Source of the DNA: Terriglobales bacterium
GTDB taxonomy: Bacteria > Acidobacteriota > Terriglobia > Terriglobales > Acidobacteriaceae
Length of the DNA: 64,000 nt
Reading direction: 5' to 3'
Assembly (NCBI GenBank): GCA_035651655.1
Contig: DASRFG010000002.1
Span: 1-64,000 of the forward strand
The position numbers were made by a program, and so were the translations under genes. Every line of letters starts with the position of its first letter. Within the stretch, counting starts at the first letter, position 1. This document shows positions 1 through 64,000 of the stretch, piece by piece. The notes beneath the pieces were generated by a model. The model was not told the DNA's origin, did not search any database, and worked only from the letters and a program-made list of their open reading frames with translations.

Positions 1-1
1 C

Positions 2-145
2 AAGACCAGCAAGCGCGGACTGGCCGCTCACACCGCCATCCGCTCCGTCTGCCCCAGCGTGGACAAAGACCGCGCGATGTCAGGCGATTTCGAACGTCTC
101 TCCAAGCTGATCGCCAGCGGAAAAGTGGCCGAAGCGTTGCGATAA
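2..145 (+). CDS. C-terminal end of a histidine ammonia-lyase-like protein (5' truncated)
   Basis: The frame is open from the left edge to a TAA at 143-145 and gives 47 residues. It contains the stretch AHTAIRSVCPSVDKDR followed by MSGDFERL. This resembles the C-terminal helix of the aromatic amino acid ammonia-lyase family, where a conserved Arg and an 'xDRxLSxDI' segment sit close to the end. In that family HutH removes ammonia from histidine to give urocanate. The active-site MIO tripeptide lies outside the window, so substrate and activity cannot be judged. Adenylosuccinate or argininosuccinate lyase is a less likely alternative. Confidence 0.5.
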   Translation, partial: KTSKRGLAAHTAIRSVCPSVDKDRAMSGDFERLSKLIASGKVAEALR

Positions 146-189
146 ATCTGCCGTGCTGAGGATGGCCGGTGGCCCGACCATAAATTAGA

Positions 190-727
190 TCTTCCGAGAT
201 CCAAATGCTGCCAGTTAGCTTCAACGCCCTTGCTCAGGATGACCGGCGGACCAGGAATCAGATCTTCCGCGATCCCACAAATATACCCACAACTGGAATC
301 CAGCCCCGCCAAGGAGGAACAACCGTAAGGGCAATTGGGAGCGAGATCTTCCGAGACCCGCTAATGAACGAGATCTTCCGAGGCCGCTAATGAGCGAGAT
401 CTTCGAGACCCGCTAATGAGCGAGATGTTACGAAGGCCCGCTAATGAACGAGATCTTCCGAGATCGCACAAGGCGGGAACAACCGAGAACCAGCCCCGGA
501 GGGGCCCACAACCGTAAGGGCAACCGGGAACGAGATCTCCCGAGACCCGCTAATGAGCGAGATGTTACGGGACCCGCTAATGAACGAGATCTTCCGAGAT
601 CGCACAAGGCGGGAACAACCGAAACCAGCCCCGCAAGGGGCGGAACAGCTTTTAGCCCAGCGCGTAAGCGCTGGGAACGCGTCCCCCAGAAAGTTGGTGA
701 GCCCCGGAGGGGCGACACAAAAAGGCC
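190..727 (+). repeat. Repeat array R1, left arm of an inverted pair
   Basis: About 540 bp are built from variants of a short unit, CGAGATCTTCCGAGACCCG followed by CTAATGAA. It alternates with a sister unit carrying GAGATGTTACG and with spacers rich in AACCAGCCCCG, GGAACAACCG and CCGTAAGGGCAAC. The inner end (about 640-722) is a distinct block with an AGCGCGTAAGCGCTGGG hairpin and a GAGCCCCGGAGGGGC palindrome. The same elements return in opposite orientation at 2110-2700. Short ORFs run through the array, but the repeats fall into different frames, so it is read as non-coding. The family resembles dispersed intergenic repeats of soil bacteria, but it was not matched to a named element. Confidence 0.85.
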
Positions 728-745
728 GGAGCTTTCGCTCCGGCC
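719..745 (-). terminator. Rho-independent terminator of the XRE regulator gene
   Basis: Read on the minus strand this is a 9-bp GC stem (GGCCGGAGC / GCTCCGGCC) closed by a GAAA tetraloop and followed by TTTTT. It lies about 55 bp beyond the stop codon at 801. A second perfect hairpin (CGCGGACA / TGTCCGCG, 780-799) sits between the stop and this terminator. Confidence 0.75.
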
Positions 746-800
746 CGGCTGGCGTTGCGCCCGGATTAAATTCATGTAGCGCGGACACTCCTGTCCGCGA

Positions 801-1340
801 CTAGGAACTCCTTCTCGGCCTTAACGTCAAATCGCGCACCTGTGCAAGCACGCTATTGAGCTGCATCGCGCTCAGCTTCGAAAGAAACGGCAACATCTCT
901 GCTATAAAGTTGTCTTCGATCAGCTCGCGGATCTCCTCCTGGCGTGTGCGTTCGCCGCCATTGAGCAGGTCGGGGACGGTGACCTCGAGGGCACGCGCCA
1001 GCCGCTCCAGCGACGAAAGCGTCGGCGTGGCCTTCTCGTTCTCGATTTTTGAGACGTAGGTCCGCGGCACGTTCATGCGTAGCGCCAGTTGCCGTTGGCT
1101 GAGCCCATTCCGGTGCCGTAACGACCGAATCGACGATGCCAGCTGCAGGTGTCCTGGCAGGTTGCTGCGGCACGGCGGCGCGATTGCCGGTTCTGGCATG
1201 GCCGCGATTTCCGGCTCCGGCTCGTCCAGCGATATATGGCAGCGCCGGCACAGGTGATTGTTGGTTAGGAATTGGACTAAGTGGCAGCGGTCGCATCTCA
1301 CTACTTCCCGTGAATCTACGGGAGCGAGTGTTGTGGCCAT
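801..1340 (-). CDS. XRE-family transcriptional regulator with N-terminal zinc ribbon
   Basis: 179 residues. The N-terminus has two CxxC pairs (Cys16/Cys19 and Cys31/Cys34, RCDRCH and LCRRCH), which suggest a small zinc ribbon. A linker of about 30 residues rich in Pro, Glu and Ala follows. Residues about 68-124 form a Cro/C1-type helix-turn-helix (IRSLRHRNGLSQRQLALRM, then VPRTYVSKIENEKATPTLSSL), which should bind an operator as a dimer. The last 50 residues are helical with no recognised domain. The gene is divergent from the HD-domain gene, with 144 bp between the two start codons, and ends at a strong terminator. Regulation of itself and of the divergent gene is a reasonable inference. Confidence 0.85.
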   Translation of the reverse strand: MATTLAPVDSREVVRCDRCHLVQFLTNNHLCRRCHISLDEPEPEIAAMPEPAIAPPCRSNLPGHLQLASSIRSLRHRNGLSQRQLALRMNVPRTYVSKIENEKATPTLSSLERLARALEVTVPDLLNGGERTRQEEIRELIEDNFIAEMLPFLSKLSAMQLNSVLAQVRDLTLRPRRSS

Positions 1341-1462
1341 CTGGGGTTGGGAGGTGCCAGAGCAGGCACTTGCACCAACTACTGTTCAATTGCTGAGCCG
1401 TAATTTGCGGTATAGCAGCAGCACTGTCAAGACAATTTTCGGTGGAAAACATAATTGAATCC

Positions 1463-1468
1463 TATAAT
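1463..1468 (+). promoter_or_regulatory. Candidate -10 element (TATAAT) of the HD-domain gene
   Basis: A perfect TATAAT lies in the divergent intergenic region 1341-1484. A transcript started from it would begin about ten bases before the ATG at 1485, which argues against the TTG at 1455 as start. No good -35 hexamer lies 17 bp upstream, so the call rests on the -10 alone. Confidence 0.35.
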
Positions 1469-1484
1469 TCCGGAAAAAACGCCC

Positions 1485-2102
1485 ATGAAAACCGGAGAAA
1501 ACCCGGAGAAGCTCGTCACCGATCGCAACGCCGCCTGGTGTTTACTAACTGAGTTCACCCAGTCGGAAAGTTTGCGCAAGCACGCTCTGGCCGTCGAGGC
1601 CTGCATGCGCGCCTACGCTCGCCACTTCAACGAGGACGAAGCCAAGTGGGCGGTAGTCGGCCTGATTCACGATTTCGACTACGAACGCTATCCCAGCCTC
1701 CAGGACCATCCTTTCAAAGGCAGCGAAATCCTCAAAGAGCGCGGCTACCCCGAGGAAATCCGCAACGCCATTCTTTCCCACGCCGACTACAGCGGCGTCC
1801 CGCGCCAGACCGATCTCGAAAAGGCCCTCTTTGCCTGCGACGAGCTTGCCGGATTCATCACCGCCATCACGCTGGTCAAGCCAAGCAAGTCGCTGGCCGA
1901 GGTGGACGCGCGCTCGGTCCGCAAAAAGATGAAGGACAGAGCCTTCGCTCGTAGCGTCAACCGTGACGACATCACCCGCGGCGCCGCCGAATTGGGCATT
2001 GACCTCGACCAGCACATCACCACCTGCATTGACGCAATGAAGACCATCGCCGGCGAGTTGGGCCTGGACGGCAGCGCGGCAACGCCGGCGGAATCGGCGT
2101 GA
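1485..2102 (+). CDS. HD-domain (HDIG-type) metal-dependent phosphohydrolase
   Basis: 205 residues from ATG 1485; a TTG at 1455 would add ten. Residues about 30-110 carry the HD-superfamily pattern: a first His in LRKHALAVEACM, the HD pair in VVGLIHDFDYERYP, then HPFKGSEILKERGYP and the conserved ILSHADYSG. Such His/Asp sets bind divalent metal and hydrolyse phosphomonoester or phosphodiester bonds. The substrate cannot be told from sequence. Homologues of this size are usually annotated as HDIG-domain proteins. No membrane segment or signal peptide is seen, so it should be cytoplasmic. The gene and its divergent XRE neighbour lie between two repeat arrays in inverted orientation. Confidence 0.85.
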   Translation: MKTGENPEKLVTDRNAAWCLLTEFTQSESLRKHALAVEACMRAYARHFNEDEAKWAVVGLIHDFDYERYPSLQDHPFKGSEILKERGYPEEIRNAILSHADYSGVPRQTDLEKALFACDELAGFITAITLVKPSKSLAEVDARSVRKKMKDRAFARSVNRDDITRGAAELGIDLDQHITTCIDAMKTIAGELGLDGSAATPAESA

Positions 2103-2109
2103 TGGCTGT

Positions 2110-2700
2110 GCGGGCAGTTTTGTGTCGCCCCTCCGGGGCTCACCAACTTTCTGGGGGACGCGTACCCAGCGCTCACGCGCTGGGCTAAAAGCTGTTCCGC
2201 CCCTCCGGGGCTGGATTTATCGGTTGTTCCCGCCTTGTGCGATCTAGGAAGATCTCGTTCATTAGCGGGTCCCGTAACATCTCGCTCATTAGCGGGCCTC
2301 AGAAGATCTCGTTCCGGTTGCCCTTAAGGTTGTTCCTCCCTCCGGGGCTGGTTCTCGGTTGTTCCCGACTTGTGCGATTTCGGAAGATCTCGTTCATTAG
2401 CGGGTCTCGTAACATCTCGCTCATTAGCGGGCCTCGGAAGATCTCGTTCCGGTTGCCCTTACGGTTGTTCCTCCCTGCGGGGCTGGTTCTGGGTTGTTCC
2501 TCCCTCCGGGGCTGGTTCTCGGTTGTTCCCGACTTGTGCGATCTCGGAAGATCTCGTTCATGATCGGGTCTTGTAACATCTCGCTCATTAGCGGACCTCG
2601 GAAGATCTCGTTCTCGATTGCCCTTACGGTTGTTCCGCCCCTGCGGGGCTGGCTTCGGTTGTTGCCGCCTTGTGCGATCTCGGAAGATCTCGTTCATGAT
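2110..2700 (-). repeat. Repeat array R2, right arm of the inverted pair
   Basis: About 590 bp of the same units as R1 but on the opposite strand. The inner end (2118-2212) is close to the reverse complement of R1 640-722, including the CCCAGCGCTCACGCGCTGGG hairpin. The array runs outwards with at least three higher-order blocks, each holding one GATGTTACG-type unit and two GATCTTCCG-type units separated by GCCCTTACGGTTGTTCC spacers. R1 and R2 therefore bracket 1.4 kb. No transposase, target duplication or attachment site was found. Confidence 0.85.
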
Positions 2701-2787
2701 CGGCTAGCGCTTGTGTCACGTCTCGACGAACGGTTTGCGGAGGCTGGCGGTCTGAATCCGCAGCGAGTCCGGCAACATCTCTAGGTC

Positions 2788-3867
2788 ATGGATATTGAAG
2801 TTCTGAGCCTAGATGATTCTGTTCTAAATTCTTCACCGCTGGCTGGCGAGACGCCGGAGTTGAATGGTGGCGCGCCGAGCGGCACGTCGAGTATTAATAC
2901 CCGCGACAACTCTGCCGAGCTGCTGGATGCCTATTCGCAGGCGGTGGTGAGCGCCGCGGAGCACGTTAGTCCGTCGGTGGTGAATATTGAGGTGCGGCAT
3001 CGGGTGACGGGCCGGCGCGGTCAGGGCGGTGAGGCGCGGGGCGGAGGCTCCGGGTTTATCTTCACGCCGGACGGGCTGATCGTGACCAACAGCCACGTGG
3101 TGCATGGCGCGAGCCGGATCGAGGTCTCGCTGAATGATGGCCGGCGCCTCCCTGCAGTGCTGGTTGGCGATGATCCCGCGACCGACCTGGCAGTGATCAG
3201 CATTGATGCGCCGACGCTGGTGGCGACGCCGCTGGGTGACTCGCAGCAGATTCGCGTAGGCCAGCTGGTGATCGCGATTGGCAATCCGTACGGGTTTCAA
3301 TACTCGGTGACCGCTGGCGTGGTGAGCGCGTTGGGAAGATCTCTGCGCTCACGGTCTGGTCGGCTGATTGACGATGTGATTCAGACCGACGCAGCCTTGA
3401 ATCCGGGAAACTCGGGTGGGCCACTGGTGAGCGCGGCGGGCCACGTGGTGGGGGTGAACACGGCGACCATCCTGCCGGCACAGGGCATCTGCTTTGCGAT
3501 TGGGATCAACACGGCGAAGTTCGTGGCCAGCCGGCTGCTTCGGGATGGCCGCATCCGGCGTAGCTACATTGGCGTGGTGGCGCAGACAGTGCCGCTGCCG
3601 CGGCGCCTGGCGCGGTATCACGGGCTCACACAGGAAGGCGGGATCGTGGTGGTGTCGGTTGAACCGGGCAGCCCGGCGGAACGGGCGCGGCTGCACGACG
3701 GCGACCTGGTAGTCGCTATAGACGGTCAGGCGATCGCCGGCGTTGACGATCTGCATCGCTTACTGACGGAGACACGCGTGGGAATTCGGGCGCTTGTCAC
3801 GGTCCTGCGCGGCCCCCAAAAACTGGAACTGGAGATCGTGCCGGAGGAAGCCCGGGAGGCACAGTGA
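2788..3867 (+). CDS. HtrA/DegP-like trypsin-type serine protease with one PDZ domain
   Basis: 359 residues. A trypsin-like domain (about 45-250) has the full catalytic triad: His103 in TNSHVVHGA, Asp133 in DPATDLAVI and Ser209 in NPGNSGGPLV. One PDZ domain follows (about 258-352, with GGIVVVSVEPGSPAERA and DGDLVVAIDG). HtrA proteases normally act in protein quality control in the periplasm. This one has no signal peptide or N-terminal membrane segment: the first 40 residues are polar and Ser/Asn-rich. A cytoplasmic location, or an unrecognised export route, is therefore inferred. Its 5' flank is the repeat array, and the uppS-cdsA-dxr-rseP-ispG block starts 95 bp after its stop. Confidence 0.92.
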   Translation: MDIEVLSLDDSVLNSSPLAGETPELNGGAPSGTSSINTRDNSAELLDAYSQAVVSAAEHVSPSVVNIEVRHRVTGRRGQGGEARGGGSGFIFTPDGLIVTNSHVVHGASRIEVSLNDGRRLPAVLVGDDPATDLAVISIDAPTLVATPLGDSQQIRVGQLVIAIGNPYGFQYSVTAGVVSALGRSLRSRSGRLIDDVIQTDAALNPGNSGGPLVSAAGHVVGVNTATILPAQGICFAIGINTAKFVASRLLRDGRIRRSYIGVVAQTVPLPRRLARYHGLTQEGGIVVVSVEPGSPAERARLHDGDLVVAIDGQAIAGVDDLHRLLTETRVGIRALVTVLRGPQKLELEIVPEEAREAQ

Positions 3868-3962
3868 TCGACCGCTGGTCTGCGGGCAGGCGCGTAACCT
3901 GCTGATTCATTGCAAGAAGCGCAGGTGTATGCTAGGGTCGAGAGCAGTAGAGGTAACGATCG

Positions 3963-4781
3963 TTGCACGTGAAAGTGCCTGCCGGCCTGGACCGCAAGGA
4001 AGCGGAAATCTACCTTCGGCTTGACCCAGAACGGCTCCCACAACATATCGCCATCATTATGGACGGCAATGGGCGATGGGCCCATCGGCGGCACCTGCCG
4101 CGGATCGCGGGCCATCGCGCCGGGGTTGCTGCGGTACGTTCCACGATAGAGACAGCGGCACGAGTCCACCTGCCTGCCCTGACGCTTTACGCATTCTCCG
4201 AAGAAAACTGGAAGCGGCGGCCGCGGACAGAAGTGATGTTTCTGATGCGGCTGTTGCAGCGATACCTAAGGCAAGAAGTACCTACCCTTAATAAGAACAA
4301 TATCCGGCTGGAATACATAGGTCGGCAGCATGAGCTCGCGCCGGAAGTGCAGGACCGCATGCAGTGGGCGCGTGAAGCGACTGCACACAATACCGGCATG
4401 GTGCTGACGCTGGCGTTGAACTACAGCGCACGCTCCGAACTGGTGGACGCCTTCAACGCCATGGTGCAGGCAGCTGCGAGTAACGGCGGCATAAAACACT
4501 TGCAAATTGATGAGCAGGCGGTCTCGCGGCATCTTTACACGCGACACTTGCCCGATCCTGATCTGGTGATCCGCACCAGCGGCGAGATGCGGCTCAGCAA
4601 CTTTTTACTCTGGCAGCTCGCCTATGCAGAAATTTACGTGACTCCTACGCTGTGGCCTGATTTCCGCGGCCAGCACCTGCTGGAGGCGATAGCGGAATAT
4701 CAGAACCGTGAGCGGCGCTACGGCGGCTTGGGCAATGCGCACTCCAAAGGCACATTGACCGCCTCAACAAATGGATCGTAA
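3963..4781 (+). CDS. uppS: Isoprenyl (undecaprenyl) diphosphate synthase
   Basis: 272 residues. The cis-prenyltransferase signature IAIIMDGNGRWA carries the catalytic Asp34. LYAFSEENWKRR and the C-terminal DPDLVIRTSGEMRLSNFLLW are also typical. The enzyme condenses isopentenyl diphosphate onto farnesyl diphosphate to make the C55 lipid carrier for peptidoglycan and O-antigen. The TTG start at 3963 sits nine bases after AGAGG; a GTG at 3969 is an alternative. It is followed nine bases later by cdsA, and the MEP-pathway genes dxr and ispG lie further downstream, so precursor supply and use are encoded together. Confidence 0.96.
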   Translation: MHVKVPAGLDRKEAEIYLRLDPERLPQHIAIIMDGNGRWAHRRHLPRIAGHRAGVAAVRSTIETAARVHLPALTLYAFSEENWKRRPRTEVMFLMRLLQRYLRQEVPTLNKNNIRLEYIGRQHELAPEVQDRMQWAREATAHNTGMVLTLALNYSARSELVDAFNAMVQAAASNGGIKHLQIDEQAVSRHLYTRHLPDPDLVIRTSGEMRLSNFLLWQLAYAEIYVTPTLWPDFRGQHLLEAIAEYQNRERRYGGLGNAHSKGTLTASTNGS

Positions 4782-4790
4782 CCGGGACGC

Positions 4791-5684
4791 ATGAAGCGCG
4801 TCGCCACGGCCGTGGTCCTGATCCCTGTAGTTTTACTTCTTGTGCTGCGGGCGCCGGTTCCGCTGCTGGCCGTGGTAGTGGCAGTTGTGGCTCTACTGAG
4901 CACGCGTGAATTTCTGCAGCTTTCCCAGGGCTACGGGGTGACACCGTTCTGGAATGCCACCTACATTTATGTGGCGCTGCTGTTTCTGTTTCTCGCTCTG
5001 AATCCGCTAAGCGGAACGCCGTTGCTCGCCACCAGCACCTTTATTTATACGACCGCGTTTGCCGCCGGGTTGGCGCCGTTCGTATTCCTGGTTATCGGAA
5101 TGCTGCGAGAGAATTTGTCCACATCCCTGCCGGCAGCAGCGGCCTCGGTGTTTGGCTTCTGTTACGTCGCGCTTCCGCTGGCGTTTCTGGTGCAGGTTCG
5201 GCAGCAATGGGCAGGAGCGATCCTGCTGGTTTATGTGCTGCTGGTGGTTTGGGCGGGAGATACATTCGCGTATTACATCGGCCGCGGGTTGGGAAGGCAT
5301 TTGATGTCGCCGAGGGTCAGTCCGAAAAAGACCTGGGAAGGCGCGTTTGGTTCGATGCTTGGCAGTCTGCTGGTGGGTGGGCTGTTTCTGATGCACGCAC
5401 AACCGATCAGCCTCTGGCTTTTGCAGGCGCACCTGATTGAGCGTAGGGACGGTTTTTTTGCGCTGGAGCGGCCTGCGCTGGCGCCGATCCTGTTATTGAC
5501 TGCTGTGATTAATGTAGCTGCGCAACTTGGAGATCTGGTGGAGTCGCTAATCAAACGTGGCGCAGGTGTTAAAGATTCCGGAACACTGTTGCCCGGTCAT
5601 GGCGGGATGTTGGACCGCATTGATGCACTGCTCTTTGCGGCCCCGGTGCTGTGGTACTATGCGGCCTGGCGCGTCATGTCTTAA
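4791..5684 (+). CDS. cdsA: Phosphatidate cytidylyltransferase
   Basis: 297 residues with about eight hydrophobic helices. The C-terminal CDP-diglyceride synthase signature is complete: SPKKTWEGAFGSMLGSLL near residues 178-195, then DLVESLIKRGAGVKDSG and LPGHGGMLDRIDALLFAAP. The enzyme makes CDP-diacylglycerol from CTP and phosphatidic acid at the inner membrane, which feeds phospholipid synthesis. It starts nine bases after the uppS stop and shares its operon. No anomaly was seen in length or motifs. Confidence 0.96.
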   Translation: MKRVATAVVLIPVVLLLVLRAPVPLLAVVVAVVALLSTREFLQLSQGYGVTPFWNATYIYVALLFLFLALNPLSGTPLLATSTFIYTTAFAAGLAPFVFLVIGMLRENLSTSLPAAAASVFGFCYVALPLAFLVQVRQQWAGAILLVYVLLVVWAGDTFAYYIGRGLGRHLMSPRVSPKKTWEGAFGSMLGSLLVGGLFLMHAQPISLWLLQAHLIERRDGFFALERPALAPILLLTAVINVAAQLGDLVESLIKRGAGVKDSGTLLPGHGGMLDRIDALLFAAPVLWYYAAWRVMS

Positions 5685-5777
5685 ATCAATGACGCGATCC
5701 TGTTGAAACCATTTAGTCATCGGACATTTTAGTCATTGAACGATTCGTCTCGCTGCCGCGACCTGTGAGTCCTCAAA

Positions 5778-5800
5778 TGACTCAATTTCTAACTGAGTCA
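5778..5800. promoter_or_regulatory. Inverted repeat upstream of dxr
   Basis: TGACTCA (5778-5784) and TGAGTCA (5794-5800) are exact inverted copies separated by nine bases, ending eight bases before the dxr ATG. Related AGTCAT/TGAGTC pieces occur through the 124-bp gap after cdsA. It could be an operator or an mRNA hairpin near the start codon. No terminator-like T-run follows it. Confidence 0.35.
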
Positions 5801-5808
5801 ATCACTCA

Positions 5809-7020
5809 ATGAAACGAATTGCCATTCTGGGCTCGACGGGTTCCATCGGGCGCAGCACCCTCAGCGTTGTGGAGAGCTATCCGGAGCGTTTTAGTGTGGT
5901 CGGGTTGGCAGCCGGCCGAAACCTTGAATCGGTGTACGAGCAGGCAAAACGATGGAAGCCAAAAATTGTTTCCCTGGCGAGTGAGGCCGACGCTCAACAG
6001 CTTCACTCCCGATTCAAGCGCGATGGACTAAGTATTGAAGTCGTGCACGGTCCGGTGGGCAACGTACGCGTGGCCACGCACCCTGAAGTAGATTTTGTGG
6101 TCAGCGCTATTGTTGGTGTAGGCGGCCTGGAAGCAACCTACGAGGCAGTGAAGGCGGCTAAGTCGGTTGGTCTGGCCAACAAAGAGTGCCTGGTGGCTGC
6201 GGGTGAGTTACTGGTCGCTGAAGCGCGACGCCAGGGCAAGCCGCTGTTGCCGATCGACAGCGAGCACAATGCCATTCATCAATGCCTGCGCGGCGGTCGC
6301 CTCGAGGAGGTGGAGCGGATCTGGTTGACCGCTTCGGGCGGACCGTTTCTGAATACGCCCAAATCAGCCTTTGCTTCAATCACAGTGGAGCAGGCACTCA
6401 ACCATCCCACTTGGAAAATGGGGCAGCGGATCACGATTGATTCCGCAACCCTAATGAACAAGGGTTTTGAAGTTATCGAAGCTTGCCATTTATTTGCTAT
6501 TCCGCCGCAGAAGGTGCAAGTGATCGTGCACCCCCAATCCACGATCCACTCCATGGTGGAATTTGTGGATGGCAGCATCCTGGCGCAGTTCTCGGTGACC
6601 GATATGCGCCTGCCGATCCTCTACGCTTTGACCTACCCGGAGCGTATACCTTCGGAATTCCGCTTCCCGGTCATGGACTTGCGACACCTGGACTTCAGCC
6701 CACCTGACCTGAAAAAATTTCCTTGCCTGAGCCTCGCGTATGAGGCGGCGGAGGCCGGAGGCTCGCTGCCGATCGCCCTGAATGCGGCCGATGAGATAGC
6801 GGTGGGGGCTTTCCTGGAGGGGAGCATCCGTTTTGACAAGATTCCCGAGGTGATTCAGGCGGTACTAAGTGAAACTGAAAGACGGAATCCTGAATCTATT
6901 AAAGAGGTATTATTAACGGACGCAGAGGCGCGCCGGACCGCCCAACAATTGGTGCAGCGCCTGAGCCGCAGCACATCCCTCATGCCGCGGACCGCTTCGG
7001 CAATCCGACACGGAGAGTAA
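5809..7020 (+). CDS. dxr: 1-deoxy-D-xylulose 5-phosphate reductoisomerase
   Basis: 403 residues. The N-terminal NADPH-binding motif ILGSTGSIGRSTL, the metal-binding segment PIDSEHNAIHQCL with its Asp and Glu, and the conserved LTASGGPF and MGQRITIDSATLMNKGFEVIEA blocks identify it. It converts DXP to 2-C-methyl-D-erythritol 4-phosphate, the first committed step of the MEP isoprenoid pathway. Length is normal for the family. The spacing of 10 bp to rseP downstream suggests cotranscription. Confidence 0.97.
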   Translation: MKRIAILGSTGSIGRSTLSVVESYPERFSVVGLAAGRNLESVYEQAKRWKPKIVSLASEADAQQLHSRFKRDGLSIEVVHGPVGNVRVATHPEVDFVVSAIVGVGGLEATYEAVKAAKSVGLANKECLVAAGELLVAEARRQGKPLLPIDSEHNAIHQCLRGGRLEEVERIWLTASGGPFLNTPKSAFASITVEQALNHPTWKMGQRITIDSATLMNKGFEVIEACHLFAIPPQKVQVIVHPQSTIHSMVEFVDGSILAQFSVTDMRLPILYALTYPERIPSEFRFPVMDLRHLDFSPPDLKKFPCLSLAYEAAEAGGSLPIALNAADEIAVGAFLEGSIRFDKIPEVIQAVLSETERRNPESIKEVLLTDAEARRTAQQLVQRLSRSTSLMPRTASAIRHGE

Positions 7021-7030
7021 CTTCCAACTT

Positions 7031-8371
7031 ATGTCTCACTTTTTGATCGCGGTCGCGGCGACCGCTGTAGTGCTTGGAATCATGATCTTGGTACACGAGT
7101 TTGGCCACTACGCCATGGCCAAATGGTTCGGTGTGCGGGTCGAGGTGTTTTCGATTGGCTTCGGGACCCGTCTGGCGGGATTTCGGAAGGGTGAAACCGA
7201 CTACCGCATAAGCGCCATTCCCCTAGGCGGGTATGTGCGAATGTCCGGCGAGAACCCCATGGAACCGCGTACCGGTGATCCGGGAGAGTTCATGTCCCAT
7301 CCCCGCTGGCAGCGGTTCCTGATTGCCGTGGCCGGGCCAGCGATGAATATCATTCTGGCTGTGGTGTTGCTAACTGTAGTATTTGCTACGCATTACCAGC
7401 GTCCTATGTACCTGGACAAACCGGCGGTAATCGGCTGGGTATTGGAAGACTCGCCGGCCGCCAAAGCTGGTATCCAGACCGGGGACAGGATCGTGCGCCT
7501 GGACGAGTTACAGAACCCGACCTGGGAGCAGGTAATCCCAAAAATGGCGCTAAGCCCTAATCAGCCAGTCAGGGTTGAAATCCAGCGCGGCGGCCAAGTC
7601 TTCACGAGGACGATTACGCCGGAAGCAGCGGGACCCCAGCAGGTTGGCAATCCCGGATGGCTACCCGACCAGCCTAATACCGTAACCACTCTCGAACCTG
7701 GAATGCCAGCTGACAGAGCGGGTATGCAGATCGGCGATGACATTGTGGCGGTGAATGGGCAGCCAATGCGTTCCATTCCAGGGCTTATCCGCTACTTGCA
7801 AGACAATGGCGGGAAGAGCGTTGAATTTACCATCGTGCGGCAGGGTCAGGAGAAAAAGCTGACCATGACGCCGGAGATGGCAGAGATCCAGGGCACAGGA
7901 GAAAAGCGGTGGCGGGTAGGCATCGGCTCCGACCCATCGGAGGTCACCAAGCTGCCTTTGGGCGCGGCGTTTACCAAGTCGCTGCAGGAAAACAAGCGAA
8001 ATTCATTCCTGATAGTCGAATTGGTGCAGAAGATGGTGCGCCGCAAGATTTCCATTCGGCAGATTGAAGGACCGATTGGGATCGGCAGAGCATCGGGAGA
8101 GGCAGCCCGCGAAGGGCTAGCACCCCTGATGCAGCTCGCGGCCATGATCAGCCTGAATCTGGGCGTCTTCAATCTGTTCCCGATTCCGATTCTGGATGGC
8201 GGCGTGATCCTGATGATCTTCATTGAAGGTCTTCTGCGGCGGGACATCAGTCTGCGCGTAAAAGAGCGGGTGTACCAGGTGGCGTTTCTTTTCCTGGTAT
8301 TGTTCGCGGTGGTGGTGATTTACAACGACCTGGTGAAGACCCTGCCAGGATTGGCGCAGCGTCTGCCATAA
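7031..8371 (+). CDS. rseP: Site-2 intramembrane zinc metalloprotease (RseP family)
   Basis: 446 residues. The first membrane helix carries HEFGH (His22, Glu23, His26), and the third zinc ligand lies in NLFPIPILDGG near the C-terminus. Two PDZ-like regions lie between (about 125-200, with SPAAKAGIQTGDRI, and about 215-285, with MPADRAGMQIGDDIVAVNG). RseP-type proteases cut membrane-bound anti-sigma factors and leftover signal peptides within the membrane. The placement after uppS-cdsA-dxr matches the order common in bacteria. No anti-sigma factor gene is in the window, so its substrate here is unknown. Confidence 0.95.
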   Translation: MSHFLIAVAATAVVLGIMILVHEFGHYAMAKWFGVRVEVFSIGFGTRLAGFRKGETDYRISAIPLGGYVRMSGENPMEPRTGDPGEFMSHPRWQRFLIAVAGPAMNIILAVVLLTVVFATHYQRPMYLDKPAVIGWVLEDSPAAKAGIQTGDRIVRLDELQNPTWEQVIPKMALSPNQPVRVEIQRGGQVFTRTITPEAAGPQQVGNPGWLPDQPNTVTTLEPGMPADRAGMQIGDDIVAVNGQPMRSIPGLIRYLQDNGGKSVEFTIVRQGQEKKLTMTPEMAEIQGTGEKRWRVGIGSDPSEVTKLPLGAAFTKSLQENKRNSFLIVELVQKMVRRKISIRQIEGPIGIGRASGEAAREGLAPLMQLAAMISLNLGVFNLFPIPILDGGVILMIFIEGLLRRDISLRVKERVYQVAFLFLVLFAVVVIYNDLVKTLPGLAQRLP

Positions 8372-8448
8372 GAGCACAGCTTTTCAGGACTTCCGCAGAT
8401 ACCAGGCACAGGCGCCGCGCCTGTGCTGGCGAGCGAAGCTCGCCAGGG

Positions 8449-8550
8449 CAGCCGAGGGCGGCTGCCCCTACGCTTTCAAATCCGCGTGCTAAGAAGCTCG
8501 CCCGGACAGCCGAGGGCGGCTGCCCCTACGCGTTCAAATGCGCGTGCTAA
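8449..8550 (+). repeat. Two direct copies of a 44-bp palindromic repeat before ispG
   Basis: The unit begins CAGCCGAGGGCGGCTGCCCC and ends GCGTGCTAA. It occurs at 8449-8492 and 8507-8550 with two mismatches. Each copy contains a CAGCC...GGCTG hairpin. A preceding GGCGAGCGAAGCTCGCC palindrome (8428-8444) resembles the repeats at 11221-11470. The second copy ends 15 bp before the ispG ATG, so it probably lies in the ispG leader or promoter. Confidence 0.7.
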
Positions 8551-8565
8551 ACTGACATTTCCAGC

Positions 8566-9810
8566 ATGGCAGAAATACAGCGTAGAAAAACCGTAACTGC
8601 CAACATTGGCGGGGTACGCGTCGGCGGCGATGCACCAGTCGTGGTGCAGTCGATGACCAACACCGATACCGCCGATGTCGCCGGGACGGTGCAGCAGATT
8701 GCGGCGCTGGCGCGCGCGGGATCAGAACTGGTGCGGGTCACGGTGAACAACGAGGCCGCCGCTGCCGCGGTTCCGCGGATCGCTCATGAACTCGAAAAAC
8801 AGGGCGTTCGGGTACCGATCATCGGCGACTTCCACTACAACGGACATTTACTTCTGAAGAAGTTTCCTGAGTGCGCTCAGGCGCTAGCCAAGTACCGCAT
8901 CAATCCAGGGAACGTCAGCGTTGGGCGCAAAGACGACGACAATTTTCGCATCATGATAGAGGTTGCGGTGCGGAACCAAAAGCCGGTCCGCATCGGCGTG
9001 AACTGGGGATCGCTCGACCAGGCGTTGCTCACCCGCATGATGGACGAGAATTCACGGCTGGAAGAACCGCGCGATGCGCGCGAAGTCACCATGGAAGCGA
9101 TGGTGGTGAGCGCATTAAATTCTGCGAAGCTGGCGGAAAAGTACGGACTGCGGGCTGACCAGATTATCCTCAGCGCGAAGGTCAGCGGCGTGCAGGACCT
9201 GATTGACGTGTATCGCGAGTTGGCGGCGCGCTGTTCCTATCCGCTGCACCTTGGATTGACGGAGGCGGGCATGGGCATGAAGGGGGTGGTCGCCTCCACT
9301 GCCGCGGTCGGCGTGCTGCTGCAGGAAGGGATTGGCGACACGATTCGGGTGTCGCTCACGCCAGCCCCGAACGGCGACCGCTCAGAGGAAGTGCGGGTGG
9401 CGCAGCAGATTCTGCAGTCGCTTGGGATTCGCAGCTTTACCCCGCAGGTGACGGCGTGCCCGGGATGCGGACGCACCACGAGTACGTTTTTCCAGGAGAT
9501 GGCGGAGCAAATACAGTCCTATTTGCGCGACCAGATGCCGACCTGGAAAGAACGTTATGCCGGCGTGGAAGAGATGAAGGTCGCGGTAATGGGCTGCGTG
9601 GTGAACGGGCCGGGCGAATCCAAGCATGCCAACCTTGGCATTTCACTTCCCGGAACATTTGAGGAGCCGAAGGCGCCAGTCTTCGTGGATGGACGGTTAA
9701 TGACAACGTTGCGCGGCGATAAGATCGTGGCGGAGTTTATTAAGATTTTGGACGACTACGTGGAAGCCCACTATGCCGCGAAGGAAGCAGTGAGTAGCCT
9801 CAGCGGCTAA
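8566..9810 (+). CDS. ispG: 4-hydroxy-3-methylbut-2-en-1-yl diphosphate synthase
   Basis: 414 residues. An N-terminal TIM-barrel ([20 protein letters not shown]) is followed by the iron-sulfur domain with three cysteine ligands: [10 protein letters not shown] (two) and [11 protein letters not shown] (one, followed by the conserved Glu). It reduces methylerythritol cyclodiphosphate to HMBPP, the penultimate MEP step. With dxr and uppS in the same block it links isoprenoid supply to carrier lipid. It is separated from rseP by a 194-bp repeat-bearing gap and may have its own promoter. Confidence 0.97.
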
Positions 9811-9864
9811 TGCCGCATCTTTTCTGGGCGCTATGGCAAACGCTAAAGCCGGCCCGCTGAAAAT

Positions 9865-9950
9865 CCTCAACTTCGCTTCACTCAGAATGACCATGCAGCG
9901 GGAAATGCTCTCCCAGTCCAGCTGTCAGGCTGAGTGAAACGAAGTTGAGG
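9865..9950. repeat. 20-bp inverted repeat after ispG
   Basis: CCTCAACTTCGCTTCACTCA (9865-9884) and TGAGTGAAACGAAGTTGAGG (9931-9950) are inverted copies with one mismatch, separated by 46 bp. They can form a long hairpin between the convergent ends of ispG and the small gene at 9991-10101. No T-run follows, so it is more likely a dispersed repeat than a simple terminator. Confidence 0.6.
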
Positions 9951-9990
9951 TTTCACTGCGGCGCGATTTTCTGTTCTGTTTTCGAGTTCA

Positions 9991-10101
9991 TCAGATTGCC
10001 AGCAAAGCGACGCAGCCTGCCAGCCAGAAACCGAATAGCGTTACATTAATCGCAACCCGAATCGGCACACTGTCCATCACCCAGTTATATTCTGCTCCCA
10101 T
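9991..10101 (-). CDS. 36-residue single-pass membrane protein (small ORF)
   Basis: An ATG at 10101 is preceded, seven bases away, by a near-perfect Shine-Dalgarno sequence (AAGGAGGAAAGTC on the minus strand). The 36-codon frame starts MGAEYNWVMDSVPIRV. A hydrophobic segment (AINVTLFGFWLAGCVALLAI) then runs to the C-terminus with one Cys. It has no similarity I recognise. The ribosome binding site and the membrane-helix composition argue that it is translated. It lies alone between convergent ispG and, 140 bp upstream on its own strand, the DUF72 gene. Confidence 0.6.
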   Translation of the reverse strand: MGAEYNWVMDSVPIRVAINVTLFGFWLAGCVALLAI

Positions 10102-10241
10102 GACTTTCCTCCTTGAGTAATCTGCGTTCTCGGTTCAGTGGTTGGACGTGGGTGGTTAGAAATTGTCACCCCATGTCCGACTTCATTCATGCACTCAGGT
10201 ACGCGGAGAGAGAGAGGAAAGTTTCAATGAAAATATATTTC

Positions 10242-11162
10242 TCAGGCAGTGTCCTGCCAGGCGGGACTAGGTGAGGAGAGTTTTTCCAATTCGGGATAGC
10301 GCTGGGCAAGCAGTTCCGGCACCTTCACGGATCGCCCGGTGACGAGATGTTTCAATTGCAGCGTGTTGACCGCAGCTTTGCCCTGGAAGTGATTATTGGC
10401 AATCACGTAAGTCACCTGTGACTTATCGGCGATGTTTTGGACCTTGCCTTTCCAGCTCTCCAGCTCATCGGGGCGGTAGAGATAGTTGTAGCGGTCGTTG
10501 CGATTGTCGCAATCAAACCACTGGTCGTAATTGCGGCCGTGCAGGCGCACATAGCCGATTTCAGAAGTGACGTGTTGCGTGGGTGCGAGTGAGTTTCCGA
10601 GCACTGGCTGGTCTATGTTGCAGAAGCCGACATTTTTCTGGAGAAAGTAATTCAGCGTGTCGGGATTGTTCCAGCTCGAGTGGCGCACCTCCACCACGCG
10701 CGGATACTCGATGAACTGCCGCAACAGCCAATCGAGGTAGTCGCGATTGCGATCAGTGTTCTTGAAGGAAACCGGAAACTGGATGAGCAAAGCGCCGAGG
10801 CGGCGCTGCGAGGCGAGCGCATCCAGGCCTTCTTTGGCTTGAATCTCATCGTCGTCGGTAGGCCGGATGGTTTCGGCTGAAGTGGCCTCGATCACCGCAA
10901 CCGGAGAGTGCGTAAATGAACGGTGAAGTTTGGCGGTAAAAACGAAATCGGGATTCACGGACGCGGCCTTCATACACCAGAGCTTTGCCAGCTCGGGACG
11001 CATGTGCCCGTAGAAAGAAGTGTTGATCTCGATTACATCAATAAACTGCGCGAGATATTCCAGGGGATGTTGCTTGCGCTGCTTCAGCTCGTAGGGGTAG
11101 ACAATTCCCTCCCAGTCTTTGTACGACCAGCCCGCAGTTCCGAAACGGATGTTTTCGGGCAT
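10242..11162 (-). CDS. DUF72 (YecE-like) family protein
   Basis: 306 residues from the ATG at 11162. The open frame extends upstream to 11345, but that part is made of repeat sequence (QASKARPGS twice) and is not expected to be translated. The family opening IRFGTAGWSYKDWEGIVYP, FIDVIEINTSFYGHM, FVFTAKLHRSFTH and the later YVRLHGRN match DUF72, a TIM-barrel family of unknown biochemical role. No signal peptide is visible. Neighbours give no functional hint. Confidence 0.9.
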   Translation of the reverse strand: MPENIRFGTAGWSYKDWEGIVYPYELKQRKQHPLEYLAQFIDVIEINTSFYGHMRPELAKLWCMKAASVNPDFVFTAKLHRSFTHSPVAVIEATSAETIRPTDDDEIQAKEGLDALASQRRLGALLIQFPVSFKNTDRNRDYLDWLLRQFIEYPRVVEVRHSSWNNPDTLNYFLQKNVGFCNIDQPVLGNSLAPTQHVTSEIGYVRLHGRNYDQWFDCDNRNDRYNYLYRPDELESWKGKVQNIADKSQVTYVIANNHFQGKAAVNTLQLKHLVTGRSVKVPELLAQRYPELEKLSSPSPAWQDTA

Positions 11163-11220
11163 CCTAAAGTGCAGATTAGCATAGCCCGGGCGCGAGGGCC
11201 GATGTCTCTTGGCTTCGAAT

Positions 11221-11470
11221 CGGGCGAGCTTTGCTCGCCTGCAGAGGCGAGGGCGCGTGGGCCTACGTGAGTCTGTCTCTTCCGAACCCGGGCGAGCTTT
11301 GCTCGCCTGCACAGGCGAACCCGGGCGAGCTTTGCTCGCCTGCACAGGCGAGGGCGCCTGTGCCTACGTGACTCGCGACAGGGGCGAGGGCGCGTGGGCC
11401 TACGTTAGTCTGTCTCTTCCGAACCCGGGCGAGCTTTGCTCGCCTGCACAGGCGAGGGCGCCTGTGCCCG
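11221..11470 (+). repeat. Cluster of GC-rich palindromic repeats
   Basis: The unit CGGGCGAGCTTTGCTCGCC plus TGCA occurs four times, starting at 11221, 11289, 11322 and 11426. Each copy is a GGCGAGC/GCTCGCC hairpin. A longer direct repeat of nearly 70 bp (from about 11251 and 11388) contains two of the copies. Interspersed GGCGCCTGTGCCTACGTGA pieces vary around the same theme. The cluster fills the space between the starts of the DUF72 gene and the end of the CAP-domain gene and looks like a REP-type intergenic element. Confidence 0.8.
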
Positions 11471-11489
11471 CGTGAGGTTGCCTACGTGC

Positions 11490-12296
11490 TCAATAAATGG
11501 CGAGAGCGATCCAGTTGGTCCCGCCGGGAGCGCTGGGGGAGCGCGCGAAACAGGCACCCACGGCAAAGGCCTTTGCCTCCGGCCAGAGAATGGCCTCCCG
11601 GGCAGATGGAGGGAGGTCTTTTGGCTGGGTTGTGGTGAAGGTCACGGCGCGACGCACCCCGGGGAGCTTCAATATGGCCTGGGATTCCAATTTGTCCTGA
11701 TGTGCCATGAGACAAGCCTGCCGGCGTAGCTCCTCTCCGGGTTTTTGCGGCAGTCTTGGCAGATGTGCCTGGAAGCGAAGCTCGAGGCCGCGGGTGGCGA
11801 CGATTTTTTCCAGTTCGGGGGATGAATACTCCCGCAGCACATGGGCGAAATCTTCCACCACATACAGCAGGTCTCCACTGCGGACCACGCCAATGCCGAG
11901 AGTGTCATACGTGGGATTGAGGATGTTAGCGCGGTGCGGCGGTGATTCCATCAGGCCGGCGTGAGCCTCAGCAGCGCTTTCGCCGTAGGCGACATTTTCT
12001 GCGACGCGATCAGAGCGCAAGCCGGTTGCGGCCAGTCGCTCTTGCAGTGGCAACTCGGTCGCGTATTTATGGGAGAGGCCCCTATGCTCGGCCATGAGCC
12101 GGGCGTGGGCACGCGCTGCAGCGCGGAGCTGGGGGTTTAGCGCCCAGGGCGGCAGCTTGGCCCGCGCGCGCTCCTGGTTGAGCAGGCGGAAGAGCTCCTG
12201 CTCAGCGGCGGCGTTTACTTGCGCTGCGACTTGGGGTGGGAGACCGAGCGTCAGCGCGGCCACCAGGGTTAGAACAGAGAGTCGGATGTGCAACAT
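11490..12296 (-). CDS. Secreted CAP-domain (SCP/PR1-like) protein
   Basis: 268 residues from the ATG at 12296; an upstream ATG at 12314 adds six. The N-terminus is a signal peptide (MLHIRLSVLTLVAALTLGL, cleavage likely after VAAQ). Residues about 30-150 form a CAP domain: LLNQERARAKLPPWALNPQL, AARAHARLMAEHRGLSH and the C-terminal HRANILNPTYDTLGIGV. The family pattern includes His, Glu and His cavity residues. The C-terminal third has no recognised domain. It is probably periplasmic or extracellular; bacterial CAP proteins have no general assigned reaction. Confidence 0.88.
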   Translation of the reverse strand: MLHIRLSVLTLVAALTLGLPPQVAAQVNAAAEQELFRLLNQERARAKLPPWALNPQLRAAARAHARLMAEHRGLSHKYATELPLQERLAATGLRSDRVAENVAYGESAAEAHAGLMESPPHRANILNPTYDTLGIGVVRSGDLLYVVEDFAHVLREYSSPELEKIVATRGLELRFQAHLPRLPQKPGEELRRQACLMAHQDKLESQAILKLPGVRRAVTFTTTQPKDLPPSAREAILWPEAKAFAVGACFARSPSAPGGTNWIALAIY

Positions 12297-12417
12297 AGGA
12301 ATGGACGTAAGCACTTTACCCCAAATATCCTCAGAATTTTAGTGGGAGCTGGCACTTTTCCCTTTTCTTCGCCCTTGGGCCGTCCTACAATCCCCGATAA
12401 CCAGTCCGGAGGAAACC

Positions 12418-13806
12418 ATGGGAAGCGTGTTTGTGGGAGTGGCCTGGGGGTTAGGTTTGGGCCTACTGGCCTGGGGTTGGGTGCGCTCACGGTCCGCAGC
12501 GCTACGGCAGCGCTTGGCGGACGTGGAGCAGGAATTGAAAGGCGCACAAGCTGAGGCCAAGACCCTGATTGGCGCGAACGCCTCCCTGCGTGAGGCAATG
12601 GCTGGGTTGCAAGCCACCCTGGAACACGAGCGCAAGACGGCAGAGGAGAAATTGGAGCTGCTGAGCCGCGCCAAGGACGAGTTGGGCGATGCCTTCAAGG
12701 CGCTCTCGGCCGAGGCCCTGCGCAGCAACAACGAATCCTTTCTGCACCTGGCACGAACCACGCTGGAGAAATATCAATCTGAGGCTCGGGGTGATTTAGA
12801 GAAGCGCCAGAAAGCGGTGGAGGAACTGGTGTCTCCGATCCGCGAGTCGCTGGACAAGTTTGATAGTCAGATTCGAGAAATCGAAAAGAGCCGGGGCGAG
12901 GCGTACGGATCGCTCAGCGAGCAGGTGAAGTCGCTGATCGGAACGCAGGAGAATCTGCGGGCGGAAACCGGTAACCTGGTGCGCGCACTGCGCACACCCT
13001 CGGTGCGCGGTCGCTGGGGAGAAATTCAGTTGCGCCGCGTGGTGGAGATCGCCGGCATGCTTCCCTATTGCGACTTCGATGAGCAGCTCACCATCACCAC
13101 GACTGAGAAGCGGTTGCGGCCGGATCTGGTGATTAAGTTGCCGGGCGGAAAAAACGTAGTGGTGGATGCGAAGACGCCGCTGCAAGCGTATCTGGAAGCG
13201 GTGGAAGCGCAGGATGACTCGGTGCGCCGCGCCAAGCTGGAAGACCACGCGCGGCAGGTACGAGATCACATGAAGCAGCTTAGTTCCAAGGCGTACTGGG
13301 AGCAGTTCGAGGCAACGCCCGAGTTTGTGATCATGTTCCTGCCGGGCGAGACTTTTTTCAGTGCGGCCCTGGAACAAGATCCCGGATTGATCGAAGAGGG
13401 CGTGAACCAGCGGGTGATACCAGCCTCTCCGACTACGCTGATTGCGCTGCTGCGCGCCGTGGCCTACGGATGGCGTCAGGAGAAGATCGCCGAGAGTGCG
13501 CACCAGATCAGCGAGCTTGGAAAGATCCTCTACGATCGGCTGCGCAGCATGGCCGGCCACTTTGCTGCGGTAGGACGGGGCCTGGACAACGCGGTGGAGT
13601 CATACAACAAGGCTGTAGGCTCCTTCGAGACGCGTGTGCTGGTCTCGGCCCGCAAGTTTGCAGAGTTGGGAGCACCGGTGAGCAGTGAAATTCCGGAGCT
13701 CGGATCCATAGACACAACCGCACGGACCCTGCAGATAGATTGGGAAGAAGAACCGGAGCTGGAAGGCGGCTCGGGAGAGGCGGTCACCGCTTCGGACGTG
13801 GCGTGA
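12418..13806 (+). CDS. rmuC: DNA recombination protein RmuC
   Basis: 462 residues. An N-terminal membrane helix ([19 protein letters not shown]) is followed by a long coiled coil (about 25-170) and the RmuC core (about 180-400), with [37 protein letters not shown] and [15 protein letters not shown]. RmuC limits inversions and rearrangements at inverted repeats and carries a nuclease-like fold. The start is well supported by GGAGGAAACC directly before the ATG. The window holds several inverted repeat families, but no causal link is implied. Confidence 0.94.
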
Positions 13807-13938
13807 CTTCCCGCCGGAGGCCCGCATCTCAGAGGGCCAGCAGCAGCTACTCTCCTGCAGAGCTCCTGCGCACTTACGCCATCAGCAGACAACACCCTCA
13901 TCTACTCCCGCCATCGTAGCTGCACGGGGGCAAAAAAC

Positions 13939-14349
13939 ATGAAGAGAGCAGTTTTAACGATTGCGATATTGCTGGTAGTTGGGGTGGCGGCCTCAGCTTT
14001 TGCTGAGGATGTACCGATGACCGGAAGTGCGGCGTTTCCGGCGGCGATGGGAAAAGTCTCCTACAATCACGACCGGAACGGCAACACTCGTTTCGCGGTT
14101 CATGCCAAGCACCTGGCCCGTCCGGATGCGCTGACTCCGGCGAAGAGTGTGTACGTGGTTTGGGTTCAACCACGCGGTAAAGACGTCGAGAAGGCCGGAA
14201 CTTTGGCAGTGAACAGCGACTTGGAAGGTAGCCTGGCTGGAACTACCCCTTACCAGACGTTTGACGTGTTCGTAACCGCGGAAGACGGACCGAACGTAGA
14301 GCGTCCGAGTGGACCCGAGGTCCTGCGGACAACCGTGCAGCACCACTGA
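13939..14349 (+). CDS. Small secreted protein of unknown function
   Basis: 136 residues with a clear signal peptide (MKRAVLTIAILLVVGVAAS, cleavage likely after AFAE). The mature part looks like one small beta-rich domain. It carries KSVYVVWVQPRGKDVEKAG and TLAVNSDLEGSLAGTTPYQ, a pattern I associate with short exported proteins of this lineage and loosely with the C-terminal domain of anti-sigma-K factors. No catalytic residues can be named. It stands alone between rmuC and the convergent permease operon. Confidence 0.8.
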   Translation: MKRAVLTIAILLVVGVAASAFAEDVPMTGSAAFPAAMGKVSYNHDRNGNTRFAVHAKHLARPDALTPAKSVYVVWVQPRGKDVEKAGTLAVNSDLEGSLAGTTPYQTFDVFVTAEDGPNVERPSGPEVLRTTVQHH

Positions 14350-14408
14350 GACAAAAAGCGAGGTGCGACACGGCGAGCTTCTCCGTTGTGAGTTGCTGCT
14401 CTCGTAAA

Positions 14409-15278
14409 TTAGAGACCTACCTCGATCCGCGAGCGCGGGTCGAGGTAGTCGCGCAGTGCATCCCCGATGAAATTGAACGAAAGCACAGCCAGCATCACCG
14501 CGCCTGCAGGAAACAGCACCAAGTGAGGCGCGTCGAACAAGTGGGCCCGGCCGTCATTGAGCATTGATCCCCAGCTTGCAGTTGGCGGCGGCACACCCAA
14601 TCCCAGAAAACTCATGGTGGCTTCGGCGAGCACAGCACCCGCCATGCCGATTGCTGCCTGCACAATCACCGGCTGAATGATGTTGGGCAAAATGTGGCGA
14701 GTAATGATGCGCCAGTCACTCGCACCGATCGCGCGAGCTGCTTCCACGTACTCGCGCTCACGCGTGGCCAGAACCTGCGCCCGCACCAGCCGCGCGTAAC
14801 CCACCCAGCCTCCTAACGAAAGCGCCGAAATCAGGTTGAAGATACCCGGGCCACGAAAGGCCACGAAAGCAATCGCAATAAGGATTCCGGGGAACGAGAG
14901 GAATGCGTTCATCAGTACGACATTCACAAAGCGATCAATCTTGCCACCGTAATAGCCTGCGATGGAGCCGACAATAAGCCCCAGGAAAAGTGAACCAGCA
15001 ACTACGCTGCTGCCGACCAGCATGGAAATGCGCGCTCCGTAGATCAGGCGGGAGAGAATGTCGCGCCCGAGTTCGTCGGTGCCGCACCAGTGGGCCAGGG
15101 AAGGAGAAGCCAAGCGCGCTGGCAAATCAATGCGCGCGGGATCATGGGGAGCGATCCAGGGGCCGAACAGCGCGAATACAACGAAGATGGCCGCAAGAAT
15201 GAGGCCGATGGTGGCGAGCAGGTTACGCCTTGCAGCCTGCTTCAGGGTCCGGGCTAGAGCGGGAGCGGCAGCGGCCAT
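14409..15278 (-). CDS. ABC transporter permease, dipeptide/oligopeptide type (DppC-like)
   Basis: 289 residues with an N-terminal helix, the DppC-type loop APHDPARIDLPARLASPS, GTDELGRDILSRLIYGAR and the permease EAA loop YVEAARAIGASDWRIITRHILPN cut by family pattern. About six membrane helices are expected. It forms the inner-membrane channel with the DppB-like protein encoded just upstream (3-bp gap). No binding protein or ATPase gene is nearby, so substrate choice (peptide, nickel or other) cannot be told. It is the last gene of the operon and converges on the small secreted protein gene. Confidence 0.93.
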   Translation of the reverse strand: MAAAAPALARTLKQAARRNLLATIGLILAAIFVVFALFGPWIAPHDPARIDLPARLASPSLAHWCGTDELGRDILSRLIYGARISMLVGSSVVAGSLFLGLIVGSIAGYYGGKIDRFVNVVLMNAFLSFPGILIAIAFVAFRGPGIFNLISALSLGGWVGYARLVRAQVLATREREYVEAARAIGASDWRIITRHILPNIIQPVIVQAAIGMAGAVLAEATMSFLGLGVPPPTASWGSMLNDGRAHLFDAPHLVLFPAGAVMLAVLSFNFIGDALRDYLDPRSRIEVGL

Positions 15279-15281
15279 GAG

Positions 15282-16199
15282 TTATTGACGAATTCGTGGA
15301 TTCGCGACGGAGTACAAGAGATCCGTCAGAAAATTTACCGCAACGTAAGTGAGACCGATGGCCAGGATGCAGCCTTCGACCAGATAGTAATCGCGATTTG
15401 AGATGGCCTGGATGGTGAGACGACCGATTCCTGGCCAGGAAAATATGGTCTCGGTAACGATGGCACCGGCCAGAAGCGCTCCGAACTGCAAGCCGACGAC
15501 CGTGAGGACGGGAATCATGGCATTGCGGAGTGCATGGCGATAAACGACTGTGCTTTCAGGCAGTCCTTTGGCGCGCGCGGTGCGAATGTAATCCTGGCCG
15601 AGTTCCTCGAGCATAGAGGTGCGCACCATGCGAGTGAGAATGGCAGCCAGCGCTCCACCCATGGTGATGGCAGGCAGGACGAGATGCGCCAGGGTGCCCG
15701 AACCTGATACCGGCAGCAATCCGAGTTTTATGGCAAAAAACAGAATCAGCACCGGACCGAGCGCGAAATTCGGAAATGACAGGCCGAAGAGACTGACCAC
15801 GCTCAGCAAACGATCGTCCCAGCGATTGCGGCGCCTCGCAGAGCGTACGCCGGCAGGGATGGAGAGCGCCAGAGCGAGCACGAGCGAGGCCACGGTCAAC
15901 TGCAAGGTGAATGGATAGCGTTGCGCGATAAGGCTGCTCACGCTCTGATTGAAGCGCAGCGACGGCCCGAGATCGCCGTGTAGTACGCCTTTCCAGTAAT
16001 TCAGATATTGGCGTCCCAGGGGCACGTCGAGGCCGTAATCATGACGCGCGGCTTGAAGATCGGCAGTGGCCGCGCCTTCCCCTAACATTTGCTGAATGGG
16101 ATCGCCGGGAACAAGATGAATGAGCAAAAAAACAATTGAGACCACCAGCCACAGAACAGGAAGAGTGTAGAGGAGGCGAACGCCCAGGTAACGCAGCAT
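15282..16199 (-). CDS. ABC transporter permease, dipeptide/oligopeptide type (DppB-like)
   Basis: 305 residues. The N-terminus (LRYLGVRLLYTLPVLWLVVS) and HLVPGDPIQQMLGEG are typical of DppB/OppB. The EAA loop region DYIRTARAKGLPESTVVYRH is present, and the end LTDLLYSVANPRIRQ matches the usual 'DxxYxxxDPRIR' tail. Its ATG overlaps the stop codon of the CorC-like gene by one base (TGATG), indicating translational coupling. It pairs with the DppC-like protein. The partner periplasmic and ATPase subunits are not in the window. Confidence 0.93.
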   Translation of the reverse strand: MLRYLGVRLLYTLPVLWLVVSIVFLLIHLVPGDPIQQMLGEGAATADLQAARHDYGLDVPLGRQYLNYWKGVLHGDLGPSLRFNQSVSSLIAQRYPFTLQLTVASLVLALALSIPAGVRSARRRNRWDDRLLSVVSLFGLSFPNFALGPVLILFFAIKLGLLPVSGSGTLAHLVLPAITMGGALAAILTRMVRTSMLEELGQDYIRTARAKGLPESTVVYRHALRNAMIPVLTVVGLQFGALLAGAIVTETIFSWPGIGRLTIQAISNRDYYLVEGCILAIGLTYVAVNFLTDLLYSVANPRIRQ

Positions 16200-17569
16200 C
16201 AGTCTCCGGTGCGACCCATGGCATGAGGCTGCGCTTCAAGAGTTTCAACTCTGACTTTTGCGACGCGGTGAGCTTCCATCTCTGCGACGGTATAACGACG
16301 ACCTTCGAAAACAAAGGAATCGCCTATGGCAGGAATTTTTTGCAGACGCTCGAGCACGAATCCGGCAAGCGTCTCAAATCCGCCATCGCGCGGGAGCGGC
16401 AACTGATATTGGCTCTCGAGGTCGCGGATATTAGCTGAGCCTTCCAACACCATGGTGGCGCCGAGGCTCAGCTGAGTGGGAGGAGCGACGTCGAACTCGT
16501 CTTCGATCTCACCCACCAACTGCTCGAGAACATCTTCTACGGTGATCACGCCGACGGTCGAGCCGAATTCATCCACTACAACAGCCATGTGCCGTTTGCG
16601 CTGTTTAAATTCCAACAGCAGGTCTGAGAGCGGCTTGGTCTCGGGAATGACGAGAACATCGCGCATGATCTGGCTGATGGGCATCTTGGCCATGCGTGCG
16701 GCCACTGGCTGCACCGGGGAGAGTGAAAGCCGCAACCGCATCCAGCGCATCAGGTCCTTGGCATAGAGGATGCCGACGATGTGCTCAGGGCCGCGTTGCG
16801 GATCGTAAACCGGAACGCGCGAGTGTTGTTCCTCAACCAGGCGAGCGAGGGCCTCGTCCAAGGTGAGATCGGCAGGAAAAGAAAAGATGCTGGGCCGGGG
16901 CACCATGACCTCGCGGACTGTGATGTCGGCTAAATCGAGGGCGCGAGAAATGACTTGCACCTCGAACTCTGGGATCAACCCAAAGCGGCGGCTGGCGGCA
17001 GCGATGAGCTTAATTTCTTCCGGAGAGTGGGCCGCGCCGCTGCGAATCTGGCGCGAGCCGAACATGCGCAACACGGCATTGGCCGAAAGATTGGTGACGT
17101 ACAGAAAGGGCCGAGAGATGGTCAGGAAGACGTCCATGGGCCCTGCCACCGCCAGGGCGACTCGTTCGGCGCGCTGAAGGGCGACTGACTTGGGCACGAT
17201 CTCGCCCAAAATGACCAACATATAGGTGATCAGGGCGAACGAGAGTACAACCGCAAGACCGTGGGCATAAATCGCTGCATGGGGAATCCGGGAGATTGGC
17301 GCCTGGATCATTTCTGCAACGATAGGTTCGCCAATCCAGCCCAAACAGAGACTCGCTATGGTAACGCCAAACTGAACACCGGCAAGGACATCGGGCAATT
17401 TCTGGTGTAACCTGAGGACGATGCGGGCGCCAATTCGGCGGCTGTTAATGAGTTGCTGAAGGCGAGTGTCGCGCACGCTGACCAGGGCGAACTCGGCGGC
17501 GACAAAGAAGGCGTTCGCTGCCACCAGGAGCACCACCAGCAGCACCCGCAGCAGCACAAAAGTGACCAT
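16199..17569 (-). CDS. Membrane CBS-domain protein, CorC/HlyC (DUF21) family
   Basis: 456 residues. A DUF21/CNNM membrane domain (about 1-190, three to four helices, with AAEFALVSVRDTRLQQL and ILGEIVPKSVALQ) is followed by a CBS pair (about 215-345, MVPRPSIFSFPADLTLDEAL and FGSTVGVITVEDVLEQLVG) and a CorC_HlyC domain at the C-terminus. Related proteins have been linked to magnesium or cobalt export, but the 'hemolysin' name is historical. It leads an operon with the two dipeptide-type permeases by a one-base overlap, an uncommon pairing. A second family member lies at 40211-41488. Confidence 0.9.
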   Translation of the reverse strand: MVTFVLLRVLLVVLLVAANAFFVAAEFALVSVRDTRLQQLINSRRIGARIVLRLHQKLPDVLAGVQFGVTIASLCLGWIGEPIVAEMIQAPISRIPHAAIYAHGLAVVLSFALITYMLVILGEIVPKSVALQRAERVALAVAGPMDVFLTISRPFLYVTNLSANAVLRMFGSRQIRSGAAHSPEEIKLIAAASRRFGLIPEFEVQVISRALDLADITVREVMVPRPSIFSFPADLTLDEALARLVEEQHSRVPVYDPQRGPEHIVGILYAKDLMRWMRLRLSLSPVQPVAARMAKMPISQIMRDVLVIPETKPLSDLLLEFKQRKRHMAVVVDEFGSTVGVITVEDVLEQLVGEIEDEFDVAPPTQLSLGATMVLEGSANIRDLESQYQLPLPRDGGFETLAGFVLERLQKIPAIGDSFVFEGRRYTVAEMEAHRVAKVRVETLEAQPHAMGRTGD

Positions 17570-17865
17570 CGAAAGTGAATTCTAGCATCGCAAGGGCAGA
17601 TTTGAGCCTCCTGCTTCGTTCCTTATAAGGGTGTGAAAACAGGGCTGGGTGAAGGGTGTGGAATCCTGCTTCCCTTTTCTCGCCTGCGGGGTCTAAAGCA
17701 ACGACAGGTGACCGTGGTTGCCGAGCGCCATCGGCTCATTGCAGGTACTGGAGTCTCCCGGCTTAGCTCGCACTTTTTGTGAAATTTTGGCACCGAGGAA
17801 CAAATTGCCCATCAATCGCGTAAAAACAAACGGGGAGCATACGGCCGATCTCTCAGGAGGCGAAT

Positions 17866-19083
17866 GTGGCGAACGGCAACGGTAATGGCAAACGCAAACA
17901 GCGCAGACGATACCTGTACATCGGCGGTTCGCTCCTGGCAATCGTGGCGATTGTTCTGGCGGTCACGGCAGCGACTCGCGGTGGAACCAAGATTGACCCG
18001 ACGAAGCTCGCGAAGGTGGAAAAAGGCGATCTCGCCAAAAGCGTAGTTGCTACGGGCAAGGTCCAGCCCATCACCAAGGTCGAGGTGAAATCGAAGGCCA
18101 GCGGCATCGTCAAGAAACTTTACGTGGATGCCGGCGACCGAGTGAAGGCTGGGCAACTGCTTTGCGAGTTGGACAAGGAAGAAATCGCGGCCCAAGTGAA
18201 TTCCGCACGCGCGCAACTGACGGCCAGTGAGGCGAATTCACGCGCCGCCGAGGCCGATTACGAACGCGCCAAGGTAGACGCTAACGGTCCAGACGTTCCC
18301 ACGCTGCAACGAGCCTACGAACGGGCACAAGGGATGGCTAAAGAGGGTGTGGTCTCGCAATCGGCCCTGGATGATGCGCAGCGCGCCTACGAAATGGCAG
18401 TGAATAAACGCGACGTGGCCCGCGCTCAACTCACGGTGAGTAAAGCCAAACTGATGCAGGCCAGCGCGCAAGTCCAGCAACAGAAAGCCAACCTGGAGCA
18501 ACTGGCACAGCAGTACCGGTACGCGACCATTGTGTCGCCGATCGATGGCGTGGTGCTCTCACGCGATGTGGAAATCGGCGACGCGGTGAGTTCCATCCTG
18601 GTGCTCGGATCTTCCTCCACATTAGTTATGACGCTGGGCGACACCAGCCAAGTCTACGTGAAAGGGAAAGTGGACGAGAGCGATATCGGGAAAGTCTATT
18701 TGGGTCAGCCCGCGCGCATCAAGGTTGAGTCATTCAAAGACAAGAACTTCACCGGCAAGGTGACGAAGATCCAGCCCATGGGGGTGGAGAAAGACAACGT
18801 CACCACGTTTGAAGTACGGGTCTCGATCAACAATCCCGGCGGTGAGCTCAAGGCAAATATGACGGCCAATGCGGAGATCATCCTGGAAGAACACAAGAAC
18901 GTCCTGCAGATCCCGGAAGGGGCGCTGATCTACGACAAAGACAAGAAAGCGTCGGTGGAAGTACCGGACCTCCACGGAAAAGATGGCAAACGCAAAGTTG
19001 CGGTGAATATTGGGATTTCGAACGGCGCAAAAACCGAATTACTGAGCGGATTGAAGGAAGGCGACGAGGTTGTGCTGCAGTAG
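17866..19083 (+). CDS. Periplasmic adaptor protein of a MacA/HlyD-type efflux system
   Basis: 405 residues from a GTG at 17866, placed by the Shine-Dalgarno CAGGAGG five bases upstream; an ATG two bases earlier is out of frame. A positively charged N-terminus precedes one membrane anchor (YLYIGGSLLAIVAIVLAVTA). A biotinyl-lipoyl half (VKSKASGIVKKLYVDAGDRV), a coiled-coil hairpin (about 110-220), the second lipoyl half (TIVSPIDGVVLSRDVEIGD) and beta-barrel domains follow. Such adaptors join inner-membrane permeases to an outer-membrane channel. It heads the permease gene set at 19178-22760. The 296 bp before it holds no gene and no clear promoter. Confidence 0.93.
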   Translation: MANGNGNGKRKQRRRYLYIGGSLLAIVAIVLAVTAATRGGTKIDPTKLAKVEKGDLAKSVVATGKVQPITKVEVKSKASGIVKKLYVDAGDRVKAGQLLCELDKEEIAAQVNSARAQLTASEANSRAAEADYERAKVDANGPDVPTLQRAYERAQGMAKEGVVSQSALDDAQRAYEMAVNKRDVARAQLTVSKAKLMQASAQVQQQKANLEQLAQQYRYATIVSPIDGVVLSRDVEIGDAVSSILVLGSSSTLVMTLGDTSQVYVKGKVDESDIGKVYLGQPARIKVESFKDKNFTGKVTKIQPMGVEKDNVTTFEVRVSINNPGGELKANMTANAEIILEEHKNVLQIPEGALIYDKDKKASVEVPDLHGKDGKRKVAVNIGISNGAKTELLSGLKEGDEVVLQ

Positions 19084-19177
19084 AGGAGCCATCTATTGCA
19101 GCCGGGAGATGGCGCCGGTGAACTTGTAAAGTGCGCACAAGCGCCGGCGCTCTCTCTAGCAAATCGAGAGTCCGACC

Positions 19178-20440
19178 ATGAACCTCCTCGACATCTTGCG
19201 ACAGACCTTCGCCACCTTCAGGGCCCACAAGATGCGCACATTCCTCACCATGTTTGGAATTGTGTGGGGAATCTCTTCCGTGATCATCCTGGTAGGTCTG
19301 GGCAAGGGTTTCAGCATAGATCAACACAAGCGCATGGAAAGTCTGGGCAAAGACCTGGTGATCATCTGGGGAGGACGGACCAGCGCGCAGGCGGGCGGAC
19401 TGGCTGCCGGCCGCGAAATACCTCTTAACTTGAAAGACGCTCTTTTAATTAAGCAACAATGCTACCTGGTGAAGGCAGTAAGCCCCGAACTGCGACGCGA
19501 GGTACCAGAGATAAGCGCTTTCAACTCGGCAAACCGGCCGTTAGTCGGTATGTGGCCGGAGTATCAGGAATTTCGTTCTCTCCGAGTAGAAGAGGGGCGG
19601 CTGATAACGCAAGAAGATGAAGACCAGGCGAACCGCGTGGTGGTGCTCGGATATGCGGCCCGGCAACAGCTCTTCAGCGGACAGCCAGCGATCGGTGCCA
19701 AAATCACCATCAACGGCCTGCCCTACACCGTGGTAGGAGTGCTGGAGAAGAAGAAGCAGAACTCCAACTACGGCGGACCGGACAATGACAACCTCTACGC
19801 ACCGTTTTCCGCCATTGAGAAAGACATGCCGCCCAAAGAAAACGACTCGCGGAAGGCTGTGGAACGCGGGTGGCTGAACGACATCGTTTTGGAAGTGAAA
19901 GATCCTGCGGACCACGAAGCGGCGGTGGCGCAGGTGCGCCGTACTTTAGGGCGAGTACACCACTTCCTTCCCGATGACAAAGATGCGCTGTTCATCTGGG
20001 ACACGATGGATGGCGCAAAAATGGTGCAACGAATTTTTGACGTGATCACGATTTTTTTTGCCACGGTCGCAATCATGACCTTGTGTCTGGGCGGCATTGG
20101 AGTGATGAACATCATGTTGGTATCGGTGAGCGAGCGCACGCGCGAGATCGGAGTGTGCAAGGCGATTGGAGCGACGCGGCGCGACATCCTGCGGCAGTTC
20201 TTCGCTGAGTCGGCGATGTTGACTGCGTTTGCCGGCGCCGTGGGACTGAGCGTGGGCGTGGGACTCTGCGTTGCGATGCAGCAGATTCCAATGCCGGATT
20301 TTGTGCCGCACCCGATTATTTCGCCGGTGGCTCTGGTCGCGTCAGTGCTGACGCTCTCGCTGGTGACGGTGACGGCGGGACTGTACCCGGCGCAACGTGC
20401 CGCGGAGATGGATCCTGTGGAATCCCTGAGATATGAGTAA
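19178..20440 (+). CDS. MacB/FtsX-type ABC transporter permease (no ATPase domain), copy 1
   Basis: 420 residues. An N-terminal helix (MRTFLTMFGIVWGISSVIIL) precedes a MacB periplasmic core (about 45-270). The FtsX domain (about 290-420) holds three helices with GGIGVMNIMLVSVSERTREI and the C-terminal AAEMDPVESLRYE typical of MacB permeases. E. coli MacB has an N-terminal ATPase fused to this part; here that domain is absent. Members of this family move substrates by mechanotransmission and need an ATPase partner, which is not in the window. It overlaps no gene but ends 22 bp before the DUF4097 start. Confidence 0.92.
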   Translation: MNLLDILRQTFATFRAHKMRTFLTMFGIVWGISSVIILVGLGKGFSIDQHKRMESLGKDLVIIWGGRTSAQAGGLAAGREIPLNLKDALLIKQQCYLVKAVSPELRREVPEISAFNSANRPLVGMWPEYQEFRSLRVEEGRLITQEDEDQANRVVVLGYAARQQLFSGQPAIGAKITINGLPYTVVGVLEKKKQNSNYGGPDNDNLYAPFSAIEKDMPPKENDSRKAVERGWLNDIVLEVKDPADHEAAVAQVRRTLGRVHHFLPDDKDALFIWDTMDGAKMVQRIFDVITIFFATVAIMTLCLGGIGVMNIMLVSVSERTREIGVCKAIGATRRDILRQFFAESAMLTAFAGAVGLSVGVGLCVAMQQIPMPDFVPHPIISPVALVASVLTLSLVTVTAGLYPAQRAAEMDPVESLRYE

Positions 20441-20462
20441 ACGAATTTTGAAGGAGCTGAGT

Positions 20463-21446
20463 ATGAGGAAGCAAACACTGGCGTCGGCAGTATCGCTCAC
20501 GGCACTGGGGCTGTTGATGGTGTTCGCGGGTGTGCCCGAGGCACAGGCACTGGCGGTAGGAAGTTTTGAACGGACTCTTCAGGTGAGTGGGCCGGTAGAG
20601 ATGGAAGTGACAACTGGCTCAGGCGACATTGAAGTGCACACTGGACCGGCAAATTCGGTGCAGATCAGCGGACGCATTAAGAGCAATAACTGGTTCAGCA
20701 ATCAGGAAGAGAAAATTCGCAAGATCGAGGCCCATCCTCCGATCGAGCAAAGCGGGAATACGATTCGCATCGGACACTTGTCCGATCCGGAACTGCGGCA
20801 TGGGATCTCCATCAGCTATCGGGTGACTGTGCCGGTAGCCACTCGACTGACTTCGCACACCGGCTCCGGCGATCTGCGGCTTGAGGGGATCCACGGCCCC
20901 GCGGACCTGCATTCGGGTTCGGGCAACGTTACCGCAAGGAACATCGGGTCCGAAGTACAGGCCAACACCGGCTCCGGCGATGTGCAATTGGAAAATGTTA
21001 AGGGCGGTGTTCACGCCGAAGCAGGAAGCGGAGACGTAAAGGCGAGCGGTATCGGCGGAGCTTTCGACGGGCGTTCGGGCAGCGGCAACATTCGGCTGGA
21101 GCAGACCGCGCCCGGCGACGTGCACGTTGAAACCGGCTCCGGAAACGTGGAACTCCGGGGCGTGCACGGCTCATTGAATGCCCGGACCGGCAGCGGCGAC
21201 ATGGAGGTTGACGGTGTTCCAACGGGCGAATGGCGGCTGCACGCAGGATCCGGAAACATCACGGTGCGCGTTCCCTCCGAGGCTGCTTTCGACGTAGATG
21301 CGGAAAGTAACTCGGGAACGATCTCACTCAATCATCCGGTTACGGTGCAAGGGAGGATTGAGCGCCGGCAAGTACACGGGAAAGTGCGGGGCGGAGGAAG
21401 CCTGTTGGAGGCGCGGACGGGATCAGGGGACATCGAGATCAATTAG
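20463..21446 (+). CDS. Exported DUF4097-type repeat protein
   Basis: 327 residues from the ATG at 20463, which has AAGGAG seven bases upstream; the frame reaches an ATG at 20433 inside the preceding gene. A signal peptide (about 1-33, MRKQTLASAVSLTALGLLM, cleavage after EAQALA) is followed by a ladder of about ten units spaced 16-22 residues. Each unit has a (T/A/S)GSG(D/N) turn followed by a short alternating beta strand, such as TGSGDVQLENVKG. This is the DUF4097 right-handed beta-solenoid pattern. Its function is unknown. It lies between two MacB-type permease genes in one apparent operon, so a role at the transporter or envelope is inferred. Confidence 0.88.
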   Translation: MRKQTLASAVSLTALGLLMVFAGVPEAQALAVGSFERTLQVSGPVEMEVTTGSGDIEVHTGPANSVQISGRIKSNNWFSNQEEKIRKIEAHPPIEQSGNTIRIGHLSDPELRHGISISYRVTVPVATRLTSHTGSGDLRLEGIHGPADLHSGSGNVTARNIGSEVQANTGSGDVQLENVKGGVHAEAGSGDVKASGIGGAFDGRSGSGNIRLEQTAPGDVHVETGSGNVELRGVHGSLNARTGSGDMEVDGVPTGEWRLHAGSGNITVRVPSEAAFDVDAESNSGTISLNHPVTVQGRIERRQVHGKVRGGGSLLEARTGSGDIEIN

Positions 21447-21503
21447 ATTGGGCGAGGAAAGCCGGCAAGATGCCGGCGCGACGACTGGGGCACAAGGAGT
21501 CTA

Positions 21504-22760
21504 ATGTCGCTGAAGGAACTCATTCTGCAAGGCTGGCAGGCGTTGGGGCGCAACCGCATGCGCTCCGTGCTGACTATGCTGGGCATTGTCTGGGGGCTGG
21601 TGTCGGTGGTGCTGCTGCTGGCATACGGACAAGGCCTGGGCGGTGGCGTTTACCAAGCGTTCGCGTCAATGGGCAATGACGTAATCGTGCTATGGCCGGG
21701 ACAGACGAGCATGCAGGCGGGAGGGCAGCGAGCCGGCAAAAAAGTGAACTACGAATATGCCGACGTGGAAGCCATCCGGGCAGAAGTTCCGCTGGTGAGA
21801 GCGGTAAGTGCGGAGTCGGTGGACCAATTGGGATTCAAAATAGGGACACGAGTCGTGTCGCTGACGACGCGAGGAGTTGAATTGCCGTATGGGCAGATGC
21901 GCCGTTTGGACATCGCGGTGGGACGTTACTTCGAGGCCGGTGACTTTAGCGATCATCGCCGCGTAGTGATTCTCGGCGACGAAGCGGCGAAAAAAGTTTT
22001 TCAAGGTGCTCCCGCGGTGGGGCAGACGGTCCAGATACGGGGAGAATCGTTCGATGTGATCGGGGTGCTCAAGCCAAAGATTCAGGATTCCATGTATGAA
22101 GGCCCGGACAACCAAGGCGCGTTTATGCCGTTTGACGAATACCGTGAGCTTAAGAATGAGCGCGACCCAGGGATCATTGTCTTTCAGCCGCTTGATCCCT
22201 CTCTAGATGGAAAAACCCTGGCGGCAGTCCGGCAAGTGATTGCCCGCCGCCACCACTTCGATGCCAAGGATGAAAAGGCAACCCCGGAGTGGAACACCAT
22301 CGAGAGCAAACAAATGATGGCGGCTTTCAGTATTGGACTGCAGGTTGTACTCGGGCTGATCGGCGCGCTCACGCTCGGTGTAGGCGGCGTGGGAGTCATG
22401 AATATCATGCTGGTTTCGGTAACCGAACGGACACGCGAGATCGGCTTGCGCAAAGCCCTAGGCGCGCGGCCGCGTCACATCCTTGGACAGTTCCTGCTGG
22501 AAGCACTGGTGCTGACGTTTATGGGTGGAGTGTTCGGAGTACTCCTGTCGCTGCTGCTTACGGTCGCAATACCACCGCTGCCGCTCTACAGCGAACTCTA
22601 CAAAACGGCACACCACGAGGGCGACATTTTCCTGCACATGTCGGGAAGCGTGGCCGCGGTCTCGTTCATTGTGCTGTCAATTGTGGGAATAACATCGGGG
22701 TTTTGGCCGGCGCTGAAGGCGGCGAGATTGAACCCAGTGGAAGCGCTGCGCTACGAATGA
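21504..22760 (+). CDS. MacB/FtsX-type ABC transporter permease (no ATPase domain), copy 2
   Basis: 418 residues with the same layout as copy 1: N-terminal helix (MRSVLTMLGIVWGLVSVVLL), periplasmic core and a C-terminal FtsX domain with GGVGVMNIMLVSVTERTREI and LNPVEALRYE. The ATPase module of MacB is absent here too. The start has ACAAGGAGTCTA directly before the ATG. The two copies are clearly homologous but diverged in the periplasmic core, so they could form a heterodimer. A GCCGGC/GCCGGC hairpin (21461-21477) lies in the short gap upstream. Confidence 0.92.
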   Translation: MSLKELILQGWQALGRNRMRSVLTMLGIVWGLVSVVLLLAYGQGLGGGVYQAFASMGNDVIVLWPGQTSMQAGGQRAGKKVNYEYADVEAIRAEVPLVRAVSAESVDQLGFKIGTRVVSLTTRGVELPYGQMRRLDIAVGRYFEAGDFSDHRRVVILGDEAAKKVFQGAPAVGQTVQIRGESFDVIGVLKPKIQDSMYEGPDNQGAFMPFDEYRELKNERDPGIIVFQPLDPSLDGKTLAAVRQVIARRHHFDAKDEKATPEWNTIESKQMMAAFSIGLQVVLGLIGALTLGVGGVGVMNIMLVSVTERTREIGLRKALGARPRHILGQFLLEALVLTFMGGVFGVLLSLLLTVAIPPLPLYSELYKTAHHEGDIFLHMSGSVAAVSFIVLSIVGITSGFWPALKAARLNPVEALRYE

Positions 22761-22805
22761 ATCCTTTCCTTTTTTTCTTCTGAGGGTCGCCGCCGGGGCT
22801 GTAAA

Positions 22806-23786
22806 GTGGAGTGCATGCCTGATTGGTCCGCCCTCATTGAACAGCATGGATACTTGCTGATCGGCGCGGTGGCATTCTTAGAAGCCATTGGATTGCCCAT
22901 ACCTGCGTCGCTGGCATTGGTGGCGGCGGGGGCGGCGAGCGCCATGGGGGTGTTGCGACCCGGTGTGGTTATGGTGGTTGCAGTTCTAGCAATTGTTATT
23001 GGCGATACCCTGCTTTATTTGCTGGGCCGACGCACAGGGTGGTGGTTTTTGAACATCTTGTGCCGGGTTTCCATCAATCCCGAGAGCTGCGTTTTGCGCT
23101 CCGCGGAATCGTTCTACAAACGCGGAAAAGCGACCCTGGTAATCGCGAAGTTTATTCCGGGGATTAATACCATGGCTCCGCCGCTGGCCGGCAGCATGAA
23201 GATGGGTCCCCACCAATTTCTGTTGCTGGACCTGGCTGGAGCCTTTCTCTACGTGACGGTCTGCGGGGGCCTGGGGTTCATGTTTAGCGGATTTCTGGAG
23301 CTCCTTACGCGGAGTTTTCATACGGTTGGGAGAGGCGTCGAGTGGCTGCTCGTGGTGGGAGTAATCGGGTACGTTGGCTATTACGCGGTCCTCTTCTGGA
23401 AACACCGGGTATACCGGGTCGTGCCCCGAATCCAGGCGCAGGAGCTGGCGGAGAAGCTGGCGAGCGAGGCGGGGGAAAAGGTTATGGTGGTAGATGTGCG
23501 CAGTCAGGGTTACTACGACCACAATGCCTCTCGAATTCGCGGTTCGGTCAGGCTGGAGCCGAGCCAGTTGCGAAAGGCGATTCATGAACTGCCGAAAGAC
23601 AAGGAGATTTACGTTTACTGCACTTGAGTGCGGGAAGCGACCAGCGCCCGGGTGGCGCATAACTTGATCGAGCACGGATTCAGTGCCTATGTGATCGTGG
23701 GCGGACTCCGCGCCTGGAGCAAGGCGGGGTATCCGCTGGAGCCGGTACCGCCGGAAGACGTGGTTCTGCTGCCTACATTCAGTTAA
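22806..23786 (+). CDS. DedA-rhodanese fusion with an in-frame TGA (candidate selenoprotein)
   Basis: Without recoding the frame stops at TGA 23625-23627 after 273 residues; read through, it gives 326 residues to TAA 23784. Numbering is from the GTG at 22806; an ATG at 22815 is an alternative start. Residues about 1-200 are a DedA (SNARE-associated) membrane domain (FLEAIGLPIPASLALVAAG, then AKFIPGINTMAPPLAGSMKM). Residues about 215-320 are a rhodanese domain (VMVVDVRSQGYYDHNASRI). The strand IYVYC ends in the presumed catalytic Cys272, and the loop runs Cys-Thr-[TGA]-Val-Arg-Glu-Ala-Thr-Ser. Related fusions, as I recall them, have a CxC at this point, so the TGA replaces the second Cys. The downstream 52 codons finish the domain (GFSAYVIVGGLRAWSKAGYP). 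Either selenocysteine at 274 or a recent nonsense mutation explains this. Confidence 0.75.
23644..23658 (+). promoter_or_regulatory. Candidate bacterial SECIS hairpin
   Basis: GCGCC (23644-23648) and GGCGC (23654-23658) form a perfect 5-bp stem with the loop CGGGT, 21 nt after the TGA at 23625-23627. Bacterial SECIS elements lie inside the coding region just after the UGA and carry a G at the start of a small apical loop, which is met here by the second loop base. The hairpin is within coding sequence, so high GC alone could also produce it. Confidence 0.45.
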
Positions 23787-23864
23787 CCCTTCGTTCCTTG
23801 ACTCTCCCGTCATGGGCAAGATAACGTCCGCTTACCACCCAAATTCCATTCCTTAGGGGCGCTT

Positions 23865-24695
23865 GTGGCACAACAACGAATCATTACTCTGACCACAGAT
23901 TTCGGGACCCAAGACCATTATGTGGGAACTATGAAGGGTGTGATCCTGAGCGTGAATCCGGACGCCACGATCGTAGACATCACCCATTCTGTGCAAGCTT
24001 TTGACGTGCTGGATGGAGCTATCACGATCGCCCAAGCGTATCGGTACTTCCCGCCCGACACCGTCCACATGGTCATTGTGGATCCTGGGGTAGGCACCGC
24101 GCGACGCCCAATTGTGGTCACCGCCGAAAAACACATGTTCTTAGCTCCGGACAATGGAGTGCTCTCGATGGTCTATGAGCGGGAGACACGGCTTTCCGTA
24201 AGAAATGTGACCGCAGAACACTATTTTTTACAGCCGGTGAGTACTACATTCCATGGCCGTGATGTCTTCGCGCGCATTGCCGGTTACATGAGCAAGGGAG
24301 TGGAACCCGCCAAATTCGGCGATGAGGTCACGGATTTTGTACGCTTCGCAACGCCCAAGCCCAAAGCAATCAACGACCGAATGGTGCGTGGGGTGGCGCT
24401 AAAAGTGGACAAGTTCGGCAACATCATCACCAACATCACCCCACAAGACGTGCCCGCATTGTTCCGGCCGGAGCCGCCGCCCTTCAAGATCATGATTGGC
24501 ACTCACGAAATAACCAAAATTAAAACCAACTATGCCGAAGGCGCGCCGGGTGAGGTGTTCGGAGTACTGGGTAGCATGGGATACCTGGAAGTTGCTGCCA
24601 ATCGAGGCTCGGCCTCTGAACATTTAGGCGCTGGAAAAGGCAGCGAAGTAGGGGTGATCTTCGAACACGCAGCCAGCAGCAAGAGCGCAGGCTAG
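23865..24695 (+). CDS. S-adenosyl-L-methionine hydroxide adenosyltransferase (DUF62 family)
   Basis: 276 residues from a GTG at 23865, after TTAGGGGC. The family motifs are present: ITLTTDFGTQDHYVGTMKGV near the N-terminus, VDITHSVQAFDVLDGA, HMVIVDPGVGTARRPI and FLAPDNGVLS, and the later FHGRDVFARIAG. Members hydrolyse SAM to adenosine and methionine using an Asp-Arg-His set. The physiological role is unclear. The gene follows the DedA-rhodanese gene by 78 bp on the same strand and is convergent with the small gene at 24706. Confidence 0.92.
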   Translation: MAQQRIITLTTDFGTQDHYVGTMKGVILSVNPDATIVDITHSVQAFDVLDGAITIAQAYRYFPPDTVHMVIVDPGVGTARRPIVVTAEKHMFLAPDNGVLSMVYERETRLSVRNVTAEHYFLQPVSTTFHGRDVFARIAGYMSKGVEPAKFGDEVTDFVRFATPKPKAINDRMVRGVALKVDKFGNIITNITPQDVPALFRPEPPPFKIMIGTHEITKIKTNYAEGAPGEVFGVLGSMGYLEVAANRGSASEHLGAGKGSEVGVIFEHAASSKSAG

Positions 24696-24705
24696 ACGGG
24701 GTGAA

Positions 24706-24933
24706 TCAGGAAATTGGCCCGGTCCGGGGGCGGGCTTGACGCTCCATCCCGTCGGCCCAGCGGAGAAATCGGAGCAGATTGAGCCGCTCGCGCCACATGA
24801 ACAGCCAAAACTCCAGGAACCCTATCTTCTGCATTTTTATCCCGCAGTAGGTCTCGATTCGCCAGCGCAGGTAGGGGCTTCGCCAGGGGGCGAGGTGATG
24901 TCCGCGAGTCGCGTTCCAGAGAAACTTGAGCAT
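24706..24933 (-). CDS. Small Trp/Arg-rich conserved-looking protein of unknown function
   Basis: 75 residues. The ATG at 24933 has GAAGG six bases upstream and a TATACT hexamer 15 bases before that. The sequence begins MLKFLWNATRGHHLAPWRSP and continues with YLRWRIETYCG and FWLFMWRERLNLLRFLRW. Trp and Arg are highly enriched and one amphipathic helix is likely. I recall similar short proteins in acidobacterial genomes, but no function is known. A longer frame on the same strand (to 24991) uses another reading frame and is not supported. The gene converges on the SAM adenosyltransferase gene, 10 bp away. Confidence 0.65.
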   Translation of the reverse strand: MLKFLWNATRGHHLAPWRSPYLRWRIETYCGIKMQKIGFLEFWLFMWRERLNLLRFLRWADGMERQARPRTGPIS

Positions 24934-25010
24934 GGATTGCCTTCAGAGAGTATAGCGTGGGGTTGGGCCGCCCGATTGATCCGGTTTTCACATGCTAGAA
25001 TCGGCGCAGG

Positions 25011-25388
25011 TTGGTAGATCCCGCCAAAGCGGAGGATAAATCCCAACGCCTCAGGGCTGAGGAGCACTACTTCGCAGCGCTCGATTTCTTTGCCCATGGC
25101 CAGCAGCAGCAGGCCCTGGCTGAGTACCAGAAGTCTCTCGAACTCGACCCCAATTTCACCGACGCCATGCACGGGCTGGCGCGCATTTATCAAGACCTGA
25201 ACCGCTTTGATGAGGCGGTCGCACTGGCGAAGCGGATCGCAGAACTTGATCCCGATGACGTGCTGGCCCACACCAGTCTCTCCATTTTTTATCACAAGAA
25301 AGGCATGGTTCCGGAAGCTGAAGCCGAGGGGAACAAGGCCCGCATCCTCGGCTGGAAGCAGCAATTGAAAAAGATGAAGAGCAAATAG
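25011..25388 (+). CDS. Small tetratricopeptide-repeat protein
   Basis: 125 residues from a TTG at 25011. Three TPR helix pairs are visible, such as AEEHYFAALDFFAHGQQQQA, ALAEYQKSLELDPNFTDAMH and VALAKRIAELDPDDVLAH. No signal peptide is seen. Such small TPR proteins act as protein-binding scaffolds, and no partner can be named. It is 48 bp upstream of the secreted phospholipase-like gene on the same strand. A TAGAAT just before the start suggests a very short leader. Confidence 0.85.
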   Translation: MVDPAKAEDKSQRLRAEEHYFAALDFFAHGQQQQALAEYQKSLELDPNFTDAMHGLARIYQDLNRFDEAVALAKRIAELDPDDVLAHTSLSIFYHKKGMVPEAEAEGNKARILGWKQQLKKMKSK

Positions 25389-25436
25389 GGACTGATTTGC
25401 ACTCTAGAGCGCTAGCGCGCATCTTACTTACTGCCT

Positions 25437-26684
25437 ATGCTGCGCAAAACCTCTGCCTTGCTCGCTCTGTGGGCACTGCTTGCCTCGCCCGCTCTGGGGT
25501 TCGACACTTTCTGGCACTCCACCTGTACCCAGCAGGTAGGACAGCAGTTCGGGTTCACGGAAGACGCCAGAAACGTCATGCAACTGGGGAACTTCTCGCC
25601 TGATTTCTTTGGTCCGGTCTCGGAGTACGCGGCTGAGAATCTGAAAAACAATCCGGCAATGGGGGCGCTGAACCAGGAGGTCTTGAGCGAAAACGAGGTT
25701 CGCCAATCGGCGATCTTCCTTCACTTCGATAATCTCGGCGGCGCCCTCAGTAAGAATTCCAATTTCGACTACATCTTCAACCAGCTATTGCATTCAACGC
25801 AGTCACTGCTGGCCGATTTTAGAACCAGGAAGGACTTGGATGACAACACCCGCAAAGCAGTGATCCTGATTACGCTGGGCGCATCCTTGCACGCGGTCCA
25901 GGATTTTTACAGCCACTCTGACTGGATCCACAACGATTTTAACCAGACCAAAGCCAAGTTGGTGGCGCTCCCCGACGGCGCGCAGCGCGCGCCAACCTGG
26001 TTCGAATTCCGCGACCAGATGGGAAATCCGGACAAGTGGCCGTTCCAGATAAAAACTGGCATCTACCCACCGCTTGCGGGCGCGGTGAACACGCATACGC
26101 ACATGAATCACGACAACTCGCGCCTGCTTTATCGCGAGTACGAAAATCCGGGGCAGCCTTTGGTATCGCAGGCAAAGTTTCACGCCGCCGGTCCGGCACC
26201 CGCGCAGGAGCAGGATGCGGCTTCCATTATGAGGCACCAGCAGATGGCGGTGAATACAGCCATGGCCGCGAGCACCGAGTGGGTAAAAAAGGTTGAGGAG
26301 AATTCCGGCGCTAAAGCAGCCATCGAATACGCCAAAACATGGGACCTGAAGAGCACGAACGCGAAGTTGTTTCACGAACTGGAAGCCGGCCTGGCAGTGC
26401 AGACCGCAATTTCCTGTGCCGCCGGTAAGTGGGACGGCGAAAATCCACCCGCCGAGAAAGCGGCCCTTTGCCGAACCCTGCTGGAGAGCAAGGTAAATCC
26501 TGTTGCCACCGGCAATCAAGGCGGTTGGCTGGGGAAAGTCCTGGGAACAGTTGCAGGTTTGGGGATGCCAGTGGCGCTTCGTTACACGGGAAGATTTTGG
26601 GCCGTGCACAGCAAATACAATCTTCTTGGACACCTGGCGGAAGGAATCGCCGGCGGTGGGCAATATAAATTCGCGCAGAAATAG
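25437..26684 (+). CDS. Secreted zinc-dependent phospholipase C/Het-C-like protein
   Basis: 415 residues with a signal peptide (MLRKTSALLALWALLASPAL, cleavage after ALG). The mature N-terminus FDTFWHSTCTQQVG supplies an early His. LGNFSPDFFGPV and the central LGASLHAVQDFYSHSDWIHN carry the Asp and 'HxxxDxxxHxxW' pattern of the zinc-dependent phospholipase C/S1-P1/Het-C fold. HTHMNHDN adds further His residues. The later half has no clear domain. The protein is predicted to be exported; lipid or phosphoester hydrolysis is inferred from the fold only. Confidence 0.8.
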   Translation: MLRKTSALLALWALLASPALGFDTFWHSTCTQQVGQQFGFTEDARNVMQLGNFSPDFFGPVSEYAAENLKNNPAMGALNQEVLSENEVRQSAIFLHFDNLGGALSKNSNFDYIFNQLLHSTQSLLADFRTRKDLDDNTRKAVILITLGASLHAVQDFYSHSDWIHNDFNQTKAKLVALPDGAQRAPTWFEFRDQMGNPDKWPFQIKTGIYPPLAGAVNTHTHMNHDNSRLLYREYENPGQPLVSQAKFHAAGPAPAQEQDAASIMRHQQMAVNTAMAASTEWVKKVEENSGAKAAIEYAKTWDLKSTNAKLFHELEAGLAVQTAISCAAGKWDGENPPAEKAALCRTLLESKVNPVATGNQGGWLGKVLGTVAGLGMPVALRYTGRFWAVHSKYNLLGHLAEGIAGGGQYKFAQK

Positions 26685-26693
26685 GCGTGATTA

Positions 26694-28121
26694 CTAGAGG
26701 TCGTACTTCTTCATCAGGTGGCGGAAGGAGCGGTAGGAAACCTTGAGCATCTCTGCCGCCTTGGTCTGAACGCCATTAGACTGCCGCAGTGCGGACTGTA
26801 GCAGTGACCGTTCGATATTCGCGACGTATTGCTCCATATTGAGACCGTCGGTGGGCAATGCGGCATTGACCATAGGTTCGGCCACAGCCCCTCCGGAGGA
26901 GACGGCCGAGCCGGAGAAATTTGCTCCTGCTGAGGCGGCCGCGGCACGCGCTTTTGGCCGCTCGACGGGCAATTCCACTTCTAGTTCGTTGCCGGAAGCC
27001 AGAGCGACCGCACGCTCGATGGTGTTTTCCAGTTGCCGAACGTTCCCCGGCCAGTCATAGCTGGCGAGCAGATCGAGTGAGCGTGGGGCAATGCGTAAAA
27101 TGCTCTTGCCCGCGGCCGGTGAATACTTCTTCAAGAAGTGATTGGCGAGCATGGGAATATCTTCCGGGCGTTCGCGCAAGGGAGGGACCAGCACCGGAAT
27201 AACGCTCAGCCGATAGTAGAGATCTTCCCGGAAAAGATTTTCGGACACCAGCTTGTCGAGTTCGCGATTACTGGCCGCGATGACCCGCACGTCAACAGAA
27301 ATTTCATTGGTGCCACCAACCGGACGCACCACGCGCTCCTGCAGAACCCGCAGCAGCTTTACCTGCATGGCCGCCGTCATCTCAGAGATTTCGTCGAGGA
27401 AGATAGTGCCCTTGTCCGCTACTTCGAAAAGTCCGCGCTTGTTCTGATGAGCGCCGGTAAACGCACCTTTGACATAACCGAAGAGCTCGCTTTCCAGCAG
27501 CGTCTCCGGAAATGCGCCGCAGTTAACCGATACAAAGGGTTCACTGGCACGCGGCGAGCAGGCGTGAGCCGCACGCGCCACCAGCTCCTTGCCGGTCCCA
27601 CTCTCACCGTGGACCAGGATGGTGCTGTTGGTGGAGGCGACAGTGCGAATAGTTTGCTTGAGCTTCTCCATGGTCGAACTGACGCCAATGATGTTCTCCA
27701 GCGAGTTGCGACCGGCTGCATCGCGGCGGTAGGCGAAATTCTGGCGCCGCAGTGAAAGCTTTTCGAAGGATTGCGAGATGGCCACCCGGATCTCATCTAC
27801 CAAGCCGGGCCCCTTGCGGATGTAGTCAAAGGCACCCCCGGCTTTGACTGCCTCAATGGCGGCGTCGAAGTCGTCTACCGCGGTGATCAGGATGACGGCT
27901 GAATCCGGCGATACCATGTGCGCATAGCGCAGCACTTCGATGCCATTGGTGTTGGGCATCTTAATGTCGGTAATGATCACATCGTAGAGAGCGCCGTCTA
28001 TTTTTCCTTTGGCAAGCTCACCCGAGGTTACCGTTTCTACGCGGTGGCCTTCGCGACGCAGAGCGATATCCAGGACCTCGCAGATGGAACGCTCGTCGTC
28101 ACAAACCAGAATATTGCCCAT
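26694..28121 (-). CDS. pilR: Sigma-54-dependent response regulator, PilR type
   Basis: 475 residues. A receiver domain (1-120, with Asp8, Asp9 and the phosphorylation site Asp52 in IITDIKMP) precedes a AAA+ sigma-54 interaction domain (about 145-370; Walker A GESGTGKE and the GAFTGAHQNK loop). A Fis-type helix-turn-helix closes the protein (VQTKAAEMLKVSYRSFRHLM). It should activate sigma-54 promoters on phosphorylation by the kinase encoded three bases upstream. The adjacency to pilB, pilT and pilC supports PilR, though its classic target pilA is not in the window. Confidence 0.9.
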   Translation of the reverse strand: MGNILVCDDERSICEVLDIALRREGHRVETVTSGELAKGKIDGALYDVIITDIKMPNTNGIEVLRYAHMVSPDSAVILITAVDDFDAAIEAVKAGGAFDYIRKGPGLVDEIRVAISQSFEKLSLRRQNFAYRRDAAGRNSLENIIGVSSTMEKLKQTIRTVASTNSTILVHGESGTGKELVARAAHACSPRASEPFVSVNCGAFPETLLESELFGYVKGAFTGAHQNKRGLFEVADKGTIFLDEISEMTAAMQVKLLRVLQERVVRPVGGTNEISVDVRVIAASNRELDKLVSENLFREDLYYRLSVIPVLVPPLRERPEDIPMLANHFLKKYSPAAGKSILRIAPRSLDLLASYDWPGNVRQLENTIERAVALASGNELEVELPVERPKARAAAASAGANFSGSAVSSGGAVAEPMVNAALPTDGLNMEQYVANIERSLLQSALRQSNGVQTKAAEMLKVSYRSFRHLMKKYDL

Positions 28122-28124
28122 TTT

Positions 28125-29843
28125 CTACTTTCTTCCCGCGACCGCGGCGGTTGCCCTATGGGGAGCTTTGTCAGCCGGTCCTGCCGTCGTACGGGCGCGT
28201 TCTGCCGGGCCTTGTCCGGAACCCTGGAGTACACCCATTCCCAACCTGTGTAACTGGACCGAAAGCACGGTTCCTTCACCCGGAACAGAGCGCACTGCAA
28301 CTTTGCCCTCATGGGCGTACACTACTTCGTAAACGATGGCCAGTCCCAGCCCCGTTCCACCTTCAAAATGCGATTGGAACGGCTCAAATATTCTTTCCAG
28401 TTGGTGCTGGCTGATGCCCTGGCCGGTATCGGCAAAACTGATGAGCCAATCAGTAGCGGTTGGACGCACGCTCACGGTGAGGGTGCCTCCTCCCGGCATG
28501 GCGCGGAGAGCGTTCTTACAAAGGTTCCAGAAAACCTGCTTGATCTTGTCACCGTCAACCAGGGCCATGGCCCGCTGCATTTCGAAATTGCGCACCACTG
28601 CGATGGGCGCCGATCCAGGCGCGGTGCTGTTTTCCAACAGGGTGAGCGTGTCCTCAAGCAGAGGAACCAGGTCCTGCTCACGAAATTCATATTGTTTCTC
28701 GCGAGCATAGGAAAGAAAATCGGAAATGATGCTGTTGAGCCGTTCGGACTCCCGGGTGACAACCTGGACCAGAGTGCGCTGCTCATCGCTGAGGGCTGCA
28801 ATGCTGGCAAGCACTTTCACCGAGCCTGAGATCGAGGAGAGAGGATTGCGGATCTCGTGCGCGATGGCAGCCGCCAGACGGCCCACCGCTGCCAGGCGCT
28901 CGCTAAGACGAATCTCGCGCTCAAGGCGGCGTATTTCGGTGAGATCGTCGAAGGTGTAAACCCATCCCAGGGTGCCGCGCTCGGGTACGACCAGAGAGGA
29001 AACAGTCATGGCAAAAGTCTTCGTGGCCCCGGAAGAGGTGCGACTGCGTACCTCGCCGTGCGCCGGAGAGATGGTCAAGGAGGGCAGCCGGTCGGTGAAG
29101 AGCTGCGCGACCGGCTGTCCGATCAACTCCGACTCGGGCTTCTCGAGCAGTGCCTGAGCTGCGGGATTCGCCAGCGTAATCCGTCCTTCAAGATCGGTGG
29201 TCAGCAGACCGCCGCTGATCGAGCGAATCACGTTTTCGTGCAACGCCTGCAGGTTTTCCAAGGCGCCGCTGGTGTCCTGCAACTGCAAGTCCGCCTGGCG
29301 CAGCTTCATGCTGAGCCGGCTGGCCAGATACGCAATTGCAAAATAGGCAAACAGATTAATGAAGATGATGATCTGCAGCGTTTTCAGTTCAGGATGAGTA
29401 CTGGTAAATGCGGGAAGAAACTCGAAGTACTCGAGTTCCACGACCGCGCCATACATTACGAATGCCAGTGCAGCCGAGAGATACGCCCATTTGCGCGGCA
29501 ACAAGATGGTCGCCACCACGATGATGAGGGCGTAAAGAAAGTTGAAAGAGCTATCCACGCCGCCGGTGGCGTACACCACGGCGCTGACCATTATCATATC
29601 GGTGAGCACCTGAAGGAACGCCTGTGGCCGCTGCTCCTGCCAGAAAGAAAGCAGCAGGATGTAGAAAATGGAGAAGGCGTACCAAAGCACCACGATGCCA
29701 ATGAACAGCCGTTCCGGCAACTGAGTGGGAGTAAGCCGCGAAATCGCCAGCTCTACACCTACCAGGAAGGTGATAATGAGCACCCGCACCTTGACCAGCC
29801 AAGCCAGCCAGGAACGCTCGTCGAATTTAGTTTTCGCGATCAA
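28125..29843 (-). CDS. pilS: Membrane sensor histidine kinase, PilS type
   Basis: 572 residues from a TTG at 29843, the first usable start after a stop codon, with GGGTGAT nearby. An N-terminal domain with about six membrane helices (25-195) matches PilS. A PAS domain follows (about 210-315, with ALHENVIRSISGGLLTTDLE), then a dimerisation domain with the phospho-acceptor His in AAIAHEIRNPLSSISG. The ATPase domain has NLCKNALRAMP and GGTGLGLAIVYEVV. It phosphorylates the PilR-type regulator. The last 40 residues are a Pro/Ala-rich tail. It is separated from pilC by a terminator. Confidence 0.9.
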   Translation of the reverse strand: MIAKTKFDERSWLAWLVKVRVLIITFLVGVELAISRLTPTQLPERLFIGIVVLWYAFSIFYILLLSFWQEQRPQAFLQVLTDMIMVSAVVYATGGVDSSFNFLYALIIVVATILLPRKWAYLSAALAFVMYGAVVELEYFEFLPAFTSTHPELKTLQIIIFINLFAYFAIAYLASRLSMKLRQADLQLQDTSGALENLQALHENVIRSISGGLLTTDLEGRITLANPAAQALLEKPESELIGQPVAQLFTDRLPSLTISPAHGEVRSRTSSGATKTFAMTVSSLVVPERGTLGWVYTFDDLTEIRRLEREIRLSERLAAVGRLAAAIAHEIRNPLSSISGSVKVLASIAALSDEQRTLVQVVTRESERLNSIISDFLSYAREKQYEFREQDLVPLLEDTLTLLENSTAPGSAPIAVVRNFEMQRAMALVDGDKIKQVFWNLCKNALRAMPGGGTLTVSVRPTATDWLISFADTGQGISQHQLERIFEPFQSHFEGGTGLGLAIVYEVVYAHEGKVAVRSVPGEGTVLSVQLHRLGMGVLQGSGQGPAERARTTAGPADKAPHRATAAVAGRK

Positions 29844-29851
29844 TCATCACC

Positions 29852-29884
29852 CGAATAAAAGGGGCGCAGAAGAGAACTGCGCCC
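29852..29884 (-). terminator. Rho-independent terminator between pilC and pilS
   Basis: On the minus strand GGGCGCAG and CTGCGCCC form an 8-bp stem with a 7-base loop, followed by CTTTTATT. It lies 14-46 bases after the pilC stop. It would end or attenuate the pilB-pilT-pilC transcript before pilS-pilR. Confidence 0.7.
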
Positions 29885-29897
29885 TCGCCGGATTCGC

Positions 29898-31106
29898 TTA
29901 TCCAGCCAACTTGGCGATCAACGAGAAGAGTGGCAGATAGAGAGAAATGACAATTCCTCCGACGCAAACGCCCAACATGCCAATAATGGCGGGCTCCATC
30001 AACGCGAGCAGGTCTTTGGTAGCCGCGTCAACTTCGTCTTCGTAGAAGTCCGCAATCTTCTGCAGCATGGCGTCCATGGCGCCGGTCGCCTCGCCCACGC
30101 CGATCATCTGCGAAACCATGTTGGGGAAAACGCCGCACTCCTTGAGTGGATCCACGATGGTACGGCCTTCTTCAATGGATTTGCGGACCTTCATCAGCGC
30201 CCGTTCCAAAACCGCATTGCCTGAGGTGCGAGCCGTGATGGAGAGTCCTTCGAGAATCGGCACGCCTGAGGTGATCAGCGTTCCCAGCGTACGAGTGAAG
30301 CGGGCAACCGCGATCTTGCGCATGAGGTTGCCGAGAACCGGCAACTTCAGGATGATGGTGTCGATCGCGTAGCGCCCTTTGGGGTGCTTGTAAATCTGCT
30401 TAAGGCCGAAGACTGTGGCCACCGAAGTGGCAATAAAAACCCACCAGAAGTGACTCACGAAGTCGCTAAGGGCCATGGTCATGCGCGTGGGAAGAGGGAG
30501 AGTGACTCCGAGTCCGACAAACAGGTTGGCGAAGATCGGCACCACGTATTTGAGCAGTGCAGCGACGATCAACACCGCGATGCTGATGACCGAAACCGGG
30601 TAGATGAGGGCCGACTTTACGGCGGCCCGCAGCTTCACCGCTTTTTCCACGTATTGCGCGAGTCGCTGGAGAATGGTGTCGAGAATACCGCCCGTCTCAC
30701 CTGCCTCGATCATGTTGGTGCTAAGGTCGTCAAACACCTTGGGGAAGCCGCGCATGGCGTTGGCCAGGGTGGCGCCACCCTCTACAGTGGTGCGCACACC
30801 GGTGAGCGTCTTTTGGAATGCCGGGTTCTCCTGGTTTGAGGCGAGAATCTCCAGGCACTGCACCAGCGGAAGGCCAGCATCGATCATTACCGAGAACTGA
30901 CGGAAGAAGACCGCGATCTCCTTGGTTTTGACCTTGCCGGTGCCGAAGGTGGGAAGGACAAATTCCTTTCCCTTTTCCTTAATGGCGCGTGGAGTAATGC
31001 GCTCGCGCCGTAACTGGGCAGCCAGGATTTCCTTGGTGGCCGCTGCCCGTTCTCCGGAAATCTTTTCGCCGGAGGCATTCTGTCCGCTAAATGTAAATAC
31101 TGGCAT
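29898..31106 (-). CDS. pilC: Type IV pilus inner-membrane platform protein
   Basis: 402 residues. Two copies of the T2SS F domain (about 70-190 and 270-390) each have a six-helix bundle followed by membrane helices; conserved pieces are FRQFSVMIDAGLPLVQCLEI, FTRTLGTLITSGVPILEGL and VSQMIGVGEATGAMDAML. PilC holds the extension and retraction ATPases at the inner membrane and connects them to pilin movement. The N-terminus FTFSGQNASGEKISGERAAA is typical. It is transcribed after pilB and pilT; no pilA or pilM-Q genes are in view. Confidence 0.95.
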   Translation of the reverse strand: MPVFTFSGQNASGEKISGERAAATKEILAAQLRRERITPRAIKEKGKEFVLPTFGTGKVKTKEIAVFFRQFSVMIDAGLPLVQCLEILASNQENPAFQKTLTGVRTTVEGGATLANAMRGFPKVFDDLSTNMIEAGETGGILDTILQRLAQYVEKAVKLRAAVKSALIYPVSVISIAVLIVAALLKYVVPIFANLFVGLGVTLPLPTRMTMALSDFVSHFWWVFIATSVATVFGLKQIYKHPKGRYAIDTIILKLPVLGNLMRKIAVARFTRTLGTLITSGVPILEGLSITARTSGNAVLERALMKVRKSIEEGRTIVDPLKECGVFPNMVSQMIGVGEATGAMDAMLQKIADFYEDEVDAATKDLLALMEPAIIGMLGVCVGGIVISLYLPLFSLIAKLAG

Positions 31107-31175
31107 GGTAGCCCTCTCTGATTAAGCTTCATTTCTCCGGCAACATACTTGCCGGGCAAAACAGATCTCTGCGAC

Positions 31176-32312
31176 TTAGTGCTTGCCGGGTGTCGCTGCC
31201 CTCGCCATGGTCTGCGCAGCTGCAGTCGGACGGTTCAGCAAGCCCGCTCCGCGATTGATCATTTCCTGCAGTTCTTCCGGCAACCCTGAGCGGGCCATGG
31301 CCGTTTCCAGAGAGATTTGCTTCTGGAAATAGGCTGTGGCTAGCGCCTGGTTAAAGGTCTGCATACCGAATTTTTCCTGGCCAGACTGCATGGAGGAGTA
31401 GATCTGGTGGATTTTGTCTTCGCGGATCAGGTTGCGGATGGCCGGGTTGGGCACCAGAATTTCCATACACATGGCGCGGCCCTGGCCGTCAATCCGCGGT
31501 AATAAGCTTTGGCAAAGAATGCCTTCGAGCACCAGGGATAGCTGCGCGCGAATCTGCGGCTGCTGGTGCGCGGGAAAGACGTCAATGACGCGGTTGATGG
31601 TGGAGGACGCAGTGTTGGTGTGCAGTGTGCCAAAGGTCAGGTGACCGGTTTCAGCGATGCGCAGCGCGGATTCGATAGTTTCCAGGTCGCGCATTTCACC
31701 AATCAGAACCACATCCGGGTCCTCGCGGAGAGCGGCGCGTAGTGCGTCGGTAAATGATTTGGTGTCCGCGTGCAGTTCGCGCTGGTTCACCAGACAACTC
31801 TTGTTTTGGTGAACGAACTCGATCGGGTCTTCAATCGTAAGGATGTGCTCATGGCGCTCACTGTTGATCTTGTCAATCATGGCAGCCAAGGTGGTGGACT
31901 TTCCGGAGCCTGTGGGACCGGTGACCAGCACCAACCCGCGCGGCTTCTCGCAAAGCTTTGACACCACAGCGGGCAGGCCCAATTGGTTAAATGACTTGAT
32001 CTCGAAGGGAATCACGCGGAACACTGCACCCGTGGCGCCACGCTGGTTGAATACGTTGGCGCGAAAACGGGCGAGGCCCTTCAAACCGAAGGAAAAGTCC
32101 AGCTCCAGGTTCTCTTCGAAACGATGCTTCTGGGCGTCGGTCATGACGCTGTAGGCCAGCTGTTTTGTGTCCGCTGGCGAAAGTTGCGGCATATCGAGCG
32201 GACGCAAGCTGCCGTGTACCCGCACTTGTGGCGGTGAGTTGGTAGTGAGGTGGAGGTCACTACCTGCCATTTCAAGCATCTTCTTCAGCAGCTCGCTTAA
32301 AGTTAGCCCCAT
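31176..32312 (-). CDS. pilT: Type IV pilus retraction ATPase
   Basis: 378 residues from the ATG at 32312; an ATG at 32333 would add seven. Walker A is GPTGSGKS at 132-139. The Asp box (LTIEDPIEF), Walker B (VVLIGEMRDLETIESAL) and His box (TGHLTFGTLHTNTA) follow. The AIRNLIREDKIHQIYS segment is characteristic of PilT. It is a hexameric ATPase that depolymerises pili and drives twitching. The gene follows pilB by 24 bp and precedes pilC. Confidence 0.96.
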   Translation of the reverse strand: MGLTLSELLKKMLEMAGSDLHLTTNSPPQVRVHGSLRPLDMPQLSPADTKQLAYSVMTDAQKHRFEENLELDFSFGLKGLARFRANVFNQRGATGAVFRVIPFEIKSFNQLGLPAVVSKLCEKPRGLVLVTGPTGSGKSTTLAAMIDKINSERHEHILTIEDPIEFVHQNKSCLVNQRELHADTKSFTDALRAALREDPDVVLIGEMRDLETIESALRIAETGHLTFGTLHTNTASSTINRVIDVFPAHQQPQIRAQLSLVLEGILCQSLLPRIDGQGRAMCMEILVPNPAIRNLIREDKIHQIYSSMQSGQEKFGMQTFNQALATAYFQKQISLETAMARSGLPEELQEMINRGAGLLNRPTAAAQTMARAATPGKH

Positions 32313-32336
32313 AATTTTCAATTCCCTCGTCAAAAT

Positions 32337-34052
32337 TTAGTGAACGGTCTCGCGCGCCACTTCTTCCAAAGTGGTCACTCCCGCCATCACTTTCATCAAA
32401 CCGCTGCGTCGAAGTGTGAGCATGCCGCGCTCGATTGCCTTCTTTTTCAGTTCCTGGGAAGACGCGCCCACCAGGACCAGGTCCTTGATCTCCTCATCTA
32501 CTTCCATTACCTCGTACAATCCGCAGCGCCCCTTGTAACCGGTGTTGTTGCAGGTGCCACAGCCTTTGCCTTTTTTAATCTTGACGGTCTTAGCTTCCTG
32601 AGCAGTGAAGCCTTCCTCAACCAGAGTTTGCTGGGGCACATCCACCACTTCGGCGCACTCCGAGCAGATCCGGCGTACCAGACGCTGCGCGCAAATGAGG
32701 TGGACCGCCGTAGCCACCAGGAAAGGCTCAATACCCATGTTCATGAGCCGGGTGATGGTTTCCGGAGCGCCGTTGGTATGCAGAGTAGAGAGCACCAGGT
32801 GGCCGGTGAGTGCGGCCTTGATGGCGATTTCCGCGGTTTCAAAGTCGCGAATCTCGCCGACCAGGATGATGTTGGGGTCTTGCCGCAAGAAAGCGCGGAG
32901 GGCGGCGGCAAAATTCAGGCCGATCTGCTCTTTCATCTGCACCTGATTGACGCCCGCCAACTGGAATTCCACCGGATCTTCGGCGGTCATGATGTTGGTC
33001 TCAGGAGTGTTCAGGCGAGAGATCGCGGAATACAGAGTGTTGGTTTTTCCTGAGCCGGTTGGCCCGGTGACCAGCACCATTCCGTAGGGCTTAAGAATGG
33101 CCTTCTCGAATTTCACCAGTGACTCGGACTCGAAACCGAGCTTGGTCATGTCAAGACGCAAGTTTTCTTTATCCAGCAACCGAAGCACGATTTTTTCGCC
33201 CCAGAGTGTGGGCAGCGTGCTGACACGGAAATCAAGTTGCTTCTTGCGTCCCGCGACGTTCATCTTCAGCATGATGCGGCCGTCCTGCGGAAGCCGCTTT
33301 TCGCTGATGTCCAACTTGGCCATGATTTTTACGCGGGAGATGATGGCGTCCTTGAGCTTGAGCGGCGGCGACATGATGTTCTGCAGCACGCCATCTATGC
33401 GGAAGCGCACACGAAATTCTTTCTCGTACGGCTCCATGTGAATGTCGCTGGCGCCACGCTTGACGGCATCCGTGAGGATGATGTTGACCAGTTTGACGAT
33501 GGGCGCTTCGTCGGCCGCTTTCTCCAGTTCGGCCAACTCCATCTGTTCTTCTTCGGCCTGCACCTCGACATCGGCATCGCCCATGTCGTTGATGGACTGC
33601 ATCACATCGTCGAGATTTTCTGCCTGATTTTCGCCGTAGGCTTTTTCAATGCCATCTGCAATGGCGCTCTCGGAAGCCACCACCGGCTCAATGTTGAAGC
33701 CGGTCATGAACTTGATGTCGTCCATGGCGAAGACGTTCGTGGGATCCACCATGGCGATGGTGAGCGAAGCGCCAACCCGGCTCAGAGGCAGGATCTGATA
33801 ACGGCGGGCAGTCTCTACCGGGATCAGCTTGACGACCGCAGGATCAATTTCGAAATAAGAAAGATTAATGGCAGGGACGCCGTATTGTTTGGAAAGGAAG
33901 TTGGTGACATCCTCGTCACTGAGGAAGCCGAGTTTGACTAAGGCAGCACCAAGCCGGCAGTTGTTTTCCTTCTGCAGCTTAATCGCCTGATCTAACTGCT
34001 CTGATGTGATGACCTTCTCTTTTACTAGAAGGTCACCGAGGCGCTGCGACAT
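32337..34052 (-). CDS. pilB: Type IV pilus assembly ATPase
   Basis: 571 residues. An N-terminal T2SSE_N domain (RLGDLLVKEKVITSEQLDQA) precedes the ATPase core with GPTGSGKTNTLYSA, MTAEDPVEFQLAGVNQVQ and LVGEIRDFETAEIAIKAALT. A four-cysteine zinc site in RRICSECAEV and GKGCGTCNNTGYKGRCGLYE is typical of PilB/GspE. It powers pilus extension. It is the first gene of the pil cluster; 266 bp separate it from the divergent glycosylase gene, and this gap holds a palindrome at 34159-34173. Confidence 0.96.
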   Translation of the reverse strand: MSQRLGDLLVKEKVITSEQLDQAIKLQKENNCRLGAALVKLGFLSDEDVTNFLSKQYGVPAINLSYFEIDPAVVKLIPVETARRYQILPLSRVGASLTIAMVDPTNVFAMDDIKFMTGFNIEPVVASESAIADGIEKAYGENQAENLDDVMQSINDMGDADVEVQAEEEQMELAELEKAADEAPIVKLVNIILTDAVKRGASDIHMEPYEKEFRVRFRIDGVLQNIMSPPLKLKDAIISRVKIMAKLDISEKRLPQDGRIMLKMNVAGRKKQLDFRVSTLPTLWGEKIVLRLLDKENLRLDMTKLGFESESLVKFEKAILKPYGMVLVTGPTGSGKTNTLYSAISRLNTPETNIMTAEDPVEFQLAGVNQVQMKEQIGLNFAAALRAFLRQDPNIILVGEIRDFETAEIAIKAALTGHLVLSTLHTNGAPETITRLMNMGIEPFLVATAVHLICAQRLVRRICSECAEVVDVPQQTLVEEGFTAQEAKTVKIKKGKGCGTCNNTGYKGRCGLYEVMEVDEEIKDLVLVGASSQELKKKAIERGMLTLRRSGLMKVMAGVTTLEEVARETVH

Positions 34053-34158
34053 ACCTCGGACTCCAATCCGTAGAAAAACAAATATTTATTTTGGAGAGCG
34101 ACCCCAGTGGGGAACGAGGACCGCTACTGCTCGGGGGAGATTGCAGCGTATTGCGCTG

Positions 34159-34173
34159 TGACAATTATTGTCA
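34159..34173. promoter_or_regulatory. 15-bp palindrome between pilB and the glycosylase gene
   Basis: TGACAAT T ATTGTCA is an exact palindrome with one central base, 107 bp before the pilB start and 146 bp before the divergent glycosylase start. A related AATTGTCA half occurs near 34275. On the minus strand it begins TTGACA, so it could overlap a -35 element for pilB. The regulator is unknown. Confidence 0.4.
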
Positions 34174-34318
34174 ACGTAGATTGAGTACTCGCCAAGTAAC
34201 TTTAGTACCTGTACGAGATGGAGATGAGAGGGCGCGGAGCGGAAGGGCTCGTTTGTCAAGCGCCCAAAATTGTCATGGGGCAAGCGGTCGGGGCGAACGA
34301 CATTTAGACTAACTGATA

Positions 34319-35089
34319 ATGAAGGGCTTACCCCAACAGCGGATACGCGCGTTCTATCGGGCACTGATGGACACCTATGGACAGCAACATTGGTGGCCAG
34401 CACGAAGCCGGTTCGAGGTAATTGTCGGTGCTTACCTCACCCAGAACACCGCCTGGACGAACGTGGAGCACGCTCTGAAGCGGTTGCGAAAAGAACGATT
34501 ATTGTCCGCGGACGGTATTCGACATACGGCAACAGAGCAGCTAGAACAACTTATCCGGTCAGCCGGATTTTTTCGGCAGAAAGCGCGTTCGCTGAAAACA
34601 TTCGTAGAATTCCTGGACGAAAGTTATGGCGGATCGCTTGATCGGATGTTTGCGCAACCGACTGCGGAGCTGCGCAAACGACTCCTGACGCTGAACGGAG
34701 TAGGACCGGAGACAGCCGACTCTATCCTGCTCTACGCAGGTGGACACCCGGTTTTTGTGGTTGATGCATACACACGGCGCATTCTCGGGCGCCACGGAAT
34801 AGTACCTGCAGGTGCAGCCTACGAAGATATTCGGCAATTGTTCGAGGCAGCGCTTCGCGGAGAAGAATCGCAGGCGGAACAGAATTCAACAACAGCATTC
34901 ACGCAGAAGGGGGAGCCTGCTGGGAGCCACCGGCCCTCACCAATGAGCACGGCGAAACGCAGTGCCGTGGCTCAGCGTTACAACGAAATGCACGCCTTGA
35001 TCGTACGAGTCGGGAAGAATCACTGTTTGAAAGTGCAAGCCCAATGCGACCTGTGCCCGTTACAAAAGTTTTTGCTCAACGAGAAGTAA
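34319..35089 (+). CDS. Endonuclease III-related HhH-GPD DNA glycosylase (COG2231 type)
   Basis: 256 residues. The helix-hairpin-helix reads LNGVGPETADSILLYAGG and the catalytic Asp lies in PVFVVDAYTRRIL. Nth has a catalytic Lys after GVGR; here a Glu occupies that place, as in endonuclease III-related proteins. That suggests a glycosylase without the Nth-type lyase step. The C-terminal cluster motif shows CLKVQAQCDLC but no fourth Cys in the next residues. Residues about 183-215 are a Ser/Thr/Gln-rich insertion that looks disordered. It should excise damaged bases, but its substrate is unknown. Confidence 0.85.
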   Translation: MKGLPQQRIRAFYRALMDTYGQQHWWPARSRFEVIVGAYLTQNTAWTNVEHALKRLRKERLLSADGIRHTATEQLEQLIRSAGFFRQKARSLKTFVEFLDESYGGSLDRMFAQPTAELRKRLLTLNGVGPETADSILLYAGGHPVFVVDAYTRRILGRHGIVPAGAAYEDIRQLFEAALRGEESQAEQNSTTAFTQKGEPAGSHRPSPMSTAKRSAVAQRYNEMHALIVRVGKNHCLKVQAQCDLCPLQKFLLNEK

Positions 35090-35147
35090 CCTTCAGATCG
35101 CGATTAGAGTTGCGGTAGCCTTCCCAGATTGAAACTTGGAGAACAGC

Positions 35148-35504
35148 ATGAACATTCAAGGCGCTGAAGGACTCAATGCTCAGGAATTGAATTTCGAGTT
35201 GCAACGAGGCGGCAAGCTGGTGCGATATTACTACTGCATTTCGCTGGTAGCAGTCAGCTTCCGGCGGACCTCACAAATCCATCTAATTCGCGCCGGAGAA
35301 AATGCGGCAATGAAGGGCATGACGTACATTTTGATTTCCGTGCTCCTGGGGTGGTGGGGAATTCCGTGGGGGCCAATCTGGACGATCCAGTCGCTGTACA
35401 TCAATCTAAAAGGCGGCAAGGACATTACCAGCGAAGTACTGAAACTTGCGCAGCAGGTCACCCCGGCCGCTAAAACGGCAGCGGCCACCAGTTCCGGCAA
35501 ATAA
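35148..35504 (+). CDS. Conserved small membrane-associated protein of unknown function
   Basis: 118 residues from the ATG at 35148, with TTGGAG six bases upstream. Residues about 18-45 hold GGKLVRYYYCISLVAVSFRR, and residues 60-90 a hydrophobic hairpin, ILISVLLGWWGIPWGPIWTI, followed by NLKGGKDIT. The Gly/Trp/Pro-rich turn is a strong family signature that I recall from other uncharacterised proteins. The last 25 residues are Ala/Thr-rich. Membrane attachment is likely. It sits alone between the glycosylase and the NtrY gene. Confidence 0.78.
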   Translation: MNIQGAEGLNAQELNFELQRGGKLVRYYYCISLVAVSFRRTSQIHLIRAGENAAMKGMTYILISVLLGWWGIPWGPIWTIQSLYINLKGGKDITSEVLKLAQQVTPAAKTAAATSSGK

Positions 35505-35627
35505 GCCCCTGAATGAAGAGCTAAACCAGAGCTTGAAAGCTGGCTAGTTAACCCAACCTAGCTATAATGTGGATTCGCCGCCTGGTTAGCTCTGACCTCC
35601 GCTCAAGCCAAAGGCCGCGACTCAGAA

Positions 35628-37895
35628 GTGTCTCTTAGTAATCAAAAGCCGGGCGAACACCCACAGCGGAAAACAGTGATCATGTTGCTGGCTGGGTGCA
35701 TCGGCCTGCTCGCCTCTTTCATGCTGTCGCAGGCCTCCTTCGACCTGCCATTTTTGCGACCTACCAGCAGCGAGCAAACACTGGTTTTCGCCACCCTTTC
35801 GGCGATCATCTTTCTGTTGCTTTTGGTGCTGTCGTTTGTCCTTGTGCGTACCTTGGTAAAGCTGTTTGCGGAACGCCGGGTGGGAGTACTGGGCTCGAAG
35901 TTCCGGACCAAGATGGTGGTGGGGGCCCTGGCGCTCTCGTTCGCGCCGGTGATTTTTCTTTTCCTGTTCGCCTACGGATTGATGAATCGCTCCATTGACA
36001 AGTGGTTTTCCAGGCCGGTGGAGGAGGTGCGTGAAGACACTGAAGCCATGACGCGGTTGCTCTCGAAGTACGCCTCTCAAAATGTACGCGCCGAAGCCCA
36101 GTCAATTGCGGCTGCGCCGGAGACGGTCAAAGCTTTTGAAGGCGGCAACTTTGCCGGGGTGGTAAATGTCTTTCGAGAACACGAAATCACTTTGCAAAAA
36201 GGATTTGTGTTTGCGATTTCGGAGGGGCGGGCAGAGGCCAGCCTGCACGCCCCCGATGGCTGGCCAGCGCTGGAGTCGAGGATGCCGCTCAGCGAAGCCG
36301 CCGCGGGAGAGCCGGCGCACTTCAGTTTCGGAGACAAGGAATACATCTTGGGGAGCGCCCGTGTGGGTGCGCGTGGCACCATTCTGGTCGCCATGCCATT
36401 GCCAAGCGCTTTTTCTGACACGGTGAAGCAGATCGAGGCAAGCCAGCAGCGTTATTTTGAGCTGATTCAAAAACGCCGGCTGGTTCGCCGCACCTACGTG
36501 GGAGAGTTGCTGCTACTTACCGTGGTAGTGTTGTTCGCGTCCACCTGGTTTGCACTGTTTCTTTCGAAACTCGTCACCCGGCCCGTGGCCGCGCTCGCCG
36601 AAGCAACCCAGCAGATCTCTCGCGGAAGATTGGATCACCGCGTGCAAGTGGCGGCCTCGGATGAATTGGGCGAATTGGTGGAGTCATTCAATCGCATGGC
36701 GGGTGATCTGGAAGCCAGCCGGCAGCAGATCGTTGCCTCCAGCCGCGATTTGAAAGATGCGAACATCGCGCTTGAACAGCGGCGCCGCCACATGGAGACA
36801 ATCCTGGAGAGCATTCCCACCGGTGTGCTCTCTTTAGACGCAGAGAAACGAGTCACCCACGTCAATGTGGCTCTGCAGCGGATTTTTGGAGCCACTCGAA
36901 GGCAGCAGGGCGCACACTTTCAAGTGGGAGCATTGTTGAACGAGGTTTTTAGCCCGGAAGTGATGGAAGACATGGAACCACTGTTGCGCCGGGCCGATCG
37001 CATGGGAATGACCTCCAGCCAGCTGGAACTTAGCTGGCAACGCGCCACCCTGAACCTTGCAGTCACGGTCGCCGCATTGCAACACGAGGACCGGCAGCTC
37101 GGCTATGTAGTGGTGTTTGAAGACCTCTCAGACCTGTTGAAGGCACAGAAGCAGGCAGCCTGGCGCGAAGTGGCCAGGCGCGTGGCGCACGAGATCAAGA
37201 ATCCGCTCACCCCGATTGCTCTTTCCGCGGAGCGCATCCTGCGGCATTTGGAGCGCGGCGCCAAGCCCGATCCGGTTTCCCTCTCCATTATTCATAGCTG
37301 CGCCGATACTATTGCCGGCGCTGTAGAGACGGTGCGTAGTCTGGTGGATGAATTCTCCGCCTTGGCCCGCTTTCCTACCGCCCAGCCGACTCCAGCAAAC
37401 ATTAATGCCATTGTGGAGAGCGTGCTCTCCATGTTCAATGGCAGGCTCGATAAAGTTAAGGTACGCACGGCGCTTGCACCGGGACTGCCGAAGGTGATGG
37501 CGGACGGCGAAGCACTGAAGCGCGCTCTAGCCAACCTGGTGGACAATGCCGCAGAAGCTACGGAGGACAGCCTGTTGCGCGAGGTGCAGATCTCGACTGC
37601 CTTGCTGCCAAGTAAGGATGCGGTGGAAGTAGTGGTGGCTGATACCGGTCCCGGAGTCACGCCAGAATTGAAGGAAAAGCTGTTTCTGCCGTATTTTTCT
37701 ACCAAGAAGCGAGGAACGGGATTAGGTCTTGCCATCGTAAGCCGAATTATCGAGGACCATCATGGGTCCATCCGCGTGGAAGAAAACGATCCCGTTGGAG
37801 CACGGTTTATTGTGGAACTTCCCCTGGCCACGGAGGGCGTGAGCTCCTCACGCGCGTCTGGTTCCGGTGCTCCCGTTTCTGGAGCGCATGCATAA
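35628..37895 (+). CDS. ntrY: Membrane sensor histidine kinase, NtrY type
   Basis: 755 residues from a GTG at 35628. The N-terminal part has four membrane helices around a periplasmic segment (about 15-305), then a HAMP domain (LVTRPVAALAEATQQISRGR) and a PAS domain (about 380-490). The dimerisation domain carries the phospho-acceptor His in RRVAHEIKNPLTPIALSAER. The ATPase domain has NLVDNAAEA and RGTGLGLAIVSRII. This order matches NtrY. The response regulator gene overlaps its end by eight bases. A TATAAT at 35563-35568 lies in the upstream gap. The signal is unknown. Confidence 0.9.
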   Translation: MSLSNQKPGEHPQRKTVIMLLAGCIGLLASFMLSQASFDLPFLRPTSSEQTLVFATLSAIIFLLLLVLSFVLVRTLVKLFAERRVGVLGSKFRTKMVVGALALSFAPVIFLFLFAYGLMNRSIDKWFSRPVEEVREDTEAMTRLLSKYASQNVRAEAQSIAAAPETVKAFEGGNFAGVVNVFREHEITLQKGFVFAISEGRAEASLHAPDGWPALESRMPLSEAAAGEPAHFSFGDKEYILGSARVGARGTILVAMPLPSAFSDTVKQIEASQQRYFELIQKRRLVRRTYVGELLLLTVVVLFASTWFALFLSKLVTRPVAALAEATQQISRGRLDHRVQVAASDELGELVESFNRMAGDLEASRQQIVASSRDLKDANIALEQRRRHMETILESIPTGVLSLDAEKRVTHVNVALQRIFGATRRQQGAHFQVGALLNEVFSPEVMEDMEPLLRRADRMGMTSSQLELSWQRATLNLAVTVAALQHEDRQLGYVVVFEDLSDLLKAQKQAAWREVARRVAHEIKNPLTPIALSAERILRHLERGAKPDPVSLSIIHSCADTIAGAVETVRSLVDEFSALARFPTAQPTPANINAIVESVLSMFNGRLDKVKVRTALAPGLPKVMADGEALKRALANLVDNAAEATEDSLLREVQISTALLPSKDAVEVVVADTGPGVTPELKEKLFLPYFSTKKRGTGLGLAIVSRIIEDHHGSIRVEENDPVGARFIVELPLATEGVSSSRASGSGAPVSGAHA

Positions 37896-39240
37896 CATCC
37901 TGATCGTAGATGACGAATCCAGCATTCAGCAGTCGCTGAAAGGAGTGCTGGAGGATGAAGGCTACAAGGCCGCAGCCGCGGCAAGCGGCGAAGCCTGCCT
38001 GGAACTTCTGCGAAAGCGGTCATTCGATCTGGTGCTGCTTGACGTGTGGCTACCGGGAATCGACGGCCTGGAGACCCTGCAGAAGATCAAAGATCTGGAA
38101 GACGGCCCCGAGGTGATCATGATCTCCGGGCATGGCACCATCGAGACCGCGGTTCGTGCCACCAAGCTGGGAGCGTACGACTTCCTCGAGAAACCGCTGT
38201 CTCTGGAAAAAACCCTGATCCTGGTGAAGCACGCGATCGAAGCCCGCAAGCTTCGGGGCGAGAATCGCGACTTGAAGAAGCAACTGACCGCCAAGAGCGT
38301 CATCGTGGGCGACAGTATTCCTATGAAGGCGCTGCGACAACAGATCGGTTTGATGGCGCCTACCAACGGGCGAGTGCTGATCTACGGTGAGTCAGGGACC
38401 GGCAAAGAATTGGCCGCGCATGCTATTCATGCGCAGAGTCTGCGCAAGGACGCGCTATTTGTTGAGGTTAATTGTGCAGCCATCCCTGAAGAATTGATTG
38501 AGAGCGAACTATTTGGTCATCGCCAGGGTTCTTTTTCCGGTGCAACCAGCGAAAAGGACGGCAAATTCCAGAAAGCCAACGGAGGAACACTGTTTCTGGA
38601 CGAAGTCGGCGATATGAGCCTGAAGACCCAGGCAAAAGTGCTGCGCACCCTGGACGAGCAGCGCTTTACCCCGGTAGGAAGTGACGAAGCCATCACCGTG
38701 GACGTGCGGGTGATCGCCGCCACAAACAAAGACATTGAGGATGAGATTTCAAAAGGAAACTTCCGGGAAGACTTGTTTTACCGCCTGAATGTTATTCCAT
38801 TCTCTGTCCCGCCTCTGCGCGAGCGCAAGGAGGACATTCCACTGCTGGCCCGGCATTTTCTGAAAGAATTTTCGGTCCGCTACGGACGTCGCCCGCGGGA
38901 AGTCACGGATGATGCGATAGAGACTTTGATGCGTTACTCCTGGCCGGGAAATGTGCGCGAACTGCGCAACGTGATGGAACGCATTGTGATCATGAACCCT
39001 ACCGTCAACCGGCTTGACCGCAAGCACCTGCCGCCGCTGGTTTACCGCGATGGGAGCCGCCGCTCGCTGGGAGATGCTTCAACGTTACACCAGGCGCGCG
39101 CGGCCTATGAGCGAGATTACATTCTTAAGAAACTAGATGATAACCACGGCAACGTGAGTCGCACCGCGGAAGTGCTGGGGTTGGAGCGAAGCCACCTTTA
39201 TCGCAAGATGAAGTCATTAGGGATCGCGGTAAAGGAATAG
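37888..39240 (+). CDS. ntrX: Sigma-54-type response regulator, NtrX type
   Basis: 450 residues from the ATG at 37888; the open frame extends to 37867. The receiver has Asp8, Asp9 and phospho-acceptor Asp52 (LVLLDVWLPGIDG). The AAA+ domain has Walker A GESGTGKE, but the sigma-54 contact loop reads GSFSGA rather than GAFTGA, a change also seen in NtrX proteins. A Fis-type DNA-binding domain closes it (GNVSRTAEVLGLERSHLYRK). The ATG lies inside the last codons of the kinase gene, so the pair is translationally coupled. It converges on era with only six bases between stops. Confidence 0.9.
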   Translation: MHNILIVDDESSIQQSLKGVLEDEGYKAAAAASGEACLELLRKRSFDLVLLDVWLPGIDGLETLQKIKDLEDGPEVIMISGHGTIETAVRATKLGAYDFLEKPLSLEKTLILVKHAIEARKLRGENRDLKKQLTAKSVIVGDSIPMKALRQQIGLMAPTNGRVLIYGESGTGKELAAHAIHAQSLRKDALFVEVNCAAIPEELIESELFGHRQGSFSGATSEKDGKFQKANGGTLFLDEVGDMSLKTQAKVLRTLDEQRFTPVGSDEAITVDVRVIAATNKDIEDEISKGNFREDLFYRLNVIPFSVPPLRERKEDIPLLARHFLKEFSVRYGRRPREVTDDAIETLMRYSWPGNVRELRNVMERIVIMNPTVNRLDRKHLPPLVYRDGSRRSLGDASTLHQARAAYERDYILKKLDDNHGNVSRTAEVLGLERSHLYRKMKSLGIAVKE

Positions 39241-39246
39241 CTCTAG

Positions 39247-40176
39247 TTATTGGTTGCGGGCGATGCGCTCCAGTTGGCGGCGCCAGTCGAGGTCATCCAC
39301 GAATTCGCGGGAGTTGCGCCAGCCTTCACGCACTTTGATGAACAGTTCGAGAAAAACCTTAGTCTGCAGCATGGACTCGATCTCCAGCCGCGCCTTGGTG
39401 CCAATTCTTTTCAGCATCTGTCCGCCGCGACCGATGAGGATCGCTTTCTGCCCGGATCGCTCGCAGTAAATCGTTGCCGAAATACGAGTGAGCTTGGGCT
39501 TCTCTTCGAAGCCCTCAATGATGACGGTAGTCGCGTATGGCACCTCCTCGCCGGTGGCCAGTAGCACCTGCTCGCGGATGATTTCAGCCGCCATGAAACG
39601 CGCGGGCTGATCGGTGACTTCGTCTCCCTGAAAGTAGCGTGGCCCCTCGGGTAAAGCTTCGACGAGCTTGTCCATCAAGAGATCGAGCCCCTCGCGACGC
39701 AGAGCGGAAATAGGAATCACCTCGCGAAAATCGAACAAAGTTCGATAACGCTCAATGATCGGCAATAGTTCGTCTTTGCGGATGCGGTCAATTTTGTTGA
39801 GCAGCAGGAATACAGGCGTACCTGCCTGCTTTGCCATATCCAAGACGAAAGTGTCAGCTTCGGGAAACTTCTGGGTTACGTCCACGATCAGCAGCACCAG
39901 GTTGCAACCCTCGAGCGCTTCCCGAACTTCAACCATCATCTTGCGGCCGAGAGCGCTATCTGGCTTGTGAACACCAGGAGTGTCAATCAGCACGATTTGA
40001 GCGGCAGGCCGGGCACCACGTTTCCGCAGGTTGATGATTCCCTGAACGCGATTGCGCGTAGTCTGGGGTTTCCTGGTAACGATGGCGAGTTTCTCGCCTA
40101 CCAGCGCATTCAGCAGCGTGGACTTGCCGGCATTGGGACGACCGAGGATGCAGACAAAACCTGAACGTAAGGCCAT
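39247..40176 (-). CDS. era: Ribosome assembly GTPase Era
   Basis: 309 residues. GTPase motifs are G1 GRPNAGKS, G3 DTPGVHK and G4 NKID. A C-terminal KH domain begins near residue 205 (LTRISATIYCERSGQKAILI, RGGQMLKRIGTKAR). Era binds 16S rRNA near its 3' end and guides 30S maturation. It is the last gene in a conserved set with ybeY and phoH, all linked to rRNA processing. Length and motifs are normal. Confidence 0.97.
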   Translation of the reverse strand: MALRSGFVCILGRPNAGKSTLLNALVGEKLAIVTRKPQTTRNRVQGIINLRKRGARPAAQIVLIDTPGVHKPDSALGRKMMVEVREALEGCNLVLLIVDVTQKFPEADTFVLDMAKQAGTPVFLLLNKIDRIRKDELLPIIERYRTLFDFREVIPISALRREGLDLLMDKLVEALPEGPRYFQGDEVTDQPARFMAAEIIREQVLLATGEEVPYATTVIIEGFEEKPKLTRISATIYCERSGQKAILIGRGGQMLKRIGTKARLEIESMLQTKVFLELFIKVREGWRNSREFVDDLDWRRQLERIARNQ

Positions 40177-40210
40177 AGGAAGTACTCTGCGGCGGAAGAC
40201 CGGCCCGACA

Positions 40211-41488
40211 CTACATTAGATTCATTTGTTGAGGCTCGGAGGGCTGGCGAGTGCTGACGCGCAGGCGCTCGACTCGCCGGTCAGTAGATTCCAGAATTTC
40301 GAAGCGCAGGCCGTCGTCTTCGACGATCTCCCCTTTTTGGGGAATGTGCCCCAGAATCTCGCTGACCAGTCCGGCGACAGTGGTTGCTTCCCTGCCCTCG
40401 GGCCGGATGCCGAAAAGATCGTCCAAACGGTCCACATCCATGTTGCCGGGCACGAGATAAGAGTTGTCGGGCTCGCGAACAATATCACTCTTGGCTTCGT
40501 GCTCGTCGCGGATTTCGCCGACGATCTCTTCCACTAAATCTTCGATTGTTACTAATCCGGCGACGCCGCCGTATTCGTCAATCACAATTGCCATCCGAAC
40601 ATTGTTTTTCTGCATGTCTCGCAGTAGATGACTGGTGCGACGGCTTTCAGGAACAAAATAGATATCAGTATGCATGATGCTGGCTACCGTCCGAGTGCGC
40701 GCCTCGGAGTCGGCGACCTGCAACACATCATGGGCGAATACAATACCCTTCATGTTGTCGAGGGTGCCCTCGTAAACCGGAACCCGAGAAAACCGCTTTG
40801 ATCCCAATAGATCAATGAACTGCTCCACCGTAGTATCGGTGGGAACTGCGACCATGGCAGGGCGTGGAGTCATTGCCTCGCGGACGGTCTTATCGCCGAA
40901 CTCAACTACCGACTGAATGAGGTCGCGATCGGACTCCTCGAGAATGCCCTCTTCCTGTCCTGCTTCAATCAGCGCATCAACCGCCTCTGCAGGATGGTCC
41001 GGCGCTTCTTCACCGTGCTCACGAGTTAAGGCAGCCACAGATTCGCAGAAGCCAATCACAAGGGTAATCGGCATGACCAAATAAATGAGCACACGCAATA
41101 CCGGGGTAAGCGATACCAACCATGTGCCTTGGGTTCGAGAGAAGAAAACAAAGGGCAGCAACTGATTGCAGACGATGACGATCAGGATGAGGCTAACCGC
41201 GGCCTGGAAAATTTCGGCAGAGTTCCAGCGGCCATCGTGGAAGATTGCATATCCCACCATTAGGGCGATTGCTGCGGTGGTGAGCTGGGTAAGAACCGCC
41301 ATGGAGAGCGCCGCCCGTTCCCGGCTCACTCCTAGCCGTGGCTCCACCCGCTGCTCGTAAACGTCTATGTTTTCCTGGAATTCGCGGGAGAGAAATTTAC
41401 CGATCTCGGTATAGATGCGGTCCACATAAGAGACCAAGGTGAGCAACCCGAGCGCCACCAGGATGGGGATGGCCAATGGAAAGCTCAT
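40211..41488 (-). CDS. Membrane CBS-domain protein, CorC/HlyC family
   Basis: 425 residues. An N-terminal membrane domain with about four helices (1-165) is followed by a CBS pair (about 195-315, MTPRPAMVAVPTDTTVEQFI and YGGVAGLVTIEDLVEEIVGE) and a CorC_HlyC C-terminal domain (NSYLVPGNMDVDRLDDLFG). It overlaps the end of ybeY by four bases (ATGA), and era follows 34 bp later. The phoH-ybeY-corC order is widely conserved. A role in magnesium or cobalt handling is known for some members only. Confidence 0.92.
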   Translation of the reverse strand: MSFPLAIPILVALGLLTLVSYVDRIYTEIGKFLSREFQENIDVYEQRVEPRLGVSRERAALSMAVLTQLTTAAIALMVGYAIFHDGRWNSAEIFQAAVSLILIVIVCNQLLPFVFFSRTQGTWLVSLTPVLRVLIYLVMPITLVIGFCESVAALTREHGEEAPDHPAEAVDALIEAGQEEGILEESDRDLIQSVVEFGDKTVREAMTPRPAMVAVPTDTTVEQFIDLLGSKRFSRVPVYEGTLDNMKGIVFAHDVLQVADSEARTRTVASIMHTDIYFVPESRRTSHLLRDMQKNNVRMAIVIDEYGGVAGLVTIEDLVEEIVGEIRDEHEAKSDIVREPDNSYLVPGNMDVDRLDDLFGIRPEGREATTVAGLVSEILGHIPQKGEIVEDDGLRFEILESTDRRVERLRVSTRQPSEPQQMNLM

Positions 41489-42000
41489 CGGGCGCCTGCC
41501 TTGCTTCGGGACGGTCGCGTGCTTCGCTTGGCCGATGTCCGTGGACCAGGCTTCCGGTGACTGGAACGGGCAGCGGCAGATCTCTCCGTCAGCGAGGCGG
41601 GCAAGCCCAGTTTGACGCGAAGTTGAGCTTCGCGCCTTGCCATGCGTCCGTTGTCGCGTTCGTGATCGTATCCCGCGAGATGCAAGATGCCGTGGAGGGT
41701 AAGGATCTTCAACTCATCCGCAGGCTTGTGGCCGTACCGGCGAGCGTTCTGCGCCGCAATCTCTGCGGCGATGGCAATGTCCCCAGCGAAGCCGTTTTCA
41801 TGTGACCCTGCCGGAAATGAGAGTACATCCGTGGCCTTATCTTTCCCCCGATAGCGGCGGTTCAACTGCCGTAACTGGCGGCTGGAAGTAACCAGCACGT
41901 TGACGTCGCCGCGCAATCCTGCGGCGTTGCGGGCTCGCGCTAAGAAGCGCGCCAGCGTCCGCATACTCATCTGTGAACTCTGTTGGCGAATGAGGACCAC
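41485..42000 (-). CDS. ybeY: rRNA maturation endoribonuclease YbeY
   Basis: 171 residues from a GTG at 42000. The zinc site HGILHLAGYDHE (His-x3-His-x5-His) and the preceding DVLSFPAG block identify it. YbeY takes part in 16S rRNA 3'-end maturation and ribosome quality control. The last 35 residues are Arg/Ser-rich and basic, longer than in many homologues. It is separated from phoH upstream by a terminator hairpin and coupled by overlap to the CBS-domain gene downstream. Confidence 0.95.
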   Translation of the reverse strand: MVLIRQQSSQMSMRTLARFLARARNAAGLRGDVNVLVTSSRQLRQLNRRYRGKDKATDVLSFPAGSHENGFAGDIAIAAEIAAQNARRYGHKPADELKILTLHGILHLAGYDHERDNGRMARREAQLRVKLGLPASLTERSAAARSSHRKPGPRTSAKRSTRPSRSKAGAR

Positions 42001-42008
42001 GTGCTCTC

Positions 42009-42045
42009 AAAAATAAACGGGAGAACCCTTTATCGGGCCCTCCCG
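42009..42045 (-). terminator. Terminator hairpin between phoH and ybeY
   Basis: On the minus strand CGGGAGGGCCC pairs with GGGTTCTCCCG over 11 bp (two G-T pairs), with a six-base loop, followed by TTTATTTTT. It starts 17 bases after the phoH stop. With ybeY only nine bases further on, it probably acts as a partial attenuator within the operon. Confidence 0.7.
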
Positions 42046-42061
42046 CAGAATTCCCTTCCGC

Positions 42062-43129
42062 TTAGTCCTGGGCGTGCTCTTCCTCGGTCGCGAAGTGTTT
42101 CTCGTGCATTGCCGAAGGCACGCTGGCCCTGCCATTTCCATTGCTGCCCTTGCCCTCCAGTGACAGCGACATCTGCTCTTCCGCCACCCTCACCTTGTGC
42201 TCATCATAGGCGCGAATGATGCGTTGCACCAGTTGATGGCGAACCACGTCGCTCTCATCAAAATACAGGAACGAAATACCATCTACATTCTTAAGTATGT
42301 CGACGGCTTCCAGCAAACCACTACGCCGGAAGCTGGGCAGGTCAATCTGCGTGATGTCGCCGGTGATCACCGCCTTGGAGTTGAAGCCCAGGCGAGTCAC
42401 GAACATCTTCATCTGCTCGGAGGTGGTGTTCTGTGCCTCATCGAGGATGACGAAGGAATCATTCAGCGTTCGCCCGCGCATGAAGGCAATGGGCGCGATT
42501 TCGATGACGTTCTTCTCCAGATACCGGTCCACCTTCTCTGGCTCCAGCATGTCGTAGAGGGCGTCGTAAAGAGGACGCAGGTAGGGATCAACCTTCTCCT
42601 GCAGTGTGCCGGGAAGAAATCCGAGGCGCTCACCGGCCTCTACTGCCGGACGCGCCAGAATGATCCGGTTCACCCGCTTAGCAAGCAGGGCGGAAATGGC
42701 CATCGCAACCGCCAAATACGTTTTGCCCGTGCCCGCCGGACCGATCCCGAAAACCATGTCGAACTTTTCAATGGCTTCGAGATAGCGGCGCTGGTTAATG
42801 CTCTTGGGCTGGACCGTGCGCCGACCAAAAGAGCGCTGCTTGCCCGCCTCCGCCAAGCCACGCAGGGTGGCCGAACTGTCGGCTGTAAGCACGCGCAGCA
42901 AGCTGCCAAGGTCGCCGTTAGTGAAGGTAAAGCCGGAGCGCTGGAGGTGCTCGTAATCGGAAAACACCTGTTCGGCGCGGGCCACGTCGCGGGCGGCGCC
43001 CTCAATTTCCAGCGAGTCAGCTTTCAAGTCAATGGCTACGTTCAGGCCGTCTTCAAGCAGGTGCAGGTTTTCGTCACGAGTACCGAAGAGAGTTTCAATG
43101 TTGGGACTGATTCCGATATTCTTCTTCAT
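42062..43129 (-). CDS. phoH: PhoH family ATPase
   Basis: 355 residues. The N-terminus has a short KH-like region ([20 protein letters not shown]). The ATPase core has Walker [19 protein letters not shown], the segment [20 protein letters not shown] and Walker [20 protein letters not shown]. This is the SF1 helicase-like PhoH fold that accompanies ybeY and era. The role is probably RNA-related. It begins the operon phoH-ybeY-CBS-era. The C-terminal 35 residues are acidic and polar. Confidence 0.95.
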
Positions 43130-43509
43130 TTAGGGTTTGGTGTTAGCCTCCGCAGCGCAATCGCGCAATAATTGAGTGCCATTGACCGCCGAAGTTCCCG
43201 ACGAAACGGTAAGGAATCCACGCTGGCGTACAGGGCACGTGCTCTGACTAGAGAGGGGGTAAGCCGGAATGCTCGCCACCAGGCGCAAGCAACTACCATT
43301 GCGGGTAGAGTACCCCGCTGGTTGGCTTGAGTCAATGGTACCGTGGCCAAGAAGTGACCTCGCCGACACTCTATTGGATGACATGAAGCGGCAGAAGGGT
43401 ACGCGCCTGAAAGACCCGCAAGTGATTGGCGGAGAAGATGATCCAAGGCAGCAAAGCGACGGGCGCGAAATGGCGCTGCCGCTCCGACCAGGGGTACAGC
43501 CACCTCGGT

Positions 43510-43538
43510 TTGACCGAGCGGAATGGCTCCCGTAGAAT
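43510..43538 (+). promoter_or_regulatory. Sigma-70-type promoter of rpsT
   Basis: TTGACC (43510-43515) and TAGAAT (43533-43538) are separated by exactly 17 bp, and the rpsT ATG lies 46 bp after the -10. This is the best housekeeping promoter in the window. The rest of the 455-bp region 43130-43584 between divergent phoH and rpsT holds no supported gene. Confidence 0.65.
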
Positions 43539-43584
43539 AGATAACTTAAGTTCTGCAAAACTCTTCTGAGGTCAATCAGCACAC

Positions 43585-43860
43585 ATGGCAAGTCATTTTT
43601 CGGCGATCAAGCGCGCCCGCCAGACTAAAAAGCGGACCGAGCGCAACCGCAACAACCGTTCACATCTACGTAGCGCGCTGCGCAAGCTCCGCGAGACTCT
43701 CTCCAGCGGCAAGCCCCAAGAGGCTGAGCAGGTGTTCCGCGAGACGGTCTCGGCCCTCGATAAGGCCATCCAGAAAGGGATCATTCATGAGAACACCGCC
43801 GCGCGCTATAAATCCCGCCTGAGCGTGAGGGTGCGGGCGGTGGCGACAGCGGGCAAATAG
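43585..43860 (+). CDS. rpsT: 30S ribosomal protein S20
   Basis: 91 residues, strongly basic. The sequence ASHFSAIKRARQTKKRTERN is typical of S20 (normally ANxKSAxKRxRxxxKRxxRN), and the helical remainder with KAIQKGIIHENTAARYKSRL is diagnostic. S20 binds 16S rRNA early in 30S assembly. It has its own promoter at 43510 and its own terminator at 43889, so it is monocistronic. A GAGG lies 14 bases before the ATG, which is rather far for a ribosome binding site. Confidence 0.96.
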   Translation: MASHFSAIKRARQTKKRTERNRNNRSHLRSALRKLRETLSSGKPQEAEQVFRETVSALDKAIQKGIIHENTAARYKSRLSVRVRAVATAGK

Positions 43861-43888
43861 GCTTTTCCGAGAAAGTGTTTCTAAGGAA

Positions 43889-43919
43889 CGGCAGGCTTCT
43901 AAGCCTGCCGATTGTTTTT
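43889..43919 (+). terminator. Rho-independent terminator of rpsT
   Basis: CGGCAGGC and GCCTGCCG form an 8-bp stem with the loop TTCTAA, followed by ATTGTTTTT. It lies 29 bp after the rpsT stop, between rpsT and the convergent M1-like gene. Confidence 0.85.
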
Positions 43920-43936
43920 GGTACTGACTGATTTGC

Positions 43937-46033
43937 CTACAGCCCTGGTTGGTCGCCAGACTTCTGCTGGTAGGGCGCAGACATATACTTGCGCGCTTCT
44001 CCGAGCGCTCCCTTAGTGTTATCGTTCGTCTGCAGGGCCTTACGGTATTCGCCGAGTGCCCGCTCACGCTGGCCCGTCAGGTCAAAGATTTTTCCCAGTT
44101 GAATGTAACTCCACACTTCAGTCCATTTGGGATCAAGGTCGCCGTTCTCCGCTTCGCGGTACTCGTTGGCGGCCGCCTGATAGTTGTGCTGCAGGAAAAA
44201 TACCTCGGCGATTCGGTAATGGGCCAGTGAACTGTTGCGATTGTTCTCCAGGGCTTGCTGGAACTGCTTCAGCGCCTCCGCCAGGTCGCCTGTTTGAACA
44301 AGTTGCTGTCCGCGAAGAATGGCGGTTCGGACCTTTACATCCGGTGAATTCTTTAGCACATGGTCATTGGGATCAATCACGATGCGGCGTGGACGGCCGT
44401 AGGTCTCAATCGTATAGGGCGAATCCGTCCCTACGACATCAATGCGCTTTTCTTCCGTCTGACCATCGGTGTCAACTTTGAGATCAACCGGCATGCGGAA
44501 CAGGTCGAGGTCCTGATTGATTTGCCCCACAATGCGGAATCCAGGCTTGCGCTCTGACTTAGCTGCAGCTGTTTTTACCGGCGCTTCCTTTTCCTGGCCG
44601 ATGCGGAAGACGGTGTACTTGTTCTTGAATTCCGGCGCGCCGGTGGAGTTGAGCCATTGAGAAAAGAACCAGGTGAGCTGCTGTCCAGCATGCCCCTCCG
44701 CTTCTTTCTGAAAATCGGACACCCGGGCAGGTTTGCCGGCGTTTTTCACGGCAAAGACGCGCATCGTGTTTTCGAATGCGGAGTCGCCGATCACCCAGCG
44801 CAGCATGTGCAGGATCTCGGCGCCTTTGTCAGTCGCAAGCGACTGGAATTCGGGAGAGAACGGGTCCATCTTGCCAATGCTGGCCAGAGGCACGGTGTCA
44901 TACGCCAAGGCGCCCACTTCGATGTCCTTAATGGCCTCCTGATAACCGGCCGAACCCGCGGCCGATTCCACGTAGCGAGCCTCAGAGTAGCGAGCAAAGC
45001 CATCGCTGAGCCACCAGTCATCTCTGGTAACCGGGCTCACAGAGGCTCCCCACCATTGTCGCGAAATCGTGTTCGCCAGCAGGCGGTAGTTGACCTTCCC
45101 TGTAATAGCACGACTGGCGAGGGCAGCAACTTCCGGAGCCCAAGCCGCGGGAACAGTATCGTCAGGCAGTTCCACAACTTTTAAATTGGTAGAGAGGGGC
45201 GGGCCGTACTGGCCGGAGAAGTACTCAAACTCTCGGGCCGCGGTGTCGGCGTACTCGGAAGCCTGTTCTTTGTGCGTCGGTTTGAAATACACCGAGACGT
45301 TCAAACCACCTGACTTGTTCGTGGTCTCGAGGAACTGACCGGCAATAATGGTCCCGGGAAAACTCTGCTTATTCCAGGTGAAGGTGTAGGTTTTTTGCGG
45401 GCCAGACTGGGACCGTTGCGCGGCACGTCCGCGGACCGCCGGCGGAGCACCACTGCCAGCGGATTCAGCTCCGCTTCCAATCACCACCCAGTGCGCCGGC
45501 ACGGTGATGTGCATGGTGGCGGTGAATCGGTTTATGCCGTAGTTGCTGACCGGAAACCAACGGCCGGCATAGAGCAGATATGAGGTTTCGTCGCCTACAT
45601 AGGCGAGCTTGAGGCCAGATACTGGGCCGTTATCAGCATTCTCCAGGGTACCGGCGTATTCGAAGGTAAGTGTGGTGCTGGCGTCTTTGGAGAGGCCCGC
45701 GGGTAATGCCACGCGAACGGTTGAGTCCTGGGTAACGCGCTCGGCGGAGAGAGTCTTGCCCGCGGCGTCCAGCACGCGTGTTGGCCTCAGGTCATTGTGG
45801 AGTTCGAAGACCGCAACACTCAAATCCTCGAGGGCGGTAAACTTCACCTCGGCACGGCCAACCAGCTGATGTTTCGACGGAACAAGCTCAGCGTCAATCT
45901 GATAATCATCCACCCGCAGGCGGGGCTTCTCAGCCGCGCGAGCCTGCTGCCACGGCAGGGCGCAAATTAATGCCAGCAGGGCGAGTACACCCCGAGACCG
46001 CACCGAGGCAGGCCGCCTGAAAACCAATTGCAT
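43937..46033 (-). CDS. M1-family peptidase homologue lacking the zinc site, with C-terminal TPRs
   Basis: 698 residues from the ATG at 46033, with TTGGAG eight bases upstream; the frame opens at a GTG at 46057. A signal peptide covers about residues 1-33. Residues about 40-245 are the M1 N-terminal beta domain. The catalytic region reads NTISRQWWG at 321-329 where active M1 enzymes have HExxHxWWG, and WLSDGFARYSEA where the third ligand Glu is expected (Asp344). All three zinc ligands and the catalytic Glu are thus altered. Residues about 575-690 hold TPRs (LAEALKQFQQALENNRNSSL). A binding or scaffold role in the periplasm is inferred. Confidence 0.88.
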   Translation of the reverse strand: MQLVFRRPASVRSRGVLALLALICALPWQQARAAEKPRLRVDDYQIDAELVPSKHQLVGRAEVKFTALEDLSVAVFELHNDLRPTRVLDAAGKTLSAERVTQDSTVRVALPAGLSKDASTTLTFEYAGTLENADNGPVSGLKLAYVGDETSYLLYAGRWFPVSNYGINRFTATMHITVPAHWVVIGSGAESAGSGAPPAVRGRAAQRSQSGPQKTYTFTWNKQSFPGTIIAGQFLETTNKSGGLNVSVYFKPTHKEQASEYADTAAREFEYFSGQYGPPLSTNLKVVELPDDTVPAAWAPEVAALASRAITGKVNYRLLANTISRQWWGASVSPVTRDDWWLSDGFARYSEARYVESAAGSAGYQEAIKDIEVGALAYDTVPLASIGKMDPFSPEFQSLATDKGAEILHMLRWVIGDSAFENTMRVFAVKNAGKPARVSDFQKEAEGHAGQQLTWFFSQWLNSTGAPEFKNKYTVFRIGQEKEAPVKTAAAKSERKPGFRIVGQINQDLDLFRMPVDLKVDTDGQTEEKRIDVVGTDSPYTIETYGRPRRIVIDPNDHVLKNSPDVKVRTAILRGQQLVQTGDLAEALKQFQQALENNRNSSLAHYRIAEVFFLQHNYQAAANEYREAENGDLDPKWTEVWSYIQLGKIFDLTGQRERALGEYRKALQTNDNTKGALGEARKYMSAPYQQKSGDQPGL

Positions 46034-46135
46034 TGATTTCTCCAAGGAGATATTCACATTGGATGTTAGTCTCAGCCAAGAAGTTGCGTTTCAGCAACTT
46101 GGACCGGCATCCCTTCCTATTCTAAACCGCAGCTC

Positions 46136-47338
46136 TTAAGATAACGCAGCGAGCACCGCGTCTGCAGCCCGCTCGGCTGCCGATTGCTCCCCGGCGGCCG
46201 TGCTGGAACGCAGGCGCTCCCGGACCTGCGCCAGGCCTGCCAGCATCTTCTGCCGCGTAGGCCCATCATCCAAAAGCGGTTGCAAGTGGGTAACTATTTT
46301 CCCCGAAGTAAATTCCGACTGCACCAGTTCAGGGACGATTTCTTCGCCCGCAATCAGATTCACCATCGCAAAGTGTTTTAGTTTAACCAGTGGCCGTCCA
46401 AGGGCAAAGGTGATGGGGGAAACTCGATAGACCATCACGAATGGAGTACCCATCATGGCAGCTTCGACAGTTGCCGTCCCGCTGGCCACCACGGCGGCGC
46501 GCGAGTGAAGCAGCGCGGCGTGAGCGTCCTCAACAAGGGTTATGTGAGCGGGTCCGATGAGGCGGCGAAGAAACTCTCCATTGAGCGTGGGCGCGACCGG
46601 CAGCAGAAACTCGTATCCTTCGCCCAGCCGACGTGCTGCGTCGAGCATGGCGGCGAGATTCATTTTGACTTCTTTGGGACGACTGCCGGGCATCAAGGTG
46701 ATCCAGGGTTTGGCGGGATCGAGAGCATATTGGTCGGCCAAATCCTTACGATCTATGGCGGGCGGCTTTAACTCGGCCAAGGGATGGCCCACGAACTCGG
46801 CGTCCACACCCCAGCTTTGAAAGAACTCCCGTTCGAAGGGGAAAATCACCAGCGCCTTGCGTACATATTTGCGAATGATGCGAGTCCGCCATTGCCGCCA
46901 AGCCCAGAACTGTGGCGCCACATAGTAGAAGACAGGCACGCCGCGCTGGTGGAGTGCCCGTGCAACCCGCAGGTTAAAGGCCGGAGAATCTATAACCACG
47001 CCGACTGAGGGACGGCGTTCGTCTATGGCACGGCGTAGGTCACGGAAACGAGCGTAAATGCGTGGGAGATGGCGCATGATCTCGCTGATGCCGACGACGG
47101 CGATTTCAGAAGCGTCAACTATCGTGTGGCAGCCGGCCTGGCGCATGTGCTGCCCGCCAACACCGAAGAATTCGAGCGCCGGATTGCGACGGCGCAAAGC
47201 ATTGATAAGCTGTGCGCCATAGGTGTCGCCTGAGGCCTCACCGGCGGATATGAGGATGCTGGTTGGGCCAGTGTTGGTACGTGGTCGAGACTCACCAGTT
47301 GAAATCGTCACTCGATGGGAAGAATAGCAGCCATGCAA
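46136..47338 (-). CDS. lpxB: Lipid-A-disaccharide synthase
   Basis: 400 residues as drawn; the first 25 are not typical and the real start may be the GTG at 47311. SILISAGEASGDTYGAQLI is the family signature, followed by FFGVGGQHMRQAG, VGISEIMRHLPRI, VFYYVAPQFWAWRQWR and LMPGSRPKEVKMN. LpxB joins UDP-diacylglucosamine and lipid X to form the lipid A disaccharide at the inner membrane. It supports a lipid A-bearing outer membrane. The other lpx genes are not in the window; an MsbA-like exporter lies nearby beyond the barstar gene. Confidence 0.95.
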   Translation of the reverse strand: MHGCYSSHRVTISTGESRPRTNTGPTSILISAGEASGDTYGAQLINALRRRNPALEFFGVGGQHMRQAGCHTIVDASEIAVVGISEIMRHLPRIYARFRDLRRAIDERRPSVGVVIDSPAFNLRVARALHQRGVPVFYYVAPQFWAWRQWRTRIIRKYVRKALVIFPFEREFFQSWGVDAEFVGHPLAELKPPAIDRKDLADQYALDPAKPWITLMPGSRPKEVKMNLAAMLDAARRLGEGYEFLLPVAPTLNGEFLRRLIGPAHITLVEDAHAALLHSRAAVVASGTATVEAAMMGTPFVMVYRVSPITFALGRPLVKLKHFAMVNLIAGEEIVPELVQSEFTSGKIVTHLQPLLDDGPTRQKMLAGLAQVRERLRSSTAAGEQSAAERAADAVLAALS

Positions 47339-47416
47339 AAATGAGCCAATCGAGAAGGTCTATCATTCGTAGCAGGGTCAGCGCGCCGTCGAAAATTATT
47401 GGGAATTGGTACAGGT

Positions 47417-47704
47417 ATGAAGGAACTACATCTAGACGGGACAAATTGGACGAGCGAAGATGATTTTTATGATGCCTTCTTCAAAGCAGTCGGAGCACCT
47501 ACCTGGCACGGTCGTAATTTCAACGCTTTAAGAGACAGCATAGTTAATGGGGCAATCAATATGGTGGAACTGCCGTACACCATCTACATCTCTGGATTTC
47601 GCGCAATGCTGCCCGAGGTGCGCGCTATCCTTGAGGATTTCTGCAGTCTCATAAAAAGTCTCGAATCCGAAGGGCACGAAGTTGGCGTAGTTTGCGAGGA
47701 GTAA
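47417..47704 (+). CDS. Barstar-family protein (RNase inhibitor type), solitary
   Basis: 95 residues from the ATG at 47417; the frame opens at TTG 47399. The N-terminus KELHLDGTNWTSEDDFYDAF followed by PTWHGRNFNALRDSI matches the barstar fold, in which an Asp/Trp-bearing helix plugs the active site of barnase-type RNases. It is acidic, as expected for an inhibitor. No barnase or other RNase toxin gene is adjacent. It stands on the plus strand between lpxB and the exporter gene, both on the minus strand. It could be an immunity protein, an orphan antitoxin or a repurposed binder. Confidence 0.85.
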   Translation: MKELHLDGTNWTSEDDFYDAFFKAVGAPTWHGRNFNALRDSIVNGAINMVELPYTIYISGFRAMLPEVRAILEDFCSLIKSLESEGHEVGVVCEE

Positions 47705-47750
47705 GTCCCGACTGAGCGTCAAGGCTCCACGCGCAATTTTGTCGACGCAC

Positions 47751-49679
47751 TCAATCATCGCCAGCGACGGGCGAACCTATGGCCGCAGAGGGAACTTCCT
47801 GGTCTTTGTATTGAAGCTGGTAGAGCTTCCAGTAGATGCCGCGTTGCGCCAGCAACTGCTGGTGGCTGCCTATTTCGCGCAGCCGTCCTTTGTGCATGAC
47901 GATGATTTTCTGCGCGCGCTGCACCGTCGAAAGTCGGTGGGCAATGATGATGGAGGTGCGCCCCTCGACCATGCGGGTCAGGGCTTCGCGAACCCGAAAC
48001 TCGGTTTCGGTGTCCACGCTGGAAGTGGCTTCGTCGAGGATGAGGATCTTAGGATCGTGGGCCAGGGCGCGGGCGAATGAAATCAACTGTTTTTGTCCGG
48101 TCGAAAGAGTGCTGCCGCGCTCGCGTACCGGCTCCTTGAACCCCTCGGGCAAGGCGCGAATAAAGTCGGCAACGTTGACGTCTTCCGCGGCGCGCTCTAC
48201 CGCTTCATCTTGTATCCAGGAAGAGCCCAGCCGGATGTTGTCCTGGACCGTGCCACTGAAGAGGAACGGGTCCTGCAGCACCACGCCACAACGCCGCCGC
48301 AGGTCGTCGAGATTCATCTGGCGAATGTCCACACCGTCTATTCGTATTGCGCCCTGCTGAACGTCATAGAAACGCAAGAGAAGAGAAATGATGGTTGTCT
48401 TGCCGGCGCCGGTATGGCCAACGATGGCCACGGTCTCTCCTGGATCTATGGTGAAGCTGACGTCGCGGAGGACCCAGTCGGGTTCGCCGTGCGTGATTCC
48501 GGCATCGCTCGGCGGCAGTGCGGTGTTGTTGAGTCCGTCGTTGGCCGCCGGAACATTGCGATAGGCGAACCACACGTGATCGAACTCGATGCGGCCCGGG
48601 CCAGCGGGGGTGCGTGCCACCGCGGGCGAGGTGATTTGTGCTGGCGTGTCTACGAGTTTGAAAATGCGTTCGCTCGACGCCATCGCCGACTGCAGAATGT
48701 TGTATTTTTCGCTCATGTCCTGGATGGGACGAAAGAAGCGCTGAGCATACTGAATGAAAGCGGTGAGCACGCCAAGGCTGGCCACCGCCCGAACCTGGCG
48801 GCCCCCGAACCAGATCACGCAGGCAATCGCGATCGAGGACAGGACTTCCACCACAGGGTAATAAACGGCGTAAGCCATGATGGCATCTTTGAAAGCCTCC
48901 ATATGGCTGGCGTTGATCTTCTCAAACTTCTCGTAGGCGGGCTTCTCGCGGTTGAACAACTGGAGCACGGTCATGCCGCTGATGTGCTCCTGGAGGTAGG
49001 AGTTGATGCGAGCGATGGCGGTGCGGATGCGACGGTAGGAATCGCGCACCTTCTGCCGGAACACGAGCGTGGCCAGGAAGATGAGCGGCAGCACGGCAAA
49101 AGTTATCAGGGCCAGCTTCCAATCCATCCCCATCATGACCGCCACAATTGCGACCAGCACAATGACGTCTTCAAAAATCGAAACCACACCGGCGGTGAAC
49201 ATCTCGTTCAGAGCGTCCACATCGGTGGTGACACGAGTGACCAGCCGGCCAACCGGATTCCGGTCAAAAAAGCCAATGTGCATCTGCTGCAGGTGGCGAA
49301 AGATCTGACTGCGCAGGTCGAACATCACTTTCTGGCCGGTCCACTGCATGTAATAGGTCTGCGCGTATTCCATGAAGAAACTCACCAGCAATAGCCCGAG
49401 ATAAAGCCCGGCTATCTGGTTGATCCCCGCAATCGCGTTGGCGCTTAAGTGAGAACCCAACCATGAATGCTTGGGAGGGGTAGGAGGCGCGAGGTACTTA
49501 TCAACCGCGACCTTGGTGAGGTAGGGGCCGAGCACGTCGGCCCCGGCTTTGATCATGATGGCGACCAACGCGATCGCCACCTGCACCTTGTAGGGACGCA
49601 GATAGGTAAGCAGCCGCCTCATCAGGCGGCTGTCATAGGCTTTTCCTAATACCTCTTCGTCGTGGATGTTGTCGGCCAT
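47751..49679 (-). CDS. ABC exporter (MsbA/multidrug type), membrane and ATPase domains fused
   Basis: 642 residues. Six membrane helices (about 25-340; LMRRLLTYLRPYKVQVAIAL) are followed by a nucleotide-binding domain. Walker A is VGHTGAGKTTIISLL, the signature is LSTGQKQLISFARAL (a variant of LSGGQ) and Walker B is ILILDEATSSVD. It acts as a homodimer or heterodimer. A 35-residue insertion (AANDGLNNTALPPSDAG) lies before the ATPase domain. The location near lpxB suggests lipid A flipping, but many exporters share this architecture, so the substrate is uncertain. Confidence 0.9.
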   Translation of the reverse strand: MADNIHDEEVLGKAYDSRLMRRLLTYLRPYKVQVAIALVAIMIKAGADVLGPYLTKVAVDKYLAPPTPPKHSWLGSHLSANAIAGINQIAGLYLGLLLVSFFMEYAQTYYMQWTGQKVMFDLRSQIFRHLQQMHIGFFDRNPVGRLVTRVTTDVDALNEMFTAGVVSIFEDVIVLVAIVAVMMGMDWKLALITFAVLPLIFLATLVFRQKVRDSYRRIRTAIARINSYLQEHISGMTVLQLFNREKPAYEKFEKINASHMEAFKDAIMAYAVYYPVVEVLSSIAIACVIWFGGRQVRAVASLGVLTAFIQYAQRFFRPIQDMSEKYNILQSAMASSERIFKLVDTPAQITSPAVARTPAGPGRIEFDHVWFAYRNVPAANDGLNNTALPPSDAGITHGEPDWVLRDVSFTIDPGETVAIVGHTGAGKTTIISLLLRFYDVQQGAIRIDGVDIRQMNLDDLRRRCGVVLQDPFLFSGTVQDNIRLGSSWIQDEAVERAAEDVNVADFIRALPEGFKEPVRERGSTLSTGQKQLISFARALAHDPKILILDEATSSVDTETEFRVREALTRMVEGRTSIIIAHRLSTVQRAQKIIVMHKGRLREIGSHQQLLAQRGIYWKLYQLQYKDQEVPSAAIGSPVAGDD

Positions 49680-49776
49680 CAGCTAGGTTGGGGTTCTCCA
49701 AGCCTACCCTAAATAGACGATTTTGGCAGTGCCGGGGATTTAAAAGAAGAGGGTGCGGTGACTAGATGGAGATGAT

Positions 49777-51024
49777 TCAGAGCTTTCTTAACACCAGGGC
49801 CGAATTCTTCGATCCGAAAGCTACACAGTTGCAGATGGCGTGCTCGATGGCGGCAACCCGTCCGACATCAGGCACATAGTCGAGATCGCAGCACGGGTCA
49901 GGCTGATCGAGATTAATGGTGGGTGGAATGCGGGAGTGCTCCATGGCGACAAGGGTTGCGGCCAGGCCGGCCGCGCCACAAGCGCCCTGTGCATGCCCGA
50001 TCTGCGACTTCAATGCGGACATGGGCACTTTGGCGGCACGGCTTCCCAGAGCCATCTTCAGCGCGCGGGTTTCTACGCGATCGTTGAGCTGGGTGGAGGT
50101 GCCGTGAAGGTTCACGTAGTGCACGTCTTCCGGAGTAATGCGCGCTTCCTCCATCGCCAACTCGACGGCATGCGCCGGCTCCTCGGCATTTTCATCCATG
50201 CGCACGCGATGGAAAGCGTCACAGGTGGAACCATATCCGGCGACTTCGGCATACATTCTGGCACCGCGGCCGCGGGCGTGGTCATAATCCTCGAGCACGA
50301 ACATCCAGGCGCCCTCAGAGAGCACAAATCCGTCGCGATCAGCCGAGAACGGGCGGGAGGCGCGCTCGGGAGCGTGATTCCACGACGAGGTCAACGCACG
50401 CAACATGGTGTAACCCTTGATGATGCCGGGAGCGATAGGGGCGTCCACTCCGCCCACCAGGATGGTGGAATGCACGCCTGCCTGAATGTGCCGCACCGCG
50501 TAGCCGAGAGCGTCGGTGGACGAGGTGCAGCCGGTGGTGACCACGTGGCTCATCCCGCGAAAGCCAAAGCGCATGCTCACTTCGCTGGATTGAGTTCCCA
50601 TGGTGCCGCTGGGAATGCAAAACACGCTCACCTGCTTGACGTGACCGCTGTGCCAGAGCCGGTACTGCTCTTCAGAGAACTCCTGCGCGCCGCCACCTGA
50701 GCCCAACACCACACCTATCTCGCGTTCTTCCTCAAGCGACAGGTGCTCGTAATCAATGGCGGCGTCGTGCAGCGCTTCTGTGGATGCGGCGAGCGCGAGA
50801 GGAATGATGCGGGAGACGTGCTTGCGCTCGCGCTGGTCAACCCAGGCGAGCTCGTCGAAATCCTTCACTTCACCGGCGATCTTCACCGGCAGGTTGCTGG
50901 CATCGAAGCGTGTGATCCGGCTGACGCCGCTCTTGCCTGCCAGTATCGCCCGGCAAAAGGCTTCCCGCCCAATGCCATTTGGACTGACAACCCCCATACC
51001 TGTGATGACGACGCGTGTTGACAT
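49777..51024 (-). CDS. Beta-ketoacyl-ACP synthase, FabF type
   Basis: 415 residues with the thiolase fold. The catalytic triad is Cys166 (VVTTGCTSSTDA), His307 (NLHGTSTQLND) and His344 (SQIGHAQGACG). The enzyme class condenses malonyl-ACP with acyl-ACP. The sequence departs from housekeeping FabF in several places (FCIPSGTMGTQSSEVSMRFG), closer to synthases of polyketide or specialised lipid routes. No acyl carrier protein or ketoreductase gene is adjacent, so assignment to fatty acid elongation or to a specialised product is open. Confidence 0.9.
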   Translation of the reverse strand: MSTRVVITGMGVVSPNGIGREAFCRAILAGKSGVSRITRFDASNLPVKIAGEVKDFDELAWVDQRERKHVSRIIPLALAASTEALHDAAIDYEHLSLEEEREIGVVLGSGGGAQEFSEEQYRLWHSGHVKQVSVFCIPSGTMGTQSSEVSMRFGFRGMSHVVTTGCTSSTDALGYAVRHIQAGVHSTILVGGVDAPIAPGIIKGYTMLRALTSSWNHAPERASRPFSADRDGFVLSEGAWMFVLEDYDHARGRGARMYAEVAGYGSTCDAFHRVRMDENAEEPAHAVELAMEEARITPEDVHYVNLHGTSTQLNDRVETRALKMALGSRAAKVPMSALKSQIGHAQGACGAAGLAATLVAMEHSRIPPTINLDQPDPCCDLDYVPDVGRVAAIEHAICNCVAFGSKNSALVLRKL

Positions 51025-51108
51025 GATCTCCTATTGAGATGTCATGGGCGCGCTGAGGTTACGCTTGGCGGCACGAAATTCCGTCAAGAGCAGGCAGGGG
51101 CCCGGGTG

Positions 51109-51333
51109 CTAGGGTCTGGCGGAACGTCGCCCGACTCCCCCCGCGATCATCAAACCAATTCCACCCGCGATGAGCAGCGCGCTAACGGCTGGTGAAACCC
51201 GTTCATTGTGTTGCGTCTGGACTCCCAGATTTACGTCCCCAGCCTTAATACCGTGAGTTTCGCGGTGAGGGATGCCAACAAAAAACGAGGCGATTCCCAG
51301 AGCTAAAACAATCACACCTACCCATCTCAACAT
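51109..51333 (-). CDS. Small two-helix membrane protein, DUF3185-like
   Basis: 74 residues from the ATG at 51333; the upstream frame to 51459 is not supported and would overlap the radical SAM gene. Two hydrophobic helices are seen, MLRWVGVIVLALGIASFFVG and VSPAVSALLIAGGIGLMIAG, joined by a polar loop (RETHGIKAGDVNLG). The pattern resembles DUF3185 family proteins of unknown role. AGGAG lies 12 bases before the ATG. It is divergent from the HemW-like gene. Confidence 0.65.
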   Translation of the reverse strand: MLRWVGVIVLALGIASFFVGIPHRETHGIKAGDVNLGVQTQHNERVSPAVSALLIAGGIGLMIAGGVGRRSARP

Positions 51334-51420
51334 TGGCACAGTTGGCTCCTTCTTGCTCTTACGGAGGCGCGCTGAGGACGGATGCATCGCCAGCGGCCCT
51401 CTGCAATAATCAGTATCGCG

Positions 51421-52617
51421 ATGCCGGTTGGATTGTACATCTCTATCCCGTTTTGCCAAACCAAGTGCAGCTACTGCAACTTCGCCTCGGGTGTGTTTTC
51501 GCGCTCGCTCTACTCACAATATGTGGACCGGTTAGTAGAAGAATTGCGCCGGGCGCCGAAAACCGCTGAGCGCATGGGCGGACGTTTCGATCGCGAGGTG
51601 GATGCGATTTACCTGGGCGGAGGCACACCGACGATCTTGCCGCCAGAGCAGTTGGAAGGGCTGTTCAGAGCGGTACGGGAAAGTTTTGCGGTGACGGCAG
51701 GCGCGGAAATCACAGTGGAGTGCGCGCCCGGAACTCTGGATCCGCCCATGTTGCAGACGCTGCTTCGTTGCGGCGTGACCCGCGTCAGCCTGGGTGTGCA
51801 ATCGATGGTGGACACGGAGGCGGCGGCCGTGGGACGGCGGCACACGCGAGCCGTAGTTCTAGACGACATTGAGCGGCTGCGCTCGGCTGGGATTGAGAAT
51901 ATAAATGTGGACCTGATCGCCGGTTTGCCCCACCAAACCGAGCAGAGCTGGGGTGTCTCTCTCTCGGAAACGATCACCAGTGGTGTCCCACACGTGAGTG
52001 TGTACATGTTGGAGGTGGATGAGGATTCACGTTTGGGACGGGAGTTAATGGCAGGTGGCACGCGATATCACGCGCACTTTGTTCCCGATGAAGATGCGAC
52101 CGCGGATTTCTATGTTGAAGCCTGTCGGCGGCTCGAGGCGGGGGGCGTCTCACAATACGAGATCTCTAACTTTGCGCGAGCGGACGCTGATTCACGGCAC
52201 AACTTGAAATACTGGACGCGAGAGCCATATTTCGGTTTCGGCGTGGACGCTCATTCTATGCTGCGCGCTGCGGATGGCCAGTTCGAAGCGGTGCGCTTTT
52301 CGGCGCCGGATTCGCTCGAAGGATTTCTTTCTGGCGCTCCGCTGAACCAAATGCCGGTTTCACGGCAGAGTGCGAAGGAAGAGACATTCTTCCTGGGGTT
52401 GCGGCTGAATCAAGGCGTTGATTTGGACGAGGTAGCTCTGGGTTTTGGTTTGGATTCGGACCTGGAAGAAATCATTGCACAGCTCTGTGCGGATGAATTC
52501 ATGGAACGCCTAGGGAATCGTATCCGGCTGACTGAGCGCGGGCGGCTGATGTCGAATGAAGTGTTTGAGCGGTTCCTTGCCGAAAGTGAGATGCCGGCGC
52601 GAGATGGCGGCGCTTAG
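51421..52617 (+). CDS. hemW: Radical SAM protein, HemW-like (coproporphyrinogen oxidase-like)
   Basis: 398 residues from the ATG at 51421. The radical SAM motif is FCQTKCSYCNF (CxxxCxxC), followed by YLGGGTPTIL and the SAM-binding GVQS and IENINVDLIAGLP segments. A HemW C-terminal domain follows, with HNLKYW. HemW is a haem-binding chaperone; the family was long annotated as oxygen-independent coproporphyrinogen oxidase. The longer frame from 51382 is unlikely. No other haem gene is nearby. Confidence 0.93.
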   Translation: MPVGLYISIPFCQTKCSYCNFASGVFSRSLYSQYVDRLVEELRRAPKTAERMGGRFDREVDAIYLGGGTPTILPPEQLEGLFRAVRESFAVTAGAEITVECAPGTLDPPMLQTLLRCGVTRVSLGVQSMVDTEAAAVGRRHTRAVVLDDIERLRSAGIENINVDLIAGLPHQTEQSWGVSLSETITSGVPHVSVYMLEVDEDSRLGRELMAGGTRYHAHFVPDEDATADFYVEACRRLEAGGVSQYEISNFARADADSRHNLKYWTREPYFGFGVDAHSMLRAADGQFEAVRFSAPDSLEGFLSGAPLNQMPVSRQSAKEETFFLGLRLNQGVDLDEVALGFGLDSDLEEIIAQLCADEFMERLGNRIRLTERGRLMSNEVFERFLAESEMPARDGGA

Positions 52618-52689
52618 CACGCATCACCGGCTTGCCTGGCCTACTACTCCGAATCACGTGGTCCCTTCCCCGCGATACACTGAAGGCTT

Positions 52690-54828
52690 ATGACTACCGA
52701 GACGATGAACTCCCTGGCGCAGGCTTCCTCGGCGTACTTGCGTTCGGCTATGCACCAGCCCATACGCTGGCATGAATGGGGAGGGGAGGCATTTGCCGCG
52801 GCGAAAAGAGATAACAAACCTATTCTGCTGGACATCGGCGCCGTGTGGTGTCACTGGTGCCATGTGATGGACCGCGAATCGTACGATGATCCCGAGGTCG
52901 CGCGAATCGTGAATGAGAATTTCATCGCGGTGAAGGTGGACCGCGACGAGCGACCTGACGTGGATAGCCGCTACCAGGCGGCGGTATCCGCGATCAGCGG
53001 GCAAGGGGGCTGGCCGCTCACCGCATTTCTCACGCCCGATGGCAAGCCGTTCTACGGTGGCACTTACTTTCCTCCTGACGACCACTGGGGCCGCCCAGGA
53101 TTCAAGCGCGTACTGCTGTCCATCGCGCAAGCATTTCATGAAAAACAGGCAGATGTCGCTGAGCAGGCGCGCATGGTTAGCGCCATGCTCGGACAGGCAG
53201 AGACTTTTGCAGAACATCCAGGGAAATTTTCCCCGGCGATCGTGGACGCCATTGTGGCATCTGCCTTGAAAATGTTCGATGGGCAGCATGGAGGCTTCGG
53301 CAGCGCTCCCAAATTTCCCCATCCCGCGATCCTCGACTTGCTGATCGAACGCTATTCTCGAACTGGAGATGATCGGCTCAAGGATGTGTTTGTCACCACT
53401 TTACGGAAGATGGCGCAGGGCGGCGTCTATGACCAACTGGCGGGTGGATTTCATCGCTACTCCGTGGACGAACGCTGGGTAGTACCTCACTTCGAGAAAA
53501 TGTCTTATGACAACTCAGAGCTGCTAAAGAACTACGTGCACGCGGCGCAGGTGACAGGTGACAGCTTTTTCGCCGAAGTTGCTCGTGACATTGTCCGCTG
53601 GACGGATGAATGGCTGAGTGATCGCGAACACGCCGGCTTTTACGCATCTCAGGACGCCGATTTTTCCATGGACGACGATGGAGATTACTTCACCTGGACG
53701 CGAGAAGAAGCCCAAGCGGTTCTCGGCGATGAAGAGTTCCAAGTGGCCGCCCTGCATTACGACATCAACGAAGTGGGCGAGATGCACCACAATGCGGCGA
53801 AGAATGTGCTTTATGTCCGAGCGCCCATCGAGGAAATTGCCGTACGCACCGGCATGCAACCGGAGCGAGTTCGGGCGCTCCTGGCATCGGCCAAGGAAAG
53901 GCTTTATGCGGCCAGACTAAAACGCCCTACGCCCTATCTGGACAAAACGGTTTACGTGAGCTGGAATGCGCTCTTCATCTCCGCCTACCTGGAATCATCC
54001 CGAGTGCTAGGCCTGGATGACGCCCGACATTTTGGGCTGCGCTCGCTGGACCGCATTCTCTCCGAGGCGTGGAATCCGGAGCACGGGCTCAATCACGTGA
54101 TCGCCTATTCCGATCCCTCGGCGAAGCAGCGCAACGTCTCCGGGCTGCTAGATGATTATGCATTTACTGCGCTGGCCTGTTTGGATGCATACGAAGCCAC
54201 ATCAGACCTCAGCTACTTCAACTTCGCGCGCCGCATCACCGACGCCATGATCGAACGTTTCTACGATCCAGTGGGCAGCGGGTTCTTTGACACTGCACAG
54301 ATGTCGCGTGGGGAAGAGGACCGGCTGGGAGTGCTCGACGCCCGCAGGAAACCTTTTCAGGATTCGCCTACTCCGGCGGGGAACTCCGCCGCAGCAATTG
54401 CTCTGGTACGAATGCATGGCTACACCAACGATCAGTCCTATCGAGAGAAGGCCGAGCTGACGATGAACCTGTTCGCGGGGGTGGCGGAGCAATATGGGAT
54501 CTTCGGCGGAACCTATGGAATTGCGGGCGTGTATATGTCACAACCGCACGCTCAGGTGATTGTCATCGGGGATGACGAGCGCGCAGATGAGCTCTATAAG
54601 GCCGCGATCGCGCCATTCGCATTTAACAAGCAGGTGATCCGGTTGAAGCCGAACGAAGTCACCCCACAAAATCTTCCGCCCGCACTGGCGGAAACAATTC
54701 CCAATCTGCCTGGAATCAAAAAAGGAAATTCAGTGGCGGTGATCTGCGCGGACTTTTCGTGTCGTCCACCTATCTCGCACCCAGCCGAGTTAGCTCAGCA
54801 ACTTAGTCATTGGGAGCAAAATAACTAA
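52690..54828 (+). CDS. Thioredoxin-like DUF255 protein (YyaL/spermatogenesis-associated type)
   Basis: 712 residues. The N-terminal DUF255 thioredoxin-like domain (about 15-180) has a CHWC site, Cys54 and Cys57, in AVWCHWCHVM. FIAVKVDRDERPDVDSRY and GQGGWPLTAFLTPDGKPFYG are also typical. The remainder is an alpha/alpha barrel like those of six-hairpin glycosidases (GGFHRYSVDERWVVPHFEKM). The family is widespread and its reaction is not established. No signal peptide is visible. The gene follows the HemW-like gene by 72 bp on the same strand. Confidence 0.92.
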   Translation: MTTETMNSLAQASSAYLRSAMHQPIRWHEWGGEAFAAAKRDNKPILLDIGAVWCHWCHVMDRESYDDPEVARIVNENFIAVKVDRDERPDVDSRYQAAVSAISGQGGWPLTAFLTPDGKPFYGGTYFPPDDHWGRPGFKRVLLSIAQAFHEKQADVAEQARMVSAMLGQAETFAEHPGKFSPAIVDAIVASALKMFDGQHGGFGSAPKFPHPAILDLLIERYSRTGDDRLKDVFVTTLRKMAQGGVYDQLAGGFHRYSVDERWVVPHFEKMSYDNSELLKNYVHAAQVTGDSFFAEVARDIVRWTDEWLSDREHAGFYASQDADFSMDDDGDYFTWTREEAQAVLGDEEFQVAALHYDINEVGEMHHNAAKNVLYVRAPIEEIAVRTGMQPERVRALLASAKERLYAARLKRPTPYLDKTVYVSWNALFISAYLESSRVLGLDDARHFGLRSLDRILSEAWNPEHGLNHVIAYSDPSAKQRNVSGLLDDYAFTALACLDAYEATSDLSYFNFARRITDAMIERFYDPVGSGFFDTAQMSRGEEDRLGVLDARRKPFQDSPTPAGNSAAAIALVRMHGYTNDQSYREKAELTMNLFAGVAEQYGIFGGTYGIAGVYMSQPHAQVIVIGDDERADELYKAAIAPFAFNKQVIRLKPNEVTPQNLPPALAETIPNLPGIKKGNSVAVICADFSCRPPISHPAELAQQLSHWEQNN

Positions 54829-54942
54829 GGCCGCCAGCAACCCGACTGGCAGCCAACTTAGTCCCTCAGCGATCGAGGGTTACGGAAAGGATTACTTCGG
54901 TGATCTAGCGAAACTCCTGTCCAATATTAGATCCTGCTGTAA

Positions 54943-55068
54943 CTAGCAGAACCTATGATTGGGTGAGCAGGGTATCGGATTGCCGTCTGCCATTGCTGGG
55001 GCAGTCACTGAAACGTACGCGCCCAACAAGGTCAACAAGAGCAGAGCAAGTCTAAAGGCACGCTTCAT
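54943..55068 (-). CDS. 41-residue secreted peptide with two cysteines (small ORF)
   Basis: The ATG at 55068 is preceded by AAAGGAG five bases upstream. The frame starts MKRAFRLALLLLTLLGAYVS and gives a full signal peptide with cleavage probably after AMA. The predicted mature peptide is DGNPIPCSPNHRFC, 14 residues with two cysteines seven apart. The stop is TAG at 54943-54945. A TATAAT and a 9-bp hairpin stand just upstream. No homologue is known to me. It lies in a 512-bp gap after the DUF255 gene; the remaining part (54829-54942) holds no feature I can support. Confidence 0.6.
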   Translation of the reverse strand: MKRAFRLALLLLTLLGAYVSVTAPAMADGNPIPCSPNHRFC

Positions 55069-55080
55069 TGAGTCTCCTTT

Positions 55081-55115
55081 CCCTGTGCGCAGGAACGCAC
55101 AGGGGAAGGATTATA
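55081..55115 (-). promoter_or_regulatory. TATAAT element and 5' leader hairpin of the small secreted peptide gene
   Basis: On the minus strand TATAAT (55115-55110) is followed within six bases by CCCTGTGCG - TTCCTG - CGCACAGGG (55104-55081), a perfect 9-bp stem with a six-base loop. The Shine-Dalgarno AAAGGAG begins right after it. A transcript started from this -10 would begin at or next to the stem, so the mRNA would carry a 5'-terminal hairpin. No good -35 is seen. The region 55116-55340 is AT-rich and otherwise empty. Confidence 0.5.
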
Positions 55116-55340
55116 CAACTGGTATGCAAGTACTTATCGCGTAGAAGCCCGCGCCAACGCCGCTCCGCAAATAACAAAACTCTGACTTATCAATGTTGTT
55201 AGTAGTTTACACTTATAGAATTAACGTTTTACTTTAAGCGTTATTTCTTGTTACAAAAAACGGAATTTTCATGCGGTGAGAGTAGTTCCGACCGCAGAAC
55301 AAGCATACCGGAATAACTGCGTCTCTTCAGGATTTCGCGG

Positions 55341-56282
55341 TTATGCTTTGCGGTGCAAAGGCGCTAAGGCTTGGGAGACAAATCTTCCAGCCCGCTTCGG
55401 TGTGGATAAGTCGAGCAATCTGGCAGGAGTTTCGACCGGAGGATGCGGCTGATGATTCTCAGTGGCCGGAGTGTTGTTCTCGCTGCGCGAGAGAGCTCGG
55501 TCAACCATAGCGTCAAACATGGGTAGCAGCGATTCAGCCGGCACAGGGTGAGTAAGTTCGCTTAAGCTCATGTCCCAGCGTTGCGATCTCAGCATGTCCT
55601 CGGCTTTGCGCATTGCCAAAACCGGCTTGAATAGATAGACACCCCAGATGGCCAGGGCAACATCGTACGCCGCCATGGCGACCATGTTCATTGCCGAACC
55701 GCGAATCAGGGTCGCCTGATGCATACCGAGGGCCGCCAATTCTAATCCCGCGAAAGCACCAAAGCCCAATGCAATTCCGAAGCTGGGATGACGACGAGAA
55801 ATTCCCAGGTACCGGGAAAACATGATCAGAAACAGCACCAGGCCGCATTGCATCACGCGTATGCTGCGTTGCATGCTAAGTAGAGCGGTGGCTGCCAGAC
55901 CGGGACCGTTATCCAGTCCGCTTAGGGCGGCAACCGCCGCGATCAAGAGCACCAACATTCCGACCCACCAAAACAATAATGCGGAAAAATCGCGCAGTGC
56001 ATGAAACGGCCGCAGCACGTCCGTAAACACTTCATGGATGACGCGGAATCCAAACCCGACGCTGATCACGATCCCGATCCAATAGAAATAGTAATAATAG
56101 AAATTATTTGTGCGGGTGGCGAACAGAGTTACAAACACCATCACTTCAGCCACCAAGTAAACAAAAAATATGGGATAGCGCTTCAGCAGTTTGCGCTTGA
56201 GGATGAGGAGTGCAAGCGCCGCCTCCAGCACTGGGTGGGAGACCCAGAGGGGATAGAACACGTTATCGAGCAACATACTCAT
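55341..56282 (-). CDS. Multi-pass membrane protein of unknown function
   Basis: 313 residues with about seven hydrophobic segments in residues 5-220, including NVFYPLWVSHPVLEAALALL, FFVYLVAEVMVFVTLFATRT and YDVALAIWGVYLFKPVLAM. A run FYYYYFYWIG lies in the third. The last 90 residues are polar and Pro-rich, probably cytoplasmic. I recognise no domain. Similar seven-helix hypothetical proteins are common in acidobacterial genomes by recollection. It is upstream of the small peptide gene on the same strand, 272 bp away. Confidence 0.75.
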   Translation of the reverse strand: MSMLLDNVFYPLWVSHPVLEAALALLILKRKLLKRYPIFFVYLVAEVMVFVTLFATRTNNFYYYYFYWIGIVISVGFGFRVIHEVFTDVLRPFHALRDFSALLFWWVGMLVLLIAAVAALSGLDNGPGLAATALLSMQRSIRVMQCGLVLFLIMFSRYLGISRRHPSFGIALGFGAFAGLELAALGMHQATLIRGSAMNMVAMAAYDVALAIWGVYLFKPVLAMRKAEDMLRSQRWDMSLSELTHPVPAESLLPMFDAMVDRALSRSENNTPATENHQPHPPVETPARLLDLSTPKRAGRFVSQALAPLHRKA

Positions 56283-56528
56283 AACTGTTTTCTCTGCCCT
56301 GACGCCCTTCCAGCGCCGCTTTACATGGATCTAGTATTTCGCTTCTGTAAGTTATCACTGCCACTCGTAGGTTCAATGTACCCCGGTAACCAAAGGAGCT
56401 CTCAGAGGTAACTCAGTGATCTTACGGGGCAAAAGAAATTGAAAGCTAAAGGGGCGTGCTTCTGCGACTTAGCGCGTACCGCGGGAACTAGGGCTAGGTG
56501 GTTACCTAACCGCTGCCGATGTCCGGGC

Positions 56529-56963
56529 TCAAATTTGCGGGGCGGAATGGATATAGGCGCGCATCATTTTAACTTCGTCATCTTTGTCGGTAAGGTCGCG
56601 CAGCAAAATGTCCCGCAATGACACCATGCCCTTCAAACTGCTGCCGTCGCAGATAGGCAAGTGGCGGAAACCGTGATTGCGCATCAGCATCAGGCAGTTC
56701 TCCAACTCTTCAGCCGGGTTGACGGACAATGGATTTGCGGTCATCACCTCACCTACTTTGGTGGTCTCAGGACTACGCCCTGCGACAACTACCCGCTTCA
56801 TGAGGTCGCGCTCGGAAAAGATACCGGCCAGCCTTCCCTCGTCTAATACGGGAACGGCGCCTATATTGTGGTCCACCATCTGCTGTGCTACTTCCATTAC
56901 GCTCTGGTTGACGTCCGCACAGAAAATCTCCTGTTCCTTCACCAATTCAAGAATACTGCACAC
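56529..56963 (-). CDS. CBS-pair protein
   Basis: 144 residues from a GTG at 56963, chosen because GAGG lies six bases upstream; the open frame extends to 57101, but that part has no CBS similarity. Two CBS motifs cover almost the full length: VNQSVMEVAQQMVDHNIGAV, GIFSERDLMKRVV and VNPAEELENCLMLM, GMVSLRDILL. CBS pairs bind adenosyl ligands and regulate partners. No effector domain is fused. It is downstream of the DUF58 gene on the same strand. Confidence 0.85.
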   Translation of the reverse strand: MCSILELVKEQEIFCADVNQSVMEVAQQMVDHNIGAVPVLDEGRLAGIFSERDLMKRVVVAGRSPETTKVGEVMTANPLSVNPAEELENCLMLMRNHGFRHLPICDGSSLKGMVSLRDILLRDLTDKDDEVKMMRAYIHSAPQI

Positions 56964-57107
56964 AAGCCACCTCGCCGGCGAACCCGGTCTCTTCAGAAGG
57001 GCTACAACCGGGCCGAGTATATGCCTAATCCAGAATTCAGAGAAGGCAAAAGCGGAGCGCAAGTTGCCCGAAGGCAGGCTTCGAGCCGGGCTGTAATTCA
57101 AACGGGG

Positions 57108-58547
57108 TCACGGCCGGTCCTGGATAAACAGGAAATAGGAGCGGGCCCACAGAGCGGTGGGGATGCTTCCCCGCGCGCGGCTGGTGAGGATGAGATTGTA
57201 GTCATCGGTCATTTGCAGACTGTCAACCACGGAACCCCCTGCTCTTGGCTGAATGGATGCCAGGTAGGTCAGGAAGCGGTACGTATCAGGAGCGCCATCG
57301 TAACCAGGCGCAACAAAAGACAGGTCTGCGCCACTCCCGGCGAAGTGCCACGCCAGCGACGCCGTCAACGCGACGGCGCGCTCGTAGGAATGCTCCGAGA
57401 CGGTTCCCGGCGCCGGATTGTCGAATATGATGCGCAGCTTGCGCTCGTCCTCGCGAGTGAATTCACGCACCAGCAGCGACCCGGCTTTTGCGCTTGCCTT
57501 CCAATCCACGTGGCGGGCGGAATCATCCGGAGCATATTGGCGTATCCGGTACAGGTCGTGGCCGCGCCCGCTGATGAAGGACTCGAACTCCCCGGTTATC
57601 AGCGGGAGGATCTCAAAAAACTCATCCGTGGGCTCAACTGGCGGAAACACGACGATCCGTTGAGGAAGTTTTAGGCGCCGCGTCTTGGTCAGAAAGGAAA
57701 ACGGAAAGCGGGTGGCCAGTCCGAACGTGTCCTGCAGGTAAAGTCCACGGCTCGCGAACACCAGTTGTACGTTGGCATTGACGGGGCTATGAGCGGGAAT
57801 ATACGGAAAATAAACTGGGCCCTCAAAGATGCGCGGCTGGTCAGGCGTTTCGTTCACCCGGCGGAGGACGCGATCGGGAAGCCTTATCCACTGCTGCTGC
57901 GGCGGCCGGTCCGCCGGAAATGCAAAAACGCCGGGTTCCCACCGCCACTGCTGGGTTGGTCTTTTCTTTGCCTTCGGAGGCACCACGCTCACCGAAAATG
58001 CCGGCAAGAACCGGCGGCCGTTCCGCACCACCATGCGGGCGAGCGCCGAACGTCCCGCGAAGATGTGTTCGGGCAGTCGGACATCCAATTCCAACCCGTT
58101 AAGTACCACTGCCGAAGCCACGCCGGAGATCAAAATCGCCGAGAGCATCGCGGAAACAATTACGAAGAGCAGATTGTTGCCGGTATTAAGCGCAGCCACC
58201 AGCAACACCAACGTCAGGGCGAGGTAGACAAGACCGGTACGTGTGACTTCGTACTCAAAAGCCCGGCGCACCCGTTCAAGCGCAACTCGCCTCGCAAGGT
58301 ACGGAACCGTGGCCAGGCCAACTCCCCCAGCGAGCAACAACGAAACCGATGCCAGCACAGCCGTGGCCAGGACCTCGCCTGACTGGCGCGCCAGGGTGGA
58401 GAATATGGCCGCGGCGAATGCGAGGACCAGGCCGAAAATCGCTAATAGAAATCTTACCCAGACTTCAGGCAGCCCAAGCCATAATTTGGCGAGTGGTGAC
58501 GAGTTCGAGCGCTGGCTCGAGAGAATACGCGGTGCAGTATTCGCCAT
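57108..58547 (-). CDS. DUF58 domain membrane protein
   Basis: 479 residues. Two hydrophobic hairpins occupy about 25-160 (VWVRFLLAIFGLVLAFAAAI; VYLALTLVLLVAALNTGNNL). The DUF58 signature follows near 340-370 (YRIRQYAPDDSARHVDWKAS, then LLVREFTREDERKLRI), and the rest is a von Willebrand A-like fold. DUF58 proteins often work with a MoxR ATPase; none is adjacent here. The function is unknown. The gene is preceded on its strand by the PGPGW gene, 62 bp away. Confidence 0.9.
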   Translation of the reverse strand: MANTAPRILSSQRSNSSPLAKLWLGLPEVWVRFLLAIFGLVLAFAAAIFSTLARQSGEVLATAVLASVSLLLAGGVGLATVPYLARRVALERVRRAFEYEVTRTGLVYLALTLVLLVAALNTGNNLLFVIVSAMLSAILISGVASAVVLNGLELDVRLPEHIFAGRSALARMVVRNGRRFLPAFSVSVVPPKAKKRPTQQWRWEPGVFAFPADRPPQQQWIRLPDRVLRRVNETPDQPRIFEGPVYFPYIPAHSPVNANVQLVFASRGLYLQDTFGLATRFPFSFLTKTRRLKLPQRIVVFPPVEPTDEFFEILPLITGEFESFISGRGHDLYRIRQYAPDDSARHVDWKASAKAGSLLVREFTREDERKLRIIFDNPAPGTVSEHSYERAVALTASLAWHFAGSGADLSFVAPGYDGAPDTYRFLTYLASIQPRAGGSVVDSLQMTDDYNLILTSRARGSIPTALWARSYFLFIQDRP

Positions 58548-58609
58548 CTAGTTCTTTGGGCGAGCGTAGCATCAGCGGCCACGAGGATCAACGTGTCTTT
58601 GGCCCGTCA

Positions 58610-58861
58610 CTAGAACCAGCGTGCCAAATACTCTTTGGCGCGGGCGGTGCCCTCGTCGGCATATTTGCCGATTTTGGGAAAGCGAGTGCGCAATTTGGTC
58701 AACAGGCGATTCGCCCATGCATATTCCGTGGAGAGGATGACCAGACCGATAACGATGAACAGTATCCCCTGAAGAACCGGGAGAAACAGTCCCACGATTC
58801 CGATCAGAATGAAGGCCCAGCCCACGATTAAAAGCGCTACCTGCTTGAATCTGGTCTTCAT
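58610..58861 (-). CDS. Small PGPGW-family membrane protein
   Basis: 83 residues with two membrane helices in VALLIVGWAFILIGIVGLFL and VLQGILFIVIGLVILSTEY, and a basic C-terminal helix (RLLTKLRTRFPKIG). This agrees with the PGPGW putative transmembrane family, whose function is unknown. It follows the DedA gene by 13 bp and is likely cotranscribed with it. Confidence 0.8.
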   Translation of the reverse strand: MKTRFKQVALLIVGWAFILIGIVGLFLPVLQGILFIVIGLVILSTEYAWANRLLTKLRTRFPKIGKYADEGTARAKEYLARWF

Positions 58862-58874
58862 AAGTAATGCGGAA

Positions 58875-59495
58875 CTATCGGCCTGAGTTCTGCTGCGGGC
58901 TTCGCCGGCTGCGCAACCACAGGAAAATCATCGCCATAACCACCGCGGCTGCGATGACGAGATCTGCTCTCTTCAATATCTGGATGAGGGCGTCCCAGTG
59001 GCCCCCAAATACATAGCCCAAACTGGCGACTACCGTGACCCAGAGTGTGGCGCCTAGAAAATTGAAAAGTACAAACTTCCGCCAGGGCATTTCGAGGACG
59101 CCCGCCAAGGGACCGGCAAGGATGCGCATACCAAAAACAAATCGAGCGAAAAATACCGTGAATGTGCCATACCGCTGGAACAAGCGCTCTGCTTTCGCAA
59201 AATGCGCTTCAGAAACGTGGAAGAAGCGCCGGTGGCGCTCGAGCAAACGACGGCCACCGCGATGTCCGATGATGTAACCGAGATTGTCTCCCAAGGTTGC
59301 CGCGACGATTCCTACCAGGATTACGTAGGGCAGGCGCAAATTGTGCTCAGAAAAAGCAAGAAAGCCGGCCAAAAGAAGGACCGTCTCTCCAGGAACGGGG
59401 ACGCCGGCGTTCTCCAGCAGCAACATCACTGCCACCGTGAGGTAGCCGTGTTGGTTGAAGTGCTGCCGGAGGATTGCTAAAAGGTGTTCTCCCAT
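58875..59495 (-). CDS. DedA family membrane protein
   Basis: 206 residues. The SNARE-associated domain shows LENAGVPVPGETVLLLAGFL, GDNLGYIIGHRGGRRLL and ARFVFGMRILAGPLAGVLEM. About five hydrophobic segments are present. DedA proteins act in membrane homeostasis, and some flip undecaprenyl phosphate or phosphatidylethanolamine. Unlike the DedA gene at 22806 it has no rhodanese domain. It shares a strand and short spacings with the PGPGW gene and the hydrolase. Confidence 0.92.
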   Translation of the reverse strand: MGEHLLAILRQHFNQHGYLTVAVMLLLENAGVPVPGETVLLLAGFLAFSEHNLRLPYVILVGIVAATLGDNLGYIIGHRGGRRLLERHRRFFHVSEAHFAKAERLFQRYGTFTVFFARFVFGMRILAGPLAGVLEMPWRKFVLFNFLGATLWVTVVASLGYVFGGHWDALIQILKRADLVIAAAVVMAMIFLWLRSRRSPQQNSGR

Positions 59496-59528
59496 GCTTA
59501 TTCCAGAACTGCATCTCGCAACAGCTTC

Positions 59529-60455
59529 TCATAGTTGCCGCGGCTTACTGTCTAATGTCTCGGTGCCGCTCTTGTTGACCACAAAATCAATCAAGGCGCG
59601 ATTGAAATCGTGCGGCATTTCTTCATATGGTAAGTGACCCGCACCGTGCAGCATTATGAGATTACAATTTTCGAACTGCTCCCTGAGGCGGGACGCCGAA
59701 CTGGGAAGAACGGCGCGGTCGGCCGAACCCCAGATCAGTAAGGTGGGGATGGATGCAATCTTTGGTAGAAGGAATTGCAATTCCTTCAGGTCTTTGCGCC
59801 AGGTACGCACCACCGACAGGGGATATTCGATTGCACCGGGAATTTCGAAGGGGGCGGAGTAGCCTTCCAACGTTCCCGGCGGGATGCGGCTAGTGTCCCC
59901 ATACAATCGCTGGAGAACCCGTCCATAGGCGAATTGGCTGTGCGGAGCTACTGCGCGGACTAGCGACGCGCCAGTCGCGGTCCCCAGAACTCGCGTAATC
60001 CACCGCCCGTGTGACGACCAGGGATTCACTGGCGCGACCAGTGTTAGTCTCCCAACCTTTACACGATCTTGTTGGGCGCAGATGGCGGCAAGCATCATGG
60101 CAATCGCGCCTCCGTGGGAAGTACCGACTACACCACAGGCAGTAATTCGTAATGCCTCAAGGAACTGGAGCACCCGCAATGCGGTTGCGCGCAGGGAGCA
60201 ATCGAGTCCCGGCGGGCGATCTGAAAAACCCGCACCCAGCAAGTCGGGAGCGTAGACAGTCCTGTGCTTCGCCAAGACAGGTAAATTAAAACGCCAGGAG
60301 AATGAGTACCCCAGAAGTCCGTGGATAAAGAGAAGCGCGGGACCAGTTCCGCCACACAGGTAGCGGATGTGCGAACCTTGAAGGTCCAGACCGAGTTCCT
60401 CTATGCCTTCCGGAAGGTTGAGCCCGGTATGCGAGTGGCCCGCGGGTGATGACAT
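59529..60455 (-). CDS. Alpha/beta-fold hydrolase
   Basis: 308 residues from the ATG at 60455, which overlaps the aminotransferase stop by one base (TGATG). The oxyanion loop is LLFIHGLLGYSFSW and the nucleophile elbow GTSHGG, with Ser113. The acid is in LIWGSADRAVLP and the His in MLHGAGHLPYEEMP. No signal peptide is seen. The substrate is unknown; esterase and haloalkane dehalogenase-like folds are equally possible. It is coupled to the aminotransferase gene. Confidence 0.9.
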   Translation of the reverse strand: MSSPAGHSHTGLNLPEGIEELGLDLQGSHIRYLCGGTGPALLFIHGLLGYSFSWRFNLPVLAKHRTVYAPDLLGAGFSDRPPGLDCSLRATALRVLQFLEALRITACGVVGTSHGGAIAMMLAAICAQQDRVKVGRLTLVAPVNPWSSHGRWITRVLGTATGASLVRAVAPHSQFAYGRVLQRLYGDTSRIPPGTLEGYSAPFEIPGAIEYPLSVVRTWRKDLKELQFLLPKIASIPTLLIWGSADRAVLPSSASRLREQFENCNLIMLHGAGHLPYEEMPHDFNRALIDFVVNKSGTETLDSKPRQL

Positions 60456-61681
60456 CAATTTCCGCGGGCAGCTGCGGCCTTTGCTGACTTGGCTTTGCCC
60501 AGGAGTTTGCGCAAGACGCGAATGCCGCGGTCTACATGCTTTTCCTGCAGCAGGAAAGAGGGCAGAAAACGCAACACCGTATCCTGGGTGCTATTGAAGA
60601 CAACACTTTCCGCGAGCGCCTGTTCTACGATCGGCCTGGTAGGAACGTCCAATTCAATCGCCTGGATGAAGCCTCGACCGCGCACTTCCTTGATCATCTT
60701 GAACCGGTCTTTGAGTGCGGCGAGGTTTTGCTGAAGGTAATTTCCCACCCTGGTAACCTGGTCGAGCAGATGTTCTTCTTCGAGAACCGAGAAATACTCG
60801 AGCGCCACCCGGCAGGCGAGTGGACCACCGCCAAACGTGGTTCCGTGCTGCCCGGTAGGGATTGCGCCGGCAAGCTCTTCTCGCACAATAAATGCGCCTA
60901 GCGGTAGCCCGGCGGCAATGGGCTTGGCGACAAGGACGACGTCCGGCACCACTGGCGTCTGCTGAAAAGCAAATGTGCTACCGGTCCTTCCGAGGCCGCA
61001 CTGAATCTCGTCGAAAATAAGTACGGCGCGGCTTCGGTCGGCCGCCGCCCGAGCGGCTTGCAGAAATTCCGGCGAGCACTCACGGATGCCACCTTCTCCT
61101 TGAATCGGCTCAAGGACAATGGCACAGGTGTCGGCATCGACCGCCCGATCCAGCGCAGCGGCGTCGTTCAACCGCACAAAGCTCACGCCGGGCAGCAGAG
61201 GCTCGAAAGGACCGCGATATTTCTCTTGACCGGTGAGTGAGAGCGCCCCAAAGGTGCGCCCGTGGAATGACCCATCCAGTGCAACGACCTTGCTTTTTTG
61301 GTCGCCGCCCCGACTGTGCCCCGCGGCACGCGCCAGTTTGAGTGCACCCTCCATCGCTTCCGTGCCGCTGTTTGCGAAGAATACCCGGTTCAGTCCGGAG
61401 AGTTGGCAAAGCTTTTCTGCGAGTCGGCCCTGAAATTCGTTGTAATAAAGATTAGAAACGTGAATCACACGCGCGGCCTGCTCGCGAATGACTTTTACAA
61501 TTCTGGGATGAGCGTGGCCGAGTGCGTTGACCCCAAGGCCTCCGACAAAATCCAGGTAGCGCCGGCCATCCATGTCATAGACAAAGACACCTTTGCCACG
61601 TGCGATCGCCAGAGGATAACGGCTGTAAGTCGCCAGGAGATATCGGCGCTCAAGGTTGGCAATTTCTTCGAGAGTCGGCAT
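60455..61681 (-). CDS. Class III aminotransferase, acetylornithine/ornithine type
   Basis: 408 residues from the ATG at 61681; an upstream extension to 61744 is unlikely. It is a fold type I PLP enzyme with ANSGTEAMEGALKLARA (phosphate-binding), SFHGRTFGALSLTGQ, IFDEIQCGLGRTG (Asp contacting the pyridine) and the PLP Lys253 in VLVAKPIAAGLPLG. The profile fits ArgD-type acetylornithine aminotransferase, but other omega-aminotransferases share it and no arginine gene is adjacent. It heads a coupled pair with the alpha/beta hydrolase. Confidence 0.88.
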   Translation of the reverse strand: MPTLEEIANLERRYLLATYSRYPLAIARGKGVFVYDMDGRRYLDFVGGLGVNALGHAHPRIVKVIREQAARVIHVSNLYYNEFQGRLAEKLCQLSGLNRVFFANSGTEAMEGALKLARAAGHSRGGDQKSKVVALDGSFHGRTFGALSLTGQEKYRGPFEPLLPGVSFVRLNDAAALDRAVDADTCAIVLEPIQGEGGIRECSPEFLQAARAAADRSRAVLIFDEIQCGLGRTGSTFAFQQTPVVPDVVLVAKPIAAGLPLGAFIVREELAGAIPTGQHGTTFGGGPLACRVALEYFSVLEEEHLLDQVTRVGNYLQQNLAALKDRFKMIKEVRGRGFIQAIELDVPTRPIVEQALAESVVFNSTQDTVLRFLPSFLLQEKHVDRGIRVLRKLLGKAKSAKAAAARGN

Positions 61682-61719
61682 AGGGTTGCAATTACCGGAG
61701 ACTACGAAATTCGCAATCG

Positions 61720-62145
61720 CTAATCTTCTTCCACCCAACGACAATTAACTTCGCCGGCGCGCATCTCACGGAAGATCTTTTCTGCGATTCCATCCAACTC
61801 CGCCAAAGGGTGCTGCTCGCCCTCGTAGTAAACAGCGGGTGGGTTGGCAAAAGGCTCGGCCCAAACCTCGTAGGCGCCTCCTCCGGTTGAAATTTCGAGG
61901 TAGTCGCCCTCACGCAGTCGCTTCTTCAGTTCGTCAAGATTCAGGTCGGACGGCACGGGCGCCTCGCTTGATGGTTTACTGGTCGATTGTGATCCGCGGG
62001 ACAATTCTAAACAGGGTTCGTTGAAACCGTCTACCCGCCAGCCACAATGGCGTAAATGGCGGGTGAAACGTCCTTCCAAGGACGCAAGTCTTTCAATTAG
62101 AGCATCATAGACATTTTTTGTGTTAAATCCAGAAACCCGAAGCAA
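61720..62145 (-). CDS. Hypothetical protein with a conserved-looking acidic C-terminal half
   Basis: 141 residues. The first 45 residues are basic and helical (YDALIERLASLEGRFTRHLR), then a Ser/Pro-rich linker and an ordered C-terminal half (LDELKKRLREGDYLEISTGG, GAYEVWAEPFANPP, AEKIFREMRAGEVNC). No signal peptide, membrane segment or known domain is recognised. It is 38 bp upstream of the aminotransferase gene on the same strand and could be cotranscribed. Confidence 0.6.
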   Translation of the reverse strand: MLRVSGFNTKNVYDALIERLASLEGRFTRHLRHCGWRVDGFNEPCLELSRGSQSTSKPSSEAPVPSDLNLDELKKRLREGDYLEISTGGGAYEVWAEPFANPPAVYYEGEQHPLAELDGIAEKIFREMRAGEVNCRWVEED

Positions 62146-62335
62146 GCTTCCAAATATTGTAGGCTCAGTCCCGAAATGGTTTTATAATCGGGTAACTGTT
62201 GTGATTGCACGGTTTAGCTAGTCTCCCATGGGAATGAAGCTGGCACCCGAGTTGCTTACCACAGATACGCCCGGCCCCAAAAGGCAGCGTCGGGTGGTTT
62301 CGGCGCCATCAGTCTGGCACACGAACGTTCGGCCC

Positions 62336-64000
62336 ATGGATAAGCATCTCCAGGTTCGGTTTACGGCAGTTGTCCTTGCCCTCCTCACAGTAGCAGCGGC
62401 TACGCTGGCGGCGATCAATTTCCAGAAGGAAAGTGAATTTCAGGTCCCCTATGATGGTGTGTGGTGGGTGGAGCGCGACGGGCACCTAACCGCCCAACGA
62501 GTTGACTCCCAAGGTCCGGCACAACGGTCTGGGATCAAAGCGGGCGACGAGCTTCAGTCCATTGATGGCTACGAGGTCCGCACCGCGGCTGCACTAGAGC
62601 GGCAGCTTTATCGTCACGGAGTATGGACCCGGGCGCGTTACCAGTTAACGCGGGGGGCGATTTCGCTGGAGCCCGAATTGGTTCTAGCGCCGGCTGACCG
62701 CTCACTCAATACGGGGCTGCGCTTGATCGCCCTGTTTTTCCTGGGCATCGGGCTTTATGTGCTCTTGCGCCGTTGGACTGCGCCAAAATCCACGCATTTT
62801 TATGTGTTCTGCCTGGTTTCGTTCATCTTCTACTCGTTCCGCTACACCGGAAAGTTGAACGATTTTGACTGGATCATCTACTGGTCGAATGTTGTTGCCT
62901 GGCTGCTACAGCCGGCCCTGTTTCTGCATTTCGTGCTGACTTTCCCGGAGAGCAAACAGTTTATCCGGCGCCATCGCTGGGTGCAGGCCAGCATCTATTT
63001 TCCCGGTTCGCTGCTACTGGGGTTGCACATCGTGGCGCTGCGAAAGCTCCAGGCCAGCGAACTGCTGCGCTGGGACCTTGACCGCTTGCAAATGCTTTAC
63101 CTGGCAGTGTTCTTCATCGCAGCAGCGGGCGTGCTGTGGCACAGCTATCGCAATGCCAGCACCATAATTCTGCGCCAGCAGATGAAGTGGGTGACGCGCG
63201 GCACCATCCTGGCCATCACTCCTTTCACATTGTTCTACGTCATTCCGTACCTGCAGGGCGCGCTGCCGACGATGGGGATGAAAGTGTCGGTGCTGTCGCT
63301 GGTGTTCCTGCCGCTGACCTTTGGCTACGCCATCTTCCGTTATCGCTTGATGGACGTAGACCTGATATTCAAGCGCGGTATGGCGTACACCCTGGCTGCG
63401 GCGGCGATTGCAAGTGTGTACTTTGCCATGGTCGCGGTGGTCGCTGAGCTAGTGCATCTGCGACTGCCGAGCACCGGAACGACAGGATTGATCGCCGCCA
63501 TCGTCGTTACCGCGCTGTTGTTTGATCCGCTGAAGAACTGGATCCAAGACCGGATGGATAAAGTCTTCTACCACAAGCAATATGACTACCGCCGCACCCT
63601 GATAGCCTTTGGCCGCGAGCTCAGCTCCGAAGCTGATTTGGGCAAGATGCTGATCGCGGTGGTGGATCGGCTTTCGCGAACCTTGGCGGTGGATCGCATC
63701 GCCATCTTCCTGGCGAATGGAGAACAGCCCAGCCGCTTTGAATTGGCAAAATCGTTTGGTATCGCTCCCACGGGTAACCTGGACCTTAGCTTCCTGAGCA
63801 CTCCGCGGCCGGAGAGCGGCGCTGGACACCTTTTCTTTGAGAACACGCACCAGGTACCGCGTGAAACTCCTGCGGCGCAGCAGACCATCGCTCGGCTCGA
63901 TCTGAATTACTACATACCATGCACATCCCAACAGGGCACGGTGGCAATGCTGGGCTTGGGAAAGACCATGGACGGTGACTTCCTCTCCAGCGAGGACGTG
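62336..64000 (+). CDS. Membrane sensor protein with N-terminal PDZ domain (3' truncated)
   Basis: The frame stays open from ATG 62336 to the right edge (555 codons); in-frame ATGs at 62228 and 62234 could extend it. An N-terminal membrane helix (TAVVLALLTVAAATLAAIN) is followed by a PDZ-like domain (about 45-110, with QRSGIKAGDELQSIDGYEV). About eight membrane helices follow (about 125-400), including the segment FGYAIFRYRLMDVDLIFKRG common in ComP-type sensor kinases. A GAF-like domain begins after LGKMLIAVVDRLSRTLAVDR. The output domain, probably a histidine kinase, lies beyond the window. Confidence 0.85.
   Translation, partial: MDKHLQVRFTAVVLALLTVAAATLAAINFQKESEFQVPYDGVWWVERDGHLTAQRVDSQGPAQRSGIKAGDELQSIDGYEVRTAAALERQLYRHGVWTRARYQLTRGAISLEPELVLAPADRSLNTGLRLIALFFLGIGLYVLLRRWTAPKSTHFYVFCLVSFIFYSFRYTGKLNDFDWIIYWSNVVAWLLQPALFLHFVLTFPESKQFIRRHRWVQASIYFPGSLLLGLHIVALRKLQASELLRWDLDRLQMLYLAVFFIAAAGVLWHSYRNASTIILRQQMKWVTRGTILAITPFTLFYVIPYLQGALPTMGMKVSVLSLVFLPLTFGYAIFRYRLMDVDLIFKRGMAYTLAAAAIASVYFAMVAVVAELVHLRLPSTGTTGLIAAIVVTALLFDPLKNWIQDRMDKVFYHKQYDYRRTLIAFGRELSSEADLGKMLIAVVDRLSRTLAVDRIAIFLANGEQPSRFELAKSFGIAPTGNLDLSFLSTPRPESGAGHLFFENTHQVPRETPAAQQTIARLDLNYYIPCTSQQGTVAMLGLGKTMDGDFLSSEDV

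Follow-up and report, generated by a model that had tools for sequence, protein, structure and literature searches.

An in-frame TGA, very probably read as selenocysteine, in an acidobacterial DedA–rhodanese fusion gene

An open frame beyond TGA

Is a gene that stops halfway through a rhodanese domain broken, or is its stop codon read as an amino acid? The question is raised by a DedA–rhodanese fusion in the window, that is, the whole 64,000-nucleotide stretch analysed here. Translation by the standard code would stop at a TGA, and the gene would thereby lose the second half of its rhodanese domain. A sequence-only reading had proposed selenocysteine (Sec) at this codon, and the observation from which it started was borne out: the TGA at 23625-23627 is in frame and is followed by 52 open codons up to a TAA. 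It stands two codons past the loop cysteine of the rhodanese domain, within YVYC-T-[TGA]-VREATS. The gene comprises the following features.

22808..22811, + strand: Shine-Dalgarno-like GGAG, 5' of the ATG at 22815 (read from the sequence)
22815..23786, + strand: full coding sequence of the DedA(VTT)–rhodanese fusion, 323 aa, with predicted Sec at residue 271 (from the sequence)
22899..23270, + strand: VTT (DedA) membrane domain (Pfam VTT_dom, 42.4 bits, cut-off 33.9)
23445..23723, + strand: rhodanese domain, spanning the TGA (Pfam, 43.1 bits; model compared with 3tp9_A)
23619..23621, + strand: codon of Cys269, the rhodanese loop Cys (aligned to the 3nta loop Cys; invariant)
23625..23627, + strand: TGA, predicted to be read as selenocysteine (Sec271; codon survey of homologues)
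23784-23786, + strand: TAA stop, 52 codons after the TGA

The VTT_dom match (PF09335; threshold passed) covers residues 32-155 of the GTG-numbered protein, and the rhodanese match (PF00581; cut-off 22.2) covers residues 214-306 and continues through the TGA. The ATG at 22815 is more likely to be the start than the GTG at 22806 because of the GGAG at 22808-22811 and the starts of homologues. A predicted model of the protein (pLDDT 86.4, pTM 0.73) contained the rhodanese fold, with Z 16.0 and an rmsd of 1.7 over 103 aligned residues of 3tp9_A.

Codon survey, selenocysteine machinery and hairpin

For the codon survey, the genome itself and its relatives (100 genomes) were subjected to a protein search and every listed full-length match was fetched. 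From the matches of a protein search in 396 genomes of the phylum, 20 further stretches were taken. Another 146 relatives came from scanning 84,980 species genomes with a pattern, and the best 80 of these were kept. The 186 loci read (66 + 100 + 20) stem from overlapping sets, with some genomes present in two collections. The aligned codon was TGA in 148 of these loci, a Cys codon (TGC/TGT) in 36 and a Ser codon in 2, and this distribution excludes a chance origin of the TGA. It also displays a strong pairing of Cys and TGA across genomes, which had been named as a sign of selenocysteine. Counted as distinct proteins (168), the numbers were 131, 35 and 2. Fusions made up 172 loci (138 TGA, 33 Cys, 1 Ser), which would constitute a natural Sec/Cys series, while 14 loci encode a rhodanese without a VTT match (10 TGA, 3 Cys, 1 Ser). 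As the sequence-only reading had stated, there are related fusions with CxC at this place: 33 of the 172 fusion loci have a Cys codon here, and so do all four proteobacterial fusions fetched. Among the best 80 of the 146 loci from named genomes, 75 had TGA and five had TGC; from this codon to the next stop we counted exactly 52 codons in 77 of the 80 and 53 codons in two, the last one being cut by a contig end. Acidobacterial titles are borne by 79 of the 80, and the exception, L120, is titled Gammaproteobacteria and may be a mis-named bin.

Purifying selection acts on the frame past the TGA just as it does on the frame ahead of it: the median dN/dS was 0.085 past and 0.090 ahead of the TGA in 329 pairs of close relatives with the TGA form, of which 324 were usable. 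Decay downstream of the TGA, the outcome against which the sequence-only reading had staked its claim, was not seen in these relatives. A quick-search tree of 154 proteins required 12 changes of the TGA label, with at least 6 of the 12 forced by well-supported branches; Sec and Cys have therefore been swapped repeatedly. In L183 (G039:C13) and L194 (G084:C53), which are perhaps inactive copies, a Ser codon (TCT and TCG, respectively) occupies the Sec/Cys position. An apparent second Sec in G280 and G306 ('2 TGA') was rejected, since the extra TGA lies at or behind the frame end, 44-48 codons past the Sec codon.

A search of the genome (4.07 Mb, 99.8% complete) for selA, selB, selC and selD, which had been suggested as a check, found all four.

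C7:64880-65989: SelA, 464 bits
C1:137873-139750: SelB, 358 bits, over the cut-off
C10:6064-6157: tRNA-Sec with anticodon tca (UCA), 66.8 bits
G000:C24:84020-84976 (L088): SelD, 361 bits; its frame contains one TGA

Because selD has an in-frame TGA of its own, SelD is probably a second candidate selenoprotein of this genome. SelA was detected in 78 of the 100 genomes. It was present in 43/43 genomes with a TGA fusion (our own included) compared with 7/24 genomes that have the Cys form only (p = 1e-10); SelA is thus absent from 17 of the 24, and seven SelA genomes still show only the Cys form. The other 33 of the 100 genomes had no full-length fusion among the matches listed. SelB exceeded the cut-off in 39/43 TGA-form and 7/24 Cys-only genomes, and remained below it in G023, G028, G035 and G056 (75, 96, 76 and 85% complete, respectively), of which G028 possesses SelA and tRNA-Sec. 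The genome holds another tRNA-Sec-like gene beyond the window (G000:C25:154857-154942, corresponding to L049:858-943, - strand; RF01852, 56.4 bits). Its anticodon loop reads CUUAUAA, and ARAGORN calls it tRNA-Ile (tat). It has a long variable arm, a long acceptor stem and a T stem of 4 bp, and is in this similar to allo-tRNAs that have been described for Acidobacteria (PMC7609411, available part).

A candidate SECIS element was located downstream of the TGA.

23644..23658, + strand: bSECIS hairpin GCGCC-CGGGU-GGCGC, arms 23644-23648 and 23654-23658, loop 23649-23653

The 5-bp GC hairpin with a G-bearing loop, which had been placed 21 nt past the TGA, is indeed there, 21 nt being the distance to the loop; the stem begins at 16 nt. 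According to the legend of Fig. 2 in PMC13188914, bSECIS elements have a loop of 3-9 nt, a stem of 4-16 bp, a G in loop positions 1-2, a UGA-to-loop distance of 16-37 nt and an MFE of at most -7.5. The hairpin in the window (stem 5 bp, loop 5 nt, G at loop position 2, 21 nt, -9.1 kcal/mol) lies within all of the constraints quoted there, as had been anticipated. When the 48 nt were folded in isolation (z-score 0.67), another structure had a lower energy than the hairpin, whose pair probability was ~0.41. The hairpin became the minimum-energy fold (-9.1 kcal/mol) only when at least the first 14 nt (UGA + 11) were omitted; with 9 or 12 nt omitted, another fold beat it. The energy of the whole region gave a weak signal in clade A, to which the window's gene belongs (mean z -0.42 for TGA forms versus -0.06), a clearer one in clade B (-0.94 versus -0.02), and p = 0.003 when all fusions were pooled.

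This energy test was replaced by a position-specific pair count, with synonymous shuffles drawn from the gene's own codons and the hairpin scored at a fixed distance from the TGA. In the first set, all five pairs were formed in 97/100 distinct TGA sequences, where the shuffles predicted 6.4, and in 2/35 non-TGA sequences, where they predicted 1.1. The enlarged set gave 108/118 distinct TGA sequences versus 2/37 others (Fisher p = 2.6e-23); ten TGA sequences fell short of the full stem, nine with four pairs and one with three. A G at loop position 2 occurred in 118/118 TGA sequences versus 14/37 others. Where the encoded peptide SARVA was identical, five pairs were found in 83/85 TGA versus 0/7 non-TGA sequences. 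A compensatory change from G-C to A-U was observed in the clade of L026, L028 and L029 (GCACC/GGTGC), and the same pair change in the single-domain relative L188; in all of these, the encoded amino acids on both sides change along with the pairs. RNAalifold kept 4/5 pairs with a small covariation term (-0.13), and an alignment pair count found 97.6% of cells paired and two pairs changed on both sides, a number that a +1 slide of the alignment likewise produces. Run against the genome itself, a SECIS model returned one clear site, namely this hairpin (E 1.2e-11; next 0.09). The codon survey, dN/dS, the hairpin and the sel genes support the selenocysteine reading of the TGA, and what looks like a stop-broken gene is very probably an intact acidobacterial gene. 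Of the 14 fetched loci for rhodanese proteins without a VTT match, ten (L085-L087, L185-L191) have TGA at the same place; in these ten single rhodaneses the SECIS stem is nearly identical in sequence despite a different peptide, which is SASLA, not SARVA, in 6/10.

Rhodanese loop and membrane domain

Cys269 aligns with the loop Cys of the rhodanese domain 3nta and the predicted Sec271 follows two residues on, giving the CxU motif C269-T-U271. The active-site loop of rhodanese sulfurtransferases is CxxGxR. This motif is absent here, as Glu274 (Asp in 4/62) occupies the position of the 3nta Arg. In the membrane domain, four positions distinguish the fusion from stand-alone DedA proteins.

23061..23063, + strand: Cys83 codon; invariant in aligned fusions, not Cys in 20 stand-alone DedAs
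23088..23090, + strand: Cys92 codon; invariant in aligned fusions, not Cys in 20 stand-alone DedAs
23148..23150, + strand: Lys112 codon; Arg in 19/20 stand-alone DedAs
23166..23168, + strand: Asn118 codon; a second Arg in 19/20 stand-alone DedAs

Cys83, Cys92 and Lys112 were found in 62/62 aligned acidobacterial fusions and in 4/4 proteobacterial ones (4 fetched of 16 matches, on plasmid records), while residue 118 is Asn, Ser, Gly, Ala or Thr and in none of the 62 aligned or 4 added fusions Arg. The 20 stand-alone stretches, taken from those matches of the genome and its relatives that were limited to the VTT part, have Arg at both 112 and 118 in 19 cases (the exception, L226, has Lys and Asp), Glu at 32 in 18/20 and Cys at 83 or 92 in 0/20. 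Two such basic residues have been reported as essential in YghB (PMC10127716, available part); from the motif, Arg130 and Arg136 of YghB would correspond to positions 112 and 118. The fusion shares the VTT domain with the DedA flippases YghB and UptA, and its Glu23 (61/62 fusions) and Asp64 (62/62) are like those of most stand-alone DedAs. In contrast to these flippases, it lacks the Arg pair in the motif of the second re-entrant helix, and has the Cys pair and the rhodanese. A Foldseek search with the model of the VTT domain gave no solved relative at E <= 0.001. The window itself contains a stand-alone DedA (58980-59456, - strand), a paralogue of the fused domain with the Arg pair and without the Cys pair.

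An excess of positive charge in residues 72-110 (K+R 7 versus D+E 2) and 192-206 (4 versus 0) suggests that these parts lie on the cytoplasmic face, and from the positive charges ahead of it the rhodanese domain is probably cytoplasmic as well. From the presence of the Cys pair and the loss of the Arg pair relative to stand-alone DedAs, we infer that the domain in the fusion has ceased to be a standard flippase and that a single thiol/selenol set is made up of Cys83/Cys92, Cys269 and Sec271. Since the fused DedA has an invariant Cys pair and no Arg pair, the protein is probably a membrane-tethered thiol/selenol sulfur-relay protein, a function deduced from residue patterns.

Taken as a whole, we are highly confident that the locus is best explained by an intact selenoprotein gene with SECIS-directed Sec271, a putative VTT–rhodanese relay and a probable loss of flippase activity. 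The ribosome would read UGA 23625-23627 as Sec with the help of SelB and tRNA-Sec(UCA), insertion being directed by the short SECIS hairpin at 23644-23658, and the product would carry, behind its VTT/DedA membrane domain, a rhodanese with the loop Cys269-Thr-Sec271. Cys269 would take up sulfane sulfur or become oxidised and Sec271 would resolve it through a Se–S bond, which would make the rhodanese a persulfide/disulfide reductase or a sulfur-transfer relay. The partner thiols of the rhodanese loop would be Cys83 and Cys92, which probably lie on that same face, and the membrane domain probably no longer works as an undecaprenyl-phosphate flippase. More tentatively, and as less likely than not, we consider that DedA–rhodanese fusions might form a separate, non-flippase membrane system that channels or relays sulfane sulfur, sulfite, thiosulfate or selenium oxyanions, built on a DedA scaffold minus the phosphate-binding Arg pair plus Cys83/Cys92 and equipped with a CxU loop, with Sec speeding the process in acidobacteria that have selenium machinery.

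Alternative readings and known relatives

A nonsense mutation from TGC to TGA, leaving a dying gene and a truncated DedA protein, would be compatible with the window taken alone, and relatives do carry TGC here. Its probability is nevertheless vanishingly small, given TGA in 148/186 loci, 52 codons kept in 77/80, a dN/dS of 0.085 past the TGA and a hairpin held against synonymous drift; pseudogene decay was discarded in view of the codon survey, dN/dS and the hairpin. That UGA is decoded by some other suppressor, or as Cys by a tRNA-Cys of the selC* type, is very improbable. Such selC* tRNA-Cys with a UCA anticodon has been described in other phyla, and the available part of the same source lists it for four phyla, with Acidobacteria not among them (PMC7609411). 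Against Cys decoding also stand the presence of SelA, SelB and SelD, a UCA tRNA that fits the tRNA-Sec model with 66.8 bits, and SelA in 43/43 TGA-form genomes. Sec insertion generally competes with termination, which counts for a programmed stop yielding a short DedA form and a long Sec form in a ratio set by selenium supply; the membrane domain would be complete in the short form too. The 36 Cys-codon loci, however, have no stop here, and we regard programmed termination as distinctly unlikely.

The fusion could also be an undecaprenyl-phosphate flippase under redox regulation by its rhodanese, and the VTT domain does score above the Pfam cut-off. Upstream of the fusion, 81 loci revealed genes that we take to be MetRS-like (54), TatD-like (53), YajQ-like (39) and polyprenyl-synthase-like (56), nearly all on the fusion's strand, with some contigs too short to show them; the polyprenyl-synthase-like gene in 56/81 loci would suit a flippase. 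None of the four lies upstream at the window's own locus, where the lack of a polyprenyl-synthase-like neighbour speaks against this role and the fusion sits between what are presumably an ABC-transporter permease-like gene and a SAM hydrolase-like gene. Overall, the gene neighbours across the 81 loci gave no pointer to function. COG0586 DedAs, a group to which rhodanese fusions also belong, have been proposed as UndP flippases (PMC10127716, available part). Lys112 and the lack of Arg118 in 62 + 4 fusions, as opposed to Arg/Arg in 19/20 stand-alone DedAs, nonetheless make a flippase unlikely.

CxU rhodanese selenoproteins have been listed as NF041203, 'form 3, CxU' (PMC13188914, available part), and as 'COG0607 form 2, CxU' (PMC9312934, available part). 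NF041203 (rhodanese_LYCAU, rhodanese-related (seleno)protein) shares the Sec two residues past the loop Cys, but its model is one 126-residue domain, whereas here a VTT domain precedes the rhodanese and the loop reads YCTU. With 97.9 bits (model positions 14-124), our protein fell short of the curated cut-off, which is set at 115; of seven relatives, five fusions reached 73.5-93.9 bits and two single domains 112.8 and 107.3 bits. The expectation of an unusual selenoprotein is to be toned down, as the CxU rhodanese without a DedA part is already listed as NF041203. The same two domains in the same order are found in 'DedA family protein/thiosulfate sulfurtransferase GlpE' (COG0586-PF00581; Xanthomonas sacchari WP_043095768.1), and fusions of this type share Cys at four positions and Lys112 but have Cys, not Sec, at 271. 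The YeeE/YedE thiosulfate transporter and the TsoB rhodanese/DsbD-like selenoproteins (PMC13188914, available part) likewise have Sec in a protein of membrane-transport or rhodanese type, but belong to other families and would be alike in role only.

In the main texts of that part of the open-licence literature which was covered, no DedA/VTT protein with Sec came to light, and the available parts of PMC13188914, PMC9312934, PMC12013277, PMC5029168, PMC2398784 and PMC1088965 name no DedA or VTT selenoprotein. For one acidobacterium, deep-Sep gave three known and no new selenoprotein genes (PMC12013277, available part). While the CxU rhodanese domain alone is known, the Sec-containing DedA fusion, present in many acidobacteria, is apparently new and would add a membrane-fused architecture to the rhodanese selenoproteins. 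Acidobacteria are common in soils, and their selenoproteins are little studied in the searchable literature. The role of DedA–rhodanese fusions has been called unclear (PMC10127716, available part); since a few residue positions split the thiol-bearing DedA subfamily from the flippases, this role becomes directly testable.
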